Position numbers and translations under genes: made by a program. Positions 1-64,000 of a DNA stretch of 64,000 bases are shown one piece after another (position 1 is the stretch's first letter; every line of letters starts with the position of its first letter). This DNA is from Anaerofustis stercorihominis DSM 17244 (lineage in GTDB: Bacteria > Bacillota > Clostridia > Eubacteriales > Anaerofustaceae), in the NCBI RefSeq assembly GCF_000154825.1, contig NZ_DS560019.1:744001-808000 (forward strand), read 5' to 3'. Below the pieces are notes generated by a model that worked only from the letters and a program-made list of their open reading frames with translations, was not told the origin of the DNA and searched no databases.

Positions 1-764
1 TTTTTAATGAGTTCTTTTATCGCTTCTATAGCAACTTTGATTACTTCGTCGGTATCGTGAACTTGGATATTTTCCAGTCCTGCTTTTTCTCTTTCCTGAT
101 TTGCTATTGCAAGAAAGCATGCGCCGCATCTTACTTTAAGATAGCTTGCTACTATAAATAATGCAGCTCCTTCCATTTCACTTGCTTTACATCCCAGTTT
201 GCACCAAGCTTCCCATTTGGATAATAATTCATCTTTATTTGGGAGAGTCTCCGGTCTGTGCTGTCCGTAAAATGCGTCCTTACTTTGAACCACACCTATA
301 TGGTTTCTCATACCCAGTTTATCTGCTGCATTCTTTAAGGCAGTCATTATTTCAAAATCGGCAACCGCAGGATATTCTATAGGTGCATATTCTTTGCTCG
401 TTCCTTCAAATCTAATTGCAGAACTTGCAATGACCATATCTCCCCCTATTACATTTAAATCCATACCTCCGCACGTACCTACTCTTATGAACGTATCGGC
501 TCCGCATGCAACTAATTCTTCCATTGCTATTGCCGCAGACGGTCCGCCGATTCCCGTAGAAGTGACGGATACCTTTTCTCCGTTAATAAAACCTGTGTAA
601 GTGACGAATTCTCTCGAATCGGCTATCAGCTTAGGATCGTCAAAATATTTTGCTATTTCTTTACATCTCTTTGGATCTCCGGGAAGAAGGACATACTTAC
701 CGACTTCTCCTTTTCCCACTCCTATATGATATTGTTTTCCGCTTCCTTCAGCATAATCTATCAT
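1..764 (-). CDS. udp: Uridine phosphorylase (3' end cut by window edge)
   Basis: Nucleoside phosphorylase that splits uridine with phosphate into uracil and ribose-1-phosphate in the cytoplasm (pyrimidine salvage). I translated this frame from the reverse strand. It starts MIDYAEGSG at 764, with AGGAG seven bases upstream. The phosphate-binding GDPKR motif lies near residue 30, then GIGGPS, VRVGTCGG-like and SEMEGAALF segments typical of the NP-I family. 254 codons are present, about the full family length (E. coli Udp is 253 residues), so only a few codons are lost at the left edge. The LOG gene lies 10 bases upstream on the same strand, so the two are probably cotranscribed. The best match is uridine phosphorylase; a broader nucleoside phosphorylase is possible. 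Confidence 0.88.
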
Positions 765-774
765 TATAATTCTC

Positions 775-1314
775 CTATTTATTATTTTCTATGTAATCGA
801 ATGTTTCTTTGATATTATCCGTTATACAAAATAAATCAAATATTTTTTCTCCCATCATTCCCTTATTTAAAAGCATTTTCATGAATGATATAATTTCGTT
901 AAAAAATCCGTCTGTATTAAAAAGTACTATAGGTTTATTTAACACATTTTTACTTGCTAAAACAAGTATTTCAAAGAATTCATCCAATGTACCTATTCCT
1001 CCCGGAAGGATTATAAATCCATCGGATATTTCTTCCATATAGTGTTTTCTCTCACTCATATTCTTCTTTGAAATCAAGTCCGTACATTCTTTATAAACAT
1101 AACTTTCCATATCGGAGTCATCTAAAATAACGCCAATGATTTTTTTATTATTGTTATGAACTTCTTTTGCTAATTGACCTAGAAGTCCGTTTTTCCCTCC
1201 GCCGTAAACCAGCGTATGATTTCTTATGCAAAGTTCTTTTGCTATATTTGTTGATAAGTTTAATAACTTCTCATCTTGATTTTTGCTGTATGAACCGTAA
1301 ATACATATATTCAT
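775..1314 (-). CDS. LOG family protein (TIGR00730)
   Basis: Rossmann-fold protein of the lysine-decarboxylase-like LOG family. Characterised members are nucleoside 5'-monophosphate phosphoribohydrolases that release a free base. The fingerprint [12 protein letters not shown] is at about residues 103-114, and a [10 protein letters not shown] nucleotide-binding loop is near residue 37. Length (179 aa) is normal. AGGTG precedes the start. It sits directly upstream of uridine phosphorylase on the same strand, so a role in nucleotide or base salvage is plausible. That role is inferred from context; the family assignment is firm. Confidence 0.88.
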
Positions 1315-1480
1315 TTTATATCACCTGCTGTTTTTTATTATATTATAACATATATTTATTTTTATGTTGAAAGTCATATTACTTAAATATTTTATTGTTA
1401 TATTTTTAGTTATTAAAAAATAATACTTATAAGTTATGTTATTATATATAAAATGTGATATTGAGAAACGGAGAGAAAAT

Positions 1481-2407
1481 ATGAAGGGAAAAGTTATATG
1501 TAATATAGAGGATTTATTTATTCCTATATATGAAAGTTTAAAGTTACTCATAGGATGTGAGGTAGTATTTATTTATAATAATAATAAACATACTTTATCC
1601 TTGGTCGGAGATGATAACGGGAGTACAAGGGAAATATGTGATTTTTATTTGGATGATAAAAAATTTAATTCACTTGAAGAGTTGAAAAAGTATGGTATTA
1701 TCGACGGGGAGTATTTACTTGATATTAAAGAAAAAATCGAAGTTGTTTCAATAGATGATGAACCTGCTGTAGGTTATATCCCATATACTGAATTTATTGT
1801 CGGGAATGATAAATTAAAGGATAAAAACAAAAAATATAAGAAAAAATATGATAATCGTAAACCTATATTTATTTCTAAAGCTTCGCTTTTTATAAACTCT
1901 GTTAAAGATTTATTTTTAGCTCTTTTAGTTATTATTATAACAATATTAATATTTATGACTATCGTTGGAGTAATAAACTTAAATAAAACCGGACTTGGCT
2001 TAATGGATTTTATATATATGTGGTTGATTTTAATTATTATGTTTTTATGTCTGATGTTATTTTGTTCTCTGCGTTCAATTAAATCTATCATATACATTAT
2101 TAATCAGGAGAAAGAATTTAATATAAATTTCAATGATTATTTTAAGGATAAATATTTAGGTAAAGATTTGATTTATAAAACCGACGACTGGTTTATAGGT
2201 ATAGGTAGTACAGGGTTTATAGCTTTTAACAGGAATTATATAAGTAAAATATCGGCAATAAAAAAAGAAGGTACGCTGGGAAATCATAAGACTTTTACAG
2301 TTAAAGTCACAGATAATAAAGATAAAGTATTTAAGCTAAAGTTTAATTATTTGGAAGAGCCTCTGGTAAATGATTTTAAAAAGTGGTATTTAAAAAAAGA
2401 CAGATGA
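1481..2407 (+). CDS. Membrane protein of unknown function, two TM helices and PH-like C terminus
   Basis: I do not recognise this family. The start MKGKVICNI at 1481 is chosen because GGAGAG lies just upstream; the frame stays open to 1436 without a better site. It gives 308 residues. The N-terminal ~125 residues are soluble, then a basic linker, two hydrophobic helices near residues 140-165 and 175-200, and a C-terminal ~100-residue beta-rich part with alternating strands that resembles bacterial PH-like domains (weak inference). It carries an F-N-SLEEL segment also seen in the broken gene at 4317. It ends at a bidirectional terminator shared with the convergent transporter gene. Confidence 0.7.
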   Translation: MKGKVICNIEDLFIPIYESLKLLIGCEVVFIYNNNKHTLSLVGDDNGSTREICDFYLDDKKFNSLEELKKYGIIDGEYLLDIKEKIEVVSIDDEPAVGYIPYTEFIVGNDKLKDKNKKYKKKYDNRKPIFISKASLFINSVKDLFLALLVIIITILIFMTIVGVINLNKTGLGLMDFIYMWLILIIMFLCLMLFCSLRSIKSIIYIINQEKEFNINFNDYFKDKYLGKDLIYKTDDWFIGIGSTGFIAFNRNYISKISAIKKEGTLGNHKTFTVKVTDNKDKVFKLKFNYLEEPLVNDFKKWYLKKDR

Positions 2408-2420
2408 TTATCTGTCTTTT
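2395..2420. terminator. Bidirectional intrinsic terminator
   Basis: Stem AAAAGACAGAT / ATCTGTCTTTT with loop GATT and A/T tracts on both sides. It sits between two convergent genes and can serve both. Confidence 0.85.
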
Positions 2421-3339
2421 ATAATATATAACATAATATAGGTATGGTAATGAATGAGCATATAGTTGTTATAAATATCCCCTTTGAAGCAAGTTTATAA
2501 TTCCCGTCAAATCTATTGGCAAATATATTTGATATGTTTCCTATAGGCATGGCAAGGACTACGATCGTTATTCCCAAAATCAGTGGATCTGTCAAAATAG
2601 GTTTTAATATGATAAGTGCTAATAAAGGAATTATTATTTGTTTTATAAGTGTATACGGATATAATTTATATTCTTTAAATATTTCTTTTATAGGCATGGT
2701 AGCAAGAGACGAACCTATTAACATCATTGCCAGCGGTGAAGTGATACTGCCTATAGATATAAAAGTATTGCTTATGATCGTCGGAAGTTTAACATTAAGT
2801 AAAAATATTAAAAGAGCCAATATACTTGCAATCATAGCAGGATTTATTATTTCTTTGATATCAAATTTCAGATTTTTTCCTTTATCCATATTGAATAAAT
2901 AGATACCGAGACTATATGCAAATAACCCGAATACCATATTAAACAGACTGCATAAGAATACTGCATTATCACCGAATATGGTTTTTACAACGGGATATCC
3001 CATAAATCCTATGTTTGAAAACACTGTCATAAATAAATACAGTCCAAAATTTTCTTTTTCTACCTTTAGTACCTTATTGAGGATGAAAGCAATAAAGGGA
3101 AGTATTAAATACATAAGGAATGCTATCAATAAAATCGTAAATATCGTACTGTTTTTGTATGGAACTTCGCCGGATGATACCGAGCCTAAAATAAGACAAG
3201 GAGTAGTTACGTTTAAAAGCAATATATTCATTCTCTTTGCAGATCTTATATCTATATATTTTACTTTATAACATATATATCCTGCTCCCATTATTAAAAA
3301 CAATTCTATCATCTGCATAATTATATTGCTTATGTTCAT
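2419..3339 (-). CDS. AEC family transporter (auxin efflux carrier/malate permease type)
   Basis: Integral membrane carrier of the AEC/Mem_trans family. Bacterial members include malate and other organic-acid permeases; the substrate here cannot be read from sequence. 306 residues with about ten hydrophobic helices in two five-helix halves. Family hallmarks are the early NVTTPCLILGS segment and the SPLAMMLIGSSLA segment near residues 200-212. A GGGAG ribosome site precedes the start. A paralogue lies at 19593-20537. The gene stands alone, upstream of a shared terminator. Confidence 0.85.
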   Translation of the reverse strand: MNISNIIMQMIELFLIMGAGYICYKVKYIDIRSAKRMNILLLNVTTPCLILGSVSSGEVPYKNSTIFTILLIAFLMYLILPFIAFILNKVLKVEKENFGLYLFMTVFSNIGFMGYPVVKTIFGDNAVFLCSLFNMVFGLFAYSLGIYLFNMDKGKNLKFDIKEIINPAMIASILALLIFLLNVKLPTIISNTFISIGSITSPLAMMLIGSSLATMPIKEIFKEYKLYPYTLIKQIIIPLLALIILKPILTDPLILGITIVVLAMPIGNISNIFANRFDGNYKLASKGIFITTICSFITIPILCYIL

Positions 3340-3363
3340 AATCTACTCCCTTATTTATTTTTA

Positions 3364-4020
3364 CTACCACATTAGGTTTGATATTATTTCAAATTCAGTT
3401 TGGGACTCGGTTTTCTTTTTCTCCTTATATGGAAAGCTTTTATCGTATTCATTGAATTCTTGTTCATTTATTTCAAAATCTTGACTTTCCATAAATCTAT
3501 ATCCATCCGCATCATTTAGATACCCCTTTTCTAATTCCATAGCGAGAAGGGGAACCGCATTTTTGCCTTCTGCGGTTTTTATGCCATATTTTATACCTAA
3601 AGTAAAACCAAAGTGCTGGTACAGTTTAGGATTTCCATATATTACGATTGCTTTATGAGCAAGTTTTTTAGCTTCAGCTATTGAGTGAATTATTAGCTTG
3701 CTTCCGATACCCTGCATTTTATATTCAGGGATTATACTTACCGGACCAAAGCTTATTATGTTTTTTTCATCATTATTTGATGAAATAAGTTTGGAATGAG
3801 TATATCCTATGTGACCTATGAGTTTATTATTTTTTTCTACTACGAATGCAAGTTCTTTTATATAATCCTTGCTTGAATGAAGTTTGTTTAATATATAATG
3901 TTCAAAACACCCTTCCTGATATACATTAAAAAATGCTTCTCTTGTTATATACTCTGTTTCCTTATAATCTTCTTTGGTTTCTTTTCTAATAATATAATTC
4001 TTTTTCATGTTATTCTTCAT
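3364..4020 (-). CDS. GNAT family N-acetyltransferase (YhbS-like)
   Basis: Predicted acetyl-CoA-dependent N-acetyltransferase; the acceptor is unknown. The early REAFFNVYQEGC segment, the acetyl-CoA loop PEYKMQGIGSKLI (about residues 96-108) and GNPKLYQHFGF (about 130-140) match the YhbS/COG3153 branch. 218 residues. The start is uncertain: MKNNMKK at 4020 has only a weak AAGG upstream, and Met5 is an alternative. A strong promoter, a structured ~155-base leader and a terminator lie immediately upstream (4054-4250), so expression is probably controlled by premature termination. Confidence 0.83.
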   Translation of the reverse strand: MKNNMKKNYIIRKETKEDYKETEYITREAFFNVYQEGCFEHYILNKLHSSKDYIKELAFVVEKNNKLIGHIGYTHSKLISSNNDEKNIISFGPVSIIPEYKMQGIGSKLIIHSIAEAKKLAHKAIVIYGNPKLYQHFGFTLGIKYGIKTAEGKNAVPLLAMELEKGYLNDADGYRFMESQDFEINEQEFNEYDKSFPYKEKKKTESQTEFEIISNLMW

Positions 4021-4053
4021 TTCTTTATTTAACCTTAAATCATATTACCTTAC

Positions 4054-4214
4054 AAAAAAAGACATGATAATACCATGTCCATATCAATAATATTTCGGTA
4101 TTCGTTTGATACTTTTGCAAGATATTAAAACAAAAATAACTACGGTTATCTTAATAAGCTATTAAAACCTTACAGTATCGGTAACAAACAGACACCACCT
4201 TTTCTGTTTTATAT
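4054..4214 (-). ncRNA. Structured leader RNA or sRNA ending in an intrinsic terminator
   Basis: Reading leftwards from a good promoter, the RNA folds as a long hairpin: GGUGU (4192-4196) with AUACC (4097-4101), GUUUG (4185-4189) with CAAAC (4104-4108), GAUACU (4174-4179) with AGUAUC (4108-4113), then GUAAG with CUUGC, capped by an AUAAC-CGUA-GUUAU hairpin. It is followed by a terminator GACAUG-loop-CAUGUC plus seven U (4054-4079), 33 bases before the GNAT start. AAUACC (4097-4102) can instead pair with GGUAUU (4069-4074) in the terminator, which gives a competing antiterminator. I do not recognise a known riboswitch class. A stand-alone sRNA, including a 6S-like RNA, is the alternative. Confidence 0.5.
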
Positions 4215-4220
4215 AAATGA

Positions 4221-4250
4221 ATTATATCATAGATTTTTAATTTATGGCAA
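4221..4250 (-). promoter_or_regulatory. Sigma-A-type promoter for the leader/GNAT gene
   Basis: -35 TTGCCA (4245-4250) and -10 TATAAT (4221-4226) with an 18-base spacer. Predicted start is near 4214, immediately before the structured leader. Confidence 0.6.
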
Positions 4251-4316
4251 TCTTATTTATTTGATAAAAACTTATAAAGATTATATAATAAATTAAATAA
4301 GTATAAGGAGAATTAA

Positions 4317-4508
4317 TTGAAAGAGTTTTTGTTTCCTGTTTTTAATATAGACGAGTTATGCAGATACAATTCGTCAAATATAAAAGATTTTATAAATGAC
4401 TGTGACGGAAAAAACTTCAAATCATTGGAAGAGATTTCTTTTATCGGTAATATGATTGCTTTTTTTATTATTTTTTTTAATGCAGATAATATTAACTTTT
4501 ATATGTAA
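4317..4508 (+). pseudogene. N-terminal fragment of a frameshifted membrane protein gene
   Basis: A TTG start at 4317 has a good AAGGAG six bases upstream (4305-4310), and the frame runs 63 codons. After GNMIAFFIIFF it leaves the hydrophobic pattern and stops at 4508, while the hydrophobic reading continues in the +1 frame (4456-5553). The switch falls in two T runs (seven T at 4460-4466, eight T at 4471-4478). Removing one T fuses the frames into a coherent first transmembrane helix. This is probably the true 5' end of the next entry. A sequencing error, a real mutation or slippage would all look like this. Confidence 0.6.
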
Positions 4509-5553
4509 ATTATATTTTGGTGTTTTCCCTTGGATACTGTTTTTTATATCCTTACTTTTATATATCGTGTATGCTGTTACTTTTTATAAATATAAAAAAG
4601 ATATGACAAATAGTTTATTTGGATTTAGATCTAAGATCATGGCAAGTATGCTTGTATCGAGTATATTTTTAGGGATAAGCAATATCTTATGTATGTTATT
4701 TATTAAAAATCATTTTTATTTAATGACATTACCTATAATATTAACCATTTCTTTATTATTTGTTTTAATATTTTATAGAATATCATCGAAGTTTTATTAT
4801 CAGTTTTTTACAGATGGAAAAATGAATATAAAATTCTATATATTCGTAGCTTTAGCTCTTATACTATTTTTACCATTGTATTTTTTAATCCCTAATTGGT
4901 TTTGCATTATCGCATTGATATTTTCATATTTTTGTTTATTTGTCAGTGTACCTATCAGTATATGTAATTATAGGTATTACGAAGAATTTGCCAATATTTA
5001 TAAGTCTTATATAAATAACGATAGAGTAGAGAGTATTAAAGATTTATCTGATATCAAAGGTAAAAAGTTCAGACATATGTGGAGCCTTGGTTTTTATGTA
5101 GTTATGACACCCCTTGCTCTATCGATTTCTATAATGTGTATGATTTGGCTTTTTGATATTAAATATATAGGTATACTGCTTATGTTTATACTAGCATTTG
5201 TTTTTGTTATACCTTTGGTAATATTAAATTATTTATATTTGGGAAAAATAAATATAGTAGCTGATGAAGAGGGAATAAGCACACTGAGAGAATATACAAA
5301 ATGGCAGGATATAAGCTCCGTTCATTATGTCGCGGCGTCATATAGTAAAATCAGTTATTCACCGAATAAAATATATATTTATACTTACAAAGGTGAAACT
5401 ATAGAAATAAAAAAAGGCTCGTATTTATTTCTTATTTATTTAAAAAAATATCATCCGGATATAGTTACTACAAATGAAGGATTAAAATCATATTTTTCTA
5501 TAGGAATTATAATAGGGGTAGTTCTTGGTGTAATATTTAAATTTATAAAATAG
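4456..5553 (+). CDS. Polytopic membrane protein of unknown function (main part, frameshifted 5' end)
   Basis: I do not recognise this family. The frame carries about eight hydrophobic helices over ~300 residues, followed by a soluble C-terminal stretch of ~70 residues with alternating strands that resembles a PH-like domain, and a final short helix. There is no ribosome site near its own possible starts (TTG at 4456, ATG at 4480), whereas the fragment at 4317 has one. The intact gene would therefore be 4317-5553 with a one-base correction in the T runs. The overall plan (helices plus PH-like tail) recalls the proteins at 1481 and 6482. Confidence 0.6.
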   Translation: MLFLLFFLMQIILTFICKLYFGVFPWILFFISLLLYIVYAVTFYKYKKDMTNSLFGFRSKIMASMLVSSIFLGISNILCMLFIKNHFYLMTLPIILTISLLFVLIFYRISSKFYYQFFTDGKMNIKFYIFVALALILFLPLYFLIPNWFCIIALIFSYFCLFVSVPISICNYRYYEEFANIYKSYINNDRVESIKDLSDIKGKKFRHMWSLGFYVVMTPLALSISIMCMIWLFDIKYIGILLMFILAFVFVIPLVILNYLYLGKINIVADEEGISTLREYTKWQDISSVHYVAASYSKISYSPNKIYIYTYKGETIEIKKGSYLFLIYLKKYHPDIVTTNEGLKSYFSIGIIIGVVLGVIFKFIK

Positions 5554-5580
5554 AAAAGCAGGTATAGTTTACCTGCTTTT
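5554..5580. terminator. Bidirectional intrinsic terminator
   Basis: Stem AAAAGCAGGTA / TACCTGCTTTT with a five-base loop, between convergent genes. Confidence 0.85.
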
Positions 5581-5585
5581 ATTTG

Positions 5586-6452
5586 TTATTTATCTATATC
5601 TATTATTTCATATTCTCTTGAACCTATGCCAATTTCACTTGCTGCTTTAATAGTTAAAAGTCCGTTCCTTGATTCTATTCTTTCTATTAAATCTTTTTTC
5701 CCTTCATCTTCACTGTTATATACCAAATCTACACATGCCTGATCGAGCGCAACGGGATCGAGAGATGATAATATACCAATATCTTTGATTTTAGGATCTT
5801 CCGCTACTGCACAGCAGTCGCAGTCTACAGACATATTGCACATTACATTTATAAATGCAATATTATCTTTTTCATAATCCATTATGGATTTTGCCGAATC
5901 TGCCATTGAAATCAAGAAAGAGTCATGATCGGCTTTAAACATATCTTCAAAAGTACCGCCTCCGTGAATATATGCTTTTCCTTTGCTTGAAGCTATACCT
6001 ATGGAAATATTTTTCAGTGCTCCGCCGTATCCACCCATAGGATGACCTTTAAAATGAGAAAGGACAAGTAATGAGTCGTAATTTTCTAAGTTTTTGCCCA
6101 CATAATTCTTATCAAGGATCTTTCCGCCTCTGACAGGGATTTTAATATCTTCATTTTCGTCCATTATGTCTACTTTAAACATTTCACTCCATCCATGTTC
6201 TTTCATGGTTTCCCAGTGTGCTTTTGTAGTATTTCTTTTCCCTTCATATGCAGTATTGCATTCAACGACCGTACCGTCTACATAATCGATTATGTCCTTC
6301 ATAAATTGCGGTCTTAAGAAGTTTTGATTTCCGACTTCGCCGCTATGGACTTTTACCGCAATATTTCCTTTTAATTCTCTGCCCATAACTTTGTACATTT
6401 CCACCATTTTTTCAGGTGTGATTTTTTTTGTGAAATAGACTTTGCTTTTCAT
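5586..6452 (-). CDS. DUF362 domain-containing protein
   Basis: 288 residues, matching the DUF362 family from near the N terminus (KVYFTKKITPEKM) through the conserved LVLSHFKGHPMGGYGGALKNISIG core at about residues 129-152. Cysteines at about 206-215 (NMSVDCDCC) could bind a metal, but no full 4Fe-4S ferredoxin pair is present, unlike longer DUF362 proteins. The biochemical function of the family is not established. It is downstream of the membrane protein at 6482 with a 29-base gap, so cotranscription is likely. Confidence 0.8.
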   Translation of the reverse strand: MKSKVYFTKKITPEKMVEMYKVMGRELKGNIAVKVHSGEVGNQNFLRPQFMKDIIDYVDGTVVECNTAYEGKRNTTKAHWETMKEHGWSEMFKVDIMDENEDIKIPVRGGKILDKNYVGKNLENYDSLLVLSHFKGHPMGGYGGALKNISIGIASSKGKAYIHGGGTFEDMFKADHDSFLISMADSAKSIMDYEKDNIAFINVMCNMSVDCDCCAVAEDPKIKDIGILSSLDPVALDQACVDLVYNSEDEGKKDLIERIESRNGLLTIKAASEIGIGSREYEIIDIDK

Positions 6453-6481
6453 TTTATTTACCTCTTTTTGTCTGTTATATT

Positions 6482-7453
6482 TTAATTATACATTTCAAGT
6501 CTTTTAAAAACCGATAATAATTCATCAAAATTATCATAACTTTTGGGAATTACTATTTTTCTTTTATATGTACTTTCATCTTCTCTTTTAAGTTTTAAGA
6601 TGAGTTTGCAGTTATTTTTATTAATAGATAATTTTTCTACAGAATTTATTTCCTGTCCGTATGTATATATGTTTCCTGAAGACATAATGTTTTCAATGAT
6701 ATGGTTTTTATCTATTTTATTTATGATTTCAGCATTTTGTTTGCTGTTAAATATGTAGCTTATAATAGCTAATATATTACTTATAGTTCCCGTGCTTACT
6801 ATATTGATTTTGGTACGACTTTTAAATTCTCTTGAATTATAATCAAATAAATATAATTTTTTATTTTTATCCATTGCAAATGTTAAAAGCATGGAATTTA
6901 TAAGAATTCCTATTTTAAATGATAATGATACTAAAACTATACCAAATAAAATCACTGTAAAACATGATATTATGTTTCTTATCTCTTTCGGTAAGTATAT
7001 TAAGGAAAAAAAGGTGAATCCAATTAAAAGAATAACAGCAACAAGTAACATAATAAAGAGATAAATAATTCCGTATTTTATATAATCTTTGGGTGCGTAA
7101 TCATTATATTTCCCAATATGTATATCATTATCCTTTATAAATACTTGATTATTGATATTTTTTATGTTATCTGAATTTTTGTCAGAGTGACTTATTTTAT
7201 ATTCACTTTTATCATAGATTATATTTTCTTCTTTACTATTTTTTTTGACTAATTTTATACCTAATATTAAAAGGTAAATAAAAATGATAATAGATATTAT
7301 ACAAAAAGCAAATACACTTAAACCACCATCAATACTCCCAAATTCAAAGTATTTCAGCAATTCATTTATAATCATAAAAGTAAATAATAAAATGCCCAGA
7401 CTGCTTAAACATATCAATAAAACTCCACTAAGCTTTTTAAAATAGCTCAACAC
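6482..7453 (-). CDS. Four-helix membrane protein of unknown function
   Basis: I do not recognise this protein. The start is TTG at 7453, chosen because GAGGAG lies seven bases upstream; an in-frame GTG one codon earlier would be too close. Of 323 residues, hydrophobic helices lie near 8-30, 43-66, 126-152 and 158-185. The rest is a charged linker (67-120) and a soluble C-terminal ~130 residues ending in strand-rich sequence. A MerR-type promoter (7609-7639) points at this gene from ~155 bases upstream. It could share an origin with the genes at 1481 and 4317, which combine helices with a beta-rich tail, but similarity by eye is weak. Confidence 0.65.
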   Translation of the reverse strand: MLSYFKKLSGVLLICLSSLGILLFTFMIINELLKYFEFGSIDGGLSVFAFCIISIIIFIYLLILGIKLVKKNSKEENIIYDKSEYKISHSDKNSDNIKNINNQVFIKDNDIHIGKYNDYAPKDYIKYGIIYLFIMLLVAVILLIGFTFFSLIYLPKEIRNIISCFTVILFGIVLVSLSFKIGILINSMLLTFAMDKNKKLYLFDYNSREFKSRTKINIVSTGTISNILAIISYIFNSKQNAEIINKIDKNHIIENIMSSGNIYTYGQEINSVEKLSINKNNCKLILKLKREDESTYKRKIVIPKSYDNFDELLSVFKRLEMYN

Positions 7454-7608
7454 TAATCTCCTCTAAAATACAAAAATACTTTATATGGTAATTCTATCAT
7501 AATATTTTTATAATTATTTTAGGTATCTTTATTATTTGACTGAATATATTGATATGGCTGTCTAATTACATTTTTGTTTCTCAAGATGTAAATACTTATT
7601 ATAGTAAT

Positions 7609-7639
7609 ATTTTACCACTTGGAGTTAACTCCAAGTCAA
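7609..7639 (-). promoter_or_regulatory. MerR-type promoter with perfect dyad operator
   Basis: -35 TTGACT (7634-7639), -10 TAAAAT (7609-7614) and a 19-base spacer filled by the palindrome CTTGGAGTTAACTCCAAG. Long-spacer promoters with a dyad between the elements are the hallmark of MerR-family control. It reads leftwards, towards the gene at 6482-7453. Confidence 0.65.
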
Positions 7640-7656
7640 GCAAAATATTATTAATC

Positions 7657-8208
7657 TTAATCTAATTTTTTAATTATTTTTGCAGGGTTTCCAACAACCG
7701 CACAATTATCCGGAACATCTTTTGTTACAACCGAGCCCGCACCTACTATTGCATTTTCTCCGATTGTGACACCGGGTAATATAGTACTCTCTGAACCGAT
7801 CCATGCACCTTTTTTGATATGTACGGTTTTGCATATACAAATATTTCTTTCATAATGGTCATGGTTTACTGTCAATATTGTTACTTTCGGTGCTATTTGA
7901 ACATCGTCGTCTATGATTATCCCGCCGGCAGCTGAACCGACAAAACTATGATTGATAAATACGCCCTTTCCTAATTTGGTTTGATTTCCGAAATCAAGCT
8001 GAAATGGTGTTAGGATTCTTTTGGTATCCATAGAATCATTGAATATTTCTTCAAATATAGAATTTATATCACCATCGGGTCTAATATTATTAACATCAAA
8101 ACATAAACATCTTGTTCTCATCATTTCATCTACAGCAGGTTTAAAATAATCTGCATGTAAATCAACTCTTTCTGCATTTCTTAACATTTTAAATACATCT
8201 TTTTTCAT
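7657..8208 (-). CDS. Sugar/maltose O-acetyltransferase-like hexapeptide protein
   Basis: Left-handed beta-helix acetyltransferase of the maltose/galactoside acetyltransferase group (acetyl-CoA donor, sugar acceptor). The start at 8208 is chosen because AAGGAG lies just upstream; the open frame extends 60 codons further without a ribosome site. 183 residues is the normal length. An N-terminal helical cap is followed by hexapeptide repeats ([24 protein letters not shown]). The catalytic His is in the TVNHDHYER segment near residue 120, and the terminal coil ends with [22 protein letters not shown]. It is preceded by a MerR-type promoter at 8234-8264, so stress or effector induction is likely. 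Confidence 0.88.
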
Positions 8209-8233
8209 TTTATTCACTCTCCTTCGATTTCCA

Positions 8234-8264
8234 ATCTTATCACTTAGAGCTAACTCAAGGTCAA
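8234..8264 (-). promoter_or_regulatory. MerR-type promoter of the acetyltransferase gene
   Basis: -35 TTGACC (8259-8264), -10 TAAGAT (8234-8239) and a 19-base spacer carrying the imperfect dyad CTTGAGTTAGCTCTAAG. It has the same architecture as the site at 7609, 600 bases away, so one MerR-family protein may control both. No merR gene is visible in the window. Confidence 0.65.
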
Positions 8265-8303
8265 GAAAAAAATATAAAAATTTAAAAAAATTATTTTCAC
8301 AAT

Positions 8304-8333
8304 AAAAAAACAGCAGTATAGAACTGCTGTTTA
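8304..8333 (-). terminator. Intrinsic terminator after the YjiH gene
   Basis: Stem ACAGCAGT / ACTGCTGT, with A7 on the plus strand giving the U tract for leftward transcription. Confidence 0.8.
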
Positions 8334-8344
8334 TATTTATATAT

Positions 8345-9796
8345 TTAAAAGAATAAATGAATAACGATTGCCGCAAGAGGTATTGCAATAACAGTTCTTT
8401 CCAAGAAACAAACTATTATTTCCCAAAATTTAATCGGAGATTTAGTTGCAAGCATAACCGTTGCGGTTTCCGAGAAAAATATGATTTGTACTATAGATAC
8501 AAGTGTAACAAATACTCTTGCAGGCTCGCTGATTAGTGTTATTTTTGTTCCCATAACAAGTACGGGTAAGAACATTTCCGCGATACCAACAGGGATAGAA
8601 GGTGCAATCAAGGAAACATCCGGAACCTGACATATCAGCAGTAATGGTTTAAATATATTACCAAGCCACTGAAATACAGGAGTGTACTCCGCTAAAATCA
8701 ATGCCGATACACCAATAGCGGAAAGCATGGTAAGGACTTGAGGCAGTATCAGCAAACTGTCCATTACACTGAGTTTTATGTCAGTTGCTACGCCGTTTGC
8801 TATGCCTGCTCTTTTTACGGCACGGCTGAAACCTGTTTTGAATATTGAAAGGCTTGCTTTGGCACCGTCTTTTCTTTCTGCCTCGCTTTGTTCTCTTCCG
8901 TTGTAATAAACATTTTTCTTTCTTGAGATAGGAGGTATACGAACCATGATGATTTCCATAATGAAAACAAGCACGAAGCTGATTGCGTATATCTTTAAGA
9001 ATAAGTGTCCTAGGTTTGCGGTATTTATAACAAGGTATGCAAAACCTATACTGACGGCACTAAAGCCCGTCATTATCGCAACCATTTCTTTATCTGTATA
9101 GGCATTTTTCTTCCAAAGTCTGTTTGTAATGAGAACGCCTAAAGATGAGGAGCTTACGAATGAAGCTACTGCATCAAGTGCTGCTTTTCCCGGGACTTTG
9201 AATAAAGGTCTCATGAAAGGCTCCAATAATGCTCCTACTATTTCAAGTATTCCGTAGTTAAGTAAGAAAGGCATGAATACCGCTCCCACTATGATAATCC
9301 CGAGTACACCGAGAACGATAGGGGGTACAACACTTCCGCCCGTTGCGTCTCCAACGATGAATTCGGGACCGACGAAACCGGCGATGTTCATTTTCATCGC
9401 GTATAAGAATACATATATAAACCCTAAAGAGTATAGGATAGTATGAAGTATAGTATCATTTTCATATACTCCAGCAAATGTGGATGTACATTTGCCCTTT
9501 TTTATGTACTTATAATAAATATGAGCAAATAGGTTTCCTCCTACTATTAATGCGATTACCCAGTATGCAAAATTACCCATTAGCCCTATAAGCCAGTTAT
9601 AAACTATACTAAATATGATTTCACTGTCTCCGTTATGAGGAACAGACACAAAGAATACCAGTATACCTATAACAGAGCAAATGATGAGTCTTATAAGACT
9701 TTTTAGAAATTTATCTTTTTTAAATGTTATATTATCCAGCTCATTTGAAGGCATGTCCGGATCATAGACTACTTTTGTTGTTGTATTATTTTCCAT
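8345..9796 (-). CDS. YjiH family membrane protein (nucleoside-recognition/GATE domain)
   Basis: Polytopic transporter-like protein of 483 residues. After a ~30-residue soluble N terminus there are about ten hydrophobic helices. A GATE/nucleoside-recognition-type core is seen at residues ~175-290, with [23 protein letters not shown] and [12 protein letters not shown]. The family is annotated as YjiH; the substrate is not established. It is 18 bases downstream of the agmatinase gene and ends at a terminator, so the two form an operon. That context suggests transport of a guanidino compound or amine connected to the hydrolase (inference). Confidence 0.82.
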
Positions 9797-9814
9797 TTAT
9801 CACTCTTGCCCTTT

Positions 9815-10759
9815 CTATTTTTTCTTTGTTGCTAGAATTGACAAGAATTCAAATACTATATTTGCACCAAGATAAGCTGTGATTTCTCCATGGTCGTAAG
9901 CAGGTAGAACTTCAACCAAATCCATTCCGATAAAGTTAAGGTCTTTAAGCCCTCTTACCATTTCAAGAGATTCCCAAGAAGTAAAGCCGCCTACTTCGGG
10001 TGTTCCCGTACCGGGAGCATATGCAGGGTCTACAAAGTCGATATCGAATGTTAAGAAGCAAGGTTTATCTCCAACTCTTTCAAGAGCTGTTTCAAGTAAT
10101 TTTTTACTTCCCATTTCTCTAACTTTGTGTCCCGGAATCAATAACATCCCAAGTTCTGCAGCCATTTTATGTTCATCAGGGTCATATAACGAACCTCTCA
10201 TACCGATTTGAATGGAATGTGAAGGGTCGATCAAACCTTCTTCCAATGCTCTTCTGAAAGGTGTTCCGTGGTTATATTTTTCTCCGAATACTTCATCACA
10301 TAAATCCGAATGAGAATCGAAATGAACCAATGCCACGGGACCATGTTTTTTAGCTACTGCACGAAGTTCCGCTAAAGTTATGGAATGGTCTCCTCCGAGC
10401 ACTATAGGAACAGCGTCTTCGTCTATTATTCCTTTTACTCCTTCTTCAATCGCTTTATAAGTAGGATGGATATATCCGGGAATGACAGGGAAGTCACCGA
10501 TATCTCCTCCTTGTAGACCGTCCATGATATTAACTTGCATCAATACATTATTAGGTTTCATCATTGCAGAGATGTTACGGATTGCATTTGGTCCAAATCT
10601 TGATCCTGAACGGAATGAGCTCGCGGTATCAAAAGGTGCACCTGCAATCGCAAAGTCAAGACCTTTTGCACTGTCCACTTTATCCATTCTCATAAAAGTC
10701 CCCATATTACAAAATCTAGGTGATGATAGGGCACTTGCGGGTTGTTTTACTTCTGACAT
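9815..10759 (-). CDS. speB: Agmatinase/ureohydrolase family protein
   Basis: Binuclear-manganese ureohydrolase that splits a guanidino substrate into urea and an amine; agmatine to putrescine is the family default. All metal ligands are visible: GGDH (about residue 120), DSHSD (about 142-146) and DIDFVDP (about 225-231). The start at 10759 (MSEVKQ) is preferred over the Met eight codons upstream, because AAGGAGG lies between the two. It gives 314 residues. It forms an operon with the YjiH transporter. The true substrate (agmatine, guanidinobutyrate or another guanidine) is not decided by these motifs. Confidence 0.85.
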   Translation of the reverse strand: MSEVKQPASALSSPRFCNMGTFMRMDKVDSAKGLDFAIAGAPFDTASSFRSGSRFGPNAIRNISAMMKPNNVLMQVNIMDGLQGGDIGDFPVIPGYIHPTYKAIEEGVKGIIDEDAVPIVLGGDHSITLAELRAVAKKHGPVALVHFDSHSDLCDEVFGEKYNHGTPFRRALEEGLIDPSHSIQIGMRGSLYDPDEHKMAAELGMLLIPGHKVREMGSKKLLETALERVGDKPCFLTFDIDFVDPAYAPGTGTPEVGGFTSWESLEMVRGLKDLNFIGMDLVEVLPAYDHGEITAYLGANIVFEFLSILATKKK

Positions 10760-10819
10760 AATAATAATTTCCTCCTTAGACATTTTAAAATGTTATAAAA
10801 TATCCTCTTTTTGCCCTTT

Positions 10820-10848
10820 ATAATAGCATATTTCGACATTATTTTCAA
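10820..10848 (-). promoter_or_regulatory. Promoter of the agmatinase-YjiH operon
   Basis: -35 TTGAAA (10843-10848) and -10 TATTAT (10820-10825) with a 17-base spacer. A perfect 14-base palindrome ACATTTTAAAATGT (10782-10795) lies in the 5' UTR and could be an operator. Confidence 0.6.
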
Positions 10849-10983
10849 TATATTCTGAATATTCGGGAGGAAGTAAATTAAGCTTAAATAAAAACAAATT
10901 AATTAAAAGTGCTTTATTAAATTCTTTAATATTTAAAAAAATTATTTATACTTTTGCATTTTAATTTTTTTAAGATAAATTTA

Positions 10984-11172
10984 TTAAAATAGTTGTTTTA
11001 TTTCTTCTCTTAGAATTTCTCCTCGAACATTCCTTCCTTTACGGCTTGATGTACCCTGATATATGTAATTATAAAATTCATAATATTTATCCATAGTTCC
11101 ATTACTTTTTGATTGTAATATTTTTTTTTCTAATTTAATTAAAATTTCACATACTATATTTGTGTCTGGCAA
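10984..11172 (-). pseudogene. C-terminal remnant of the DUF262 gene, after an in-frame stop
   Basis: 62 codons in the same frame as the DUF262 gene at 11194-12003. Only the TAA stop and seven sense codons separate them. The tail FYNYIYQGTSSRKGRNVRGE looks like the conserved C-terminal part of DUF262 proteins. The TTG at 11172 has no ribosome site, so this is best read as the end of a 339-codon gene interrupted by a nonsense codon at 11194-11196. Confidence 0.6.
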
Positions 11173-11193
11173 ACACTTATCATGTCTATAAAT

Positions 11194-12003
11194 TTAAAAC
11201 ATTATTTCTGATATTAATGTAAATATAGATGATTTTCTGTACCATAAAGAATCAATAGGTAAGTTTAATTTATTAATGAAAGTTAATACATTTATAAAGC
11301 ATTTTTTAATTATATTTTTATTAGGATATTCGTCTTCAAATTTTTTAATATAACTTTCGATTTCTCGATTACTGTTGAAATATCTACCTATCTCTATAGT
11401 GGTCATTAATATTATAATGAATTCTAAATCATTCATTCGTGATATTTCGCTATCACTTAATACATCTAAATTTTCCAGTAATTTAGTTTTAATTATTTCT
11501 TTACCTGTTGTAATAAATTCACCTTCATATAAAGCATTATTAATTTCCATTGCATTTAAAGCATAATTTACTGAATTAATTCTACTAAATATTTCTTTAA
11601 TTTGAATATCAGAAAGTTTACCTAAATCTCTTACTACAACTGTGTAATTTAAAAAACATTCTTTTTTTGTTTGACTTAAATCTTTAAATTTTTTTATTTT
11701 CTTTAATACTAAATCATCATTATTGCTTATGTACTGATAGATAGTACTTAGCCTTTGTTGCCCATCAATGACTTGTTTTGTTGCTTGAATATTCTCAGTA
11801 TCAATATTTCCATCTGCAAAATAGACTTCAGGGAATGGATATTGTCCTAATATTGTTTGTAAAAAATTTTCTTTATGTTTATTATTCCATACTAATTTTC
11901 TTTGAAATGATGGTTGTAGAATTAGTTTATTTTCATTCATATCTTGATAAAGATCAATAATTTTTTTATTTGTTGCAATTCCCGTTGTATTACTTTGTTG
12001 CAT
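11194..12003 (-). CDS. DUF262 domain protein, truncated by a stop codon
   Basis: The N-terminal domain resembles the GmrS/ParB-like DUF262 nucleotide-hydrolysing domain of defence nucleases. LQPSFQRKLVWNNKHK is at about residues 28-43, and the diagnostic DGQQRLSTIYQY is at about 79-90. 269 residues, ending in a TAA that is followed in frame by a further 69 codons with a family-like tail. No HNH or DUF1524 nuclease domain is visible, so it is a DUF262-only type. It lies 58 bases downstream of a nucleotidyltransferase-like gene, forming a two-gene AT-rich islet. AAAGGA precedes the start. Phage defence is inference from family and context. Confidence 0.72.
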   Translation of the reverse strand: MQQSNTTGIATNKKIIDLYQDMNENKLILQPSFQRKLVWNNKHKENFLQTILGQYPFPEVYFADGNIDTENIQATKQVIDGQQRLSTIYQYISNNDDLVLKKIKKFKDLSQTKKECFLNYTVVVRDLGKLSDIQIKEIFSRINSVNYALNAMEINNALYEGEFITTGKEIIKTKLLENLDVLSDSEISRMNDLEFIIILMTTIEIGRYFNSNREIESYIKKFEDEYPNKNIIKKCFINVLTFINKLNLPIDSLWYRKSSIFTLISEIMF

Positions 12004-12061
12004 TTTTTATTTCCTTTCTCCATGTTCTTATATTGTTTTCATGATATTTTTTAAAAAAGTA

Positions 12062-12583
12062 TTAATTTTTAAATATTGCTGCTGTTACTTTTCTTTTGTC
12101 ATATTTTTTGTATGATATATTAGAAAAATAATCGAACCACTCGTTTTTCCCCTTATAATTAAATGGAAATAAATCTGGTCTTAGCCATCCTTTAAAAAAA
12201 TACTCTAAAAATCTTCTATAATTAAGTTCCTCTTGATTACTTCTACTTTTTAATTTTATATTAAACTCAAATAATTTTTCCCAGTAGGTATCAAATAATT
12301 CTTCATCTATTATGGCAACATCAATGTCTGAATCATCTGAAATATCTTTAAATCTTTTACCTGGAGCAATACTAAATCCTAATTTTGAAGATCCGACTAT
12401 AATTATATTTCTCATTGAATTTAGAGTAAAATGATTTCTAAGGTCTTGTAATAATTCATAATATCTTTCTTCGTTATTCTTAAAAATAATTGGAACACCA
12501 AAACAAATATATTTTTCGACAATAGATAAATCTGATATTTCTTTATTTTTTAAATCATTTTCCAATTTTTCTTTAATAGACAT
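12062..12583 (-). CDS. Nucleotidyltransferase-like protein (Pol-beta fold)
   Basis: 173 residues. IIVGSSKLGFSIAPG (about 61-75) followed by DDSDIDVAIID (about 82-92) is the G-S plus D-x-D pattern of Pol-beta nucleotidyltransferases, as in MNT antitoxins and related enzymes. A third acidic residue is not obvious. AAGGAT precedes the start and a promoter lies at 12616-12643. It is first in a pair with the DUF262 gene. It may modify a target or act as the regulator of the partner; function is not known. Confidence 0.62.
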   Translation of the reverse strand: MSIKEKLENDLKNKEISDLSIVEKYICFGVPIIFKNNEERYYELLQDLRNHFTLNSMRNIIIVGSSKLGFSIAPGKRFKDISDDSDIDVAIIDEELFDTYWEKLFEFNIKLKSRSNQEELNYRRFLEYFFKGWLRPDLFPFNYKGKNEWFDYFSNISYKKYDKRKVTAAIFKN

Positions 12584-12615
12584 ATTTAATCCTTGATAAA
12601 TATTATTATTTTTTT

Positions 12616-12643
12616 ATTATACAACGTTTACATAAAAAGACAA
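12616..12643 (-). promoter_or_regulatory. Promoter of the nucleotidyltransferase/DUF262 pair
   Basis: -35 TTGTCT (12638-12643) and -10 TATAAT (12616-12621) with a 16-base spacer. Confidence 0.5.
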
Positions 12644-12672
12644 ATTCCGACATATACTACTTTATCTCATTA

Positions 12673-12701
12673 AAAAGCACTTCATATTCTGAAGTGCTTT
12701 T
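12673..12701 (-). terminator. Intrinsic terminator after guaA
   Basis: 12-bp stem AAAAGCACTTCA / TGAAGTGCTTTT with loop TATTC, just past the guaA stop. Confidence 0.88.
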
Positions 12702-12708
12702 ATTTATT

Positions 12709-14256
12709 CTACTCAAACTCAATCGTTCCAGGTGGTTTACTCGTACAGTCGTACAGTACTCTGTTTACGTGGTCGACTTCGTTTACTATTCTTGTTGTTA
12801 CTTTGTGAAGGACTTCCCAAGGAAGTTTTGCTGCTTCCGCTGTCATAAAGTCCGAAGTCATTACTGCTCTAAGTGCTATTGCATAGTCGTAAGTCCTAAA
12901 GTCACCCATTACACCTACCGAGCGCATATTTGTAAGTGCCGCAAAGTATTGTCCTAGGTCTTTGTCTATTCCTGCTTTTGCCACTTCTTCTCTGTAAATT
13001 GCATCTGCATCCTGAACTATCTTTACTTTTTCTTCGGTTACTTCTCCGATTATTCTAATGGCAAGTCCCGGTCCCGGGAATGGCTGACGCATTACCAAGT
13101 ATTCCGGAATACCAAGTTCTTTTCCTGCTTTTCTAACTTCGTCTTTAAACAAATCTCTCAGAGGCTCAATGATTTCTTTAAAGTCTACGTAGTCGGGAAG
13201 TCCGCCTACGTTGTGATGTGATTTTATTACCGCACTTTTATCTAATCCGCTTTCCACAACATCAGGATATATAGTTCCCTGAACCAAGAAATCCACGGTT
13301 CCGATTTTTTTAGCTTCTTCTTCGAATACTCTTATAAATTCTTCACCAATGATTTTTCTTTTAGTTTCCGGGTCTGTTACGCCTGCAAGTTTATCGTAAA
13401 ATCTCTGTTGTACATTAGCTCTTATAAAATTTAGATCGTATGGACCGTCGGGACCGAATACCGCTTCGACTTCATCACCTTCATTTTTACGAAGGAGACC
13501 ATGGTCTACGAATACACATGTTAGTTGTTTGCCTACTGCCTTTGCTAACATTACTGCAGCAACGGAAGAGTCGACTCCTCCAGATAGTGCGCATAAAACT
13601 TTACCGTTTCCGACTTTTTCTTTTATATTCTTAATTGTATCCTCTACGAATGAATCCATTTTCCAGTCGCCGCTGCATTTACAAATATTATATAGGAAGT
13701 TACTTATGATTTTGGTTCCTTTTTTTGTATGCATGACTTCAGGGTGGAACTGAACCGCGTATAGATTTTTATCTTTGTTTTCCATCGCTGCTACAGGGCA
13801 AACCGGAGTTTTTCCTGTAACTTTAAAACCTTGAGGCTCCTTGGATATATAATCCGTATGGCTCATCCAGCAAATATTTTTTTCATCTATATCTTCAAAG
13901 AGTAGGGAAGAGGTATCAAGTTCAACTTCGGTATGCCCGTATTCGCTTACCGGAGCAGTTTCAACTGTTCCTCCAAGCTTATGTGCCATTAACTGAGAAC
14001 CGTAGCATATTCCAAGGATAGGGATACCTGCTTCGAATACTTCCTTTGTATATGTTGCGGAATCTTCACCGTATACACTGTTAGGACCTCCGGTAAAAAT
14101 AATTCCTTTAGGATTTAGTTCTTTTAATTCTTCCAGAGAAATAGTGTATGGTTTTATTTCACAGTAAACATTACATTCTCTTACTCTTCTGGCGATAAGC
14201 TGATTGTATTGTCCTCCGAAATCTAAAACTATTACTAATTCATTTTTTTTGCTCAT
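12709..14256 (-). CDS. guaA: GMP synthase (glutamine-hydrolysing)
   Basis: Converts XMP to GMP using ATP and glutamine, the last step of GMP synthesis. The N-terminal class I amidotransferase has Cys in GICYGSQ (about residue 83) and its His-Glu pair in QFHPEV (about 170). The PP-loop ATPase has SGGVDSS near residue 225. The C-terminal dimerisation domain contains [12 protein letters not shown] and ends in PPGTIEFE. 515 residues, full length. Only 12 bases separate it from guaB upstream, so it is expressed as guaBA. Confidence 0.98.
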
Positions 14257-14268
14257 ATTTTATTTTCC

Positions 14269-15784
<1,516 letters not shown>

Positions 15785-15799
15785 TAAAAAGTAAACTGT

Positions 15800-15827
15800 A
15801 TTTTAATTTATATATATATTAATGCAA
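15800..15827 (-). promoter_or_regulatory. Probable guaBA promoter
   Basis: -35 TTGCAT (15822-15827) and -10 TAAAAT (15800-15805) with a 16-base spacer. Confidence 0.45.
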
Positions 15828-16060
15828 AAAGTCTTTTTTGTAAACATAAAAATCAATAAAAAATGAGAAAAAATTGTTAAATATCAAGGTGATTAGAATA
15901 TTCTTATCTTAATAAAAATTAAATTGCTGATTATATGAATTATAATATGAAAACAGTTATTTATTTAAAGATAAATGTTTGAATTTTCAAAATAAATTCA
16001 AGTTAAATTAAGCTTAAAATATTATAATATATAATATTTTATTTACTATATAAATTTTAA

Positions 16061-16076
16061 TGTTTCACGTGAAACA
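16061..16076. promoter_or_regulatory. parS: parS site 1 (ParB binding)
   Basis: TGTTTCACGTGAAACA, a perfect 16-base palindrome equal to the conserved bacterial parS centromere sequence, ~85 bases upstream of parA. ParB nucleates here. The stretch 15828-16060 between guaB and parA is very AT-rich and otherwise empty. Confidence 0.95.
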
Positions 16077-16095
16077 TTTTTTAATATTAAATTTA

Positions 16096-16124
16096 TTGAA
16101 GGGGTACTTTTTCTGTGTTACAAT
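16096..16124 (+). promoter_or_regulatory. Promoter of the parAB operon
   Basis: -35 TTGAAG (16096-16101) and -10 TACAAT (16119-16124) with a 17-base spacer, 38 bases before the parA ATG. Confidence 0.55.
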
Positions 16125-16162
16125 GTAGAAAGTAAAAATATAATAGGGAAGAAGTAAGAAAT

Positions 16163-16927
16163 ATGACAAAGATAATATCATTATTTAATCAAAAGGGAGG
16201 CGTTGGTAAGACAACAACCGCAGTTAATTTATCTGCATGTCTTGCTAAAATGGATAAAAAAGTCCTTGGGATAGATCTTGATCCTCAAAGCAATTTTACC
16301 AGCGGACTGGATATAGATAGAACTAAGCTTGAATACAGTACATATGACATTATTGTCAACGATGTAGACGGAAGTAATGTCGTTATAAATACCGAAGTTG
16401 AAAATTTAGATTTGATACCTTCAAGTATAGATCTTGCAAGTGCTGAGATTGAAATAGCAAGTAAGCCGAAGAGAGAAACGATTTTAAAAAGACATATAAG
16501 TTCGCTGATTGCTGGCTATGATTATGTTATTATAGATTGTGCTCCTTCTTTGGGACTGCTTCCAATCAATGCTCTTTGTGCATCAAACAGTGTTCTTATA
16601 CCTATACAATGTGAGTATTATGCGCTTGAAGGAGTTAGTCAGCTGATGAATACTATCAATCTTGTTAAGAAAGGTATAAATCCATATTTAAAAGTAGAGG
16701 GTGTACTTCTTACGATGTTTGATAATAGGACTAATCTTTCAACTCAGGTAGTTGAAGAAGTAAAAAGATTTTTTGGAAATAAAGTTTACGAAACGATTAT
16801 CCCAAGAAATATAAGACTTGCCGAAGCTCCAAGTTTCGGTCAAACGATTGTGGAATATGATCCTTCTTCAAAAGGTTCAAAAGCTTATATGAATTTAGCG
16901 AAAGAATTACTTAAAAAAGGGGAATAA
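16163..16927 (+). CDS. parA: Chromosome partitioning ATPase ParA (Soj)
   Basis: Deviant Walker ATPase that drives segregation of ParB-parS complexes and modulates DnaA. The Walker A motif is NQKGGVGKTTTAVNL at residues ~9-23 (signature Lys in KGGVGKT), the Walker A' region DLDPQSN is near 40, and Walker B is VIIDCAPSLG near 123. 254 residues without the N-terminal HTH of plasmid ParA, so it is the chromosomal Soj type. It is one base from parB, with parS sites on both sides of the cluster. Confidence 0.96.
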   Translation: MTKIISLFNQKGGVGKTTTAVNLSACLAKMDKKVLGIDLDPQSNFTSGLDIDRTKLEYSTYDIIVNDVDGSNVVINTEVENLDLIPSSIDLASAEIEIASKPKRETILKRHISSLIAGYDYVIIDCAPSLGLLPINALCASNSVLIPIQCEYYALEGVSQLMNTINLVKKGINPYLKVEGVLLTMFDNRTNLSTQVVEEVKRFFGNKVYETIIPRNIRLAEAPSFGQTIVEYDPSSKGSKAYMNLAKELLKKGE

Positions 16928-16928
16928 T

Positions 16929-17810
16929 ATGAAAAAAAAATCAGGCGGTCTCGGGAAAGGACTTTCTGCACTCATCCCTCAGGAAGATGTAGATGGTGTT
17001 TTCAGTGAAAATAACGAGCATGATATAAAAAAAGTAGATATTAATTTAGTTAAGGCAAATGCAAATCAGCCAAGAAAACATTTTGATAAAGAGAAAATAA
17101 AAGAATTATCCGATTCGATTAAGGAACACGGTGTTATTCAGCCTTTGCTTGTTGTAAAAGAGGATAACGAGTATGTCATCGTTGCGGGAGAGAGAAGATA
17201 CAGAGCTTCTATCCTTGCGGGGCTAAAGGAAGTTCCTGTAATAATCAAAGATTACAGCGAAAAGGAAATAAGCGAAGTGTCTTTGATTGAAAATCTTCAA
17301 AGAGAAGACTTAAATGAAATAGAAAAAGCTGAAGCATATAATGAGTTAAAAGAGAGTTTTAAAATGACGCAGGAAGATATAGCAAAAAGACTTGGCACCA
17401 GCAGAGCAAGCGTTGCAAATACTTTAAGGCTCCTTTCTTTAACGGAAGATATAAAGAAAGCCATAAGAGATAATAAAATATCGGCAGGGCATGCAAGAGC
17501 GATCCTTTCGGTCGATGAAAAATACAGAGATGAATTTTTAGAGGAAATTATAAGTAAAAACTTATCTGTCAGAGAAAGTGAAAAATTAAGTAAGGAATTT
17601 AAAGGTAATAAAAACGATAAACCTAAAAAAACAATTAAAGAAAAAAAGGAAAATCCCTATATTGTAGATTTGGAACACAAGATGTCTTTAACATTTGGAA
17701 CAAAAGTTAAGCTAAATGATAAAGGTAATAAGGGAAGTATTGTAATTGATTATTATTCAAATGAAGATTTATCGAGACTTTTAGAACTTTTTAATATAGA
17801 GGATAAATAA
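16929..17810 (+). CDS. parB: Chromosome partitioning protein ParB (Spo0J)
   Basis: CTP-dependent clamp that loads on parS and spreads. The CTPase motifs are seen: ANANQPRKHFD (residues ~40-50), the GERRYRA box (~90-96) and ENLQREDLNEIEKAEAY (~117-133). An HTH region TQEDIAKRLGTSRASVANTLRLL follows at ~145-167, and a basic linker leads to the C-terminal dimer domain. 293 residues. Two cognate parS sites lie within 3 kb. Confidence 0.96.
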   Translation: MKKKSGGLGKGLSALIPQEDVDGVFSENNEHDIKKVDINLVKANANQPRKHFDKEKIKELSDSIKEHGVIQPLLVVKEDNEYVIVAGERRYRASILAGLKEVPVIIKDYSEKEISEVSLIENLQREDLNEIEKAEAYNELKESFKMTQEDIAKRLGTSRASVANTLRLLSLTEDIKKAIRDNKISAGHARAILSVDEKYRDEFLEEIISKNLSVRESEKLSKEFKGNKNDKPKKTIKEKKENPYIVDLEHKMSLTFGTKVKLNDKGNKGSIVIDYYSNEDLSRLLELFNIEDK

Positions 17811-17811
17811 T

Positions 17812-18648
17812 ATGACAAAAAAAGAAACTAAATACTTTGGTACGGCGATGTTGGTAAACGGACTACAGCTTTTATTATGTTTTATAATATATATTGTAGG
17901 AATGATAGTTAGTGTTAATAATGTAGTTATAGCAATGATAATGCTTATTGCAGAAGTAATAATATGGTTGATATGCGGGTTTAAAGTTGCAGTAAGCGGG
18001 GACATGGACAAAGTAGGGAAATTGTTCTTAGCTGTTTTGATCGCTTTATTCCCAATATTATTATATACCGGTATATCATATGGTGTAAGTAAACTTGTAC
18101 CTATGGAAAGTCAGGGCTGGACTCATTTCTTTTTCCTTGGCGGACCTCTTATATTTTTCAATAAGCCAATTACACTATTTATGGCTATGTTTAAAGGCAG
18201 CGGATATATACTGTTTTTAGTGAATTATGCGGTAATGGGTATTTCTTATTTCATAGGAGAGCTTTTGGGATATGCTATTAATGGCGGCAAAAGAAGAAAA
18301 AATAAAAGAGATGATAAAGAAAACAATATAGAATCTAAACCGAATAAAAAAGATAAAAAAGCAAAGAAAGAAAAAAAGAATAAGCGAAAACTAAAGAAAA
18401 AAGAAAAAGTAGAAGAGGACAGCGAAAAAGTAACAGAAGAAATTGATGATGAATTATCATACAAGAAAAGTGAACTAAACGAAATTTCTAATGATAACGA
18501 CAAAATAGAAGAAGCCTTGGTTACGGATACGACCACTATAACAAAAGATTTAGATGAAAAAGAAGATAAGTTAGCTGAGGAAATTGTAAATAGTATATTA
18601 AAGGAAAATTTAAAGGAGCAAAAAGAACCTAAAAATGAAGATAAATAA
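17812..18648 (+). CDS. Membrane protein with a long charged tail, in the parAB operon
   Basis: I do not recognise the family. 278 residues: about five hydrophobic helices within residues 10-155, then a lysine-rich stretch (~160-200) and an acidic, lysine-containing tail to the end that is probably disordered or coiled. It begins one base after parB and runs 23 bases before cvpA. The position hints at an envelope or nucleoid-linked function, but that is context only. Confidence 0.75.
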   Translation: MTKKETKYFGTAMLVNGLQLLLCFIIYIVGMIVSVNNVVIAMIMLIAEVIIWLICGFKVAVSGDMDKVGKLFLAVLIALFPILLYTGISYGVSKLVPMESQGWTHFFFLGGPLIFFNKPITLFMAMFKGSGYILFLVNYAVMGISYFIGELLGYAINGGKRRKNKRDDKENNIESKPNKKDKKAKKEKKNKRKLKKKEKVEEDSEKVTEEIDDELSYKKSELNEISNDNDKIEEALVTDTTTITKDLDEKEDKLAEEIVNSILKENLKEQKEPKNEDK

Positions 18649-18671
18649 GTCTTCTTTAAAAGGAAAATATT

Positions 18672-19349
18672 ATGCTGACATGGATTGATATTTTAATAAT
18701 TGTAATTATTGGTATATGTATTATACTCGGAGCTTATAAGGGGCTTGTTAAAAGTGTATTTTCTTTAGTAACTATTGTTTTAAGTTTTATAGTCGCGAAG
18801 ATTTTTACTCCGGTCCTTTCGGGCTGGCTTATAAATAATACTAATATAGAAAACACTATACATAACTTTTTTAAAGTTAAAGATACTCTTCCCAGCGTTC
18901 CAAGCGGGGTAAGTGATGCTTCAAATAGTGTAAGCGTATGGTTTAACAGTTTGAACCTCGGTGAAGTCCCTAATTCCGTAATCAAGTTTTTTGAAAACTT
19001 ATGGAACAATGGTGTTCAAGCTGCGGGAAATGCAAATTCGACAGTTGTGGATATAACTACGGCGTCTATAGTTTCATTTATCTCATTTATTGGATTATTG
19101 ATATTTGCCTTTGTAGTTATTTCTTTGTTGGTAGAGGTATTAAATTTAGTTACAAAACTTCCTGTTATCAGTACTTTTAATACAATAGGAGGAGCTGTAT
19201 TTGGATTTTTAAAAGGGCTTCTTTTAAACCTTGTGATAATAAGTATATTATTTGTTATTGCAATATTTTTAAAGGATTCACCTCTTAATATAGCACTGAG
19301 AGATTCCTTATTTGCAAGTTACTTTTATATAGGATATATTCTGTTTTGA
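18672..19349 (+). CDS. CvpA family membrane protein
   Basis: CvpA/colicin V production-type integral membrane protein (PF02674). The start MLTWIDILIIVIIGICIILGAYKG is diagnostic: an N-terminal helix, then G-x-x-KG-L near residue 24. Hydrophobic segments follow at ~26-50, ~125-150 and ~175-205. 225 residues, with a long, poorly conserved loop between the second and third helices. The family's role (envelope homeostasis or septation-linked in some species) is not settled. Confidence 0.85.
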   Translation: MLTWIDILIIVIIGICIILGAYKGLVKSVFSLVTIVLSFIVAKIFTPVLSGWLINNTNIENTIHNFFKVKDTLPSVPSGVSDASNSVSVWFNSLNLGEVPNSVIKFFENLWNNGVQAAGNANSTVVDITTASIVSFISFIGLLIFAFVVISLLVEVLNLVTKLPVISTFNTIGGAVFGFLKGLLLNLVIISILFVIAIFLKDSPLNIALRDSLFASYFYIGYILF

Positions 19350-19365
19350 TTAGGAGAATTATATT

Positions 19366-19542
19366 ATGGAAAATTATCTGGTAAATGACATTGTAATGAT
19401 GAAAAAAGGACACCCATGCGGGACCAATAAATGGGAGATAGTAAGGATAGGCTCTGATGTTAAACTTGAATGTATCCAGTGTAAAAGGATAGTTACTTTA
19501 TCACGAGCAAAATTTAATAAAAGTGTAAAGTGTAAAGTTTAA
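19366..19542 (+). CDS. DUF951 domain protein
   Basis: A 58-residue ORF I translated by hand: it starts MENYLVNDIVMMKKGHPCG at 19366 with AGGAG upstream. The KKGHPCGTNKWEIVRIG core, followed by C-I-Q-C and a final R-x-KF segment, matches DUF951, a small Firmicutes family often located near parAB and ychF. The three conserved cysteines suggest a zinc or nucleic-acid-binding knuckle (inference). Last gene of the parAB operon, followed by a terminator. Confidence 0.88.
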   Translation: MENYLVNDIVMMKKGHPCGTNKWEIVRIGSDVKLECIQCKRIVTLSRAKFNKSVKCKV

Positions 19543-19545
19543 AAT

Positions 19546-19571
19546 AAAAGAGACTGTTTAGTCTCTTTTTT
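19546..19571. terminator. Intrinsic terminator after DUF951
   Basis: Stem AAAAGAGAC / GTCTCTTTT with loop TGTTTA and a T tract. Confidence 0.85.
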
Positions 19572-19576
19572 ATTTA

Positions 19577-19592
19577 TGTTTCACGTGAAACA
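19577..19592. promoter_or_regulatory. parS: parS site 2 (ParB binding)
   Basis: A second perfect TGTTTCACGTGAAACA, abutting the stop codon of the AEC transporter and 3.5 kb from site 1. The pair brackets the parAB operon. Confidence 0.95.
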
Positions 19593-20537
19593 TTATATTA
19601 ATCCCATACTTTTTAATATAAACAGCCAGCCGGTAAGGGTAAAAGAACTCAGCATTGTTGTAAGCATGACTGCGTTGGAAGTAAGTATACCCTCATGTCC
19701 CATATTTTTTGCCATAATGTAACAGCTTACGGTCGTTGCGGAACCAAGCATAACCAGTATATTTACAAGATATTCGTTTTTGTAACCTATATATACTGCC
19801 AGAGGAAGGAATAATGCACAAAAGGCTAATAACTTTAAAAAACTGCATATCAGTGCAGGTTTAATATTATTAAATGCTTTTTTAAAATTAAAGCCGGCGC
19901 CGATTACTATTAATCCCAAAGGCGTTGCTAAGTTGGCAAGGCTTATAAGTGTTTTATCCAAAATCGTAGGTTTGGGGATTTTTAGTATGGACCATATCAT
20001 ACCTATGAGTATCCCGAGTATTATAGGGTTTGTAATTACATCTTTAATCGTTGATTTAATTGTATTAAAAGTAAGTTTATCTTTAGTAGGTTTTAAGAAA
20101 GATAATACTATTACTGCAACTATATTATATAAGGGAACAGCTCCTATTATCATAAGAGGAGCTACACTTATATTTCCATATATATTTTGTACGAATGCTA
20201 TTCCTATAATTGAAGCCGAGCTTCTATATGAGGCTTGCACGAATTCTCCCTGTATTGATTTATCTTTTAAAAACATGGAAACTAAATATGATATTGCCAC
20301 AGATAGCAAAGTAACTATAAAGCAAAATATTACAAATTTAGTATCCCAATTTTTAATAAAATCCGTTGAGCTTATATCCTGAAATAATAGAATCGGCAAA
20401 GCTACGGTAAATACAAATTTATTTAATGAAGATAAAAAGTTATCATTGAATATATTTAACTTTTTTAAAATAATGCCTACTACCATTGTTAAAAAAATCG
20501 GTAATGTAGCATTCAAGCTGAAAATCAAGTTGTCCAT
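19593..20537 (-). CDS. AEC family transporter (second copy)
   Basis: Auxin-efflux-carrier/malate-permease-type transporter, ~10 hydrophobic helices. The start MDNLIFSLN at 20537 is preferred (GGAAGGAC just upstream) over the Met 17 codons earlier, giving 314 residues. Family features are LPILLFQDIS near residue 53 and TPLGLIVIGAGF near 205. It is clearly divergent from the AEC protein at 2419, so the two probably carry different organic anions. It is transcribed convergently towards the parAB operon. Confidence 0.82.
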   Translation of the reverse strand: MDNLIFSLNATLPIFLTMVVGIILKKLNIFNDNFLSSLNKFVFTVALPILLFQDISSTDFIKNWDTKFVIFCFIVTLLSVAISYLVSMFLKDKSIQGEFVQASYRSSASIIGIAFVQNIYGNISVAPLMIIGAVPLYNIVAVIVLSFLKPTKDKLTFNTIKSTIKDVITNPIILGILIGMIWSILKIPKPTILDKTLISLANLATPLGLIVIGAGFNFKKAFNNIKPALICSFLKLLAFCALFLPLAVYIGYKNEYLVNILVMLGSATTVSCYIMAKNMGHEGILTSNAVMLTTMLSSFTLTGWLFILKSMGLI

Positions 20538-20674
20538 ATATGTCAGTCCTTCCGGAAAAATTTTACCATATAAAAAGTATAAAGACAATAAAGTATGTTT
20601 ATATAATTTGAAAAATAGAAAAGACGTAGTATAATGTAAGGCAGAAGAATTTTAACATAATGTTAGGAGCAAAA

Positions 20675-21433
20675 ATGAAACAATTAAAATCGTATATAAC
20701 TGAAAATCACAGGGTCAAATATTCAAATGCAGATAATAATAATATGCTTAAACCGATGGAAGCCGCCAGATGGTTCCAAGATATATTTTTAAGGCAGGAT
20801 GAAGTTTTAGGTATAGAAAGGACCAGTGATTTTACATGGATATTATTGAATTATGATATGAACATTTATAAATATGGTAAAATCGGAGATAAAGTAAAGA
20901 TAGAAACATATCCTTATTCATTCAACAGATTTTACGGGAATAGGATGTTTTTCCTAAAAGATGAAAATGATAATGTCATGATAGAAGCAAAGACAAGATG
21001 GCTGCTTGTTGAAAAGGATACTTTGAAGATAAAAAAAGTAACAAAAGAAATCGCAGAGGTATATGACCTTCATGAGATAGAAAAGGGGAAGGGTTTTGAA
21101 GTAGACAATATAGAAGATAAAGTGTTTATTGATGTAGAAAAAAAGCCTTTGCAAATTAGAAGGTCTGATTTGGATATAAATAATCACGTCAATAATACAT
21201 TATATTTTTCTTATTTTTATGATTATATCGATAAAGAAATATTAGATAAATATATCCCTTATAAAATCCAGCTGACATATAAAAAGCAAATTACTATTGA
21301 TGATGAACCATATGTCTATACAAAAGATATAGTAGAGGATGAGCAATATTATACTAATGTTAAAATATGTAATGATAAGAATGAAATTTATACTTTGATA
21401 AAAATATTATGGAAGAAAAAAGATGAATGTTAA
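20675..21433 (+). CDS. Acyl-ACP thioesterase (FatA/FatB-like)
   Basis: Hotdog-fold enzyme that releases fatty acids from acyl carrier protein. The start MKQLKSYI at 20675 is chosen because TAGGAG lies five bases upstream. 252 residues with two tandem hotdog domains: the first includes MEAARWFQDIFLRQDEVLG, and the second carries the catalytic-site segment RSDLDINNHVNNTLYF (about residues 168-183, with the conserved Asn and His in NNHVNN). It overlaps rlmH by 11 bases. In anaerobic Firmicutes these enzymes supply free fatty acids; the chain length cannot be read. Confidence 0.88.
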   Translation: MKQLKSYITENHRVKYSNADNNNMLKPMEAARWFQDIFLRQDEVLGIERTSDFTWILLNYDMNIYKYGKIGDKVKIETYPYSFNRFYGNRMFFLKDENDNVMIEAKTRWLLVEKDTLKIKKVTKEIAEVYDLHEIEKGKGFEVDNIEDKVFIDVEKKPLQIRRSDLDINNHVNNTLYFSYFYDYIDKEILDKYIPYKIQLTYKKQITIDDEPYVYTKDIVEDEQYYTNVKICNDKNEIYTLIKILWKKKDEC

Positions 21434-21896
21434 TATAATATGTGTAGGAAAATTAAAAGAAAAATATCTTAAAGAAGCAGAAAGTGAATACTTAAAGAGG
21501 ATTTCAAGATTTGCTAAAGTTAAAATCATTGAGTTAAATGATGAGAAGTTAACCGGTAATAGCTCTTTGGATATTTTGGCGAAAAATAAAGAAGGGGAGA
21601 ATATTATAAATAAGATACCAAAAAATTCTTATATTTTTGCCATGGATATAAAAGGCAAACAGAGTACATCCATTGATTTTGCAAAGGAATTAAATGATTT
21701 AAGTATATCCGGAAAGAGTGATTTCACCTTTATAATAGGAGGAAGTTTGGGGCTTAGTGAAGAAGTGTTAAAGAGGGCGAATAAAAAAATGTCATTTTCT
21801 TTAATGACTTTTCCGCATCAATTATTCAGAGTAATGCTTCTTGAACAGATATACAGATGTTTTAAAATAAACAACAATGAAACATATCATAAATAA
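21423..21896 (+). CDS. rlmH: 23S rRNA (pseudouridine-1915-N3)-methyltransferase
   Basis: SPOUT-class methyltransferase that modifies helix 69 of 23S rRNA. 157 residues, normal length. The start is VNIICVGKLKEKY, the SAM-binding knot includes FIIGGSLGLSEEV (about 102-114), and the C-terminal FPHQLFRVMLLEQIYR (about 129-144) is the family signature. It overlaps the thioesterase gene by 11 bases. Confidence 0.97.
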   Translation: MNVNIICVGKLKEKYLKEAESEYLKRISRFAKVKIIELNDEKLTGNSSLDILAKNKEGENIINKIPKNSYIFAMDIKGKQSTSIDFAKELNDLSISGKSDFTFIIGGSLGLSEEVLKRANKKMSFSLMTFPHQLFRVMLLEQIYRCFKINNNETYHK

Positions 21897-21917
21897 AAGA
21901 CTTTTTAGGGGATAATT

Positions 21918-22610
21918 ATGACCGGAAAAAGACAAATGTCGGAGACATATATAATAGGTATGATCCTCGCCGTAGTAGGAGGATTTTTAGATGCATATAC
22001 TTATATTTCAAGGGGAAAAGTATTTGCAAATGCTCAAACTGGGAATATCGTACTTCTCGGAGTGAATTTTGCAGAAGGAGAATTTAAAGAAGCGGCTTTT
22101 TATCTGCTTCCCATTCTTGCATTTTTTGTAGGTATAATAGGGGCGGAGATGATTAAAAAAAGACATAAATATAATGAAAACATTCACTGGAGACAAATTG
22201 TAATAATAATAGAAATCATTGCGCTTCTCATAGTAGGTTTTATACCTTCAGGAAGATTTGATATGCTGAGCAATATATTGATATCTTTCGTATGCTCGCT
22301 TCAGGTTGAAAGCTTTAGGAAAGTCAACGGAAATGCTTACGCAACTACTATGTGTACCGGAAATTTGAGAAGTGCTACGGAACACTTATATAACTATAAG
22401 CAAACAAAAGATAAACGAATACTTAAAAATAGTTTGCAGTATTATGGAATAATATTATTTTTTATAGTCGGAGCATTGATTGGAAGTATATTGACTCATA
22501 TCTATTTTGTTAAAGCTGTTCTGTTTGCTTTGATAGGACTTATAGCAGTATTTGTATTGATGTTCATTGAAGAAGTTGAAGTAATAAATGAAAATAAAAA
22601 AAGAGTATAA
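21918..22610 (+). CDS. DUF1275 (YoaK-type) membrane protein
   Basis: 230 residues with six predicted helices. GGFLDAYTYISRGKVFANAQTGNIVLLG at residues ~20-47 is the hallmark of DUF1275/YoaK proteins; the molecular function is unknown. AGGGGA precedes the start, and Met7 is an alternative. It probably belongs to the same transcript as rlmH (21-base gap) and ends at a bidirectional terminator. Confidence 0.86.
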   Translation: MTGKRQMSETYIIGMILAVVGGFLDAYTYISRGKVFANAQTGNIVLLGVNFAEGEFKEAAFYLLPILAFFVGIIGAEMIKKRHKYNENIHWRQIVIIIEIIALLIVGFIPSGRFDMLSNILISFVCSLQVESFRKVNGNAYATTMCTGNLRSATEHLYNYKQTKDKRILKNSLQYYGIILFFIVGALIGSILTHIYFVKAVLFALIGLIAVFVLMFIEEVEVINENKKRV

Positions 22611-22626
22611 TTTACTCTTTTTTTTG
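22596..22626. terminator. Bidirectional intrinsic terminator
   Basis: Stem AAAAAGAGTA / TACTCTTTTT with flanking A and T runs, between convergent genes. Confidence 0.82.
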
Positions 22627-23676
22627 TAGGACTGATTTTGCTATATCTTGTACATTTTCTAAAATCTTTACCATTATATTTGAAAAAGCATTTGAATCTC
22701 TTTTATCCAGTATTTTTAATATATGGTTTATATCGATTGTTTCTTTTTCCTCATATATGATATTAATTGGATAAAGCCAAAGAATCAAAGCAAAATAACG
22801 TGTATAAACCATTTTAATAAATTTTGATTTCGAAAATAATATAATAGAGGATAAATAAGCAAATATTATATCGAGTGATTTTTTATTATCTAAAGAGATT
22901 ATTTTTTTCTTTATATTATCAAAATCATCATTTGAAAATTTTGAAAAAATCAGCTCGTTCATTTCCAATGCGTTTAATTTTAAAATTTCCAAACTTTCGT
23001 AGCCCAATTTGATATTTTTGTTTATAACCTTATTATTAAAATTATCTAAATCTATATTTTCTATACTTACCTTTGTGCCTTTTCTCGGAATAGTTTTAAC
23101 TATACCTAATGTACCTAAAAGGTTAATCGTTCTTCTTATTGTACTAAAAGAAACGTTATATTTTTCTTCCATTTTTTTAAATGAAGGTAAATAGGAATTT
23201 ATTTTATAAGTTCCATAAAAAATTTCTCCTATTATCTTTTCTGCGACTGAATAGCATTTTTGCGGTCTGTCTCTATATATATTCCATATGAAAGGTATTT
23301 GTTCATTAGATATTTTTGATTTATCATTTGGATATTTGATATATTTTTGTATGTCTTCCAGTAAGATATCTTCGAATATAAAATAATTCTTTAAAAACTC
23401 ATCAGTCTTGTGATTTTTACAGCTCTTCAATATATTATCAATTGCATCTTTGTAATTTTTTCTATCCTGAACGTTTATATCGTTATCTTCCATAAAAGAA
23501 TAAAAGTTATAATTTATACCATCGAAATAGGGAAATTTATAAAATAAAATTATTTCATTAAATAAATTCATTGCTAATTTGTTTCCGAGTTTTTCAAGTA
23601 TTGCACTCCCCATAGTAAATGATAAATATGTATCTCTGGGATCGGTATTTAAAATAGTATTATATAAAATATTCAT
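22612..23676 (-). CDS. GntR-type regulator, C-terminal part (probably frameshifted from the gene at 23696)
   Basis: 354 residues with an unusual helical N-terminal region, a GntR-like winged helix at about residues 143-205 (YSVAEKIIGEIFYGTYKINSYLPSFKKMEEKYNVSFSTIRRTINLL segment) and a long helical C terminus. The start at 23676 has no clear ribosome site. The frame is open for 13 codons upstream towards the small GntR gene, and removing one A from the A7 run (23705-23711) fuses the two into a ~480-residue regulator with two winged helices. I think that is the intact form. Target genes are unknown; the divergent histidine kinase is one candidate. Confidence 0.65.
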   Translation of the reverse strand: MNILYNTILNTDPRDTYLSFTMGSAILEKLGNKLAMNLFNEIILFYKFPYFDGINYNFYSFMEDNDINVQDRKNYKDAIDNILKSCKNHKTDEFLKNYFIFEDILLEDIQKYIKYPNDKSKISNEQIPFIWNIYRDRPQKCYSVAEKIIGEIFYGTYKINSYLPSFKKMEEKYNVSFSTIRRTINLLGTLGIVKTIPRKGTKVSIENIDLDNFNNKVINKNIKLGYESLEILKLNALEMNELIFSKFSNDDFDNIKKKIISLDNKKSLDIIFAYLSSIILFSKSKFIKMVYTRYFALILWLYPINIIYEEKETIDINHILKILDKRDSNAFSNIMVKILENVQDIAKSVLQKKE

Positions 23677-23695
23677 ATCTTCTTTTTCCAGATAT

Positions 23696-24040
23696 TTATA
23701 GTCCTTTTTTTAATATTGGATTTATCATTGAAGGTGCAATCTCATTTATATCCGTTATTGAATCAACTCTTTTTAAATAATAATTATTTATATAACTTTT
23801 TATTTCTTCATTTGTAGATTTATAAATCACTGTTGCTTTTTTACCTGCTGAAATTTCTATAAATCCATTATTCCTAAGTTTATATAATGTATTTCTTGCA
23901 GTTTGAGGTGCAACCTGAAATTTATAACATAAGTGTTCAATGGAAGGTAACTTTTCTCCAAATTTTAAATGTCCAAATAATATTTGCGTAGAATAATATT
24001 CATACATCATTTCATAAAATGCTCTGTTCACAATATCCAC
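23696..24040 (-). CDS. GntR-family winged-helix protein (N-terminal part of the split regulator)
   Basis: 114 residues: a GntR winged helix at ~5-75 with GEKLPSIEHLCYKFQVAPQTARNTLYKL, then a short tail ending LKKGL. As a separate protein it would lack an effector domain. The stop at 23696 falls just after an A7 run, and the +1 frame continues in the larger protein at 22612-23676. It reads divergently from the histidine kinase gene. Confidence 0.68.
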   Translation of the reverse strand: MDIVNRAFYEMMYEYYSTQILFGHLKFGEKLPSIEHLCYKFQVAPQTARNTLYKLRNNGFIEISAGKKATVIYKSTNEEIKSYINNYYLKRVDSITDINEIAPSMINPILKKGL

Positions 24041-24185
24041 CTGATAAATTTAAATAATATCTTTTCTTGATATATATTAAAGTATTTGTTACAATAAAGC
24101 TATATATACATGAACACAGAAACTTTGTATATTTAACATAGATATTTACAATTAGTTGTTTATCCGTGTATGGGAGAAATATATT

Positions 24186-25766
24186 ATGGAACATAATACA
24201 AATGAAACAGATAAATCGCTGCCGTTAAGTGAAGAATATAATAACCTGATGGGTACTATGAAAGTCAGTGTAAGCAAACACCTTTTAGATGAATACTTCA
24301 CAACCGTTTGGGCTAACGATTATTATTATGATTTGATTGGTTATCCAAAAGATGAATATGAAGTAAAATTTAAAAATCGTCCTGATATTTATTATAAAAA
24401 ACATGGATATTTAAATGAGCTTGAAGAAATTACGAAGACAGTAATTGAGACTATTAACAGCGGGAAAAGTGATTATAGTATTATAACCAGGCTTCCAGTC
24501 AAGGGTAAAAAGGGACATGTATGGGTAAGGATGAATGCAACTTTTACCGATGAAATAATTAATGGCAAACAGGTATCTTATACTGTTATAACAAATATAG
24601 ATGATTTGGTTCAAACCCAGAAAACTCAGCTTATAACAACCAATAATTTGCCGGGATTGATTTTTAAAGGTATTATAAAAAATGATAATGAACTTGAGCT
24701 TTTGGATATTCAGGATAAAAATGATAAATTACTTAATTATAAAAATGAACATTACAATATGATGTCTGACTTTAACAGGCAGATAATAAAAAATCACTTA
24801 ATAGATATAAAAGCCGGTAATCACATACGTTTTTTAGCAAAACTTAAAGATAATAATGGTGAAAATATATGGATGCAGATAAATGCAGATTGTATAGATT
24901 GGATCAGAGAAGAACCTGTTTATTTATTTGTATGCATAGATGTGACCGATTTAACGGATTTAAGAAAAATGCAAACAAAGCTTGAAAAACAATCCGTTGA
25001 GCTCCAAAAAGCATTAAAAGAAGCGAAAAATGCCAATAGGGCAAAATCAGAGTTCCTTTCAAGTATGTCTCACGATATAAGAACTCCGATGAATGCTATC
25101 ATGGGTATGACGGAAATAGCACAAATGAATATTTTAAATACCGATAAAGTAAATGATTGTTTGAAAAAAATATCTATATCCGGACAACATTTGCTTGGAC
25201 TTATAAATGATGTTTTGGACATGTCCAAAATTGAGAGCGGAAAGATGACGTTAAGGAATGACTCTGCGTCTTTACCCGAAGTATTGGAAAATGTAGTATC
25301 TATTCTTCAGCCAATGGTAAAATCCAGAGAACAATCATTTTCTATTAGAATTCGTAATTTAGTACATGAAGACTTTTACTTTGATGCATTGAGACTTCGT
25401 CAATGCTTTATCAATATTTTATCTAATGCTACTAAATTTACACCTGAAAAAGGAAGTATTACTGTAGATGTTGAAGAAGAATACACGGGTGATCCTGACT
25501 ATTCCAAATTAATGTTTACGTTTACTGACACGGGAATAGGTATAAAAGAAGAATTTTTAAATAATATTTTTGATTCCTTTACTCGTGAGAAAGACGGAAG
25601 AGTCGATAAAACCGAAGGTAGCGGACTTGGGATGGCTATTACTAAAAAAATAGTAGACATAATGAATGGAACTATCGAAGTAAAAAGCAAAGTGGGCATG
25701 GGAACAACATTTATCGTGACTCTTCCTCTTAAAATAGATAAAAATAAAAGATTACACATTACCTAA
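24186..25766 (+). CDS. PAS-containing hybrid histidine kinase (kinase part)
   Basis: Cytoplasmic sensor kinase with no membrane helix. The start at 24186 (MEHNTNETD) is chosen for GGGAGA upstream. Two PAS-like regions lie at ~25-150 and ~155-265, and a coiled coil at ~268-290. The DHp domain has the H-box SHDIRTPMNAI with phospho-acceptor His296. The ATPase domain follows, with NATKFTPEKG, DTGIGI and GSGLGMAI boxes (~415-515). The frame ends ...KIDKNKRLHIT, but the +1 frame continues into two receiver domains; one extra A at 25746-25749 explains the break. The intact protein would be ~790 residues. Confidence 0.85.
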   Translation: MEHNTNETDKSLPLSEEYNNLMGTMKVSVSKHLLDEYFTTVWANDYYYDLIGYPKDEYEVKFKNRPDIYYKKHGYLNELEEITKTVIETINSGKSDYSIITRLPVKGKKGHVWVRMNATFTDEIINGKQVSYTVITNIDDLVQTQKTQLITTNNLPGLIFKGIIKNDNELELLDIQDKNDKLLNYKNEHYNMMSDFNRQIIKNHLIDIKAGNHIRFLAKLKDNNGENIWMQINADCIDWIREEPVYLFVCIDVTDLTDLRKMQTKLEKQSVELQKALKEAKNANRAKSEFLSSMSHDIRTPMNAIMGMTEIAQMNILNTDKVNDCLKKISISGQHLLGLINDVLDMSKIESGKMTLRNDSASLPEVLENVVSILQPMVKSREQSFSIRIRNLVHEDFYFDALRLRQCFINILSNATKFTPEKGSITVDVEEEYTGDPDYSKLMFTFTDTGIGIKEEFLNNIFDSFTREKDGRVDKTEGSGLGMAITKKIVDIMNGTIEVKSKVGMGTTFIVTLPLKIDKNKRLHIT

Positions 25767-25800
25767 TATAAATGTACTCGTAGTTGATGACGATGAAATT

Positions 25801-26559
25801 ATGTGTGAATATACAGTCAGCAGTCTAAAGACCTTAGGTGCAGAAGCAGAGTGGGTAGACAGCGGTAAGTATGCTGTTGAAAAAGTAATAAAAGCTCATG
25901 ATGAGAAAAGAGATTTTGATATAGTAATCCTTGACTGGATGATGCCGGATCAAGACGGTATAGAAACGGCGAAGAAAATCAGAGCTTCAATAAATGATGA
26001 TATCCCAATTTTAATCGTTTCAGCATATGACTGGAGCGAAATAGAGAATAAAGCTGTGGGAGTGAATGGATTTTTACAAAAACCATTGTTCCGTTCAACT
26101 CTTTACAGAGCACTTGAAAAATATGTTCTTAAAACAAATGAAGAAGATTATCTGGGCAGGAAAACTAATAATTATGATTTTACAAATAAAAATATATTAC
26201 TTGTCGAAGATAATGAACTTAACAGAGATATCGCAGCGGAGTTATTATCTATAACTAAAGCTAATATTGAATGTGCTTCAAACGGAAAAGAATGTTTGGA
26301 TATGTTTAAGTCTTGCGAAGAAAATTATTATGATATTATTTTAATGGATATTCAAATGCCTGTTATGAATGGATACGAAGCCACAAAATTAATTAGAAAT
26401 TTAGAAAGAAAAGACTCTAAAACTATTCCTATTTTAGCTATGACAGCAGATGTATTTTCTGAAGATATCCATGCGGCAATAACTGCCGGCATGAACGGAT
26501 ATCTCTCAAAACCGCTTAACAGCAGTATCATGTTGAAAGAAATAAATAAGTTGATATAA
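25801..26559 (+). CDS. Tandem receiver domains of the hybrid kinase (frameshifted from 24186)
   Basis: 252 codons from the first ATG, but the receiver fold really begins upstream in this frame at ~25750 (KDYTLPNINVLVVDDDEI). No start codon or ribosome site exists there, and starting at 25801 would cut off the first beta strand and the acidic pair. Receiver 1 has its phospho-acceptor Asp in VILDWMMPDQDG, and receiver 2 has LLVEDNELNRDI and MDIQMPVMNGYEA. It is therefore the C-terminal part of the kinase, separated by a one-base shift. Ends at a terminator. Confidence 0.75.
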   Translation: MCEYTVSSLKTLGAEAEWVDSGKYAVEKVIKAHDEKRDFDIVILDWMMPDQDGIETAKKIRASINDDIPILIVSAYDWSEIENKAVGVNGFLQKPLFRSTLYRALEKYVLKTNEEDYLGRKTNNYDFTNKNILLVEDNELNRDIAAELLSITKANIECASNGKECLDMFKSCEENYYDIILMDIQMPVMNGYEATKLIRNLERKDSKTIPILAMTADVFSEDIHAAITAGMNGYLSKPLNSSIMLKEINKLI

Positions 26560-26584
26560 AAAAGAGTGTTTTTTACTCTTTTTT
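26558..26584 (+). terminator. Intrinsic terminator after the kinase/receiver gene
   Basis: Stem AAAAGAGT / ACTCTTTT with a T-rich loop and a T tract. Confidence 0.75.
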
Positions 26585-26882
26585 ATTTTACTATGTTAAT
26601 AAAAAAATGATTATCAAAAGTGTTATAGCTATAAATATAATACCTATAATATATTTTTTTTGATTTATAGTAAATTATATTTTAGTTTAAAACCTATTTC
26701 TACCAATTATCTTAAATACAACTACATACCTTTTAAGTGCTGTTTAGTACTATAATATTATTTTCGTTGTAAACACATGTAGAATTAAATCAGTAAACAA
26801 AATAAATTTTTATTGCATAAGTTTCACTTTAATTTAATATTTGGGGTTTATAATATTGATAAATAGCATAGGAGGTATAATT
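26585..26882. other. AT-rich intergenic stretch
   Basis: About 300 bases with no supportable gene. A hydrophobic reading exists on the minus strand near 26600-26665 but has no usable start codon. The right end carries the nitroreductase ribosome site (AGGAGG). I see no RNA structure I can defend. Confidence 0.5.
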
Positions 26883-27407
26883 ATGAGCAATGCAGTTATA
26901 GAAAATATTTTATCAAGAAGAAGTGTAAGAAGTTATTTGGACAAACAAGTAAGTGAAGATGACTTAAAGTTAATATTAAAAGCTGGTGAGTATGCACCAT
27001 CGGGTATGGGGAAACAGTCTCCGGTAATAGTAGCAGTTCAAAATAAAGAAACCATAGATAAGTTTGTTAATATGAATGCTGAAATCATGGGTACAAATTC
27101 AAATCCTTATTATGGTGCTCCAACTATTATAATAGTCCTTGCAGATAAAAATGTAAGTACACATATTCAAGACGGAAGTTTGGCTCTTGGCACTATGATG
27201 CTTGCCGCACATTCTCTCGGGATATCGACTTGCTGGATCAACAGGGAATATGAAATGTTTAACACAAAAGAGGGAAGAGAACTGTTAAATGAATGGGGAG
27301 TTAGTGATGATGTTGTCGGAGTGGGAGCTTTAGCTTTAGGGTATTCAAAAGGTGATGTTAAAGAAGCTAAACCAAGAAAAGAAAATTATAGTATTATAAT
27401 TAAATAA
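26883..27407 (+). CDS. Nitroreductase family protein
   Basis: FMN-dependent NAD(P)H oxidoreductase of the nitroreductase superfamily. The start MSNAVIENI at 26883 follows GGAGGT; the open frame extends 14 codons upstream without a better site. 174 residues: the N-terminal FMN phosphate-binding RRSVRSY (~11-17), the APSGMGKQ segment (~37-44), the LALGTMMLAAHSLGISTCWI helix (~101-120) and a C-terminal GALALGYSKGD. The physiological substrate is unknown. Single-gene unit closed by a terminator. Confidence 0.9.
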   Translation: MSNAVIENILSRRSVRSYLDKQVSEDDLKLILKAGEYAPSGMGKQSPVIVAVQNKETIDKFVNMNAEIMGTNSNPYYGAPTIIIVLADKNVSTHIQDGSLALGTMMLAAHSLGISTCWINREYEMFNTKEGRELLNEWGVSDDVVGVGALALGYSKGDVKEAKPRKENYSIIIK

Positions 27408-27412
27408 TAATG

Positions 27413-27440
27413 AAAAGAGCATATTAATATGCTCTTTTTT
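27413..27440 (+). terminator. Intrinsic terminator after nitroreductase
   Basis: Palindromic stem AAAAGAGCATAT / ATATGCTCTTTT with a T tract. Confidence 0.85.
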
Positions 27441-27541
27441 GTAAGTTTATGAATAATTACAATAGATAATAAAAGATTTTTATTTAAAAATACATTTATA
27501 TTATAAGAAATTATCTTTTTTTGCCGAAAAAAGATTTTTTA

Positions 27542-27569
27542 TTGACAATAAAATGGGTGATGATATAAT
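27542..27569 (+). promoter_or_regulatory. Strong promoter of the ECF-coaX operon
   Basis: -35 TTGACA (27542-27547) and -10 TATAAT (27564-27569), both perfect consensus, with a 16-base spacer. A ~65-base leader follows; no riboswitch recognised. Confidence 0.7.
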
Positions 27570-27641
27570 GTTCTTAACTACAAAAAAATCGTCTTGCATC
27601 CTTTATATATAGTAGATGAGGAGTGAGAACGGAGGTTAATT

Positions 27642-28235
27642 ATGAGTAATAGATTATTTAAAGACACAAAAGAGTTTACTTTTTTAAGTATTATGTTCGG
27701 GATTACAATTTTCTTCACTTACACTGCGGGTATGATTCCTGCCGGTATGGCGTCTGTTGCAATTCTTTGTTTTATTCCAACAGTAATCACATCTTTGATT
27801 TACGGTCCCGTTAAAGGTGCTTTTATGGGAGCACTTGCCGGGTTGGTTTCTTTATCAAAAGCGATTTTAATGCCTGCGGGTATATTGGACCCTTACTTTA
27901 TTAATCCGCTGGTATCGGTTTTACCAAGAATTTTTATCGGTGTAGTTCCGTATTATATTTACAAGCTGACTAAGAGTATAGTAAAAGCAAGCAGTATAGC
28001 TTCATTTTTATCAGGTGCACTTGGTGCAATCATAAATACTGCGCTTGTAATGCCGATGTTATATTTTCTTTACGGAACCGAAATTGCAAAGACAGTGGGA
28101 AGTTCGTTCAAAGTTTTACTTATAGGTATAATATCTTCTTCAATGTTGATAGAAGCAGCTGTAATGGGAATATTTACTCTTGCAGTCATGGCTGTTTATA
28201 TAAAGAAAAATCCTAATATTAAGGCAGAGCAATAG
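27642..28235 (+). CDS. ECF transporter S component, probably pantothenate (PanT-like)
   Basis: Membrane substrate-binding subunit of an energy-coupling-factor vitamin transporter. 197 residues with about six helices. The segments GPVKGAFMGALAGLVS (~48-63) and NPLVSVLPRIFIGVVPYYIY (~87-106) are typical of ECF S components. The shared ATPase/T module is not in the window. The next gene, 10 bases away, is type III pantothenate kinase, so pantothenate is the most likely substrate (inference from operon). Confidence 0.82.
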   Translation: MSNRLFKDTKEFTFLSIMFGITIFFTYTAGMIPAGMASVAILCFIPTVITSLIYGPVKGAFMGALAGLVSLSKAILMPAGILDPYFINPLVSVLPRIFIGVVPYYIYKLTKSIVKASSIASFLSGALGAIINTALVMPMLYFLYGTEIAKTVGSSFKVLLIGIISSSMLIEAAVMGIFTLAVMAVYIKKNPNIKAEQ

Positions 28236-28245
28236 GAGAGAGAAA

Positions 28246-29016
28246 ATGATTTTAGTTATTGATGTCGGTAATACTACGACTCAGCTTGGTATTTTTAAAG
28301 ATGATAAGTTAATACACGAATTTAGGTATATTACAAAGCAGGATAGGACCAGTGATGAAATAGGAACACTGATCATTACTTTTTTTGCACATTTTAATAT
28401 CGATATCAAAGATTTTAAGGGTGCAATAATTTCAAGTGTTGTACCTGATGTCAATTATCACCTTGTTAATGCTATAAAGAAATATTTATGTGTGGAGCCT
28501 TTAATGGTTGGAAGCGGAATCAAAACCGGTATCAATGTAAGGACAGATAATCCCAAAGAGGTAGGAGCCGACAGGATCGTAGATGCGGCTGCTGCTTATA
28601 ATTTGTATAAATGCCCGGTTATCGTGGTAAATTTCGGGACAGCAACGAGATATGATTATGTAAACAGAGAAGGTGTATTTTCTTATGCGGTTACTTCTCC
28701 GGGAATTCAAATTTCTGCGGACGCACTTTGGAAAGGTGCCGCAAAACTTCCTAAAATAGAGATAGAAAAACCTAAAAGCATACTTGCAAGCAATACGATA
28801 ACAAGTATGCAGGCAGGACTTGTATATGGATATATCGGTCAAGTAGAATATGTAATAAAGAAAATGAAAGAAGAGTTGAACACAGAAGGCATAAAAGTCG
28901 TTGCCTGCGGCGGATATGGAAAAATAATATATCCGGAAACCGATGTGATTGATGTATTTGATCCATTATTAACATTAAAAGGACTAAAAATTATTTATGA
29001 CAAAAATAAAAAATAA
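28246..29016 (+). CDS. coaX: Type III pantothenate kinase
   Basis: Phosphorylates pantothenate in the first step of coenzyme A synthesis. ASKHA-fold enzyme of 256 residues: the phosphate-1 motif IDVGNTTTQLGIF at ~4-16, GADRIVDAAAAY (~107-118), the NFGTATRYD-like phosphate-2 motif (~131) and the SPGIQISADALW segment (~150). Usually DFGTAT is seen; here the Asp position reads Asn (VNFGTAT), as in some family members. Overlaps dus by 20 bases. Confidence 0.94.
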   Translation: MILVIDVGNTTTQLGIFKDDKLIHEFRYITKQDRTSDEIGTLIITFFAHFNIDIKDFKGAIISSVVPDVNYHLVNAIKKYLCVEPLMVGSGIKTGINVRTDNPKEVGADRIVDAAAAYNLYKCPVIVVNFGTATRYDYVNREGVFSYAVTSPGIQISADALWKGAAKLPKIEIEKPKSILASNTITSMQAGLVYGYIGQVEYVIKKMKEELNTEGIKVVACGGYGKIIYPETDVIDVFDPLLTLKGLKIIYDKNKK

Positions 29017-29986
29017 TTATTTTGAAGACTTACTAAAAATAAATAAAGCTATCTTGGCACCTATGGCAGGGGTAACGACCCTGCCATATAGATTATTTAT
29101 GAGAGAAATGGGATGTAAGATTTTTATAAGTGAAATGGTCAGTGCCAAAGGTCTATATTATAAAAGCAAGAATACTTTTCCTTTAATGGAAACCAATGAG
29201 CTTGAACATAAGGATTCCGTGACGGGTATTCAGATATTTGGAAGTGAGCCCGAAATAATGGGGGAAATCACTGAACGATATATAAATGATACCGCCTTTG
29301 ATTTCATTGACATCAATATGGGATGTCCGATGAAAAAAATAGTAAATAACGGAGATGGTTCCGCTCTATTAAAGGATTTGGATAAAGCAAATAAGGTAGT
29401 CAGAGAAGTAAAGTCAGCTTCAAGTAAACCTGTCAGTGTTAAGGTTAGGCTCGGTTTCAACGAAAATATCATTGAGGATATTATTAAAGCTATCGAAGAC
29501 GGCGGTGCGGATATGATAACCGTTCACGGGAGGACGAGAGAACAGGTTTTTACCGGGGAGGTTGATTATGACGGAATAAAAAAAGCTAAAGAGACAGCAA
29601 GCGTCCCGCTTATTGCAAACGGTGATTTGGATAACTATCTTAAGGCAAAAGAAAAAATGGATTATACCGGTGCTGACGGTGTTATGATAGGCAGAGGTGC
29701 AAATTATGATCCATTTATTTTTTCTCAATTCAATGAGTGTATTTCAGGTAAAAAAGTAAGTGAGTATTCTCTCAGAGATAAAATAGATGCGGCAAGAAAG
29801 CATTTTGAAATACATTTAAAATATTCAAAGGATAAAAAGAAAGTAATTGAATTTAGAAAATACTTATATTGGTATATCAAAGGTATAAAGAACAGCGCTA
29901 AAATCAGGAACAGTATTAACAATGTTAACGAAATAGATCAAGTATATGAAATATTTAATAGAATAGACGATATATTGGAGTTATAG
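28997..29986 (+). CDS. dusB: tRNA-dihydrouridine synthase (DusB-like)
   Basis: FMN flavoenzyme that reduces uridine in tRNA D-loops. 329 residues. ILAPMAGVTTLPYR (~18-31), IQIFGSEPE, DINMGCPMKKIVNNGDGSALL (catalytic Cys near 108), TVHGRTREQ (~179-187), IANGDL and GVMIGRGA match the Dus barrel. It starts inside the end of coaX, a common clostridial gene order. AAAGGGG leads to yicC downstream. Confidence 0.94.
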   Translation: MTKIKNNYFEDLLKINKAILAPMAGVTTLPYRLFMREMGCKIFISEMVSAKGLYYKSKNTFPLMETNELEHKDSVTGIQIFGSEPEIMGEITERYINDTAFDFIDINMGCPMKKIVNNGDGSALLKDLDKANKVVREVKSASSKPVSVKVRLGFNENIIEDIIKAIEDGGADMITVHGRTREQVFTGEVDYDGIKKAKETASVPLIANGDLDNYLKAKEKMDYTGADGVMIGRGANYDPFIFSQFNECISGKKVSEYSLRDKIDAARKHFEIHLKYSKDKKKVIEFRKYLYWYIKGIKNSAKIRNSINNVNEIDQVYEIFNRIDDILEL

Positions 29987-30002
29987 AAAAGGGGAAAGTA
30001 TT

Positions 30003-30878
30003 ATGAAAAGCATGACAGGTTTCGGAAGAGGAGAATACAGAAGCGAAGCTTTGGTAATAGATGTTGAGATTAAAACCATAAATCACAGATATAGAGATTT
30101 TAATATAAGATTACCCAGGAAATATTCTGCTTTTGAAGAAAAAGTAAGAAATCTTATAAGCAAGAAAGTAAACAGAGGAAGAATTGATGTCTTTATTAAG
30201 ACAGAAAAGTTCGGAAGTGAAGATGTTTCTTTGGTTTATGATGAAAACCTTGCTAAAGAGTATTATGATATTTTAAATAAAATCGGATGTAATTTTTCCG
30301 ATATTAAAAACGATATTACAATTACTACCATAGCAAGATATCCCGAAGTTATAAAAACGGAAGAAGCTGAAATTGATTTGGAAGAACAATGGAAGTATTT
30401 TGAGGAAGCAATAAATGAGGCTGTAGATACCTTGGTTGAAAGCAGGAGACTTGAAGGCGAAGCCCTTAAGCTGGATTTCATAAAAAGGATAGATATTGTT
30501 GGCTCTGAGACTGAAAAAATCTCTGAATTGGCTCATGATATACCGGTGAATTATGCCAAGGAGCTCAATGATAATATAGAAAAATATAAAGTCGGAGTAA
30601 TCGATTCCGACAGATTAGCAACCGAAATTGCTTTATATGCAGAAAAAGTAAATATAACCGAAGAATTGGTAAGATTAGATAATCATCTTAAATCCTTCTT
30701 AACTATAATAGAAAAGAAAGAACCTATAGGAAGAAAACTGGATTTCTTGCTTCAGGAAATAAACAGGGAAGCGAATACAATAGCTTCAAAATCAAACAGT
30801 TTTGAAATTAGTTCATCCGTAGTTGAAATAAAAAGCGAACTTGAAAAGATAAGAGAACAAATTCAAAATATCGAATAA
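30003..30878 (+). CDS. YicC family endoribonuclease
   Basis: 291 residues, the usual length for YicC/YloC proteins, RNases of Mn-dependent type implicated in mRNA and sRNA turnover. MKSMTGFGRGE at the N terminus and the C-terminal EPIGRKLDFLLQEINREANTIASKS (about 243-267) are the family fingerprints. AAAGGGGAAAG precedes the start. Together with gmk two genes downstream it preserves the typical yicC-gmk neighbourhood. Confidence 0.95.
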   Translation: MKSMTGFGRGEYRSEALVIDVEIKTINHRYRDFNIRLPRKYSAFEEKVRNLISKKVNRGRIDVFIKTEKFGSEDVSLVYDENLAKEYYDILNKIGCNFSDIKNDITITTIARYPEVIKTEEAEIDLEEQWKYFEEAINEAVDTLVESRRLEGEALKLDFIKRIDIVGSETEKISELAHDIPVNYAKELNDNIEKYKVGVIDSDRLATEIALYAEKVNITEELVRLDNHLKSFLTIIEKKEPIGRKLDFLLQEINREANTIASKSNSFEISSSVVEIKSELEKIREQIQNIE

Positions 30879-30880
30879 TA

Positions 30881-31366
30881 ATGAAGTATGAAATAAGGTT
30901 AATAGATAAACCGGATATACATATATTGGAAAAATTTCTATATAATACTATTTATATCCCCGACGGCAGTACACCCTTAGATAAGAGTATAATATATAAT
31001 AAAGAAATTTATAATTATATTGAAGGAGTGGGAAAAGACGATGATATTGTTTTAGGATGTGAATATAATAATAAAATCGTTGCTTTATCTTGGAGCAGGA
31101 TATTGAATGGGGAAGTAAAGGGCTATGGGAATATTGATGATAAGACTCCGGAGATTGCTATTTCTGTTTTAAAAGGATACAGAAATAAAGGTATGGGTAC
31201 TTCTTTACTTAAAGAACACCTTAAAGTACTTAAAAATAATAATTATAAAAGAGTTTCTTTAAGTGTAAACAAAGAAAATTATGCTCTTGATTTGTATAAA
31301 AAGCTGGGATTTGATATAATAAAAGAAAATAATGAAGATTATATTATGGTATTAAATTTTAAATAA
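30881..31366 (+). CDS. GNAT family N-acetyltransferase
   Basis: 161 residues. The acetyl-CoA loop GYRNKGMGTSLLKEHL is at ~104-119 and the C-terminal NYALDLYKKLGFDII is at ~135-149, both typical of GNAT. It lies two bases after yicC and 12 before gmk, so it has been inserted into a housekeeping pair. Substrate unknown. Confidence 0.88.
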   Translation: MKYEIRLIDKPDIHILEKFLYNTIYIPDGSTPLDKSIIYNKEIYNYIEGVGKDDDIVLGCEYNNKIVALSWSRILNGEVKGYGNIDDKTPEIAISVLKGYRNKGMGTSLLKEHLKVLKNNNYKRVSLSVNKENYALDLYKKLGFDIIKENNEDYIMVLNFK

Positions 31367-31378
31367 TAGGAGATATTG

Positions 31379-31927
31379 ATGAGGGGAAAATTATTTGTTA
31401 TTTCGGGACCTTCGGGGAGCGGCAAAAGTACTATTTGTAAAGAACTTGAGAAAGAAGAAAATATAAAAATATCGATTTCCGCAACAACCAGACCTATGAG
31501 GAAAGGTGAAGAAGAAGGCGTTAATTATTATTTTTTGAGCAATGAAGAATTCCAAAAGAGAATAAAGAAGAAAGCTTTTTATGAGTTTGCAAGCGTATTT
31601 AATCATTACTACGGTACACTTAAAGAAAAAGTTGATGAAATGCTTGACGGTGGATATAATGTAATTCTTGAAATAGATGTTCAGGGTGCTATGCAAATAA
31701 AAAGACAAAACGATAAGGCGATATTAATATTTATAATGCCTCCGAGTGAAGAGGAACTCATCGAAAGACTTACAAACAGGAAAACCGAAAGCGACGAACA
31801 GTTGAAACTTAGAATTGCGACGGCTAAAGAAGAGATATTATTTAAAAATAAATATGATTACATAGTAGTAAATGATGATATAAATAGAGCCGCAAATGAA
31901 ATTAAAGATATCATAAACAATAATTAA
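31379..31927 (+). CDS. gmk: Guanylate kinase
   Basis: Phosphorylates GMP to GDP. 182 residues from ATG 31379 (AGGAG upstream). The P-loop ISGPSGSGKST is at ~8-18, the GMP-binding segment SATTRPMRKGEEEGVNYYF is at ~35-53, and the lid has ERLTNRKTES. Last gene of the operon, closed by a terminator. The rpoZ gene that often follows is absent here. Confidence 0.97.
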   Translation: MRGKLFVISGPSGSGKSTICKELEKEENIKISISATTRPMRKGEEEGVNYYFLSNEEFQKRIKKKAFYEFASVFNHYYGTLKEKVDEMLDGGYNVILEIDVQGAMQIKRQNDKAILIFIMPPSEEELIERLTNRKTESDEQLKLRIATAKEEILFKNKYDYIVVNDDINRAANEIKDIINNN

Positions 31928-31954
31928 ACTGATTTATTTTAAATCAGTTTTTTC
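31926..31954 (+). terminator. Intrinsic terminator after gmk
   Basis: Stem AAACTGATTT / AAATCAGTTT, loop ATTTT, T tract. Confidence 0.85.
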
Positions 31955-32024
31955 TTTATATAATTATATTTGTGCTTTATAATTTTTTTATGATATATTA
32001 TAAATATATTTAGGGAGGTAAAAA

Positions 32025-32693
32025 ATGAAATATAAAATAAGCCCATCTCTTATGTGTATGGACCTACTTAATATAGAAAGTCAAATAAAAACTCTTAATC
32101 CATATGTATATTCTTATCATGTTGATATAATTGACGGAGTATATTTTAAAAACTTTTCTTTCACACCTCCTTTTATGAAGGCTGTAAGAAAAGTAACTTC
32201 CGCAAAATTAGATGCTCATGTTATGCTCGTTGATCCTTTTTACTATTTGGAAGAAATGGTCGACTGCGGTGCGGACTGTGTAAGTATTCATTCTGAAAAA
32301 CTTATTAATGAAGCATTTAGAACTAGTAAGTTTTTACATGCAAGAAACAAAGAATTCGGTGTGGTACTGAGTCCGGAAGTATGCGCGGAAACTTTATTGC
32401 CTTATATATCCGAAGTAGATAAAATCACTGTAATGACGGAAGAACCGGGGTTTGCGGGCGGTGATTTTATACCCGGAACTTTAGACAAAATAAATCAACT
32501 AGTTAAAATCAGAGAAGAAAAAGATTTGCATTTTTTAATAGAAGTTGATGGGGTAGTAAATAAAGAGCATTTTAAGGAATATAAAGAAGCCGGGGTAGAT
32601 ATTTATATTGTCGGAAATAGGGGATTATTCAGTCTCCATGAAGATTTGGATACTGCGGTAAAAATGACTTTAAAACAAATTGAAGAAGCGTAA
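32025..32693 (+). CDS. Ribulose-phosphate 3-epimerase family, allulose-6-phosphate 3-epimerase-like
   Basis: TIM-barrel sugar-phosphate epimerase, 222 residues. ISPSLMCMDLL at the N terminus and DKITVMTEEPGFAGGDFIPGTLDK (~130-153) match AlsE more closely than Rpe, which has SGFGGQ at that place. The metal/acid-base pairs VDIIDG (~35-40) and IEVDG (~173-177) and the phosphate loop VGNRGLF (~191-197) are all present. GGGAGG precedes the start. Stands alone. The substrate, D-allulose-6-phosphate versus ribulose-5-phosphate, is unproven. Confidence 0.84.
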   Translation: MKYKISPSLMCMDLLNIESQIKTLNPYVYSYHVDIIDGVYFKNFSFTPPFMKAVRKVTSAKLDAHVMLVDPFYYLEEMVDCGADCVSIHSEKLINEAFRTSKFLHARNKEFGVVLSPEVCAETLLPYISEVDKITVMTEEPGFAGGDFIPGTLDKINQLVKIREEKDLHFLIEVDGVVNKEHFKEYKEAGVDIYIVGNRGLFSLHEDLDTAVKMTLKQIEEA

Positions 32694-32695
32694 AT

Positions 32696-32726
32696 AAAAA
32701 GACTTCAATTATGAAGTCTTTTTTTA
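32696..32726. terminator. Bidirectional intrinsic terminator
   Basis: 12-bp stem AAAAAGACTTCA / TGAAGTCTTTTT with loop ATTA. Confidence 0.85.
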
Positions 32727-32741
32727 TTATTTATTGAAGTG

Positions 32742-33689
32742 TTATCTGTTTATAATGTAAATCATGTAAATCAAATACATTAAAATCATTACAAATCCTT
32801 CTTTTTTACTTATTTTATCTTTAGATATACAGAAGAAATAAGTGATTATACTTACTATGCAAAGTATAATTAAATCAAATACAGATTCCATTGAAACTGC
32901 TATCGGATGAATGAATGATGCCATACCTAAAATCAACAATATATTAAAGATATTTGACCCTATTATATTTCCAAGAGCCATATCACTGTCACCTTTTCTT
33001 GCGGCAACAATACTCGTAACCAGCTCCGGAAGGCTTGTCCCAAGAGCTATTATGGTTAGCCCTATCAAATTTGCGCTTAAACCTAAACTGGACGCTATTG
33101 AAGAAGCAGAGTCAACAACTGCGTCTCCTCCGTATATTACACCTAAAAGTCCCAGTAGTATATATAATATACTTTTTGTAGGTGAAAGAACTATAAAATC
33201 TTCATCTAATTCTTCTCTGTTTTTAATAGCAGAAACGACCATATATATAATAAATAGTACAAATAATACTAATAGGATAAGACCTTCAAGTCTTCCGAGA
33301 GTAATATTATTATTTCCAAATATAAAATCGGAAATGAAAAACAGTAATAGTATACTTATTATAATCGAAAATGGATATTCTCTTTTAATAATACTTTTTT
33401 TAACTATTATTGGTGTAATGACCGCGCATACTCCGCCTACGATTAAAAGATTAAATATATTTGAACCTACCACATTTGCTATAGCGATCGCATTTTGTCC
33501 TTTGAGGGCTGCGGAAATACTGACAGCTGCTTCCGGTGCGCTTGTTCCCATTGCGACTATAGTAAGTCCGATAATGATTGTAGGTACTTTTAATAGTTTT
33601 GCTACCGAACTGGAGCCTTCCACAAATAAGTCTGCTCCTTTTATAAGAAGTATAAATCCTATTATAAGAAATATTATGTCTCTGATCAT
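32742..33689 (-). CDS. Calcium/sodium antiporter (CaCA superfamily, YrbG-like)
   Basis: Cation exchanger of 315 residues with ten hydrophobic helices in two inverted halves. The alpha-repeat motifs AMGTSAPEAAVSISAA (~46-61) and ALGTSLPELVTSIVAA (~210-225) carry the ion-binding Glu residues, and each is followed by NVVGSNIFN / NIIGSNIFN. The start at 33689 is preferred because AAGGAG lies immediately upstream; the earlier Met is before that site. Confidence 0.92.
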   Translation of the reverse strand: MIRDIIFLIIGFILLIKGADLFVEGSSSVAKLLKVPTIIIGLTIVAMGTSAPEAAVSISAALKGQNAIAIANVVGSNIFNLLIVGGVCAVITPIIVKKSIIKREYPFSIIISILLLFFISDFIFGNNNITLGRLEGLILLVLFVLFIIYMVVSAIKNREELDEDFIVLSPTKSILYILLGLLGVIYGGDAVVDSASSIASSLGLSANLIGLTIIALGTSLPELVTSIVAARKGDSDMALGNIIGSNIFNILLILGMASFIHPIAVSMESVFDLIILCIVSIITYFFCISKDKISKKEGFVMILMYLIYMIYIINR

Positions 33690-33708
33690 TTTATCTCCTT
33701 TTTGCATT

Positions 33709-33742
33709 AAAAAAACTTATGTTACATACATAAGTCTTTTTT
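33709..33742 (-). terminator. Intrinsic terminator downstream of the nitrogen operon
   Basis: Stem ACTTATG / CATAAGT with a seven-base loop and A/T runs on both sides. It would end leftward transcription from the ANTAR gene before the antiporter. Confidence 0.7.
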
Positions 33743-33804
33743 AATCTACGTATGTTAATTCTTCCTTGAATTAAAAAATATTTTATAATATAAGAGTTGA
33801 TATG

Positions 33805-34374
33805 TCAAGAAATATTGTATTTGACTAAGATTTCTTTAGCTATTTGATATCTGCTTAATCGGCGGTTCATAGCTTCTTTTTCTATATATTTATGTGCTTC
33901 ATTTTCACTTAAGTTCTCATTCTCTATAAGTACTAGTTTAGCCCTGTCCACAATTTTTATTTCTTCAATTTTATTTTTTAGCTTGTCATTTTCTTTTTTT
34001 AAAGAAATAAGTCTGTTCTTTACCGACATTTGCAGTCTGAATGATTGATAAAAAAGAGATTTTATAATAGGTTTTGATATGACCAATACTCCGAAACTTT
34101 CTACATCTGCACTTATTTCTTCGGATACTTCACTTTTAACGATTAATAATGTCCCTATATTTAATCTTGATAGGTCCATACTAAGTTCGGTACCGAATTC
34201 TTCTCTGAGAGGAGTGTTGATTATGGCTATTGATAATTCATTATTTGAGGCATATCTCCTTGCTTTTGATGCGGAAGTCGTGGTAACTATTTGGATATCA
34301 TCGTATTCTTTTAATAATTCACAAAGTGTATCTTTTGATTTTTCATTTGCAGATACTATTAATATTTTATCCAA
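33805..34374 (-). CDS. ANTAR-domain antiterminator with a degenerate receiver
   Basis: 189 residues. An N-terminal receiver-like domain (1-~115) is followed by a coiled coil and a C-terminal ANTAR three-helix RNA-binding domain (~130-185), with DRAKLVLIENENLSENEAHKYI and NRRLSRYQIAKEI. The receiver lacks the acidic pair (SANEKSK) and the phospho-Asp position reads Asn in IAIINTPL, so phosphorylation is unlikely. ANTAR proteins bind small hairpins in leaders to prevent termination. It follows glnA on the same strand, and three nitrogen-gene leaders in the window carry candidate target hairpins. Confidence 0.88.
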   Translation of the reverse strand: MDKILIVSANEKSKDTLCELLKEYDDIQIVTTTSASKARRYASNNELSIAIINTPLREEFGTELSMDLSRLNIGTLLIVKSEVSEEISADVESFGVLVISKPIIKSLFYQSFRLQMSVKNRLISLKKENDKLKNKIEEIKIVDRAKLVLIENENLSENEAHKYIEKEAMNRRLSRYQIAKEILVKYNIS

Positions 34375-34408
34375 ATAATCACCCCCTGTTATAAATATAA
34401 TTTATTAT

Positions 34409-35704
34409 TTAATCCATTAAAAAATACTTTAGTTCTTGTATATCTTCATCTATCTTTAAATCTTTTTTTCTTTTTTCCGTAAAGTTATAAACTAGATTTT
34501 TTCCTAAACATTCTTTTGTAAATGTACTGTTTTCAAATATTTTTAAAGCACTTTTAAAGTTTTGAGGAAGCATATTTACTTCTGCCGGCAAATCTTCTTC
34601 CATAATAGATTTAATATTTGCACTCTTATCTATTTTTTCTTTGTTTTCTATACCTTTTAAACCTGCCAGTAAAATCAAGGCAAATGCAAGATATGGATTG
34701 GCAGTCGGGTCTACCGACCTTAATTTAAATTTTGCTTTATCTTTATTAAATGTAGTGACTTTAATCAATGTATTTGGATTTTTTTCTGACCAAGTAATAT
34801 ATTTAGGTGCATGAAATTCTCCAAATCTTTTATATGAATTCCTTGTCGGGTTTAAAATAGCGGTTATTTCATTTATTCTATTCATTATGCCAGCTATGAA
34901 AGATTTAGCTTCATCTGATTTATGAAGACCTTCAGATAATATATTTTTACCGTCTTTAAATAATAGAAGGCTTACATGGAGTCCGCTGCCATATAGTTCT
35001 TTTAAAGGTTTAGGCATAAATGTCGCATAACCTCCGTTTTTATTTGCTATGGATTTTACGATCCATTTAAATGTAATGAAATCATCTGCTGCCGTCAGCG
35101 GATCCCCATATCTGAATTTGATCCTATGCTGTCCGGGACCTCTTTCATGGTAAGAGCTTATCGGAGTGATTCCCATTTGCTCCAGTGTAAGACAAATTTC
35201 TCTACGTATATTTTCACCTTTATCCAAAGGAGATACATCAAAATATCCTCCTTCGTCATAAGGTATCATAGTAGGATGTCCTTCTTCATCGGTTTCAAAA
35301 ATATAAAATTCACATTCCGCTCCGATTTTTGCTAAATACCCCATATCCTTTGCTTTATTAATTGCTTTTTTTAGAATATATCTTGAATCATTTTCGAATA
35401 ATTCACTTGTGGGATATTTTACATCACAAAAAAATCTTGCAACTCTTCCTTCCGAAGGTCTCCATGGTAAGATAGATAGTGTAGAAGGATCCGGATATAG
35501 TAAAAGATGACTGCTTTTGTCATTTAAAAATCCATCGATTGAAAATCCGTCAAAAGAAATTCCGTTTGCAAAGGCATTTTCAAGTTCATCTGACATTATA
35601 GCTATATTTTTTTGCACCCCGAAAATATCACAGAATGCTAATCTAATGAACTTTATATCGTTTTCTCTGACAAAGTTAATTACTTCCTTTGTTATACTGT
35701 TCAT
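34409..35704 (-). CDS. glnA: Glutamine synthetase type I
   Basis: Condenses glutamate and ammonia to glutamine with ATP. 431 residues, close to the GSI-alpha length. The N-terminal beta-grasp begins KFIRLAFCDIFGVQKNI, then FDGFSIDGF, the metal-binding GAECEFYIF (~126-134), the ATP/His loop GPGQHRIKF (~189-197), and NPTRNSYKRFGEFHAPKYI with RSVDPTANPYLAFALIL (~325-341). The Tyr adenylylation site of GSI-beta is not evident. It is between gltB3 and the ANTAR gene on one transcript. Confidence 0.96.
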   Translation of the reverse strand: MNSITKEVINFVRENDIKFIRLAFCDIFGVQKNIAIMSDELENAFANGISFDGFSIDGFLNDKSSHLLLYPDPSTLSILPWRPSEGRVARFFCDVKYPTSELFENDSRYILKKAINKAKDMGYLAKIGAECEFYIFETDEEGHPTMIPYDEGGYFDVSPLDKGENIRREICLTLEQMGITPISSYHERGPGQHRIKFRYGDPLTAADDFITFKWIVKSIANKNGGYATFMPKPLKELYGSGLHVSLLLFKDGKNILSEGLHKSDEAKSFIAGIMNRINEITAILNPTRNSYKRFGEFHAPKYITWSEKNPNTLIKVTTFNKDKAKFKLRSVDPTANPYLAFALILLAGLKGIENKEKIDKSANIKSIMEEDLPAEVNMLPQNFKSALKIFENSTFTKECLGKNLVYNFTEKRKKDLKIDEDIQELKYFLMD

Positions 35705-35716
35705 ATACTACTCCTT

Positions 35717-36451
35717 CTAATGATTAGTGTATAATTGTTTATAAGGGCTTTTTGTATTAGGTATGATCACATAATACTTGCTTTTTATTATTTTATCATA
35801 ATCTTTGTCAAAGTAAGAACTGAATTTTTTTATATATTCTTTTATTTCATTTATATCTTTAGTGTCCGCTTCTTTAATAATCAATTTATCAGTTTCTATT
35901 TGGGGAGGATTTTCGGTTCTTAAAAATATTTTTCCTCCGTGCATTCCCGTAGCACAAAAATTTCCCAAAGGAATATTCCCTTTTTCATATCCTAATCCAA
36001 GAATTATTATATTTCCTCCCGCTTGATATTCGCCGAGGAACGAACCGGTTTTTCCTCCGATTACTATTGTCGGTTTTTTATCCTTATAAGCTTTCATATG
36101 AATTCCGGCTCTGTAACCGACGTCACCTTTAACATATATAGTTCCGCCTCTCATTGCATATCCCGTAGCATCCCCGCTTGAACCGTGGATTATGATTTCT
36201 CCGTCGTTCATAGTATCACCGGTAGCGTCCTGTGCATTTTCGTTTATGATAATTTTTGCACCGTCCAGGTATGCTCCGACTGCATTTCCGGGAACTCCGT
36301 TTATTGTAAGATTAGTTTTTGATAGTGCAGAGCCGATAAATCGTTGTCCCATTACTTCCTTTATGTTAATATCCCTGTCTTTTATGGCACATGCTTTTAT
36401 TTCCAAATTTATTTCTCTATGTTCAAGTCCTTTTGCGTTTATTTCCATCAT
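35717..36451 (-). CDS. Glutamate synthase GXGXG domain subunit (GltB3)
   Basis: 244 residues. A right-handed beta-helix built of repeats such as GNAVGAYLDGAKI, GDATGYAMRGG, GDVGYRAGIHM, GGKTGSFLGEYQAGG corresponds to the C-terminal structural domain of the GltB large chain, here a separate protein as in archaea and many Clostridia. A ~70-residue C-terminal extension follows. It overlaps the oxidoreductase gene by four bases (ATGA). It works with the amidotransferase and FMN-synthase subunits encoded upstream. Confidence 0.92.
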   Translation of the reverse strand: MMEINAKGLEHREINLEIKACAIKDRDINIKEVMGQRFIGSALSKTNLTINGVPGNAVGAYLDGAKIIINENAQDATGDTMNDGEIIIHGSSGDATGYAMRGGTIYVKGDVGYRAGIHMKAYKDKKPTIVIGGKTGSFLGEYQAGGNIIILGLGYEKGNIPLGNFCATGMHGGKIFLRTENPPQIETDKLIIKEADTKDINEIKEYIKKFSSYFDKDYDKIIKSKYYVIIPNTKSPYKQLYTNH

Positions 36452-37683
36452 AACTTTTTCCCTCCCAGAGTAGTCCCTCTGTATTCTTTGGAAAAGGCAA
36501 TAAGCCCGGGATTATCTCTAATTAAATCAAAATCTATATCATTTAATTTTACTTTTTCCCTTATTAAATATGTATAAATTCCGGATTTATTTACATCTCC
36601 AATAATAATATATCCTTTTAAAAGTCCGTCCTTGTATATAAGTTTTTTATAATAGTTATTCTTTTCAATAATATATTCTTCTCCGTCATAATTTCCTGCC
36701 GTTACCATATGAAGTCCGAACAATCCGAGTGAGTTCATTGGCATTGCGTTATTGTATGACTTTTTCCCTCCTGCCATATTTATCCCTGCGGTTTCCCCTT
36801 TAAAGTAAGCATTTGGAAGTAACGCTAGAATAATATTTTGTTCTCCGGTTATATCATAGCTCTCGGTGCAGTCTCCCGCAGCATAAATGTCTTTTATTGT
36901 TGTCATTCCTTTTTTATCTGTTATAATGCCCCTGTTGACTTCTGCTCCTATTTCTTTTGCCAATGATATATTCGGTCTTACTCCCACTGCCACTACAAAA
37001 ACATCAAAATCAATTACAGTATTATCTTTTAGTGTCGCCTGATGTTCATTTATACCGGTTATGCTATTGTTTAAAACAAATTTAACGCCTTGTTTTTCTA
37101 TATGTTTTTGAACGATTTTACATCCTTTATTATCTAGTATGCTCGGAAGAATCCTACCCGCAAGATCCACTACTGTTACGCTTTTTACTTTATCATTTAC
37201 CGCTTCGGCACATTTGAGCCCTATAAGCCCTGCTCCCAAAATCAATACTTTGCTGTCTTTATTTATTGCTTTTTGTAAACTTAGTGCATCATCAAGGGAC
37301 ATAAAAGTAAATTTATTTATTACTTTTTCTTCTCCTTCAATGTGAGGGATAAAAGGAGAAGAGCCTGTTGCAATCATTAATTTTTCATAAGGGATACTTT
37401 CATTATTACTAAGGGATATGTATTTGTCTTGATGATTGATTTTTAAAGCCCTGACTCCTTTTATCACACTGACATTGTTTTTATTATAAAAATCATCATC
37501 TCTATATCTCATATTCTTTAAGTCTGTTTTACCTTGAACTAGGTAAGAAATTAAAGGGCGAGAATAGATAAAATGATTTTCATCACTGATAAGTGTTATT
37601 TCACCGTCTTTATCTATACTTCTTATTCCTTCTATTGTTCCTATAGCAGCAATAGAACCTCCTATAATTACATATTTGCTCAT
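36448..37683 (-). CDS. FAD/NAD(P)-dependent oxidoreductase of the glutamate synthase cluster
   Basis: 411 residues with two Rossmann folds. The FAD motif GGSIAAIGTIEGI is at the N terminus, ATGSSPFIPHI near 105, a second dinucleotide motif LGAGLIGLKCAEAV near 150, VGVRPNIS near 232 and the FAD site DIYAAGDCTES near 262. It resembles NirB/NADH-dependent reductase subunits and probably feeds electrons through the neighbouring ferredoxin to the synthase (inference from operon). Four-base overlap with gltB3 and two bases from the ferredoxin gene. Confidence 0.9.
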   Translation of the reverse strand: MSKYVIIGGSIAAIGTIEGIRSIDKDGEITLISDENHFIYSRPLISYLVQGKTDLKNMRYRDDDFYNKNNVSVIKGVRALKINHQDKYISLSNNESIPYEKLMIATGSSPFIPHIEGEEKVINKFTFMSLDDALSLQKAINKDSKVLILGAGLIGLKCAEAVNDKVKSVTVVDLAGRILPSILDNKGCKIVQKHIEKQGVKFVLNNSITGINEHQATLKDNTVIDFDVFVVAVGVRPNISLAKEIGAEVNRGIITDKKGMTTIKDIYAAGDCTESYDITGEQNIILALLPNAYFKGETAGINMAGGKKSYNNAMPMNSLGLFGLHMVTAGNYDGEEYIIEKNNYYKKLIYKDGLLKGYIIIGDVNKSGIYTYLIREKVKLNDIDFDLIRDNPGLIAFSKEYRGTTLGGKKL

Positions 37684-37685
37684 AT

Positions 37686-38120
37686 TTAACCCCTTTCTTC
37701 GAATACAATGGCATTATTGGGACAACCTTTTACGCAGTTTGGTTCGCCTTTTAAATTATTAGTACAAAATTCACATTTATCTACCACACCATTTTCTTCG
37801 TCGGGATGTACAGCTCCGTAAGGGCAGACTAAAACGCAGGTTAGACAACCAATACATTTTTCTTTATTTACGCTTATCAACCCATCTTTTTTTGTAAGTG
37901 CACCGCTGATACAGCTTTTTAAGCAAATCGCATCATCGCAGTGTCTGCATGAAACTGCAAAGTGTATATCTTTATTTTCCTCTACGTTTATATTGGGTCT
38001 GATGTTTTTATCTTTAAGTGCTTTGACCATTCTGTCTTCATTGCTGTTTGCAAAAGCGCAATTATATTCACATAAATGACAGCCTAAGCACCATTCTTCG
38101 TTAACATATACTCTTTTCAA
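37686..38120 (-). CDS. 4Fe-4S ferredoxin-type electron carrier
   Basis: 144 residues with four cysteine groups: CLGCHLCEYNC (~12-22), CRHCDDAICLKSC (~58-70), CIGCLTCVLVCPYG (~89-102) and CEFC...CVKGCP (~116-135), enough for four 4Fe-4S clusters as in HycB/DMSO-reductase-type subunits. The tight operon position between the synthase core and the FAD oxidoreductase indicates it carries electrons between them. Confidence 0.92.
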   Translation of the reverse strand: MKRVYVNEEWCLGCHLCEYNCAFANSNEDRMVKALKDKNIRPNINVEENKDIHFAVSCRHCDDAICLKSCISGALTKKDGLISVNKEKCIGCLTCVLVCPYGAVHPDEENGVVDKCEFCTNNLKGEPNCVKGCPNNAIVFEERG

Positions 38121-38122
38121 TT

Positions 38123-39628
38123 CTATTCTCCCGCATGTTTTATTCCAAGTATTTCAAGTTCTTTTTCGTTTAGACCTACGCCTCTTAGCATTAACCTGTT
38201 TCCTTTTAACGCTTCGATTGAGTTAATACCCATTCCGCCCATCATCTCTTTTATTTCATGTTCCCACGCCGTAACCAAATTAACTACTCTTTTATATCCT
38301 ATATCCGGATTTAATCTTTTTACTAAATCGGGGCGTTGAGTGGCGATACCCCAGTTGCATTTACCGCTGTGGCAGTTTCTGCATAAATGACATCCAAGAG
38401 CCATTAAAGCCGATGTTGCAATGTATACACAGTCGGCACCGAGTGCTATTGCTTTTACTACATCTGCACTGCTTCTTATACTTCCGCCTACTACGAGCGA
38501 AACGTTATTTCTTATTCCTTCGTTTCTAAGTCTTGAGTCTACACTGGCAAGGGCCAATTCTATCGGTATCCCTACATTATCTCTTATCCTTGTAGGTGCC
38601 GCACCTGTTCCTCCTCTGAAACCGTCTATTGCGATTATATCAGCTCCGCTTCTTGCAACTCCGCTTGCTATGGCAGCTACATTATGTACGGCGGCGATTT
38701 TTACGATTACCGGCTTTTCATAATTTGTCGCTTCCTTAAGGGATAATACAAGCTGTCTTAAATCTTCTATGGAATATATATCATGATGAGGTGCGGGACT
38801 TATAGCGTCGCTTCCCTCGGGTATCATTCTGGTTTTTGAAATATCCGGGCCTATTTTTTCTCCCGGAAGATGGCCTCCGATACCCGGTTTAGCGCCCTGT
38901 CCCATTTTTATTTCAATGGCTGAACCTGTGTTTAAATAATCCTTATGTACACCAAATCTTCCTGAGGCTACCTGTACGATCGTATTCTTACCATATTTAT
39001 AAAAATCTTCATGAAGTCCGCCTTCACCTGTGTTATACATAGTTCCAAGTTCGCTTGCCGCTCTTGCTAAACTTTCATGAGCATTATAGCTTATTGAACC
39101 ATATGACATGGCAGAAAACATTATTGGTACATTAAGTTTTATTTGAGGAGGAGTATTGGGGATGATTTTTCCGTTACTGTCTCTTTTGATTTCAACTGTT
39201 TTCTTTCCCAGGCTTACCTTTGTTTCCATAGGCTCCCTTAAAGGGTCTATGGAAGGGTTTGTAACCTGAGAAGCGTTGATAAGCATTTTATCAAAGTAAA
39301 TGGGATATTCTTTTGGATTTCCCATTGATGCAAGAAGGACACCTCCACTGTCTGCCTGTCTGAATATATTTTCTATATGTTCCCCGGTCCAGTTTGCATG
39401 AGGTTTGAAAGTATGATCGCTCTCTACTATTTTTAATGCCTTTGTAGGACAAAGCGCAACACATCTGTGACAATTAACACAGTTGGTCTCATCGCTGAGC
39501 ATCAATTTGCTGTCTTCATCGTAAAAATGAACTTCATTTGCGCATTGACGCTCGCAAACTCTGCATTTAATACATCTATCCTGATTTCTAACCACTTCAA
39601 ACTGTGGATGTATAAAATTTATTCCCAT
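38123..39628 (-). CDS. gltB: Glutamate synthase FMN domain with N-terminal ferredoxin (GltB2)
   Basis: Central synthase subunit: reduces 2-iminoglutarate to glutamate on FMN. The start at 39628 (MGINFIHPQF) follows GAGGGGG; the earlier Met overlaps the preceding gene. 501 residues. Two ferredoxin-like cluster motifs lie near the N terminus (CIKCRVCERQC, CVNCHRCVALCP). The Glu_synthase barrel has AMSYGSISYNAHESLARAA, TGEGGL, KPGIGGHLPG, IDGFRGGTGAAP, and the 3Fe-4S region CHLCRNCHSGKCNWGIATQRP (~410-430). Archaeal-type domain arrangement. Confidence 0.94.
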   Translation of the reverse strand: MGINFIHPQFEVVRNQDRCIKCRVCERQCANEVHFYDEDSKLMLSDETNCVNCHRCVALCPTKALKIVESDHTFKPHANWTGEHIENIFRQADSGGVLLASMGNPKEYPIYFDKMLINASQVTNPSIDPLREPMETKVSLGKKTVEIKRDSNGKIIPNTPPQIKLNVPIMFSAMSYGSISYNAHESLARAASELGTMYNTGEGGLHEDFYKYGKNTIVQVASGRFGVHKDYLNTGSAIEIKMGQGAKPGIGGHLPGEKIGPDISKTRMIPEGSDAISPAPHHDIYSIEDLRQLVLSLKEATNYEKPVIVKIAAVHNVAAIASGVARSGADIIAIDGFRGGTGAAPTRIRDNVGIPIELALASVDSRLRNEGIRNNVSLVVGGSIRSSADVVKAIALGADCVYIATSALMALGCHLCRNCHSGKCNWGIATQRPDLVKRLNPDIGYKRVVNLVTAWEHEIKEMMGGMGINSIEALKGNRLMLRGVGLNEKELEILGIKHAGE

Positions 39629-39629
39629 T

Positions 39630-40736
39630 TTATTCAACCCCCTCATTTAATTTTACGATTACCGCTTCTCCTCCTGCGGGAGAGTAGATATTATCAAAAT
39701 CTTTTTGTACAATTTTTATTGCACTCTCCTCACTTGCTATATATACGTCTTCACCTTTTTCTCCGACTACCATTGAACGAAGTTTAAGTCTGTCGTTAAG
39801 AGCCATTATTCCTCCGTCAAAACCCAGCATTATAGAAAAAGGTCCGGTAATAAGCATGCTGGAAAACATAGTTCTTAGATAGGTAAGACGCTCTCTTTCT
39901 TCTTTATCTTTTTTTTCTATAGTATCCCAAAAAGGAGCTGCGATTACTTCTGCGGTTTCTTCTAATGTAAGTCCCTTTTTCCTTAATAAATAATCCATCA
40001 TATATGTAATTACTTCTGTATCCGTAAGCAGATTACATTTATATCCGAACATTTCAATAAATCTTCTGTTTGCGTCATATGAAGAAATCTCTCCGTTATG
40101 TACTATAGAATAATCCAGCAGGCTGAACGGATGTGCTCCTCCCCACCATCCCGGTGTATTGGTAGGGTATCTTCCGTGTGCCGTCCATGAATATGCCTTG
40201 TAATCATCTAGTTTATAAAACTCGCCCACATCTTCGGGATATCCTACGGCTTTAAATGAGCCCATATTTTTCCCGCTTGAAAAGACATAGCATCCATTCA
40301 TATTTGTATTTATATTCATAACGCTTTTTACCACAAATTCTTTTTCATCCAATTGTGATGATTTTAATTTTGATTCTTTGGGAAACAGAAAATATCTGTA
40401 AATCAAAGGTTCGTTCGTGATTTTATCTATTTTTCTTGTTGGGATTATCCCATAGTCAATAACATCAAAATGAGTGTCTAAGAAAGATTCACATTCCTTT
40501 CTTACTATATTATCGTCAAAGAACACATGAAAAGCATAGTAATCCTTATACTCGGGATAAATACCATATGCCGCAAATCCGCCGCCCAAACCATTGCTTC
40601 TTTCATGCATAACTTCAATAGAAGTTATAATATCTCTTCCGTCGGTCTTTCTTCCGTCTTTATGAAATATCCCGCTTATTGCACATCCGGATGGAATTCT
40701 TACATTTCCTTCTTTATATCTTTCATCAAATACCAT
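39630..40736 (-). CDS. Glutamine amidotransferase subunit of glutamate synthase (GltB1)
   Basis: Class II amidotransferase that releases ammonia from glutamine for the synthase. The start MVFDERYKEG at 40736 follows GGGGGTG; upstream codons run through a terminator and are not protein. 368 residues. Cys18 in PSGCAISGIF is the probable nucleophile. It is not at position 2, so N-terminal processing or an atypical Ntn site would be needed. AAYGIYPEY, SWTAHGRYPTNTPGWWGGAHPF and DYSIVHNGEISSYDANRRF (~205-235) are class II motifs. First structural gene of the glt operon, behind a leader with terminator. Confidence 0.9.
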   Translation of the reverse strand: MVFDERYKEGNVRIPSGCAISGIFHKDGRKTDGRDIITSIEVMHERSNGLGGGFAAYGIYPEYKDYYAFHVFFDDNIVRKECESFLDTHFDVIDYGIIPTRKIDKITNEPLIYRYFLFPKESKLKSSQLDEKEFVVKSVMNINTNMNGCYVFSSGKNMGSFKAVGYPEDVGEFYKLDDYKAYSWTAHGRYPTNTPGWWGGAHPFSLLDYSIVHNGEISSYDANRRFIEMFGYKCNLLTDTEVITYMMDYLLRKKGLTLEETAEVIAAPFWDTIEKKDKEERERLTYLRTMFSSMLITGPFSIMLGFDGGIMALNDRLKLRSMVVGEKGEDVYIASEESAIKIVQKDFDNIYSPAGGEAVIVKLNEGVE

Positions 40737-40738
40737 TT

Positions 40739-40789
40739 TTACACCCCCATGAAAAAATAAAAAGCCCAATAAACACAGAATAACTCCAT
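40739..40789 (-). CDS. Possible 16-residue leader peptide in the glt leader
   Basis: AAAGGAG is followed ten bases later by ATG (40789-40787) and a 16-codon frame, MELFCVYWAFYFFMGV, whose TAA lies just before the gltB1 ATG. The codons run through the terminator hairpin, so translation would disturb it. The same AAAGGA also forms the loop of the candidate ANTAR hairpin, so the two readings compete. There is no independent support for expression. Confidence 0.3.
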   Translation of the reverse strand: MELFCVYWAFYFFMGV

Positions 40790-40798
40790 GTTTATTGG
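40752..40798 (-). terminator. Leader terminator of the glt operon
   Basis: 10-bp stem CCAATAAACA / TGTTTATTGG, 13-base loop, then GC and a T-rich tract on the minus strand. It lies between promoter and gltB1, so it acts as an attenuator. Confidence 0.75.
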
Positions 40799-40810
40799 AC
40801 TCCTTTGTCC
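40797..40810 (-). promoter_or_regulatory. Candidate ANTAR-binding hairpin, glt leader
   Basis: Minus-strand RNA GGAC-AAAGGA-GUCC: a 4-bp stem and a six-base loop with A at position 1 and G at position 4, as in ANTAR target loops. Its 3' arm shares two bases with the terminator stem, so the two compete. Confidence 0.5.
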
Positions 40811-40835
40811 GGTTATTTAATTTTACAGTGAAAAC

Positions 40836-40864
40836 AGTATACACTTATTTAAAATAAAAATCAA
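40836..40864 (-). promoter_or_regulatory. Promoter of the glt-glnA-ANTAR operon
   Basis: -35 TTGATT (40859-40864) and -10 TATACT (40836-40841) with a 17-base spacer. Transcript would begin near 40828. Confidence 0.6.
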
Positions 40865-40921
40865 GTTTAAAATGTAAATAAATTTGAATTTTCAAAATAT
40901 TTAAAAAATTGAAAAAAATAC

Positions 40922-40950
40922 TTGACAAATACTAACTTGCGTAGTATTAT
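40922..40950 (+). promoter_or_regulatory. Promoter of glnN
   Basis: -35 TTGACA (40922-40927) and -10 TATTAT (40945-40950) with a 17-base spacer, placed immediately before the attenuator. Confidence 0.7.
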
Positions 40951-40960
40951 GCATTCATAA

Positions 40961-40974
40961 CAGCAACGGCGCTG
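40961..40974 (+). promoter_or_regulatory. Candidate ANTAR-binding hairpin, glnN leader
   Basis: CAGC-AACGGC-GCUG: 4-bp stem, six-base loop with A1 and G4. Its loop and 3' arm lie inside the 5' arm of the terminator at 40968, so it is mutually exclusive with termination. Confidence 0.5.
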
Positions 40975-41006
40975 TAGGCAAAAAGCTTACGGCGCCTTTT
41001 CTTTTT
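40968..41006 (+). terminator. Leader terminator of glnN
   Basis: 12-bp stem GGCGCTGTAGGC / GCTTACGGCGCC (two G-U pairs), loop AAAAA, then TTTTCTTTTTT. It begins only ~12 bases after the predicted transcription start, and the glnN ATG is 180 bases further on. 41007-41184 is AT-rich and holds no gene I can support. Confidence 0.8.
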
Positions 41007-41184
41007 TAAAATTAAAATTGTATAAAGATAGGTTTGATTAAATTTCAATGGAAAGGTTAAAAAGGTGAAAAGGAATATAAAGATTTAAAATATGGTAGAA
41101 AGATTATGAAAAAAAATGTATAATTAATTCATATTGTAAAATTAATAAATATTTAATTTAACGTAGAGAAAGGATGTATAAATT

Positions 41185-43269
41185 ATGGATAGAGTTGCGA
41201 GTTTATTCGGGTGTAAAGTTTTTAATGATGATACCATGCAGGAAAAACTACCAAACGATACATATAAGATATTGAAGAAAACTATAGAAGAGGGTGAAGC
41301 CCTAGATATAACAATTGCAAATGCGGTTGCGCATGCAATGAAAGAATGGGCACTGGAAAACGGATGTACGCATTATACACATTGGTTCCAGCCAATGACC
41401 AGTTTAACTGCCGAAAAGCATGACGCATTTATAGAGCCGGCAGGGGATAATGTGGTAATAAGACTTTCAGGGAAAGATTTGCTTCAAGATGAACCGGATG
41501 CTTCATCATTTCCTTCAGGGGGACTCAGAGCTACAAATGAAGCCAGAGGATATACGGTTTGGGATCCTACAAGCTATGCTTTTATTAAAGATAATACGCT
41601 TTGCATTCCTGCAATATTCTGTTCTTATAACGGCGAAGTACTTGATAAAAAAGCACCTTTGCTTAAATCCATAGAAGCAATAAGCGATCAAGTTGTAAGA
41701 CTTTTAAAGCTTTTGGGCAAAGAATGTTCCGGAGCAGATCCGTCTGTAGGTGCAGAACAGGAATATTTTATAATCTCCGAAGAAATGTATAGAAACAGAC
41801 CTGACTTAATTTATACAGGAAGAACATTATTCGGCGCTCCGACTCCGAAAGGACAGGAAATGGATGACCATTATTTTGCTCCTATAAAAGGTCCTATAAT
41901 GAAATATATGCAGGATTTGGATGAAACTCTATGGGAACTTGGCATAACCGCTAAAACCAGACATAACGAAGTTGCTCCCGCTCAGCACGAATTGGCTCCG
42001 GTTTATACTTCTACGAATATAGCATGTGATCAAAATCAAGTCATGATGGAAATAATGAAAAAAGTTGCAAAAAAACATGGTTTGGTATGTTTACTTCACG
42101 AAAAACCATTTGAAGGTATAAACGGAAGCGGTAAACATAATAACTGGTCACTTACGACAAAAGAAGGTGAAAATCTATTATCACCGGGAAATGACCCTAA
42201 ACAAAATATGCAGTTCTTATTAGTTCTTGCGGCTGTCGTTAAAGCTGTTGACGAACATCAGGATCTGCTTAGGATTTCCGTTGCAAGTGCAGGTAATGAC
42301 CATAGACTAGGTGCGAATGAAGCTCCTCCCGCAATTATATCCATTTTCTTGGGAGATGATTTAAAAGGTGTTGTAGATGCAATCATCTCAGATAATGATT
42401 ATAAGAGCGAAGGTAAAACTAAATTTAACCTTGGTGCTACGGTTCTTCCCGATTTGACTAAGGATACAACGGATAGGAACAGAACTTCACCATTCGCCTT
42501 TACGGGAAATAAGTTTGAATTCAGAATGGTCGGTTCTCAGGATTCGGTTGCATGTTCAAACATGATGCTTAATACTATTGTAGCTGACGCTTTCTGTGAA
42601 TTTGCCGATGTACTTGAAAAGGATAATTCAGATGAAGCAATCAAAAAATTAATTAAAGATACATTTACTAAACATCAAAGAATTATTTTCAACGGGGACG
42701 GATATTCGGATGAATGGGTCGTTGAGGCAGAAAAGAGAAAATTACTTAATCTTAAGACCTGTGCGGAAGCTATCCCATATTATAAGAGAGAAGAAAATAT
42801 TTCATTATTTGAAAAACATAAAGTTCTTACAAAAGAAGAAGTTGAAAGCAGAACCGAAGTTCTTTTAGAAGATTATTCAAATGTAATTTCAATAGAAGCA
42901 AAAGCTTGTTTGGATATGGCAAAAGCTTCAATTTTACCTTCATGTGTATCATACGTAAAAGAAGTTGCAGAGACTCTAGCGGTTAAGAAAGATGTTTGTC
43001 CTTCGGCTGACAGCACGGTTGAAGAAGATACGGTAATGAAAGTAAGCTCTCTTAACTCTTCATTGTATAAAGCTATCGCTACTTTGGAAGAAGGACTAAA
43101 AAAGGCTGAAAATATAGAAGATGTACAAGAAAGAGCGATGTCATTCAGAAAAGATGTATTTGAAAATATGGAAGAAGTAAGAAAATATGCTGATGAACTG
43201 GAAACTATCGTAGACAGAGATTTCTGGCCATATCCTACATACGGAGAAATCTTGTTCAGTGTAAAATAA
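41185..43269 (+). CDS. glnN: Glutamine synthetase type III
   Basis: 694 residues, the size of GSIII (GlnN). MDRVASLFGCKVFNDDTMQEKLP is the typical N terminus. The GSIII core follows: THWFQPMTSLTAEKHDAF (~66-83), DEPDASSFPSGGLRATNEARGYTVWDPTSYAF (~105-136), VGAEQEYF, HNEVAPAQHELAPVY (~262-276), GINGSGKHNNWSL (~311-323) and NRTSPFAFTGNKFEFRMVG (~430-448). AAAGGATG precedes the start. Together with glnA the cell has two glutamine synthetases of different type, both near ANTAR-like leaders. Confidence 0.96.
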   Translation: MDRVASLFGCKVFNDDTMQEKLPNDTYKILKKTIEEGEALDITIANAVAHAMKEWALENGCTHYTHWFQPMTSLTAEKHDAFIEPAGDNVVIRLSGKDLLQDEPDASSFPSGGLRATNEARGYTVWDPTSYAFIKDNTLCIPAIFCSYNGEVLDKKAPLLKSIEAISDQVVRLLKLLGKECSGADPSVGAEQEYFIISEEMYRNRPDLIYTGRTLFGAPTPKGQEMDDHYFAPIKGPIMKYMQDLDETLWELGITAKTRHNEVAPAQHELAPVYTSTNIACDQNQVMMEIMKKVAKKHGLVCLLHEKPFEGINGSGKHNNWSLTTKEGENLLSPGNDPKQNMQFLLVLAAVVKAVDEHQDLLRISVASAGNDHRLGANEAPPAIISIFLGDDLKGVVDAIISDNDYKSEGKTKFNLGATVLPDLTKDTTDRNRTSPFAFTGNKFEFRMVGSQDSVACSNMMLNTIVADAFCEFADVLEKDNSDEAIKKLIKDTFTKHQRIIFNGDGYSDEWVVEAEKRKLLNLKTCAEAIPYYKREENISLFEKHKVLTKEEVESRTEVLLEDYSNVISIEAKACLDMAKASILPSCVSYVKEVAETLAVKKDVCPSADSTVEEDTVMKVSSLNSSLYKAIATLEEGLKKAENIEDVQERAMSFRKDVFENMEEVRKYADELETIVDRDFWPYPTYGEILFSVK

Positions 43270-43299
43270 TTTAATAGTAAATATAATTTAATAATTATG

Positions 43300-43350
43300 A
43301 CACGAAGGCGTGTAATTGTATAGATATTCTATATGATTACACGCTTTTTT
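43300..43350 (+). promoter_or_regulatory. Attenuator before amt: hexaloop hairpin plus terminator
   Basis: ACAC-GAAGGC-GUGU (43300-43313) is a 4-bp hairpin with a six-base loop. It overlaps a terminator with stem GCGTGTAAT / ATTACACGC (43308-43344) and six T. The layout equals those of glnN and glt, although loop position 1 is G here. It is both the end of glnN and the gate to amt. Confidence 0.55.
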
Positions 43351-43385
43351 ATATAAATAAAAAATAACATTTGGAGGTAATTAAA

Positions 43386-45110
43386 ATGGAGACAACATTT
43401 AATGCTCTCGATACCATTTGGGTATTGCTAGGAGCTATACTGGTATTTTGGATGCAAGCCGGATTTGCTATGGTAGAATCGGGGTTTACCAGAGCTAAAA
43501 ATGCCGGAAATATCATTATGAAAAACTTGATGGACTTTGTTCTTGGTACAATCATATACTGGGTTATTGGTTTTGGGATCATGATGGGACCGGATATAGC
43601 AGGAGTCATAGGGAAGTTTGATTTCTTTATCAGAGGAAATTATGACAGTGCTTTTCCCACAATGGCATTTGTGATTTTTCAAACAGTATTTTGTGCTACT
43701 GCAGCTACAATCGTTTCGGGTGCTATGGCTGAAAGAACAAAATTCATTTCTTATCTTATTTATTCTGCGGTCATAAGTGCAATCATTTATCCTATTTCAG
43801 GACACTGGATTTGGGGAGGCGGTTGGTTAAGTCAATTAGGTTTCCACGATTTCGCAGGTTCTACCGCCGTACATATGGTCGGAGGTGTTGCAGCATTGGT
43901 AGGAGCTAAGATACTTGGACCTAGAATCGGTAAATATGATGAAAACGGAAAAAGTAAGGCTATCCCCGGACATAATATCGCAATCGGTGCTTTAGGCGTA
44001 TTTATCCTTTGGATGGGTTGGTTTGGATTTAACGGATGTTCTACTGTAGCTATGTCTACAGACGAAGCTATGTTATCCGCTTCAAGTGTATTCGTAACTA
44101 CAAACATGGCAGCTGCTGCAGCTACATTGATGACATTAATCGTTACATGGGTAAGATATGGAAAACCGGATGTTTCAATGACTTTGAACGGTGCTTTGGC
44201 AGGTTTGGTTGCAATAACTGCAGGCTGTGATATGGTCTCTCCCGCAGGAGCTTTATTTATCGGAGCTATAGCAGGTATATTGGTAGTATTTGCAGTTGAA
44301 TTTATAGATCATAAACTTAAAATAGATGATCCTGTCGGTGCAATTGCAGTTCATGGATGCTGTGGTGCTACGGGTACATTACTTACCGGACTATTCGCAT
44401 TGGACGGAGGTCTTTTCTACGGCGGCGGTATACATATGTTCTTAATTCAATTACTCGGAGTCGTTTCTGTCATTATTTATGTTGGAGTTACGATGTTTAT
44501 AGCATTCAAGCTTATTCAAAAGACTGTAGGGCTTAGAGCTAGCGAAGAAGAAGAAATCTTAGGATTGGATATAACCGAACACGGATTGGTAAGTTCTTAT
44601 GCGGATTTTGCTCCCGCAGGAGATTTCTATTATTCATTGGAAGATGAAGGCAGCCTTGCTTCATCAAGTGAACCTGTTCCGGCAGCAAAAATGGAAGATA
44701 TACCTGTAGAAGAAAAGGACAGTCAAATCAAAGTAACTAAGACGGCTTCGGGTATAAGCAAAATTACAATCGTAATTAATAAAGACAAGTTCAATTCACT
44801 TAAAGCAGCAATGCAAAAAGTCGGGGTTACGGGAATGACGGTAACCAACGTACTTGGATGTGGTGTTCAAAAGGGAAGAAAAAGCTATTATCGTGGCAGT
44901 GAAGTAGATGCGGTATTGCTTCCAAAACTAAAAGTCGAAATAGTAGTTGCGGCTGTACCTGTAAGAACCGTTATCGAAGCAGCTAAAAAAGCTTTATATA
45001 CAGGAAATATCGGAGATGGAAAGATCTTTATTTACGGACTTGATAATGTAGTTAAAATCAGGACCGGAGAAGAAGGCTTTGATGCACTCCAAGAACCTGA
45101 AGAAGAATAA
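43386..45110 (+). CDS. amt: Ammonium transporter with fused C-terminal PII domain
   Basis: The start at 43386 (METTFNALD) follows TGGAGGT; the Met five codons earlier lies before that site. 574 residues. The Amt channel occupies ~1-405, with WMQAGFAMVESG, AVHMVGG (~162), WMGWFGFNGCS, and GAIAVHGCCGATGTLLTG (~313-330, second pore His). After a linker, residues ~455-570 form a complete PII/GlnK-like domain: ITIVINKDKFNSLKAAM, the T loop GCGVQKGRKSYYRGSEVD, LPKLKVEIVV and GKIFIYGLDNVVKIRTGE. The uridylylated Tyr51 of GlnB is Val here (SEV). Such fusions would regulate transport in cis. Confidence 0.95.
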   Translation: METTFNALDTIWVLLGAILVFWMQAGFAMVESGFTRAKNAGNIIMKNLMDFVLGTIIYWVIGFGIMMGPDIAGVIGKFDFFIRGNYDSAFPTMAFVIFQTVFCATAATIVSGAMAERTKFISYLIYSAVISAIIYPISGHWIWGGGWLSQLGFHDFAGSTAVHMVGGVAALVGAKILGPRIGKYDENGKSKAIPGHNIAIGALGVFILWMGWFGFNGCSTVAMSTDEAMLSASSVFVTTNMAAAAATLMTLIVTWVRYGKPDVSMTLNGALAGLVAITAGCDMVSPAGALFIGAIAGILVVFAVEFIDHKLKIDDPVGAIAVHGCCGATGTLLTGLFALDGGLFYGGGIHMFLIQLLGVVSVIIYVGVTMFIAFKLIQKTVGLRASEEEEILGLDITEHGLVSSYADFAPAGDFYYSLEDEGSLASSSEPVPAAKMEDIPVEEKDSQIKVTKTASGISKITIVINKDKFNSLKAAMQKVGVTGMTVTNVLGCGVQKGRKSYYRGSEVDAVLLPKLKVEIVVAAVPVRTVIEAAKKALYTGNIGDGKIFIYGLDNVVKIRTGEEGFDALQEPEEE

Positions 45111-45169
45111 ATGATACTGTCTGGATATTTATGTTTTAAATATAATCGGTCAGACAGGTTTTACACCTC

Positions 45170-45208
45170 AAAAGCATGCTCATATAGCCCTCTGAGCGTG
45201 CTTTTTTA
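45170..45208 (+). terminator. Intrinsic terminator after amt
   Basis: 13-bp stem AAAAGCATGCTCA / TGAGCGTGCTTTT plus a T run. An additional hairpin, CTGTCTG...CAGACAG, lies at ~45118-45157. Confidence 0.82.
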
Positions 45209-45317
45209 TTTTAAAATCAGATGACGTTTACAATTAGTGAAAATATTTTCAGTATTGCGATTATATAATTATAATATTAAACTTAATATAAGATAAATTA
45301 ATTGTAAGGAGACGAAA

Positions 45318-46364
45318 ATGAAAGCAATACTTTATAAAGGACCCGGAAATTTTGATTATGAAGAAGTGGAGACTCCGTCGTGTCCTAAAAATGGTGTATT
45401 AATCAAAGTCATATCGGTAGGACTTTGCGGTTCTGATATCAGAACTTTTAATTCGGGACATCACAAGGTCAAACCTCCTTTTGTAATTGGGCATGAAATT
45501 GCAGGAATAGTTGAAGAGAGCGACAGTGAATATTATAAAAAAGGTCAGAAAGTAATGTTAAATCCGGGTATTACTTGCGGAAAATGTAAATTTTGTACAT
45601 CTGACAAAAATTTAGGCAACCAGTGTAAAAATATTGTTGTACCGGGAATGGATTTTTACGGCGGATATGCACAGTATGTAGCACTTCCCGAAGTTGGCAC
45701 TAATCCGAAATTTTTACATATACTTCCGGACGATTTTAATTTGGATTTAGCACCGCTTTCCGAAACATTGGCAAGCGTTTATTCCACTCATGATTTTATC
45801 AATATAACAAAGGGTGATATCGTCCTTATAATCGGGGCAGGACCTTTAGGTAATTTACATAGCGCAATGGCTAAGATCAGAGGTGCTAAAAAGGTTATAT
45901 TATCGGAAGTAAATCAACCCAGACTTGATAAAGCTAAAAGATTTGATTTTATAGATTTATTCGTAAATCCTACAACGGAAAATTTAGAAGAAATAGTTAA
46001 TAGAGAAACCGACGGAGATGGGGTAGATGTAGCTATAACGGCTTGTCCTGTGGGTGCTGTGCAAGAGGAAGCAACACACTATGTAAGACCTAGAGGAAAA
46101 GTTCTATTATTCGGAGGACTTCCTCATGATAACTGTCATGTAAGTTTTGACAGTAATTTAATACATTATAAAGAACTTCAAATATGCGGAGGATATAGTT
46201 TCTCACCCGATTCCTTTAAGCATGCACTTGATTTGATAGTAGACGGTACTATACCTGCTGATAAATTTGTTACTCATACGCTTCCTTTATCTGAAATAAA
46301 AAGAGGAATAGAAATGACGAGGACCGGAGAGGCAATTAAGGTAATTTTAAAACCTTGGGAATAA
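45318..46364 (+). CDS. Zinc-dependent medium-chain dehydrogenase
   Basis: 348 residues of the MDR superfamily. Catalytic zinc ligands are Cys in GLCGSDIR (~37) and His-Glu in GHEIAG (~62). The structural-zinc cysteines are in CGKCKFCTSDKNLGNQC (~91-107). The Rossmann motif IIGAGPLGNLHSAMA (~173-187) binds NAD(H). The overall look is that of the sorbitol/galactitol-phosphate dehydrogenase group; the substrate is not determined. Own promoter region and terminator; no linked sugar genes. Confidence 0.88.
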   Translation: MKAILYKGPGNFDYEEVETPSCPKNGVLIKVISVGLCGSDIRTFNSGHHKVKPPFVIGHEIAGIVEESDSEYYKKGQKVMLNPGITCGKCKFCTSDKNLGNQCKNIVVPGMDFYGGYAQYVALPEVGTNPKFLHILPDDFNLDLAPLSETLASVYSTHDFINITKGDIVLIIGAGPLGNLHSAMAKIRGAKKVILSEVNQPRLDKAKRFDFIDLFVNPTTENLEEIVNRETDGDGVDVAITACPVGAVQEEATHYVRPRGKVLLFGGLPHDNCHVSFDSNLIHYKELQICGGYSFSPDSFKHALDLIVDGTIPADKFVTHTLPLSEIKRGIEMTRTGEAIKVILKPWE

Positions 46365-46375
46365 ATAATATTATA

Positions 46376-46405
46376 AAAATGCATCTGTTTCAGGTGCATT
46401 TTTTA
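46376..46405 (+). terminator. Intrinsic terminator after the dehydrogenase
   Basis: Stem AAAATGCATCTG / CAGGTGCATTTT, loop TTT, T tract. Confidence 0.85.
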
Positions 46406-46433
46406 ATTAAAAGCTATATAAATGAGTAATCTC

Positions 46434-46462
46434 TTGACAAAAGGGAAATAATATAATAAAAT
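46434..46462 (+). promoter_or_regulatory. Promoter of tRNA-Tyr
   Basis: -35 TTGACA (46434-46439) and -10 TAAAAT (46457-46462) with a 17-base spacer, 17 bases before the tRNA. Confidence 0.7.
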
Positions 46463-46478
46463 ATTATAGCATATTCAT

Positions 46479-46563
46479 GGGGGAGTGCCCGAGTGGCTAA
46501 AGGGGGCGGACTGTAAATCCGTTGGCTCAGCCTACAATGGTTCGAATCCATTCTCCCCCACCA
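46479..46563 (+). tRNA. tRNA-Tyr (GTA)
   Basis: 85 bases including encoded CCA. Acceptor stem GGGGGAG / CTCCCCC, anticodon loop CTGTAAA with GTA at 46513-46515, a long class II variable arm, and T loop GGTTCGAATCC. The only clearly isolated tRNA on the plus strand; followed by a terminator at 46577. Confidence 0.97.
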
Positions 46564-46576
46564 TTTGTATGATTTT

Positions 46577-46608
46577 AAACATCTTTCAATCGAAAGATGT
46601 TTTTTTTA
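46577..46608 (+). terminator. Intrinsic terminator after tRNA-Tyr
   Basis: 11-bp stem AAACATCTTTC / GAAAGATGTTT, loop AATC, eight T. Confidence 0.9.
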
Positions 46609-46807
46609 TAAAAATAACTAAAGATAAAATGTATTTTGTTCAATTAATAAAAATAAAACGTTAAATGACTTATAATTAAAGTATGTTTGATATATTATAA
46701 TTTAAAATATTTATATTATTTATTTAATAGACAAAACAAAGCACAGAAAATCGGGAGACCTTTTTCTAATAATAGTAAGATATAAATACAGACAGGAGGT
46801 ATTTATC

Positions 46808-47665
46808 ATGGAGTGGACTGAATGTATCGGTACTGCAATCAATTATATTGAGGATAATATAACCGAAGAAATTACAATCGAAGATATTGCAAAGAAAGCA
46901 ATGATTTCACCTTTTTATTTCCAAAAAGGATTTACCATGCTTTGCGGATTTACTGTCGGAGATTATATAAAAAAACGAAGACTCTCGCTAGCCGGCAGCG
47001 AGCTTATTTCAACTGATAAAAAAATCATAGATATAGCTTTAAAATATGGTTATAATTCTCCGGATAGTTTCACAAAAGCATTTACTCGTTTCCATGGTGC
47101 AACGCCTACTTCTGTAAGAAAGGGCGAAAAAATGATAAAATCTTTCGCTTCATTAAAAATCAATTTTACTTTGGAAGGAGGTTATACTATGGATTATAAA
47201 ATAGTAAAAAAGGAACAGTTTACCGTGATTGGGGTATCACAAGTGTTTAAGTATGATGATGCTCAAACAGAGGTTCCTAAGTTATGGTCAGAATATTATC
47301 AAAAAGGCAAAAATGATATTGTATGCAGTGTTTATGGTATTTCTATCGATGAAAATATGGAGGGTAATAAGTTTGAATATCTTATTGCCGATAATTATGA
47401 GCCCATAAAAGAAATTCCTGAGGGATTTGTAACGAAAGTTATTCCTAAACATACTTGGGCAGTATTTTCTTGTAAGGGTGCAAGCTCTACGTCAATTCCG
47501 GATGTGCAAAAGAAGATTTTTTCGCAGTGGTTGTCTAATTGCAAAGATTATGAAATTGCTGCAGGATATAATATCGAAATGTACAGTGATCCGTCAGAGT
47601 ATAAAATGGGTGTAGAGGATGACAATTATTACAGCGAAATTTGGATTCCCGTAAAAGCAAAATAA
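46808..47665 (+). CDS. AraC-family regulator with GyrI-like effector domain
   Basis: 285 residues. The N-terminal AraC double HTH covers ~8-105: IEDIAKKAMISPFYFQKGF and KIIDIALKYGYNSPDSFTKAFTRFHGATPTSVRK. The C-terminal ~150 residues form a GyrI/SOUL-type ligand-binding domain (MDYKIVKKEQFTVIGVS to YYSEIWIPVKAK), as in Rob- and BmrR-like regulators that bind hydrophobic or cationic compounds. AGGAGG precedes the start. No obvious target operon adjoins it. Confidence 0.9.
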   Translation: MEWTECIGTAINYIEDNITEEITIEDIAKKAMISPFYFQKGFTMLCGFTVGDYIKKRRLSLAGSELISTDKKIIDIALKYGYNSPDSFTKAFTRFHGATPTSVRKGEKMIKSFASLKINFTLEGGYTMDYKIVKKEQFTVIGVSQVFKYDDAQTEVPKLWSEYYQKGKNDIVCSVYGISIDENMEGNKFEYLIADNYEPIKEIPEGFVTKVIPKHTWAVFSCKGASSTSIPDVQKKIFSQWLSNCKDYEIAAGYNIEMYSDPSEYKMGVEDDNYYSEIWIPVKAK

Positions 47666-47670
47666 TAAAT

Positions 47671-47703
47671 AAAAAAGGAGATATTTAAATTATCTCCTTT
47701 TTT
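47671..47703. terminator. Bidirectional intrinsic terminator
   Basis: 13-bp stem AAAAAAGGAGATA / TATCTCCTTTTTT, between convergent genes. Confidence 0.85.
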
Positions 47704-47727
47704 ATTTATTAGTATATATTTTATAAA

Positions 47728-47904
47728 TTAATAATGAACAATAAAAAAGTAAATTACATATACCCAGCTTAATAATCCGTGAATGATTGCCCAACCTATA
47801 GAATGCCATGTAGAATAGCTTATGACCATTGCAAGGGCACTGCCGAATGAAATCCCGGATTTAACACTTTTCTTTATTATCGTCGTCTTATTTTCTGTTT
47901 CCAT
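47728..47904 (-). CDS. Small hydrophobic protein, 58 residues
   Basis: I translated this by hand from the minus strand: METENKTTIIKKSVKSG, then a hydrophobic stretch SFGSALAMVISYSTWHSIGW and IIHGLLSWVYVIYFFIVHY to the stop. A strong AGGAGAAGG site lies just upstream of the ATG at 47904. It has a basic N terminus and two short membrane helices. It looks like a widespread family of ~55-residue Firmicutes membrane proteins of unknown function that share the SGISFGSALAMVISY type of start (recalled, not searched). Confidence 0.75.
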   Translation of the reverse strand: METENKTTIIKKSVKSGISFGSALAMVISYSTWHSIGWAIIHGLLSWVYVIYFFIVHY

Positions 47905-47984
47905 ATCCTTCTCCTATATAGATTTAGTTAATATATTATACTATATGGATGAGAGAAATACTAATTTTATAATTATTTTCTGTT

Positions 47985-48812
47985 TTAATCTTCATTTCTT
48001 TTCCTACTTATTTTAAAGCATATTAATGCTATTATTATAGCACTGAATGTATTTAAAATTACGTTGAATATCTCAAATGGATCAGGACCTAAGAAATAAT
48101 TCGCTATACGGTTTATAGAAAAACTTAGAGGTATCAGTAATAAAAATGCTATCCCCGTAATTTTGAATTTTTTATGTTTCATTTTTATATATAAGTAATA
48201 TAGTATCCAAATATATACTATGCCCAGTATAGCAAAAATACTGCCAAGAGAAAATATTAAATTGTTTTCAAGTATTATGCTTAATGTAAATAAATAAGGG
48301 ATGATTGACAGAGTTATGCTTATAATAACCGATTTAAATCTGTTTTTTTTGGATTTAAAAATTGAGAGGATAATTAACCAGCTAAGTATACATGAAGCAC
48401 ATACAACAAGAGACCATGAAAATGAATTATATAATACATAGTCACAAATCAAACAAATTATTATACTTATAATCAAAGAAAAAGAAATACCTAAAAATAT
48501 ATAATTTAAATATTTTTTACTTTTTTCACTTGATATGTTAACCATATAAGTAAGTGTCTTTTTTACTTTTCTATCTATATCTTCATTTATATCCGATATT
48601 TCTTCTCTTTCGCCGTTTAATATTTCATTGGTCGTTACATCTAAAATATCAGATAGTGGTATCAATAAAGAAATATCGGGACAGCTTATTCCTCGCTCCC
48701 ATTTTGATATTGCTTTGTTTGTAATATTGAGTTTATCTGCAAGCTCCTTTTGAGTTAAGTTTTTTTCTTTTCTCAGACTGCAAATAAATGTTCCTATTTT
48801 TTTATAATTCAT
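47985..48812 (-). CDS. XRE-family HTH protein with a membrane domain
   Basis: 275 residues. An N-terminal Cro/C1 HTH (~5-62) has KNLTQKELADKLNITNKAISKWERGISCPDISLLIPLSDIL. After a linker, about six hydrophobic helices fill residues ~100-265. Membrane-anchored XRE regulators of this design are common in Firmicutes; ligand and targets are unknown. An imperfect inverted repeat around 48840-48900 (ATACCATATAATGGTAT) upstream may be its operator. Confidence 0.85.
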   Translation of the reverse strand: MNYKKIGTFICSLRKEKNLTQKELADKLNITNKAISKWERGISCPDISLLIPLSDILDVTTNEILNGEREEISDINEDIDRKVKKTLTYMVNISSEKSKKYLNYIFLGISFSLIISIIICLICDYVLYNSFSWSLVVCASCILSWLIILSIFKSKKNRFKSVIISITLSIIPYLFTLSIILENNLIFSLGSIFAILGIVYIWILYYLYIKMKHKKFKITGIAFLLLIPLSFSINRIANYFLGPDPFEIFNVILNTFSAIIIALICFKISRKRNED

Positions 48813-48913
48813 TAATGTTCCTCCGTTATGTTAAGATAATCATAATTGAAAATAACAAAATAAGCAATCGCTTGTCAGTCGAATACCATATAATGGTATG
48901 AAATTTATTTGGT

Positions 48914-48947
48914 AAAAAAAATCTGTACTGAAACATCAGTACAGATT
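48914..48947 (-). terminator. Intrinsic terminator after tRNA-Thr
   Basis: Stem AATCTGTACTG / CAGTACAGATT, loop of six, with A7 on the plus strand giving the U tract. Confidence 0.88.
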
Positions 48948-48957
48948 GATTTTTAAA

Positions 48958-49033
<76 letters not shown>

Positions 49034-49088
49034 ATTTTCAGTTCATATAATAACATGAATTTTAAAATTTGTAAATTGTTTATTAAAA

Positions 49089-50009
49089 TTAATTATCAAT
49101 ATTATTTAAAAACTCCAAAACATCTTTGTATACTTCCATATGATTTTTTTCATTTAATATTTCGTGTCTTAGTCCATAGTATAATCTGGCTGAGATATTT
49201 GTATACCCCAGATTTCTTAAAAACTCCATACTTTCTTTAAATTTTTCCTCTCCGCCGATAACCGGATCGTCTTCTCCTGCTATAAAAAATATTGGAAGAT
49301 TTTTATTTCTGGCTTTATATTCATCTTTTTTAAATGCCTTATCTACCAGGTTAAATAAATTTTTAAATCCGTTTATTGTAAAAATATATCCGCAAAGCGG
49401 GTTTTTATTGTATTCTTTGACTTTTGATATGTCACTGTTTAGCCATTTATTCATTATGGGTTCTTCAAATTTATCATTGAATGAGTTGAAAGCCAATCCA
49501 TTGATAAATTTACTTCTATGATGTTCGCCTTTCATTTTCCCGATTAGCGATGAGATGCCTAGACCCATTTTTGCCATTGGATTTTTATATGGTGCACCGC
49601 ATAATATCATCCCATTTATTTCATTGTCATGTTCTTTCAAATAATTCCTTGCCACTAACGTACCCATACTATGAGAGAAAATATAATAAGGTATATCTTT
49701 ATATTCTTCTTTGATATGTTCAGTTATGATATGAAAATCTTCGACGATCATGTCTCCGCTGTCGTCATAAAAATACCCTAAGTCCTTATCTTCGATTATA
49801 CTTTCTCCGTGACCTCTGTGGTCGTTGATAACGGTTATATATCCGTTATTTGTAAGATAGTCCATAAAGTCATAATATCTTTCCTTATGTTCTGCCATGC
49901 CGTGGGCGATTTGAACAATACCCTTGATATTATCTTCCGGTATTTTCATATAACATGATATTTTTAATTTTCCATCACTTGAGTCCACTGAAAATGATTT
50001 TTCTTTCAT
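49089..50009 (-). CDS. Alpha/beta hydrolase, monoacylglycerol-lipase/lysophospholipase-like
   Basis: 306 residues. The oxyanion segment AHGMAEHKERYYDF (~35-48), DHRGHGES (~65-72), the nucleophile elbow FSHSMGTLVARNYL (Ser ~115), the acid near AGEDDPVIGG (~255) and the His near YYGLRHEILNE (~286) match serine hydrolases of the lysophospholipase L2 group. Single gene; substrate probably a lipid ester (inference). Confidence 0.87.
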   Translation of the reverse strand: MKEKSFSVDSSDGKLKISCYMKIPEDNIKGIVQIAHGMAEHKERYYDFMDYLTNNGYITVINDHRGHGESIIEDKDLGYFYDDSGDMIVEDFHIITEHIKEEYKDIPYYIFSHSMGTLVARNYLKEHDNEINGMILCGAPYKNPMAKMGLGISSLIGKMKGEHHRSKFINGLAFNSFNDKFEEPIMNKWLNSDISKVKEYNKNPLCGYIFTINGFKNLFNLVDKAFKKDEYKARNKNLPIFFIAGEDDPVIGGEEKFKESMEFLRNLGYTNISARLYYGLRHEILNEKNHMEVYKDVLEFLNNIDN

Positions 50010-50172
50010 TTTGATTTACCTCACTTATAATTAAAGTATATCTTTTTTGTAAGGATTTAAATGCCATTTTTTATATTATAACATAAATAATATTTATTAT
50101 AAAATTAATGATACTATATATGTGATTAAGGTTATTAGCTAAGAGTCAATTTAAAATTGGAGTTCATCATAT

Positions 50173-50203
50173 AAAAATAAAAAGAAGTGAATACACTTCT
50201 TCT
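50173..50203 (-). terminator. Intrinsic terminator after pth
   Basis: Stem AGAAGTG / CACTTCT with an A-rich plus-strand flank giving the U tract for leftward reading. Confidence 0.75.
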
Positions 50204-50208
50204 TTATT

Positions 50209-50769
50209 TTATTTCTTATTGTACATATTCATTGCTTTGTCTAAATCTTTATCCAGAGCAGTAAAAATAGCCTTACTTGTCATGATAACCATATCTTTTA
50301 TAACCGGAAGTTCTTCTGCACTGAATCTTCCTAGAACATAGTTTACCAAGTCTCCGTGTTCGGGACTTCCCACTCCCATTCTGAACCTTGGGAAATTTTT
50401 TGTCCCGATTTCTTTCACTATGGATTTCATCCCGTTATGGGTCCCGGGGCCTCCGTTTTTCCTTATCCTTAACTTTCCCTTTGGAAGTTCAATATCGTCA
50501 TATATGACAAATATATTTTCTTCGGGTATTTTAAAATAATCTTTAAATAATTTTACGCTTTCTCCGCTTAAGTTCATATATGTTCTCGGTTTGATCAAAA
50601 ACACTTCTTCACCTGCCAGCTTGCCTTTTCCATAGTCGGCTTTGAACTTTGTTTTATTTATTTTTATATTGTATTCGTCACTTATATAATCTACTGTTTC
50701 AAAACCTATGTTATGTCTTGTAAGGTTATATTCACTTCCTATATTTCCAAGTCCAACTATTAAGTACAT
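50209..50769 (-). CDS. pth: Peptidyl-tRNA hydrolase
   Basis: Frees tRNA from stalled peptidyl-tRNA. 186 residues. MYLIVGLGNIGSEYNLTRHNIGFETVD (catalytic His20), IKPRTYMNLSG, DDIELPKGKLRIRKNGGPGTHNGMKSI (~94-120) and FPRFRMGVG are all conserved. Short promoter gap upstream; terminator follows. Confidence 0.97.
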   Translation of the reverse strand: MYLIVGLGNIGSEYNLTRHNIGFETVDYISDEYNIKINKTKFKADYGKGKLAGEEVFLIKPRTYMNLSGESVKLFKDYFKIPEENIFVIYDDIELPKGKLRIRKNGGPGTHNGMKSIVKEIGTKNFPRFRMGVGSPEHGDLVNYVLGRFSAEELPVIKDMVIMTSKAIFTALDKDLDKAMNMYNKK

Positions 50770-50842
50770 GTTTATATTTTTCTCCTAAATTTTAATCAGC
50801 TTATACATTATATCATTTATTATTAGTTTTTTTAATATGTAT

Positions 50843-51049
50843 TTATTCATTTATTCTTTTTATTATTGCTTCGCTTACCATTTTTACCATTCCCGTCATT
50901 GATGTTATCGCCATGATAGCAACCTTGCTTACATCGTCTATAATATCTTCTTGATTACTTACGATCGGCTTGATACTGCTTTTTTCTTTTAATCTGCTCT
51001 GTCCGATTATATCTTTACTGTATGGCACAAATTCGTTAATTACCTGCAT
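50843..51049 (-). CDS. Small protein of unknown function, 68 residues
   Basis: A consensus AAGGAGG lies six bases upstream of the ATG at 51049, so translation is likely. Mixed polar N terminus and an amphipathic C-terminal half (VAIMAITSMTGMVKMVSEAIIKR). No domain recognised. It stands between pth and a divergent M28 peptidase gene. Confidence 0.6.
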   Translation of the reverse strand: MQVINEFVPYSKDIIGQSRLKEKSSIKPIVSNQEDIIDDVSKVAIMAITSMTGMVKMVSEAIIKRINE

Positions 51050-51180
51050 ATATAATCCTCCTTTTATTTTATAATATTTAAAATGTTTAATAATGGTGAT
51101 TTTAATATGCTTGAATATGTTTTATCTTTTAAGTATATATTGGGGTATGTTATAATAAGTAAAATCATAGGAGAACTATT

Positions 51181-52119
51181 ATGTATAATATTATTCAAGA
51201 AATTTTTAATAATTATCAGATAAGAAAAAGCTATAATGATAAAAGTAAATTCATTGAATATCTCAAAACTATTTTTAATAAATTTGAAATTAAATTTAAT
51301 ATAGATAATCATGGGAAAATAATCAAAAGCAGGAACATTACAGTAGGGGATATAAGTGATGCGGATATCATTCTAACAGCTCATTATGATACTTGTGCAG
51401 TGCTTCCTTTCCCTAATTTTATAACGCCTAAGAATATATTCATATATATCTTATATTCTTTGTTTTTGGCTTTTTTAATGGTAGTCACCGCATCTGCATG
51501 TGCCTTTATTTCAAACCTCTTATTTCATAAAGCTTTTATATCAAGGTTTGTTTATATGTTTGTTGTTTTCTTAGATATTTATTTATTGATATTCGGGAAG
51601 TCCAATAAACATACCGCAAATGATAATACATCAGGGGTAATAACTTTATTGAGTATAATGCACGGCATAAAAACAGAAGATAGAAATAAAGTAGCTTTTG
51701 TTTTTTTTGATAATGAAGAGGTGGGACTTGTCGGTTCGTCGCAATTTAAGAAAAAGTATAGGGATTTAGACGATAAGCTCATAATTAACTTTGACTGTGT
51801 ATCCGATGGGGATAATATTATGTTTGTATGCTCTAAAAAAGCAAAATTTGATAAAATATTTGAAGTTTTAAAGGAGAACTTAAATATAGAAAAAGAGCAT
51901 TATAAAAAGAATGTATTGATAGAAAGTACAAAAAACACTTTTTATCCTTCGGACCAAATGCTTTTTAAAAAGAGCATAGGTGTAGCGGCACTGAAAAAGA
52001 AAAGGATAATCGGATATTATATGGATAAAATACATACAAATAAAGACATTGTCTTTGATAAAAAGAATATTGATTTTATAAGTAAAGTTTTAATAAATGT
52101 AATTGAAAGCAAAAAATAA
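51181..52119 (+). CDS. M28-family zinc metallopeptidase with membrane helices
   Basis: 312 residues. Co-catalytic zinc ligands are seen: LTAHYDT (~60-66, His and Asp), TANDNTSG (~142-149, bridging Asp), FDNEEVGLVGS (~178-188, Glu-Glu), NFDCVSDGD (~206, Asp), with a distal His near YMDKIHTNKD (~282). Two hydrophobic helices are inserted at ~85-135 between the first and second ligand sets, which is unusual for the family and suggests a membrane-attached aminopeptidase. AGGAG precedes the start. Confidence 0.85.
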   Translation: MYNIIQEIFNNYQIRKSYNDKSKFIEYLKTIFNKFEIKFNIDNHGKIIKSRNITVGDISDADIILTAHYDTCAVLPFPNFITPKNIFIYILYSLFLAFLMVVTASACAFISNLLFHKAFISRFVYMFVVFLDIYLLIFGKSNKHTANDNTSGVITLLSIMHGIKTEDRNKVAFVFFDNEEVGLVGSSQFKKKYRDLDDKLIINFDCVSDGDNIMFVCSKKAKFDKIFEVLKENLNIEKEHYKKNVLIESTKNTFYPSDQMLFKKSIGVAALKKKRIIGYYMDKIHTNKDIVFDKKNIDFISKVLINVIESKK

Positions 52120-52145
52120 AAGCCTTATGGGGCTTTTATTTTTTT
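52111..52145. terminator. Bidirectional intrinsic terminator
   Basis: Stem AAAATAAAAGCC / GGCTTTTATTTT with loop TTATGG, between convergent genes. Confidence 0.8.
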
Positions 52146-52867
52146 AACGCTTTTATTATGAGCATCATAGGTCTTCTAAGTTCATCTTTCATTCCGGGTA
52201 TACTCAACATATCCGGATCGGGTTTCGGTTCTATAATATTAATGATTTCAAAATTTTTATTTATTAAAGTATTTAAATAGGTAGTCATTGTTCTGTGATA
52301 TTTAGATACTTCTTCTCCTAAAAATTTTGTGGTTCTTATTCCTTCATCGAAATAATTATCAACCGGCCAATGCAAGTTATTATCGTATTCATCGGTAATC
52401 CATTCTTCGTTTCCTTCTGCAGTAAAAATAGGATGTTCAACAGAAAATATAAAATATCCGCCTGTTTTTAATACATTATAAACATTGTTGATTAAATCAT
52501 TAAAAGATTTTATGTAATGAATCGCTAGTGAACTTAATACGATATCAAAGCTTTCTTTTTCATAATCTATATTTTCAATCGGCTTACATTCATATTTAAT
52601 ATTATCTGCATTATTTATCTTTTGTGCTTCTTTTAGCATATTATAAGATATATCTATACCTACGATATTTTTAGCACCCTTATCATGAGCATATTTACAG
52701 TGCCATCCAAAACCGCATCCTAAATCAAGAAGAGTTTTGTTTTTTAAATCCGGAAGTATTTTTTTTAACTCATGCCACTCTCCCGCACCCGCTAAACCTT
52801 TTTTAGACCTATCCATGTTTTTATATTTATTAAAAAATTTTTCGTCGTCATATTTGTTTTCTCTCAT
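52136..52867 (-). CDS. Class I SAM-dependent methyltransferase
   Basis: 243 residues. Motif I LLDLGCGFGWHCKYA (~44-58), motif II VGIDISYNML (~68-77), and the post-motif FDIVLSSLAIHYI (~108-120) define the seven-beta-strand fold of Methyltransf_11/25 type. AAGGAG precedes the start. The acceptor is unknown. It follows the terminator of the rplU-yqeK operon and is likely its own unit. Confidence 0.9.
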   Translation of the reverse strand: MRENKYDDEKFFNKYKNMDRSKKGLAGAGEWHELKKILPDLKNKTLLDLGCGFGWHCKYAHDKGAKNIVGIDISYNMLKEAQKINNADNIKYECKPIENIDYEKESFDIVLSSLAIHYIKSFNDLINNVYNVLKTGGYFIFSVEHPIFTAEGNEEWITDEYDNNLHWPVDNYFDEGIRTTKFLGEEVSKYHRTMTTYLNTLINKNFEIINIIEPKPDPDMLSIPGMKDELRRPMMLIIKALKK

Positions 52868-52880
52868 AAATTCTCCTTAA

Positions 52881-52907
52881 AATAAAAAAGCCATTATAAG
52901 GCTTTTT
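52881..52907 (-). terminator. Intrinsic terminator after yqeK
   Basis: Stem AAAAAGCC / GGCTTTTT with loop ATTATAA, directly past the yqeK stop. Confidence 0.72.
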
Positions 52908-53490
52908 AATCTTTCATTTTTTCTTCTCGTTCCATTATTAAATAATTTCTTGCATTAACGGTATTGGGGTGTAGGAGATATCCCTTTTTAAGAATAGATA
53001 AAATAGTTCTGTTAAGAGACATGACGATTGCTTTATCGAGATTTTCATATGCTACTTCTCTTACTTCTTCCACGCCTTCATAGTTTCTGGTTTCTTCGAT
53101 CACATCGGCAAGGAATATTATTTTTTGTAATAATGTCATATTTTCTTTGCCTGTTGTATGATATTCAATTGCATTTAAAATATCTTCGTCCGTTACGTTG
53201 AACTTGAATTTTGCCATTACTCTTCCGGCTTTTCCGTGAAGTAATGCAGTATTTTTTCTTTCTATATCGTCCAATTTGATATACTGTTTAGATAATATAT
53301 CTATCATTGCTTCCGGTTCCATATTTTTGGCACAGTCATGTAAAAGTGCGGCAAGAGAGGCTTTTTCAGGATCTGCTCCATAGTTCTTTGCAAGCTTGAC
53401 GGCTTCACGTTGTGTAGCTAATGTATGAATATATCTGTCTTCTTTTAAAAGTGTTTTGAGTGTTTGTTTTATGCTGGTATATTCTTTCAT
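52906..53490 (-). CDS. yqeK: Bis(5'-nucleosyl)-tetraphosphatase YqeK (HD domain)
   Basis: Symmetrical Ap4A hydrolase of Firmicutes that yields two ADP. The start at 53490 (MKEYTSIKQ) follows AAGGGAG; earlier Mets overlap nadD. 194 residues. HD-domain ligands: His in YIHTLATQREAVKLA (~21), HDCAKNM (~48), LLHGKAG (~77) and EYHTTG near 102. It ends the operon; rsfS, the usual next gene, is not here. Confidence 0.94.
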   Translation of the reverse strand: MKEYTSIKQTLKTLLKEDRYIHTLATQREAVKLAKNYGADPEKASLAALLHDCAKNMEPEAMIDILSKQYIKLDDIERKNTALLHGKAGRVMAKFKFNVTDEDILNAIEYHTTGKENMTLLQKIIFLADVIEETRNYEGVEEVREVAYENLDKAIVMSLNRTILSILKKGYLLHPNTVNARNYLIMEREEKMKD

Positions 53491-53500
53491 TTTTTCTCCC

Positions 53501-54097
53501 TTAGTCATCATAATATAAATTATTCTTTATAATATATTCTGCCACTTTTTTAGGAATTTTTAAAGAGTTATTTGATAAAATATTATTTCTTATTTCACTG
53601 GAAGACAAATCGATCATCTTGAAGTTCTTTAATATGTTTATATTTATATCATATTTATTGTTTAATTCATTTACTTTATCTTTAAGTTCCGATGATTTAT
53701 ACGGATTTCTGCCGGCAATAATGAAATCTACTTCTTTTAAAAGCTTTTCATAATCTTTCCATTTATGAAGTTCGAATATTAAGTCTGCTCCTCCGATGAA
53801 ATATAAATCATTATATTTATTTTTTAAATATTCAACAGTATCGATAGTATAACTTATACCTTTTTTATCAACTTCATAAGTGTCGATTTCAAAATCGCTA
53901 TGATCTTCAATCGCAAGTTCTACCATCTTTACTCTATCTTCTATAGAAACTTTACTTTTGTTTTCTTTTATGGGATTTATACTGTTAGGTATAAATATGA
54001 CTTTATCCAAATCAAACTCATTTTTTCCCGCAAGCGCCAAGTTAATATGTCCGTTATGTATCGGATTGAAACTTCCGCCGATAAAACCAACTTTCAT
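53501..54097 (-). CDS. nadD: Nicotinate-mononucleotide adenylyltransferase
   Basis: Adds AMP to NaMN in NAD synthesis. 198 residues. Start MKVGFIGGSFNPIHNGH with the nucleotidyltransferase HxGH motif (HNGH), IFIPNSINPIKENK, and the C-terminal ISSSEIRN-like motif (DLSSSEIRNNI, ~168-178). Nine bases after yhbY; overlaps the yqeK ribosome-site region. Confidence 0.97.
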   Translation of the reverse strand: MKVGFIGGSFNPIHNGHINLALAGKNEFDLDKVIFIPNSINPIKENKSKVSIEDRVKMVELAIEDHSDFEIDTYEVDKKGISYTIDTVEYLKNKYNDLYFIGGADLIFELHKWKDYEKLLKEVDFIIAGRNPYKSSELKDKVNELNNKYDININILKNFKMIDLSSSEIRNNILSNNSLKIPKKVAEYIIKNNLYYDD

Positions 54098-54105
54098 TTT
54101 ATCTC

Positions 54106-54390
54106 CTAGATGTTATATTTATTCTTATCAGGATTTCTTCTGTAAAGTACAAAAGTACTTCCGATTGTAATAACTACTTCACTGTTTGTCTTCTCTGCTA
54201 AATACTCTGCTGATTCTCTTACATCTTCAAGAGAGTTTTGTTGTATTTTTCCTTTTACTAATTCTCTTACTTTTAGAGCATCATCGGCTTGAGTGACAAT
54301 ATTATCACTCATTCCGTCTTTGCCGATGTGTATTATAGGCTGCATCTTGCTTGCTTCTTTTTTTAATAAACTTCTTTCTTTGCTATTCAT
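54106..54390 (-). CDS. yhbY: YhbY-type RNA-binding protein (CRM domain)
   Basis: 94 residues, a single CRM domain that binds pre-ribosomal RNA. LLKKEASKMQPIIHIGKDGMSDNIV (~8-32) with the GKDG loop, ELVKGKI and the terminal TFVLYRRNPD (~79-88) are diagnostic. Sits between obgE and nadD as in most Firmicutes. Confidence 0.95.
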   Translation of the reverse strand: MNSKERSLLKKEASKMQPIIHIGKDGMSDNIVTQADDALKVRELVKGKIQQNSLEDVRESAEYLAEKTNSEVVITIGSTFVLYRRNPDKNKYNI

Positions 54391-54401
54391 TTTTCTACTT
54401 C

Positions 54402-55685
54402 CTATTTATAATATTCAAATTCAAATCCTTCGATGTTTACCGTGTCTCCGTCTGAAATACCCATTTTTTCAAGTTCTGCAAAAATACCTTTGTTTTTAAG
54501 AACTCTTTGAAAATAGGTACTTGATTCATAGTCTTCCAGATTAACGGAATTTATAAGCCTTCTCATCATTTTTCCTTCAACATAATAAGTTCCGTTTTCT
54601 TTTTCGATTTTGTATTCTTTTTCTGCTTTTGGTGCATATAATACTTTTTCTTCTGTTGTAAAGAATAATGGTGTTCTTTCTATCGTTGGCAGTATCTCTA
54701 CTATATAATTCATTATTTTATCCAGTCCGTCATTCATTGCCGCACTTGAGTCAAATACTTTATATCCTTTTTGTTCAAAGTAAGTTGTTAAATCTTTAAT
54801 TATTTCTTCCTTATTGTCAATATCAATAAGGTCGGTTTTATTTAAAACAATTATTTGTGGTCTTTCTTTAAGTTTCTCTGCATATAGAGATAATTCATTA
54901 TTTATTATATCAAAATCCTTTTTGGGATCTCTTCCTTCTACTCCCGAAGCGTCGAGAACATGTACGAGAAGTCTTGTTCTTTCAACATGTCTTAAAAATT
55001 GATGTCCGAGCCCCTGCCCCGAACTTGCACCTTCTATAAGTCCCGGGATATCTGCTAAAACAAATTCTTCACTGTTTTTATACTTAACAATACCTAAATT
55101 AGGTGATAACGTTGTAAAGTGATAATTGGCTATTTTAGGAGTGGCATTTGTTACCATAGAGAGAATCGTGGATTTTCCAACATTGGGAAATCCGATAAGT
55201 CCCACATCGGCTATTGTTTTCAGTTCCAGAATAAGATTTTTTTCTTCCGCTTCATCGCCGGGTTTTGCGAATTTGGGAGACTGTCTTGTCGAAGTAGCAA
55301 AATGCTGGTTACCTCTGCCGCCTCTTCCTCCGTTAAGTACCGTTATTTCCTGATTGTCTACTACCATATCACATATAAGCGCTCCGGTTGCCGAATCAAA
55401 AATAACAGTCCCTACGGGAACTTCTATTATTATATCTTTTCCGTCTTTACCGCTCATATTGCTCCTGCTGCCGTTTTCTCCGGCTTCTGCGGCAAACTTT
55501 CTTTTGTAGCGGAAAGCTTCAAGTGTGTTTAAAGCTGAGTTACTTTTAAAAATAACATTTCCGCCTTTTCCTCCGTCTCCGCCTGAAGGTCCTCCGTTCG
55601 GAACATATTTTTCTCTTCTGAAAGCGACTGCTCCGTCTCCGCCCTTACCGCTTTTAACATTTATACTAACTTTATCTACAAACAT
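54402..55685 (-). CDS. obgE: GTPase Obg
   Basis: Ribosome-assembly and stress GTPase. 427 residues in three domains: the glycine-rich Obg fold (1-~157, GGDGAVAFRREKYVPNGGPSGGDGGKGG), the G domain (~158-335, P-loop GFPNVGKST, switch DIPGLIEGAS, NKTD) and the Firmicutes-type OCT domain (~350-427, ending in IEGFEFEYYK). Preceded by an intercistronic terminator at 55702. Confidence 0.97.
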   Translation of the reverse strand: MFVDKVSINVKSGKGGDGAVAFRREKYVPNGGPSGGDGGKGGNVIFKSNSALNTLEAFRYKRKFAAEAGENGSRSNMSGKDGKDIIIEVPVGTVIFDSATGALICDMVVDNQEITVLNGGRGGRGNQHFATSTRQSPKFAKPGDEAEEKNLILELKTIADVGLIGFPNVGKSTILSMVTNATPKIANYHFTTLSPNLGIVKYKNSEEFVLADIPGLIEGASSGQGLGHQFLRHVERTRLLVHVLDASGVEGRDPKKDFDIINNELSLYAEKLKERPQIIVLNKTDLIDIDNKEEIIKDLTTYFEQKGYKVFDSSAAMNDGLDKIMNYIVEILPTIERTPLFFTTEEKVLYAPKAEKEYKIEKENGTYYVEGKMMRRLINSVNLEDYESSTYFQRVLKNKGIFAELEKMGISDGDTVNIEGFEFEYYK

Positions 55686-55701
55686 AATTATTTTCCTTTA
55701 T

Positions 55702-55736
55702 AAAAAATTAAACTCCACACACTTAGTATGGAGTTT
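55702..55736 (-). terminator. Intercistronic terminator between rpmA and obgE
   Basis: Stem AAACTCCA / TGGAGTTT (minus strand), loop of 11, then AATTTTTTA. It probably lets ribosomal-protein transcripts outnumber obgE transcripts. Confidence 0.7.
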
Positions 55737-55751
55737 ATTATTTAAAATATT

Positions 55752-56045
55752 CTATTGAGCCTTAGGGTAAACACTAACTTGTTTTCTTGTTTTGCCTTTT
55801 CTTTCGAATTTAACAACTCCGTCAGCTTTAGCAAATAATGTGTCATCTCCGCCAATTCCTACGTTAACTCCTGGATAAATTCTAGTTCCTCTTTGTCTAA
55901 CTATGATATTTCCAGCTAAAACATATTGACCGTCACCTTTTTTAGTACCAAGTCTTTTTGATTCACTGTCTCTACCATTCTTTGTACTACCCATTCCTTT
56001 TTTATGAGCGAATAGTTGTAAGTTATCTAAATTAAATTTAATCAT
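55752..56045 (-). CDS. rpmA: Ribosomal protein L27 with cleavable N-terminal extension
   Basis: 97 residues. The N terminus [20 protein letters not shown] carries the Firmicutes extension. Prp cuts after LQLF so that the mature chain begins AHKKG, which reaches the peptidyl-transferase centre. [10 protein letters not shown] and [13 protein letters not shown] follow as in all L27. The protease gene prp lies two bases upstream. Confidence 0.97.
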
Positions 56046-56047
56046 TT

Positions 56048-56374
56048 TTATTCCTCCGTGATATTTAGTTTTATAAACTCAGGGTTTTCTTCTTCGATTC
56101 CTTTAACTGAAAGCATAAAACTTTTTGTAAGTATATCGGATTTTAATCTTTTATCTTTATCTTTTTCATTTACTTCTATTAAAGTAAATCCCTCCGATAT
56201 ATCTGCTTTGATATTTGCCTTAGCTATTTCCGTTAAAGCATTTATAAGGGATATAGTTAAAGTTGAAATACTGCAGCATATCAAGTCTTTTCCTTTTTCA
56301 TTGCTTTCGGCGTGTCCGCTGAGTTTAATCGTTTCAATAAAATCAGATTTTATATCAATGCTGATATCAATCAT
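56048..56374 (-). CDS. prp: Ribosomal-processing cysteine protease Prp
   Basis: 108 residues. Catalytic His in LSGHAES (~20) and Cys in [11 protein letters not shown] (~33-34) are both present. It removes the L27 N-terminal extension and is essential in species that have it. It overlaps the L21 stop by one base and lies two bases before rpmA, the conserved rplU-prp-rpmA order. Confidence 0.95.
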
Positions 56375-56712
56375 TATTCAGCTGCTTTTTCTTCTTTTTT
56401 TACAAGACCGGTTATTTCGATTTGTGTATATGGTTGACGGTGTCCTTGTTTTCTTCTGTAGTCTTTCTTAGCTTTATACTTATAGATAATAACTTTTTCG
56501 CTCTTACCTTGTTCAAGTATTTTTCCTTCTACCTTATAGCCTTCTACTAAAGGTGCACCTACTAACATATTTCCGTCTTCGTTTACAAACAATACTTCAT
56601 CAAAAGTAACTTTCTTTTGATTTTTTCTTTTTGGAACGATTTTTTCAACGTTTATAACGTCGCCTTTTTGTACACGGTATTGTTTACCGCCTGTTTTAAT
56701 AATTGCATACAT
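56374..56712 (-). CDS. rplU: Ribosomal protein L21
   Basis: 112 residues from ATG 56712 ([15 protein letters not shown]); GGAGGT lies just upstream, so the Met five codons earlier is not the start. The C-terminal [17 protein letters not shown]-like segment ([21 protein letters not shown]) is diagnostic. First gene of the operon, behind an L21-type leader. Confidence 0.97.
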
Positions 56713-56800
56713 ATCTTTTACCTCCACTATCCTGTCTCGCCGTCCAAGGTGTGAATCATCAACTTCTTTTTACCTTATTCAGTGCGGATACATGCTTAAA
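56713..56800 (-). ncRNA. L21 leader (ribosomal-protein autoregulatory element)
   Basis: The ~85-base 5' UTR of rplU contains the string ATTCACACCTTGGACGGCGA near 56734-56753, followed by the ribosome site. This resembles the L21 leader motif described upstream of rplU in Firmicutes, thought to bind L21. Assigned from memory of the motif; a covariance search would settle it. Confidence 0.6.
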
Positions 56801-56801
56801 T

Positions 56802-56830
56802 AGTATATCATCAAGGATTTATTATGTCAA
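56802..56830 (-). promoter_or_regulatory. Promoter of the rplU operon
   Basis: -35 TTGACA (56825-56830), -10 TATACT (56802-56807), spacer 17: near consensus, fitting strong ribosomal-protein expression. The remaining stretch up to 57025 is AT-rich and holds only the region upstream of the cyclase gene. Confidence 0.75.
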
Positions 56831-57025
56831 TGATTAAAAAGTTTTTTTATATTATTTTATTTTTTTGGATCTTAATAAACTATATTTGATACTAAGAGTT
56901 TAAAGTTTATATTTTTAATATCTAAAACTCTATTTATGTACACTTTTTTTGTTGTATAATATATATGTAATTATTTAGAGAAAAATATTTTATATGTTGA
57001 TTACATATTGAGAATAGAGGAAATT

Positions 57026-58171
57026 ATGGACAAATATACTTTGATTTTTCATTTTATTATTGTTTTTGAGATCGTATTTTTAAATATATATAATACGTAT
57101 AAATGGACCACATTAAAAGTTTCTAAAAAAATGTTTTTTATAGTTATGTCTCTAAGCAGTATTTTGATTATTTTGATTATTCAAAGTATTTTATCTAAAT
57201 TCAGTTTTTATGGAAATGGGAACGGCATGTTTAATTTGCTGGGGTTCGTATTTTTAATTCCTTTAAATTTTTTATTAAAAGAGTCAGTTACCAGAGTTCT
57301 TGAAATAATGTGTACAACATGGATATTTACAAGTTTGATATTTTTCTTTTCCGTTCAAATTTCATTGTGGTTATTTCCGTCTGATTTTGTGTTTAGCTCC
57401 TTATTGATCCAGACTGCTCTATTTATTGTTGGTGAACCTATCTATACTAAAATGTTCGTACCTAAATATATCTTTTTGCTAAGGCAGTTAAATAATAAAA
57501 AAAATAACTATTTGGGATGGACGGCATTATCCGGATTTATTTGTATAAATCTATTTAATGTATCAATCATAAGTAATTTTAAGTTATTTTATATACTTAC
57601 GATAATTTGTATGGGGATAGTGATTTTTAATAGTTATATTATTTTATATGAATATATAAACGCCGATTACGGCATAAAAAAATTAGGAAAAAAAGTTTAT
57701 TACGATACTCTTACAGGTTTATTGAACAGAGAGGCATTGTTCTTTTATGGTGAAGAGCTTATAAAAAATAATAAGAAATTTCAAATACTTTTTTTGGATT
57801 TAAATAATTTTAAGACTGTAAATGATAAATTCGGACATCAAATCGGAGATAAATATCTAAAAGGTTTTTCTGATGATCTATCAAATTTATGTAATAACTT
57901 TAACAGTAATGCTTATAGGATATCGGGAGATGAATTCGTTGTAATAGCAGCACAAGGTAATGGTTTGGAGCTAAAAAACAAATTGGAATCATTTGAATTT
58001 GAGGAATATTATGAGGGATTGAAGTTTAAAGGTTTTTGTATTGGGTATTCTTCATACCCTTCGGACGGTGATACCATGGATATTCTTTTAAATCATGCAG
58101 ATGAGAAAATGTACGAAAAGAAAAAATTAATTCATCCTGATGTTTCTCATAAAAGTATTGCGCGAAGTTAA
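57026..58171 (+). CDS. Membrane-bound diguanylate cyclase (GGDEF domain)
   Basis: 381 residues. The start at 57026 follows AGAGGA; the TTG six codons earlier lies before it. About six to seven hydrophobic helices in ~5-210, then a GGDEF domain (~220-375) with DTLTGLLNREAL, DLNNFKTVNDKFGHQIGD and the signature RISGDEFVVIA. The signature is SGDEF rather than GGDEF, a tolerated variant; the metal Asp and Glu are intact, so c-di-GMP synthesis is likely. No RxxD inhibitory site is evident. The only c-di-GMP gene in the window. Confidence 0.9.
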   Translation: MDKYTLIFHFIIVFEIVFLNIYNTYKWTTLKVSKKMFFIVMSLSSILIILIIQSILSKFSFYGNGNGMFNLLGFVFLIPLNFLLKESVTRVLEIMCTTWIFTSLIFFFSVQISLWLFPSDFVFSSLLIQTALFIVGEPIYTKMFVPKYIFLLRQLNNKKNNYLGWTALSGFICINLFNVSIISNFKLFYILTIICMGIVIFNSYIILYEYINADYGIKKLGKKVYYDTLTGLLNREALFFYGEELIKNNKKFQILFLDLNNFKTVNDKFGHQIGDKYLKGFSDDLSNLCNNFNSNAYRISGDEFVVIAAQGNGLELKNKLESFEFEEYYEGLKFKGFCIGYSSYPSDGDTMDILLNHADEKMYEKKKLIHPDVSHKSIARS

Positions 58172-58235
58172 GAATACATAAAATAAATTTTTATAATATT
58201 AAAATTTCAATAAATATTAAAAGGCGAAAATAATT

Positions 58236-59060
58236 ATGTTTTACATATATAAAAATATAAAAATCCATTATGAAATCATCGGAGAAGGTAAGCCTGTTAT
58301 AATACTTCATGGACTGGGGTGTGATTCAAATCAAATGAAAGGCTGCTTGGAACCTATATTTAAAAACCATAAAAATCACAAACGTGTTTATATTGATTTG
58401 CCTGGTATGGGTAAATCCGATGATTTACTGAAATATGCTTCATCCGATAAAATTTTAGAAATCATACTATCGTTTATCGAAAATATAGTAAGTGAAAAAT
58501 TCTTGATTATCGGAGATTCTTTCGGCGGTTATTTGGCAAGAGGCGTTTTGTCTAAATTAAATAAAAAGGTAGATGGCATTATGTTACTTTGTCCTGTGGT
58601 AATACCAAATGAGAAAAATCGAAACCTACCAAATTCAAAAGTAAAATTTATAGATGAAAATTTTATAAATGAACTTGATAATAAATATAAGAATGATTTT
58701 TTAGAGTACGGAGTAATTGTCGATCGTAAAGTTTATGATAGATATGTAAAGGAAATACAGCCTGGATTAAAAATATCAGATGAGGATTTTATAAATTTAC
58801 TAAAAGAAAATTATGACTTTTCATTTGATGTAGATAATGAAATTCATAAGATTAAATATAATAAACCTGCTTTATTTATTACCGGACGTCAAGATAATTG
58901 TGTCGGATATAATGATTTATGGAATTTAATGGGAGATTACAAAAGAGCTTCTTTCTCTGTTATAGATATGGCAGGGCATAATCTTCAAATTGAACAGCCA
59001 CAAATATTTAATGCATTAGTTGATAGTTGGTTATATAGTATAGAAAATTATCGTATTTAA
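58236..59060 (+). CDS. Alpha/beta hydrolase
   Basis: 274 residues. The oxyanion segment ILHGLGCDSNQM (~23-34), DLPGMGKSD (~53-61), the nucleophile elbow IIGDSFGGYLARG (Ser ~93), the acid in ITGRQDNCVGY (~213-223) and the His in DMAGHNLQIEQP (~250). It is of the hydrolase/lactonase type with small GDSFGG elbow; substrate unknown. 64 bases after the cyclase gene, possibly cotranscribed. Confidence 0.86.
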   Translation: MFYIYKNIKIHYEIIGEGKPVIILHGLGCDSNQMKGCLEPIFKNHKNHKRVYIDLPGMGKSDDLLKYASSDKILEIILSFIENIVSEKFLIIGDSFGGYLARGVLSKLNKKVDGIMLLCPVVIPNEKNRNLPNSKVKFIDENFINELDNKYKNDFLEYGVIVDRKVYDRYVKEIQPGLKISDEDFINLLKENYDFSFDVDNEIHKIKYNKPALFITGRQDNCVGYNDLWNLMGDYKRASFSVIDMAGHNLQIEQPQIFNALVDSWLYSIENYRI

Positions 59061-59094
59061 AAGTATTATTATAGTGTCATAGAATAGTAATATT

Positions 59095-59138
59095 AAAAAA
59101 GAGAAATGATATTAAAGACTATAATCATTTCTCTTTTT
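59095..59138. terminator. Bidirectional intrinsic terminator
   Basis: 16-bp stem AAAAAAGAGAAATGAT / ATCATTTCTCTTTTTT, between convergent genes. Confidence 0.88.
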
Positions 59139-59140
59139 TA

Positions 59141-60235
59141 TTACATTTTTAAAAATGCGTCTATAAATATATTTATATCTCCGTCCATTACTGACTGTAC
59201 ATTTGAGGTTTCAGTTTTTGTTCTATGGTCTTTTACCATGCTGTAGGGATGAAATACATATGACCTTATTTGATTTCCCCATGCGATCTGTCCGTAGTCG
59301 CCTTTAATTTCGTCTATTTTTTCTTTATGTTCTTCCATTAATATTTTATATAGTTTTCCTTTTAAGATTTTCATTGCAGTTTCTTTATTTTGAAATTGAC
59401 TTCTTTCATTTTGACATGATACTACTATTTTTGTTGGAAGATGTGTTATTCTTACTGCGGAATCGGTTTTATTTACATGCTGTCCTCCCGCACCGCCTGC
59501 ACGGTAGGTATCTATTTTTAAATCACTTGGGTTTATTTCAAGATTTATATCTTCTTTTATTTCGGGTTCAACGTCGACGGATGCAAATGACGTATGCCTT
59601 CTGCTGTTACTGTCAAAAGGCGATATCCTTACGAGTCTGTGTACTCCTTTTTCTCCTTTTAGATATCCGTATGCATTATCGCCGCTGATTAAAAGTGTAA
59701 CGCTTTTTATGCCCGCAATATCTCCCGGGAGCTGCTCTAATATTTTTATTTTAAATTTTCTTTTTTCAGCAAATCTTATAAACATCCTAAGCAGCATTTC
59801 AGCCCAATCCTGGCTTTCTGTTCCTCCCGCACCCGGATGAATTGATAATATTGCATTGTTTGAATCATATTCTCCCGATAATAATGTATCTATGGTGAAA
59901 ACTTTAAGCTCTTTTTCAAGTTCCAATAATTCTTCCATTGCACTATCCGCTTCATTTTGTGAAAAATCTTCCTGTAGCATTTCCACAAGTACACTTATAT
60001 CATCTTTTTTATATTCTAGAGAAGAATATGAATTTATTTGAGATTTTAATGATTTTACTTCCTTAAGTATTTTATTCGCTTTATCATTTTCGTTCCAAAA
60101 GCTTTCATCATTCATAAGAGTTTCTTTTTTAACCAACTCGTCTTTTAATGATTTAATATTTATAGAACCAGCAATATCCGAAAGTTCTTTATCTATATCG
60201 TCTAATAAGTTTTTAAGCTCTATTAGTTCAGCCAT
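59141..60235 (-). CDS. prfB: Peptide chain release factor 2, single uninterrupted frame
   Basis: Recognises UGA and UAA stops. 364 residues, full length. Stop-codon-reading SPF in RISPFDSNSRRHTSFASV (~204-221) and the catalytic GGQ in RAGGAGGQHVNKTDSAVRI (~246-264). The frame is continuous from MAELIELKNLL (AAGGAAG upstream), so the in-frame UGA and +1 frameshift that autoregulate many prfB genes are missing (AGSINIKSLKDEL stands at that place). Confidence 0.97.
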   Translation of the reverse strand: MAELIELKNLLDDIDKELSDIAGSINIKSLKDELVKKETLMNDESFWNENDKANKILKEVKSLKSQINSYSSLEYKKDDISVLVEMLQEDFSQNEADSAMEELLELEKELKVFTIDTLLSGEYDSNNAILSIHPGAGGTESQDWAEMLLRMFIRFAEKRKFKIKILEQLPGDIAGIKSVTLLISGDNAYGYLKGEKGVHRLVRISPFDSNSRRHTSFASVDVEPEIKEDINLEINPSDLKIDTYRAGGAGGQHVNKTDSAVRITHLPTKIVVSCQNERSQFQNKETAMKILKGKLYKILMEEHKEKIDEIKGDYGQIAWGNQIRSYVFHPYSMVKDHRTKTETSNVQSVMDGDINIFIDAFLKM

Positions 60236-60635
60236 TTTAATACTTCCTTTGTATTTAAATTTAGTATATTTATTATATATTAAATCTTTGGTTTTAACAA
60301 TATATACATTATGTCATGATGTAAAAGTTACATAAAAAAGTTAAATTTTATAATAAATAATCTGACGGAACATTTGCTTTCATTTTAAAACCATAAAAAA
60401 TAAATCAAATTAAAAATTCACAAAGCAGTACTATGACAACATTATAATCTTTATAATATTTATATAAATGTAAAGGTTACAATAGGGTAAACATAATTAC
60501 CTTTTGAAAATTTACTTATATTTTCATAACCTTTTTTTCTTTTTTTACACGAAACTACTTGTAATTAATTAAAGTATAATATATAATGCACTTATCATAA
60601 AAACAAGTGTTATAAAAAGTAAGGAGAAATTACAT
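60236..60635. other. 400-base AT-rich intergenic region with a possible small RNA or leader
   Basis: No gene. On the plus strand AAAGGTTA (60472-60479) can pair either with TTACCTTT (60497-60504) or with TAACCTTT (60527-60534); the latter is followed by a long T-rich run, giving terminator-like and alternative folds. Downstream, TATAAT-like boxes near 60575-60585 probably drive the aldolase gene. No clear -35/-10 pair upstream of the hairpin, so the RNA is tentative. Confidence 0.3.
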
Positions 60636-61298
60636 ATGTTATATTTAATTGATGATGCTAATATTGAAAGTATCAAAACTATTACACAATATTTTCCAAT
60701 TCATGGGGTAACAACCAATCCAAGTATTATTGCTGCAAACGGAGAAAATGTTTATAAAAAAATAAAAGCGATCAGAGACGTGATCGGTCCCGACCTTGAA
60801 CTTCATGCTCAAGTTTTAGAATCAACTTGTGATGAAATAGTAAAAGAGGCTATCAGACTAAGAGATGCAGTAGGCGGAAACTTCTTTGTAAAAGTTCCGG
60901 TAACAGGTGAAGGACTTAAGTCTATAAGCGTACTAAAAGAATTAGGCTTTAACGTAACTGCTACAGCTATCTTTACGGCTCAGCAAGCACTGCTTGCTTC
61001 AACAGCAGGTGCTGACTATGTAGCTCCATACGTAAACAGAATCGATAACTTCTCTTCTGACGGTATTGGTGTTGTAGGTGATATCGTAAACCTATTCGAA
61101 ATGTATGGTAAAGATACAAAAGTTTTAGCTGCAAGCTTTAAAAATACACAGCAAGTATACAATGTAGCTATGGTTGGTTCTCATGCCGCTACAATCAGCT
61201 GTGACTTATTTGAACAACTTATTTATCATCCATTAACAACTTCTGCTATAATGGAATTTGAAGAAAAAGGTGCAGAATATTATACTTACGAAAAATAG
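60636..61298 (+). CDS. fsa: Fructose-6-phosphate aldolase / transaldolase-like protein
   Basis: 220 residues, the short transaldolase family (FSA/TalC). MLYLIDDANIESI with the early Asp, TTNPSIIAANG (~29-39), the Schiff-base Lys in FFVKVPVTGEG (~85-95), FNVTATAIFTAQQALLA and NRIDNFSSDGIGVV (~135-148). AAGGAG precedes the start. Either fructose-6-phosphate cleavage or transaldolase activity in the pentose phosphate pathway; sequence alone does not decide. Codon use and AT-poorer bases suggest high expression. Confidence 0.9.
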   Translation: MLYLIDDANIESIKTITQYFPIHGVTTNPSIIAANGENVYKKIKAIRDVIGPDLELHAQVLESTCDEIVKEAIRLRDAVGGNFFVKVPVTGEGLKSISVLKELGFNVTATAIFTAQQALLASTAGADYVAPYVNRIDNFSSDGIGVVGDIVNLFEMYGKDTKVLAASFKNTQQVYNVAMVGSHAATISCDLFEQLIYHPLTTSAIMEFEEKGAEYYTYEK

Positions 61299-61330
61299 TA
61301 ATTATTAATTAAAATATTATTGTATAATTT

Positions 61331-61357
61331 GAGTGGATATTTTATCCACTCTTTTTT
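61331..61357 (+). terminator. Intrinsic terminator after fsa
   Basis: 9-bp stem GAGTGGATA / TATCCACTC, T run. Confidence 0.88.
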
Positions 61358-61386
61358 ATTACGAAAAACCAATGAGGGAAACGATT

Positions 61387-63099
61387 ATGAAATTCAGAAA
61401 TAAAATATTCAGCGTTATATTGACTATATTGATTTTATTTTTAATACTAATACCTTCTGTGTCGGCACAAACATTATCCCAAAACGATAATTCTTTAAAA
61501 GCTCATTTCATTGATGTAGGTCAGGGCGACAGTATTTTTATTAAAAATAACTCGGAAAATATGCTCGTTGATACCGGTAATTCTCTTGGCGGAGATAAAG
61601 TAATAAACTATTTAAATAAAATAAAAGTAAGTAAAATAGACAGGCTTGTGATCACTCATCCTGATATAGATCATATGGGCGGTGCTATAAAAATCGTTGA
61701 ACACTTTGGAAATATCGAGAATGGTGTAATGATTTCTTCAGTTATGGAAGGCGAAAATGCCGAGGCAAAAGAAACTTACGGCAAATTGATGAAATTACTT
61801 GAAGATAAAAACATAGATGTTATCAAAGTCAAAACCGATTATGCTTTTAATGTAGGTGAAATAAAGAACAAAGTTCTATATGGTGAGACGGATTTAGCCG
61901 GTAATGATGCCAGCCTTGTTTTAGATGTAAGTTATTTAGGCAGAAATTTACTTCTTACAGGTGATATGACCAGCAGTGTAGAAAATATTTTATTAAATGA
62001 AAATTTAGTCAAACATTATGATGTACTCAAAGTAGCTCATCATGGGGCTAAGACTTCAAGTTCAATTCCCTTTTTGAATAAAGTCAAACCGACTTTCTCA
62101 ATCATCGGTGTAGGTAAGAATAGTTACGGACATCCCACAAAAGAGACTATAAACAATTTAACAAAAGTGGGTTCTAAAATTTATCGTACAGACAGGGACG
62201 GAAGTGTTTTAGTCACTATTGATGATAAAGGAATTAATGTTACAAAGGAAAAGGCAGAGTGTCCAAGCACAGGTATTAGTGTTACTTCATCTGCTAGTAT
62301 GTATCTTTCTGAAAAGAAAACAATTAAGGCAAGTTTAACTCCCGATTATTCTACAGATAAAATCACATTTTCCAGCAGTAATACAAAGATTGCTGTAGTT
62401 TCTTCTTCCGGTGTCATAACCGGTAAGAAAGTAGGTAAGTGTTATGTTTACGCAAAGTCGACTTCGGGTAAAATCGCTAAATGTCTCGTTACTGTAAAAG
62501 CACCGATATTGTCGGTATCCAAGAAGAAAATAAGTTTATATACAAGTTTTGGTACGAGTATAAAAGGAAGTGCAAAGCCGTCTTCATATGTTAAGTTTAA
62601 ATCTTATAATAATAAAATCGTAACTGTAAGTTCAAAAGGAACAATTAAAGCAAGAAGAGCAGGAAAGACGTATATTTTAGTTTATTCTTCTCTCGGAAGA
62701 AAAGTAAAAGTTCCGATTACCGTTAAACAATCTAAACTTAAATTATTTAAGAAGACCGGGAAAATAATTGCAGGTAAGAAAGCAAAGATAAAAGCAAAAT
62801 GCAGTCCAAAGAATAAAATAAAATTTGTATCTTCAAATAAAAGAATAGCGACGGTTAACAGTAAAGGTATTGTTACCGGTAAGAAGGCAGGAACGACAAC
62901 AATTAAAGTGAAGGCAAACGGAATCACTTTAAAGTATAAAATAAAAGTTTTAAGCAAGTCCCATTTGACAGTATATATTTCCAATAGAAAAAGTACTTGT
63001 TATCATTACAGTAAAACATGTTTAAAATCTCCAAAGAAAACAACCTTAGGTAAGGCAAAGAAAGCCGGGTATTTACCTTGTAAAAGATGTGTTAAATAA
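61387..63099 (+). CDS. Secreted ComEC-like metallo-beta-lactamase-fold protein with Ig-like repeats
   Basis: 570 residues. The start at 61387 follows GAGGGAAACG. A signal peptide with a basic head (MKFRNK), a hydrophobic core and SVSAQ cleavage ends at ~29. The MBL domain covers ~35-280: AHFIDVGQGDSIFI, TGNS, the metal motif THPDIDHMGG, LTGDM and VAHHGAKTSSS, as in the ComEC C-terminal nuclease domain. Three BIG2-like repeats follow (~290-525; TGKKVGKCYV, KARRAGKTYI, TGKKAGTTTIKV). The C-terminal ~40 residues (STCYHYSKTCLKS...YLPCKRC) form a putative zinc knuckle. An extracellular nuclease or phosphodiesterase is the likeliest role. Confidence 0.85.
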   Translation: MKFRNKIFSVILTILILFLILIPSVSAQTLSQNDNSLKAHFIDVGQGDSIFIKNNSENMLVDTGNSLGGDKVINYLNKIKVSKIDRLVITHPDIDHMGGAIKIVEHFGNIENGVMISSVMEGENAEAKETYGKLMKLLEDKNIDVIKVKTDYAFNVGEIKNKVLYGETDLAGNDASLVLDVSYLGRNLLLTGDMTSSVENILLNENLVKHYDVLKVAHHGAKTSSSIPFLNKVKPTFSIIGVGKNSYGHPTKETINNLTKVGSKIYRTDRDGSVLVTIDDKGINVTKEKAECPSTGISVTSSASMYLSEKKTIKASLTPDYSTDKITFSSSNTKIAVVSSSGVITGKKVGKCYVYAKSTSGKIAKCLVTVKAPILSVSKKKISLYTSFGTSIKGSAKPSSYVKFKSYNNKIVTVSSKGTIKARRAGKTYILVYSSLGRKVKVPITVKQSKLKLFKKTGKIIAGKKAKIKAKCSPKNKIKFVSSNKRIATVNSKGIVTGKKAGTTTIKVKANGITLKYKIKVLSKSHLTVYISNRKSTCYHYSKTCLKSPKKTTLGKAKKAGYLPCKRCVK

Positions 63100-63100
63100 C

Positions 63101-63144
63101 AAAAAAATAAAAATAGCACTATATAGCAAGTGCTATTTTTTATT
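63101..63144. terminator. Bidirectional intrinsic terminator
   Basis: 11-bp stem AAAATAGCACT / AGTGCTATTTT with A and T flanks, between convergent genes. Confidence 0.85.
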
Positions 63145-63416
63145 TAATATAAAACTTCAAAAGATGTTTCATTTTCTATAACATCAATATTATCTACTTT
63201 CATAGAAGCAATATAGATAAAACGGTCATATTTTAATTTTTTAATAACTTCGTCTATAAGATGTGCTTCGCCCTGAAATTCAGCTTCGACATTTCCGTTA
63301 TTTAAGTTTTTAACAAATCCTGTCAGACTAAGTTTTCTGGCTTCTTTATAAGCGGTGTATCTAAATCCTACGGCTTGTACTCTACCTTTAAAAATATAAT
63401 GTTTTCTTATTTTCAT
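63144..63416 (-). CDS. acyP: Acylphosphatase
   Basis: Hydrolyses acyl phosphates. 90 residues, ferredoxin-like fold. The catalytic Arg is in FKGRVQAVGFRY (~9-20) and the Asn in GFVKNLNNGNVEAEFQG (~33-49). Fourteen bases downstream of tag, likely cotranscribed. Confidence 0.94.
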   Translation of the reverse strand: MKIRKHYIFKGRVQAVGFRYTAYKEARKLSLTGFVKNLNNGNVEAEFQGEAHLIDEVIKKLKYDRFIYIASMKVDNIDVIENETSFEVLY

Positions 63417-63430
63417 AATAAAAACCTCTC

Positions 63431-63988
63431 TTAATATCTGAAACAGTTTTTTTCATGGTCATTTATTATTCCGATGGATTGAAGGTAGGAGTAAATAATG
63501 ATAGTTCCCACATATTTCATTCCGCGTTGTTTTAAATCTTTTGATATGGTATCGGATAATTCATTATGGGTCGGCATATTATCATCGATGTTTTTTATGA
63601 TTTTACCATTTGTAAAGCCCCATATATAATCCTTGAAACTTCCGAATTCATTTTGTATCTTTATAAATATTTTTGCATTGTTTATTGCTGCATTTATTTT
63701 ATTCTTATTTCTAACTATATCTTTGTTATTTAATAATTCATCTATTTTATTTTCATCGTATTTAGAAACTGTTATTACATCAAAATCGTCAAAAGCTTTT
63801 CTAAATGCTTCTCTCTTTTTTAGTATCGTTATCCATGACAGACCTGCCTGAAATCCCTCAAGGATAAGCATTTCAAATAGCTCTTTATCATCATATGTAG
63901 GTACGCCCCACTCGTTATCGTGATAATCGATATAAATTTCAGAATTCAAATCTACCCATTTGCATCTTTTTATGTTTTCTTCTTTCAT
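63431..63988 (-). CDS. tag: DNA-3-methyladenine glycosylase I
   Basis: Removes 3-methyladenine from DNA in base excision repair. 185 residues. The zinc snap: Cys in KRCKWVD (~9), His in DYHDNEWGVP (~22), and the C-terminal HEKNC (~178-182). EGFQAGLSWITILKKREAFRKAF (~44-66) forms the active-site helix with the catalytic Glu. GGAAGG precedes the start. The gene begins only 12 bases from the window edge. Confidence 0.95.
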   Translation of the reverse strand: MKEENIKRCKWVDLNSEIYIDYHDNEWGVPTYDDKELFEMLILEGFQAGLSWITILKKREAFRKAFDDFDVITVSKYDENKIDELLNNKDIVRNKNKINAAINNAKIFIKIQNEFGSFKDYIWGFTNGKIIKNIDDNMPTHNELSDTISKDLKQRGMKYVGTIIIYSYLQSIGIINDHEKNCFRY

Positions 63989-64000
63989 ATAATACCTTCC

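Follow-up and report, generated by a model that had tools for sequence, protein, structure and literature searches.

Upstream open reading frame (uORF) attenuators in Firmicutes are best known ahead of resistance genes, e.g. ABC-F, erm and mef. The leader of C. difficile cplR carries a uORF encoding MR[I/M] and is described as induced by retapamulin and lincomycin (PMC10201436). The E. coli uORF toiL, which regulates topAI-yjhQ, is responsive to drugs of several classes (PMC12121999). Eight uORF candidates are described in PMC11109978, and none of those named there lies before a GNAT acetyltransferase gene. A search of open-licence papers returned no report of such a leader before a GNAT.

The leader analysed here is located in a stretch of 64,000 nucleotides from Anaerofustis stercorihominis DSM 17244, referred to as the window. 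It probably acts as a uORF attenuator, of the CplR/VmlR/MsrDL type, on an operon that encodes a GNAT and an AEC transporter. The leader is read in this way because a Shine-Dalgarno sequence (SD) followed by a short ORF exceeds what shuffled sequences give, the ORF is kept as MLPVM in a same-genus relative, and other clades of the GNAT family bear leader peptides.

Organization of the leader and the downstream operon

The leader RNA (~4214-4054, minus strand) lies between a promoter and the GNAT acetyltransferase gene (3364-4020, minus), which is adjoined downstream by the gene for an AEC-type membrane transporter (PF03547; 2419-3339, minus). The genus sample consisted of three genomes, the window's own (G000) and its two same-genus relatives (G001 and G002). 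In all three, the GNAT is on the same strand behind the leader and the AEC-type transporter gene is downstream of it. The GNAT protein of G002, the closest relative, is 80% identical to the window copy, and that of G001 67%. Alignment with relatives suggests that the real GNAT start is the ATG at 4008 (ATGAAAAAG, chosen via comparison with G001) and not the ATG at 4020. The gap of 33 bases given in the initial annotation is correct from the terminator end to ATG 4020, but the alignment favours ATG 4008.

The promoter, the structured RNA and the terminator claimed in the initial annotation were all recovered. The promoter-like element (TTGCCA at -35, TATAAT at -10, 18-nt spacer, TG before the -10; 4250-4221, minus; 11/12) is among the three best promoter-like matches in the surrounding 3 kb, where such matches are no more frequent than shuffles predict (20 against 22.0). 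The RNA from 4214 to 4052 has a folding energy of -36.9 kcal/mol (z -3.28), and 1/200 shuffles were equally stable. The intrinsic terminator GGACAUGGUAUUAUCAUGUCUUUUUUU (4080-4054, minus) has a helix of 9 pairs (4080-4060, -9.0 kcal/mol) and then a U run. Three terminators were found in the surrounding 3 kb, two of them being one two-way element, against 0.8 expected.

The predicted fold of the leader is one long imperfect hairpin enclosing a short ORF, MLPIL, with inner P1 over the start codon and P2 over the stop. The 5' strand of P1 (4196-4182, minus) consists of GGUGU (outer) and UGUUUG-UAC (inner, over the uORF start codon). Its 3' strand is GUAUCAAACGAAUACC (4112-4097, minus). Within this enclosure, the P3 hairpin AAGAUAAC-CGUA-GUUAUUUU, then UGUUUU (4152-4133, minus), is weak (-3.7 kcal/mol). 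A search of the window's own genome at E up to 0.001 matched the leader once. When the leader DNA was compared with the genus, the only convincing matches were the window locus and two orthologous loci. Other matches in the genus look like chance in A+T-rich sequence.

On the other side of the promoter, a divergent gene for a membrane protein (4317-5553, plus) is in two frames split around a T-rich run at about 4460-4482. Its G002 orthologue is a single frame of at least 408 aa. Because that orthologue reads unbroken, the split in the window copy reflects a frameshift, a sequencing error or a tract that varies in phase. The membrane-type proteins at 1436-2407 (plus), 4317-5553 (plus) and 6482-7453 (minus) have zero Pfam matches. 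Those at 1436 and 4317 have in common an 'SLEE' stretch near the N-terminus and are possibly paralogues of each other.

A candidate uORF as the best-conserved block of the leader

The SD of the leader ORF, AAAGGTGG (4202-4195, minus), forms a duplex with the anti-SD of -11.7 kcal/mol and lies at a normal distance ahead of TTG TTA CCG ATA CTG TAA (4187-4170, minus), encoding MLPIL and a stop. In dinucleotide shuffles of the window leader, an equally strong SD with a short ORF arose in 1/1000. A GTG upstream of the uORF (VSVCYRYCKVLIAY) was considered as an alternative start and rejected, its SD being weak (-2.5).

The leaders of G000 and G001 align with a score of 77, which 0/2000 shuffles reach, and in a 31-nt core 28 bases match and 3 differ. 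The G001 ORF is TTG TTA CCG GTA ATG TAA, encoding MLPVM. The differences within the ORF give I/V and L/M, and the stop is kept. For the G001 leader, 0/300 shuffles gave an equally strong SD and short ORF. Inner P1 (UUGUUAC with GUAUCAA) is identical in the two genomes. P3 is retained as well, one pair having changed from G-U to G-C; in G001 it forms a strong hairpin of its own (-9.3 kcal/mol), trailed by U-rich sequence. Outer P1 and P2 have no counterpart in G001, nor has the terminator. In G002, the terminator and the stretch before it are retained, and the P1 5' strand is missing. The G002 alignment scores 29, reached by 15/2000 shuffles, and the aligned part is the 3' half. An NTG-started short ORF behind an SD was not found in the G002 leader, where the candidates start with AUC or AUA only. 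Each relative thus keeps one half of the arrangement, G001 the uORF without the terminator and G002 the terminator without a normal uORF. No other observation speaks as strongly against one fixed mechanism as this split retention.

In the order sample, the SD-uORF motif was present in 2/67 genomes, one copy each, both ahead of a GNAT of the window type, and the reversed control gave 0. The motif was not found in viral contigs. When the regions upstream of 86 GNATs were scanned blind, only 8 had an SD-uORF at <=15/300 shuffles, about twice chance; the region of the window row (L021) begins too late for the uORF and its SD, so the scan does not cover the window uORF. From the comparison of these leaders, the best-conserved block reads as a ribosome binding site and a 5-codon ORF rather than an aptamer core.

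The initial annotation had proposed a riboswitch-like leader that it could not match to a named class. An orphan metabolite riboswitch would have its aptamer in 4196-4097, and the ligand would stabilise P1, thereby favouring the terminator. The stability of the leader, the presence of a terminator and a strand with two pairing options (see below) speak for it. However, the block kept best is the SD and ORF, and the multi-helix fold as a whole (outer P1, P2, terminator) is in neither relative. Among the three sequences, the only helices kept in G001 are P3, with its single G-U to G-C change, and inner P1. A covariance search against Rfam at gathering and permissive thresholds, covering the window and six relatives, gave no family at cut-off; the best sub-threshold match was ncr1241 (E 0.33), in the terminator region only. 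A riboswitch is therefore unlikely. Support remains for the part of the earlier reading in which the GNAT gene has a cis-acting leader based on a terminator.

Alternative pairing at the terminator

The AAUACC of the P1 3' strand (4102-4097) can pair two ways, with the upstream GGUGU or with the terminator's GGUAUU. Among shuffles, 37/2000 contain a strand with equivalent double pairing, so the double pairing exceeds usual chance. In the comparison with the G001 and G002 leaders it is not conserved, since G001 is without such a terminator and G002 is without the 5' partner and without a matching terminator strand for AAUACC.

The effect of a ribosome on the uORF was modelled by equilibrium folding. 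When a mask standing for a ribosome was placed on the uORF region, P1 was lost and GUAUCAA took a new partner, UUGAUAU, next to the terminator. Once the transcript includes the complete terminator, the probability is 0.00 for the antiterminator and 0.94-0.95 for the terminator, whether the mask is present or not. Thus, although P1 over the uORF start is lost under the mask, the terminator forms in every folded state. When the 3' end was set at 4063 (terminator incomplete), the probability of the antiterminator was 0.38 in the absence of a ribosome; placing one at the start codon raised it to 0.52, and placing one at codon 5 lowered it to 0.12. A stall at the start codon would therefore shift the antiterminator in the right direction in this model, by a small effect, and the coupling step is one that we infer. 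The competition for AAUACC on which the initial annotation had relied exists as a potential pairing, but is in neither relative, and as a decisive switch between terminator and antiterminator it was rejected at equilibrium, where the completed terminator dominates all folded states.

Leader peptides in other clades of the GNAT family

The GNAT was searched in overlapping samples of the family (13 genomes), the order (67) and the class (391), in plasmids and in phages, and a second family member was searched against the class sample. Two further clades of the window GNAT family have leader peptides. NTLE-type leaders, roughly M-x-K-[YN]-N-T-L-[ED]-I-V-x-stop, occupy the same place before the GNAT and have a clear coding signal. 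They include MIKYNTLEIVA, MKKNNTLEIVG, MKKYNTLEIVG and others, all TTG-started, and are also carried on plasmids (MRNNTLEIAG on Selenomonas ruminantium plasmid pSRC1, MKKNNTLESVG on a Pusillibacter faecalis plasmid). Two GNAT copies of G010 carry the leader peptides MKKFSRLQESVM and MQKFSRLQELVL.

The NTLE DNA pattern matches 9/391 class genomes (reversed control, 0), and 9/9 places are before a family GNAT or its remnant: six before an intact GNAT, one before a copy cut by the contig end, one before a truncated copy and one with an insert between. When upstream regions from the second-member search were read, an NTLE leader was adjacent in 8/29 loci and at a distance in 1 more; the leader peptide is not present in every member of the family. 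Viral contigs gave five stretches with the pattern, of which L092 is cut off. Two other viral stretches, L131 and L132, are not followed by a GNAT and match by chance.

Exactly 11 codons are found in 15/17 NTLE leaders. Over 15 distinct 11-codon leaders, single-base codon differences in frame were 201 synonymous to 198 non-synonymous, and in the other two frames 36:191 (36 with stop) and 13:232 (38 with stop); these counts are not independent events, because they are taken over pairs of related sequences.

Four segments were recognised in the NTLE leaders. Segment 1 comprises the last leader codons (GAGATTGT), segment 2 comes after the leader stop (GGGAGGTTTGC), segment 3 is ACAATCTC, and segment 4 (GCAAACCTCCC) is followed by the SD of the gene (AGGAGG). 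Helices 1:3 and 2:4 are mutually exclusive, and segment 4 is able to cover the gene SD as an anti-Shine-Dalgarno sequence. This layout is the classical translational attenuator design, as in erm- and cat-type leaders. In 14 complete leaders, helix 1:3 had a mean of -8.8 kcal/mol with its own strands and -6.6 with swapped strands, and helix 2:4 had -17.8 and -14.9 kcal/mol, respectively (0/5000 permutations for each). Both alternative helices have compensatory change. No covariation was seen between segment 4 and the SD in these leaders, both being nearly invariant (2120/5000 permutations). By our reading of single-sequence folds, the SD-covered form is obtained in 8/14 leaders and the alternative form in 6/14. 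Predicted folds of the NTLE-type leaders contain alternative structures that would couple occupancy of the uORF to the gene SD.

The GNAT tree has separate supported groups for the three genus members, for the clade with NTLE leaders and for the G010 copy. Rows L077, L078 and L079 of the tree are G001, G000 and G070, labelled 'none' owing to the merging of duplicates; L028 is a fragment, and the tree does not include L030 or L081. The NTLE count takes in L097, whose same-genome leader L129 is about 390 nt upstream, beyond an insert. The window and NTLE leaders need not be homologous, because their GNATs sit in different supported clades. From these sequences, the leader peptides could be either one old leader that has diverged or the product of several separate origins.

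Further variation was noted in the family. In the Clostridium relatives L033, L034 and L076, ATG ATA CAA AAG TAY CTC TAG (MIQKYL and stop), then a hairpin, is upstream of the GNAT; the Tyr codon varies synonymously and the SD is not clear. Several class-sample matches are within open frames of about 390-690 aa. A Roseburia sp. 831b plasmid (L089, 944-2524) encodes a fusion of a family GNAT with a ribosome-assembly GTPase of the RsgA type, which may hint at a role of the GNAT at the ribosome. A distant relative of about 32% identity is found in SPbeta-like phages (Bacillus phage SPbetaL4, L087, 995-1528).

Proposed mode of action

RNA polymerase would begin near 4214, and a ribosome would load at AAAGGUGG and translate the 5-codon uORF MLPIL. 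On normal completion of the uORF, the leader would close as one long hairpin over it, and the terminator at 4080-4054 would end the transcript. A ribosome stalled on the uORF would keep the hairpin open, and more transcription would pass into the GNAT and transporter operon. The stall site would most plausibly be the start codon or the stop, like drug stalls on other very short uORFs. We infer the use of the uORF, the stalling, the inducer and the way in which an open leader would defeat the terminator.

In classical attenuation, scarce charged Leu, Pro or Ile tRNA would slow the ribosome on MLPIL, and the Leu-Pro-Ile-Leu codons are indeed in series with a terminator. Such an amino-acid-responsive leader is improbable, as the downstream GNAT and AEC transporter form no recognisable biosynthetic operon, two codons are changed in G001 (Ile to Val, Leu to Met), and the leader residues of the other clades are quite different. 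A stand-alone small RNA (4214-4054), with the GNAT transcribed by read-through or from another promoter, would account for the leader's own promoter and U-tailed terminator, but is very doubtful, since the middle is not conserved as RNA in G002, 3/3 genus members have the GNAT next in the same orientation, and neither 6S, which the initial annotation had raised, nor another catalogued RNA was matched at cut-off (6S models: none at gathering in the window, none listed at E up to 10 for 3980-4300).

Comparison with known systems

As a probable uORF attenuator, the window leader adds to an established kind of element. More interesting is that leader peptides recur ahead of a single orphan GNAT family. 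Repeated uORF attenuators before this one uncharacterised family suggest that its enzymes answer translation stress, possibly through modification of a drug that acts on the ribosome or of a component of the ribosome itself. Tentatively, it may be an unrecognised family that is switched on by stalled ribosomes and thus probably by ribosome-targeting drugs. At least three clades would then differ in their leader peptides (MLP[IV][LM]; x-NTLEIV-x; FSRLQ-x-x-x) through separate acquisition or diversification, and the codons of the NTLE leader would themselves form one arm of the switch. The repeated attenuators offer a cheap test and a route toward the function of a widespread orphan family.

Within the family, the NTLE-type leaders resemble the window leader in a UUG-started ORF, a similar SD-to-start spacing and the gene family that follows; they differ in their 11 codons, the NTLEIV motif, the translational (anti-SD) design and the GNAT clade. 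The operon under toiL is uORF-controlled, as is proposed for that of the window, and includes a GNAT, YjhQ, as its second gene (PMC12121999). YjhQ and the window GNAT are distant kin (25% identity over 83 aa). Unlike the window leader, toiL is described as hiding the topAI ribosome site, with Rho, and the first gene of its operon is the toxin of a toxin-antitoxin pair (PMC12121999). The msrDL uORF (MYLIFM) shares with the proposed window uORF a hydrophobic peptide of 5-6 residues ending at UAA, and transcription attenuation at an intrinsic terminator, which for the window is the predicted mode (PMC10314930). In msrDL the stalled ribosome itself blocks the terminator (PMC10314930), whereas about 90 nt separate the stop codon from the terminator in the window. 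The cplR leader regulates an ABC-F protein, and its terminator also hides the SD of the gene, unlike that of the window; its drug induction has been demonstrated (PMC10201436). Like the leader proposed for the window, and likewise in Clostridia, the cplR leader has a very short uORF in a 5' hairpin and then a U-tailed terminator before the gene (PMC10201436).
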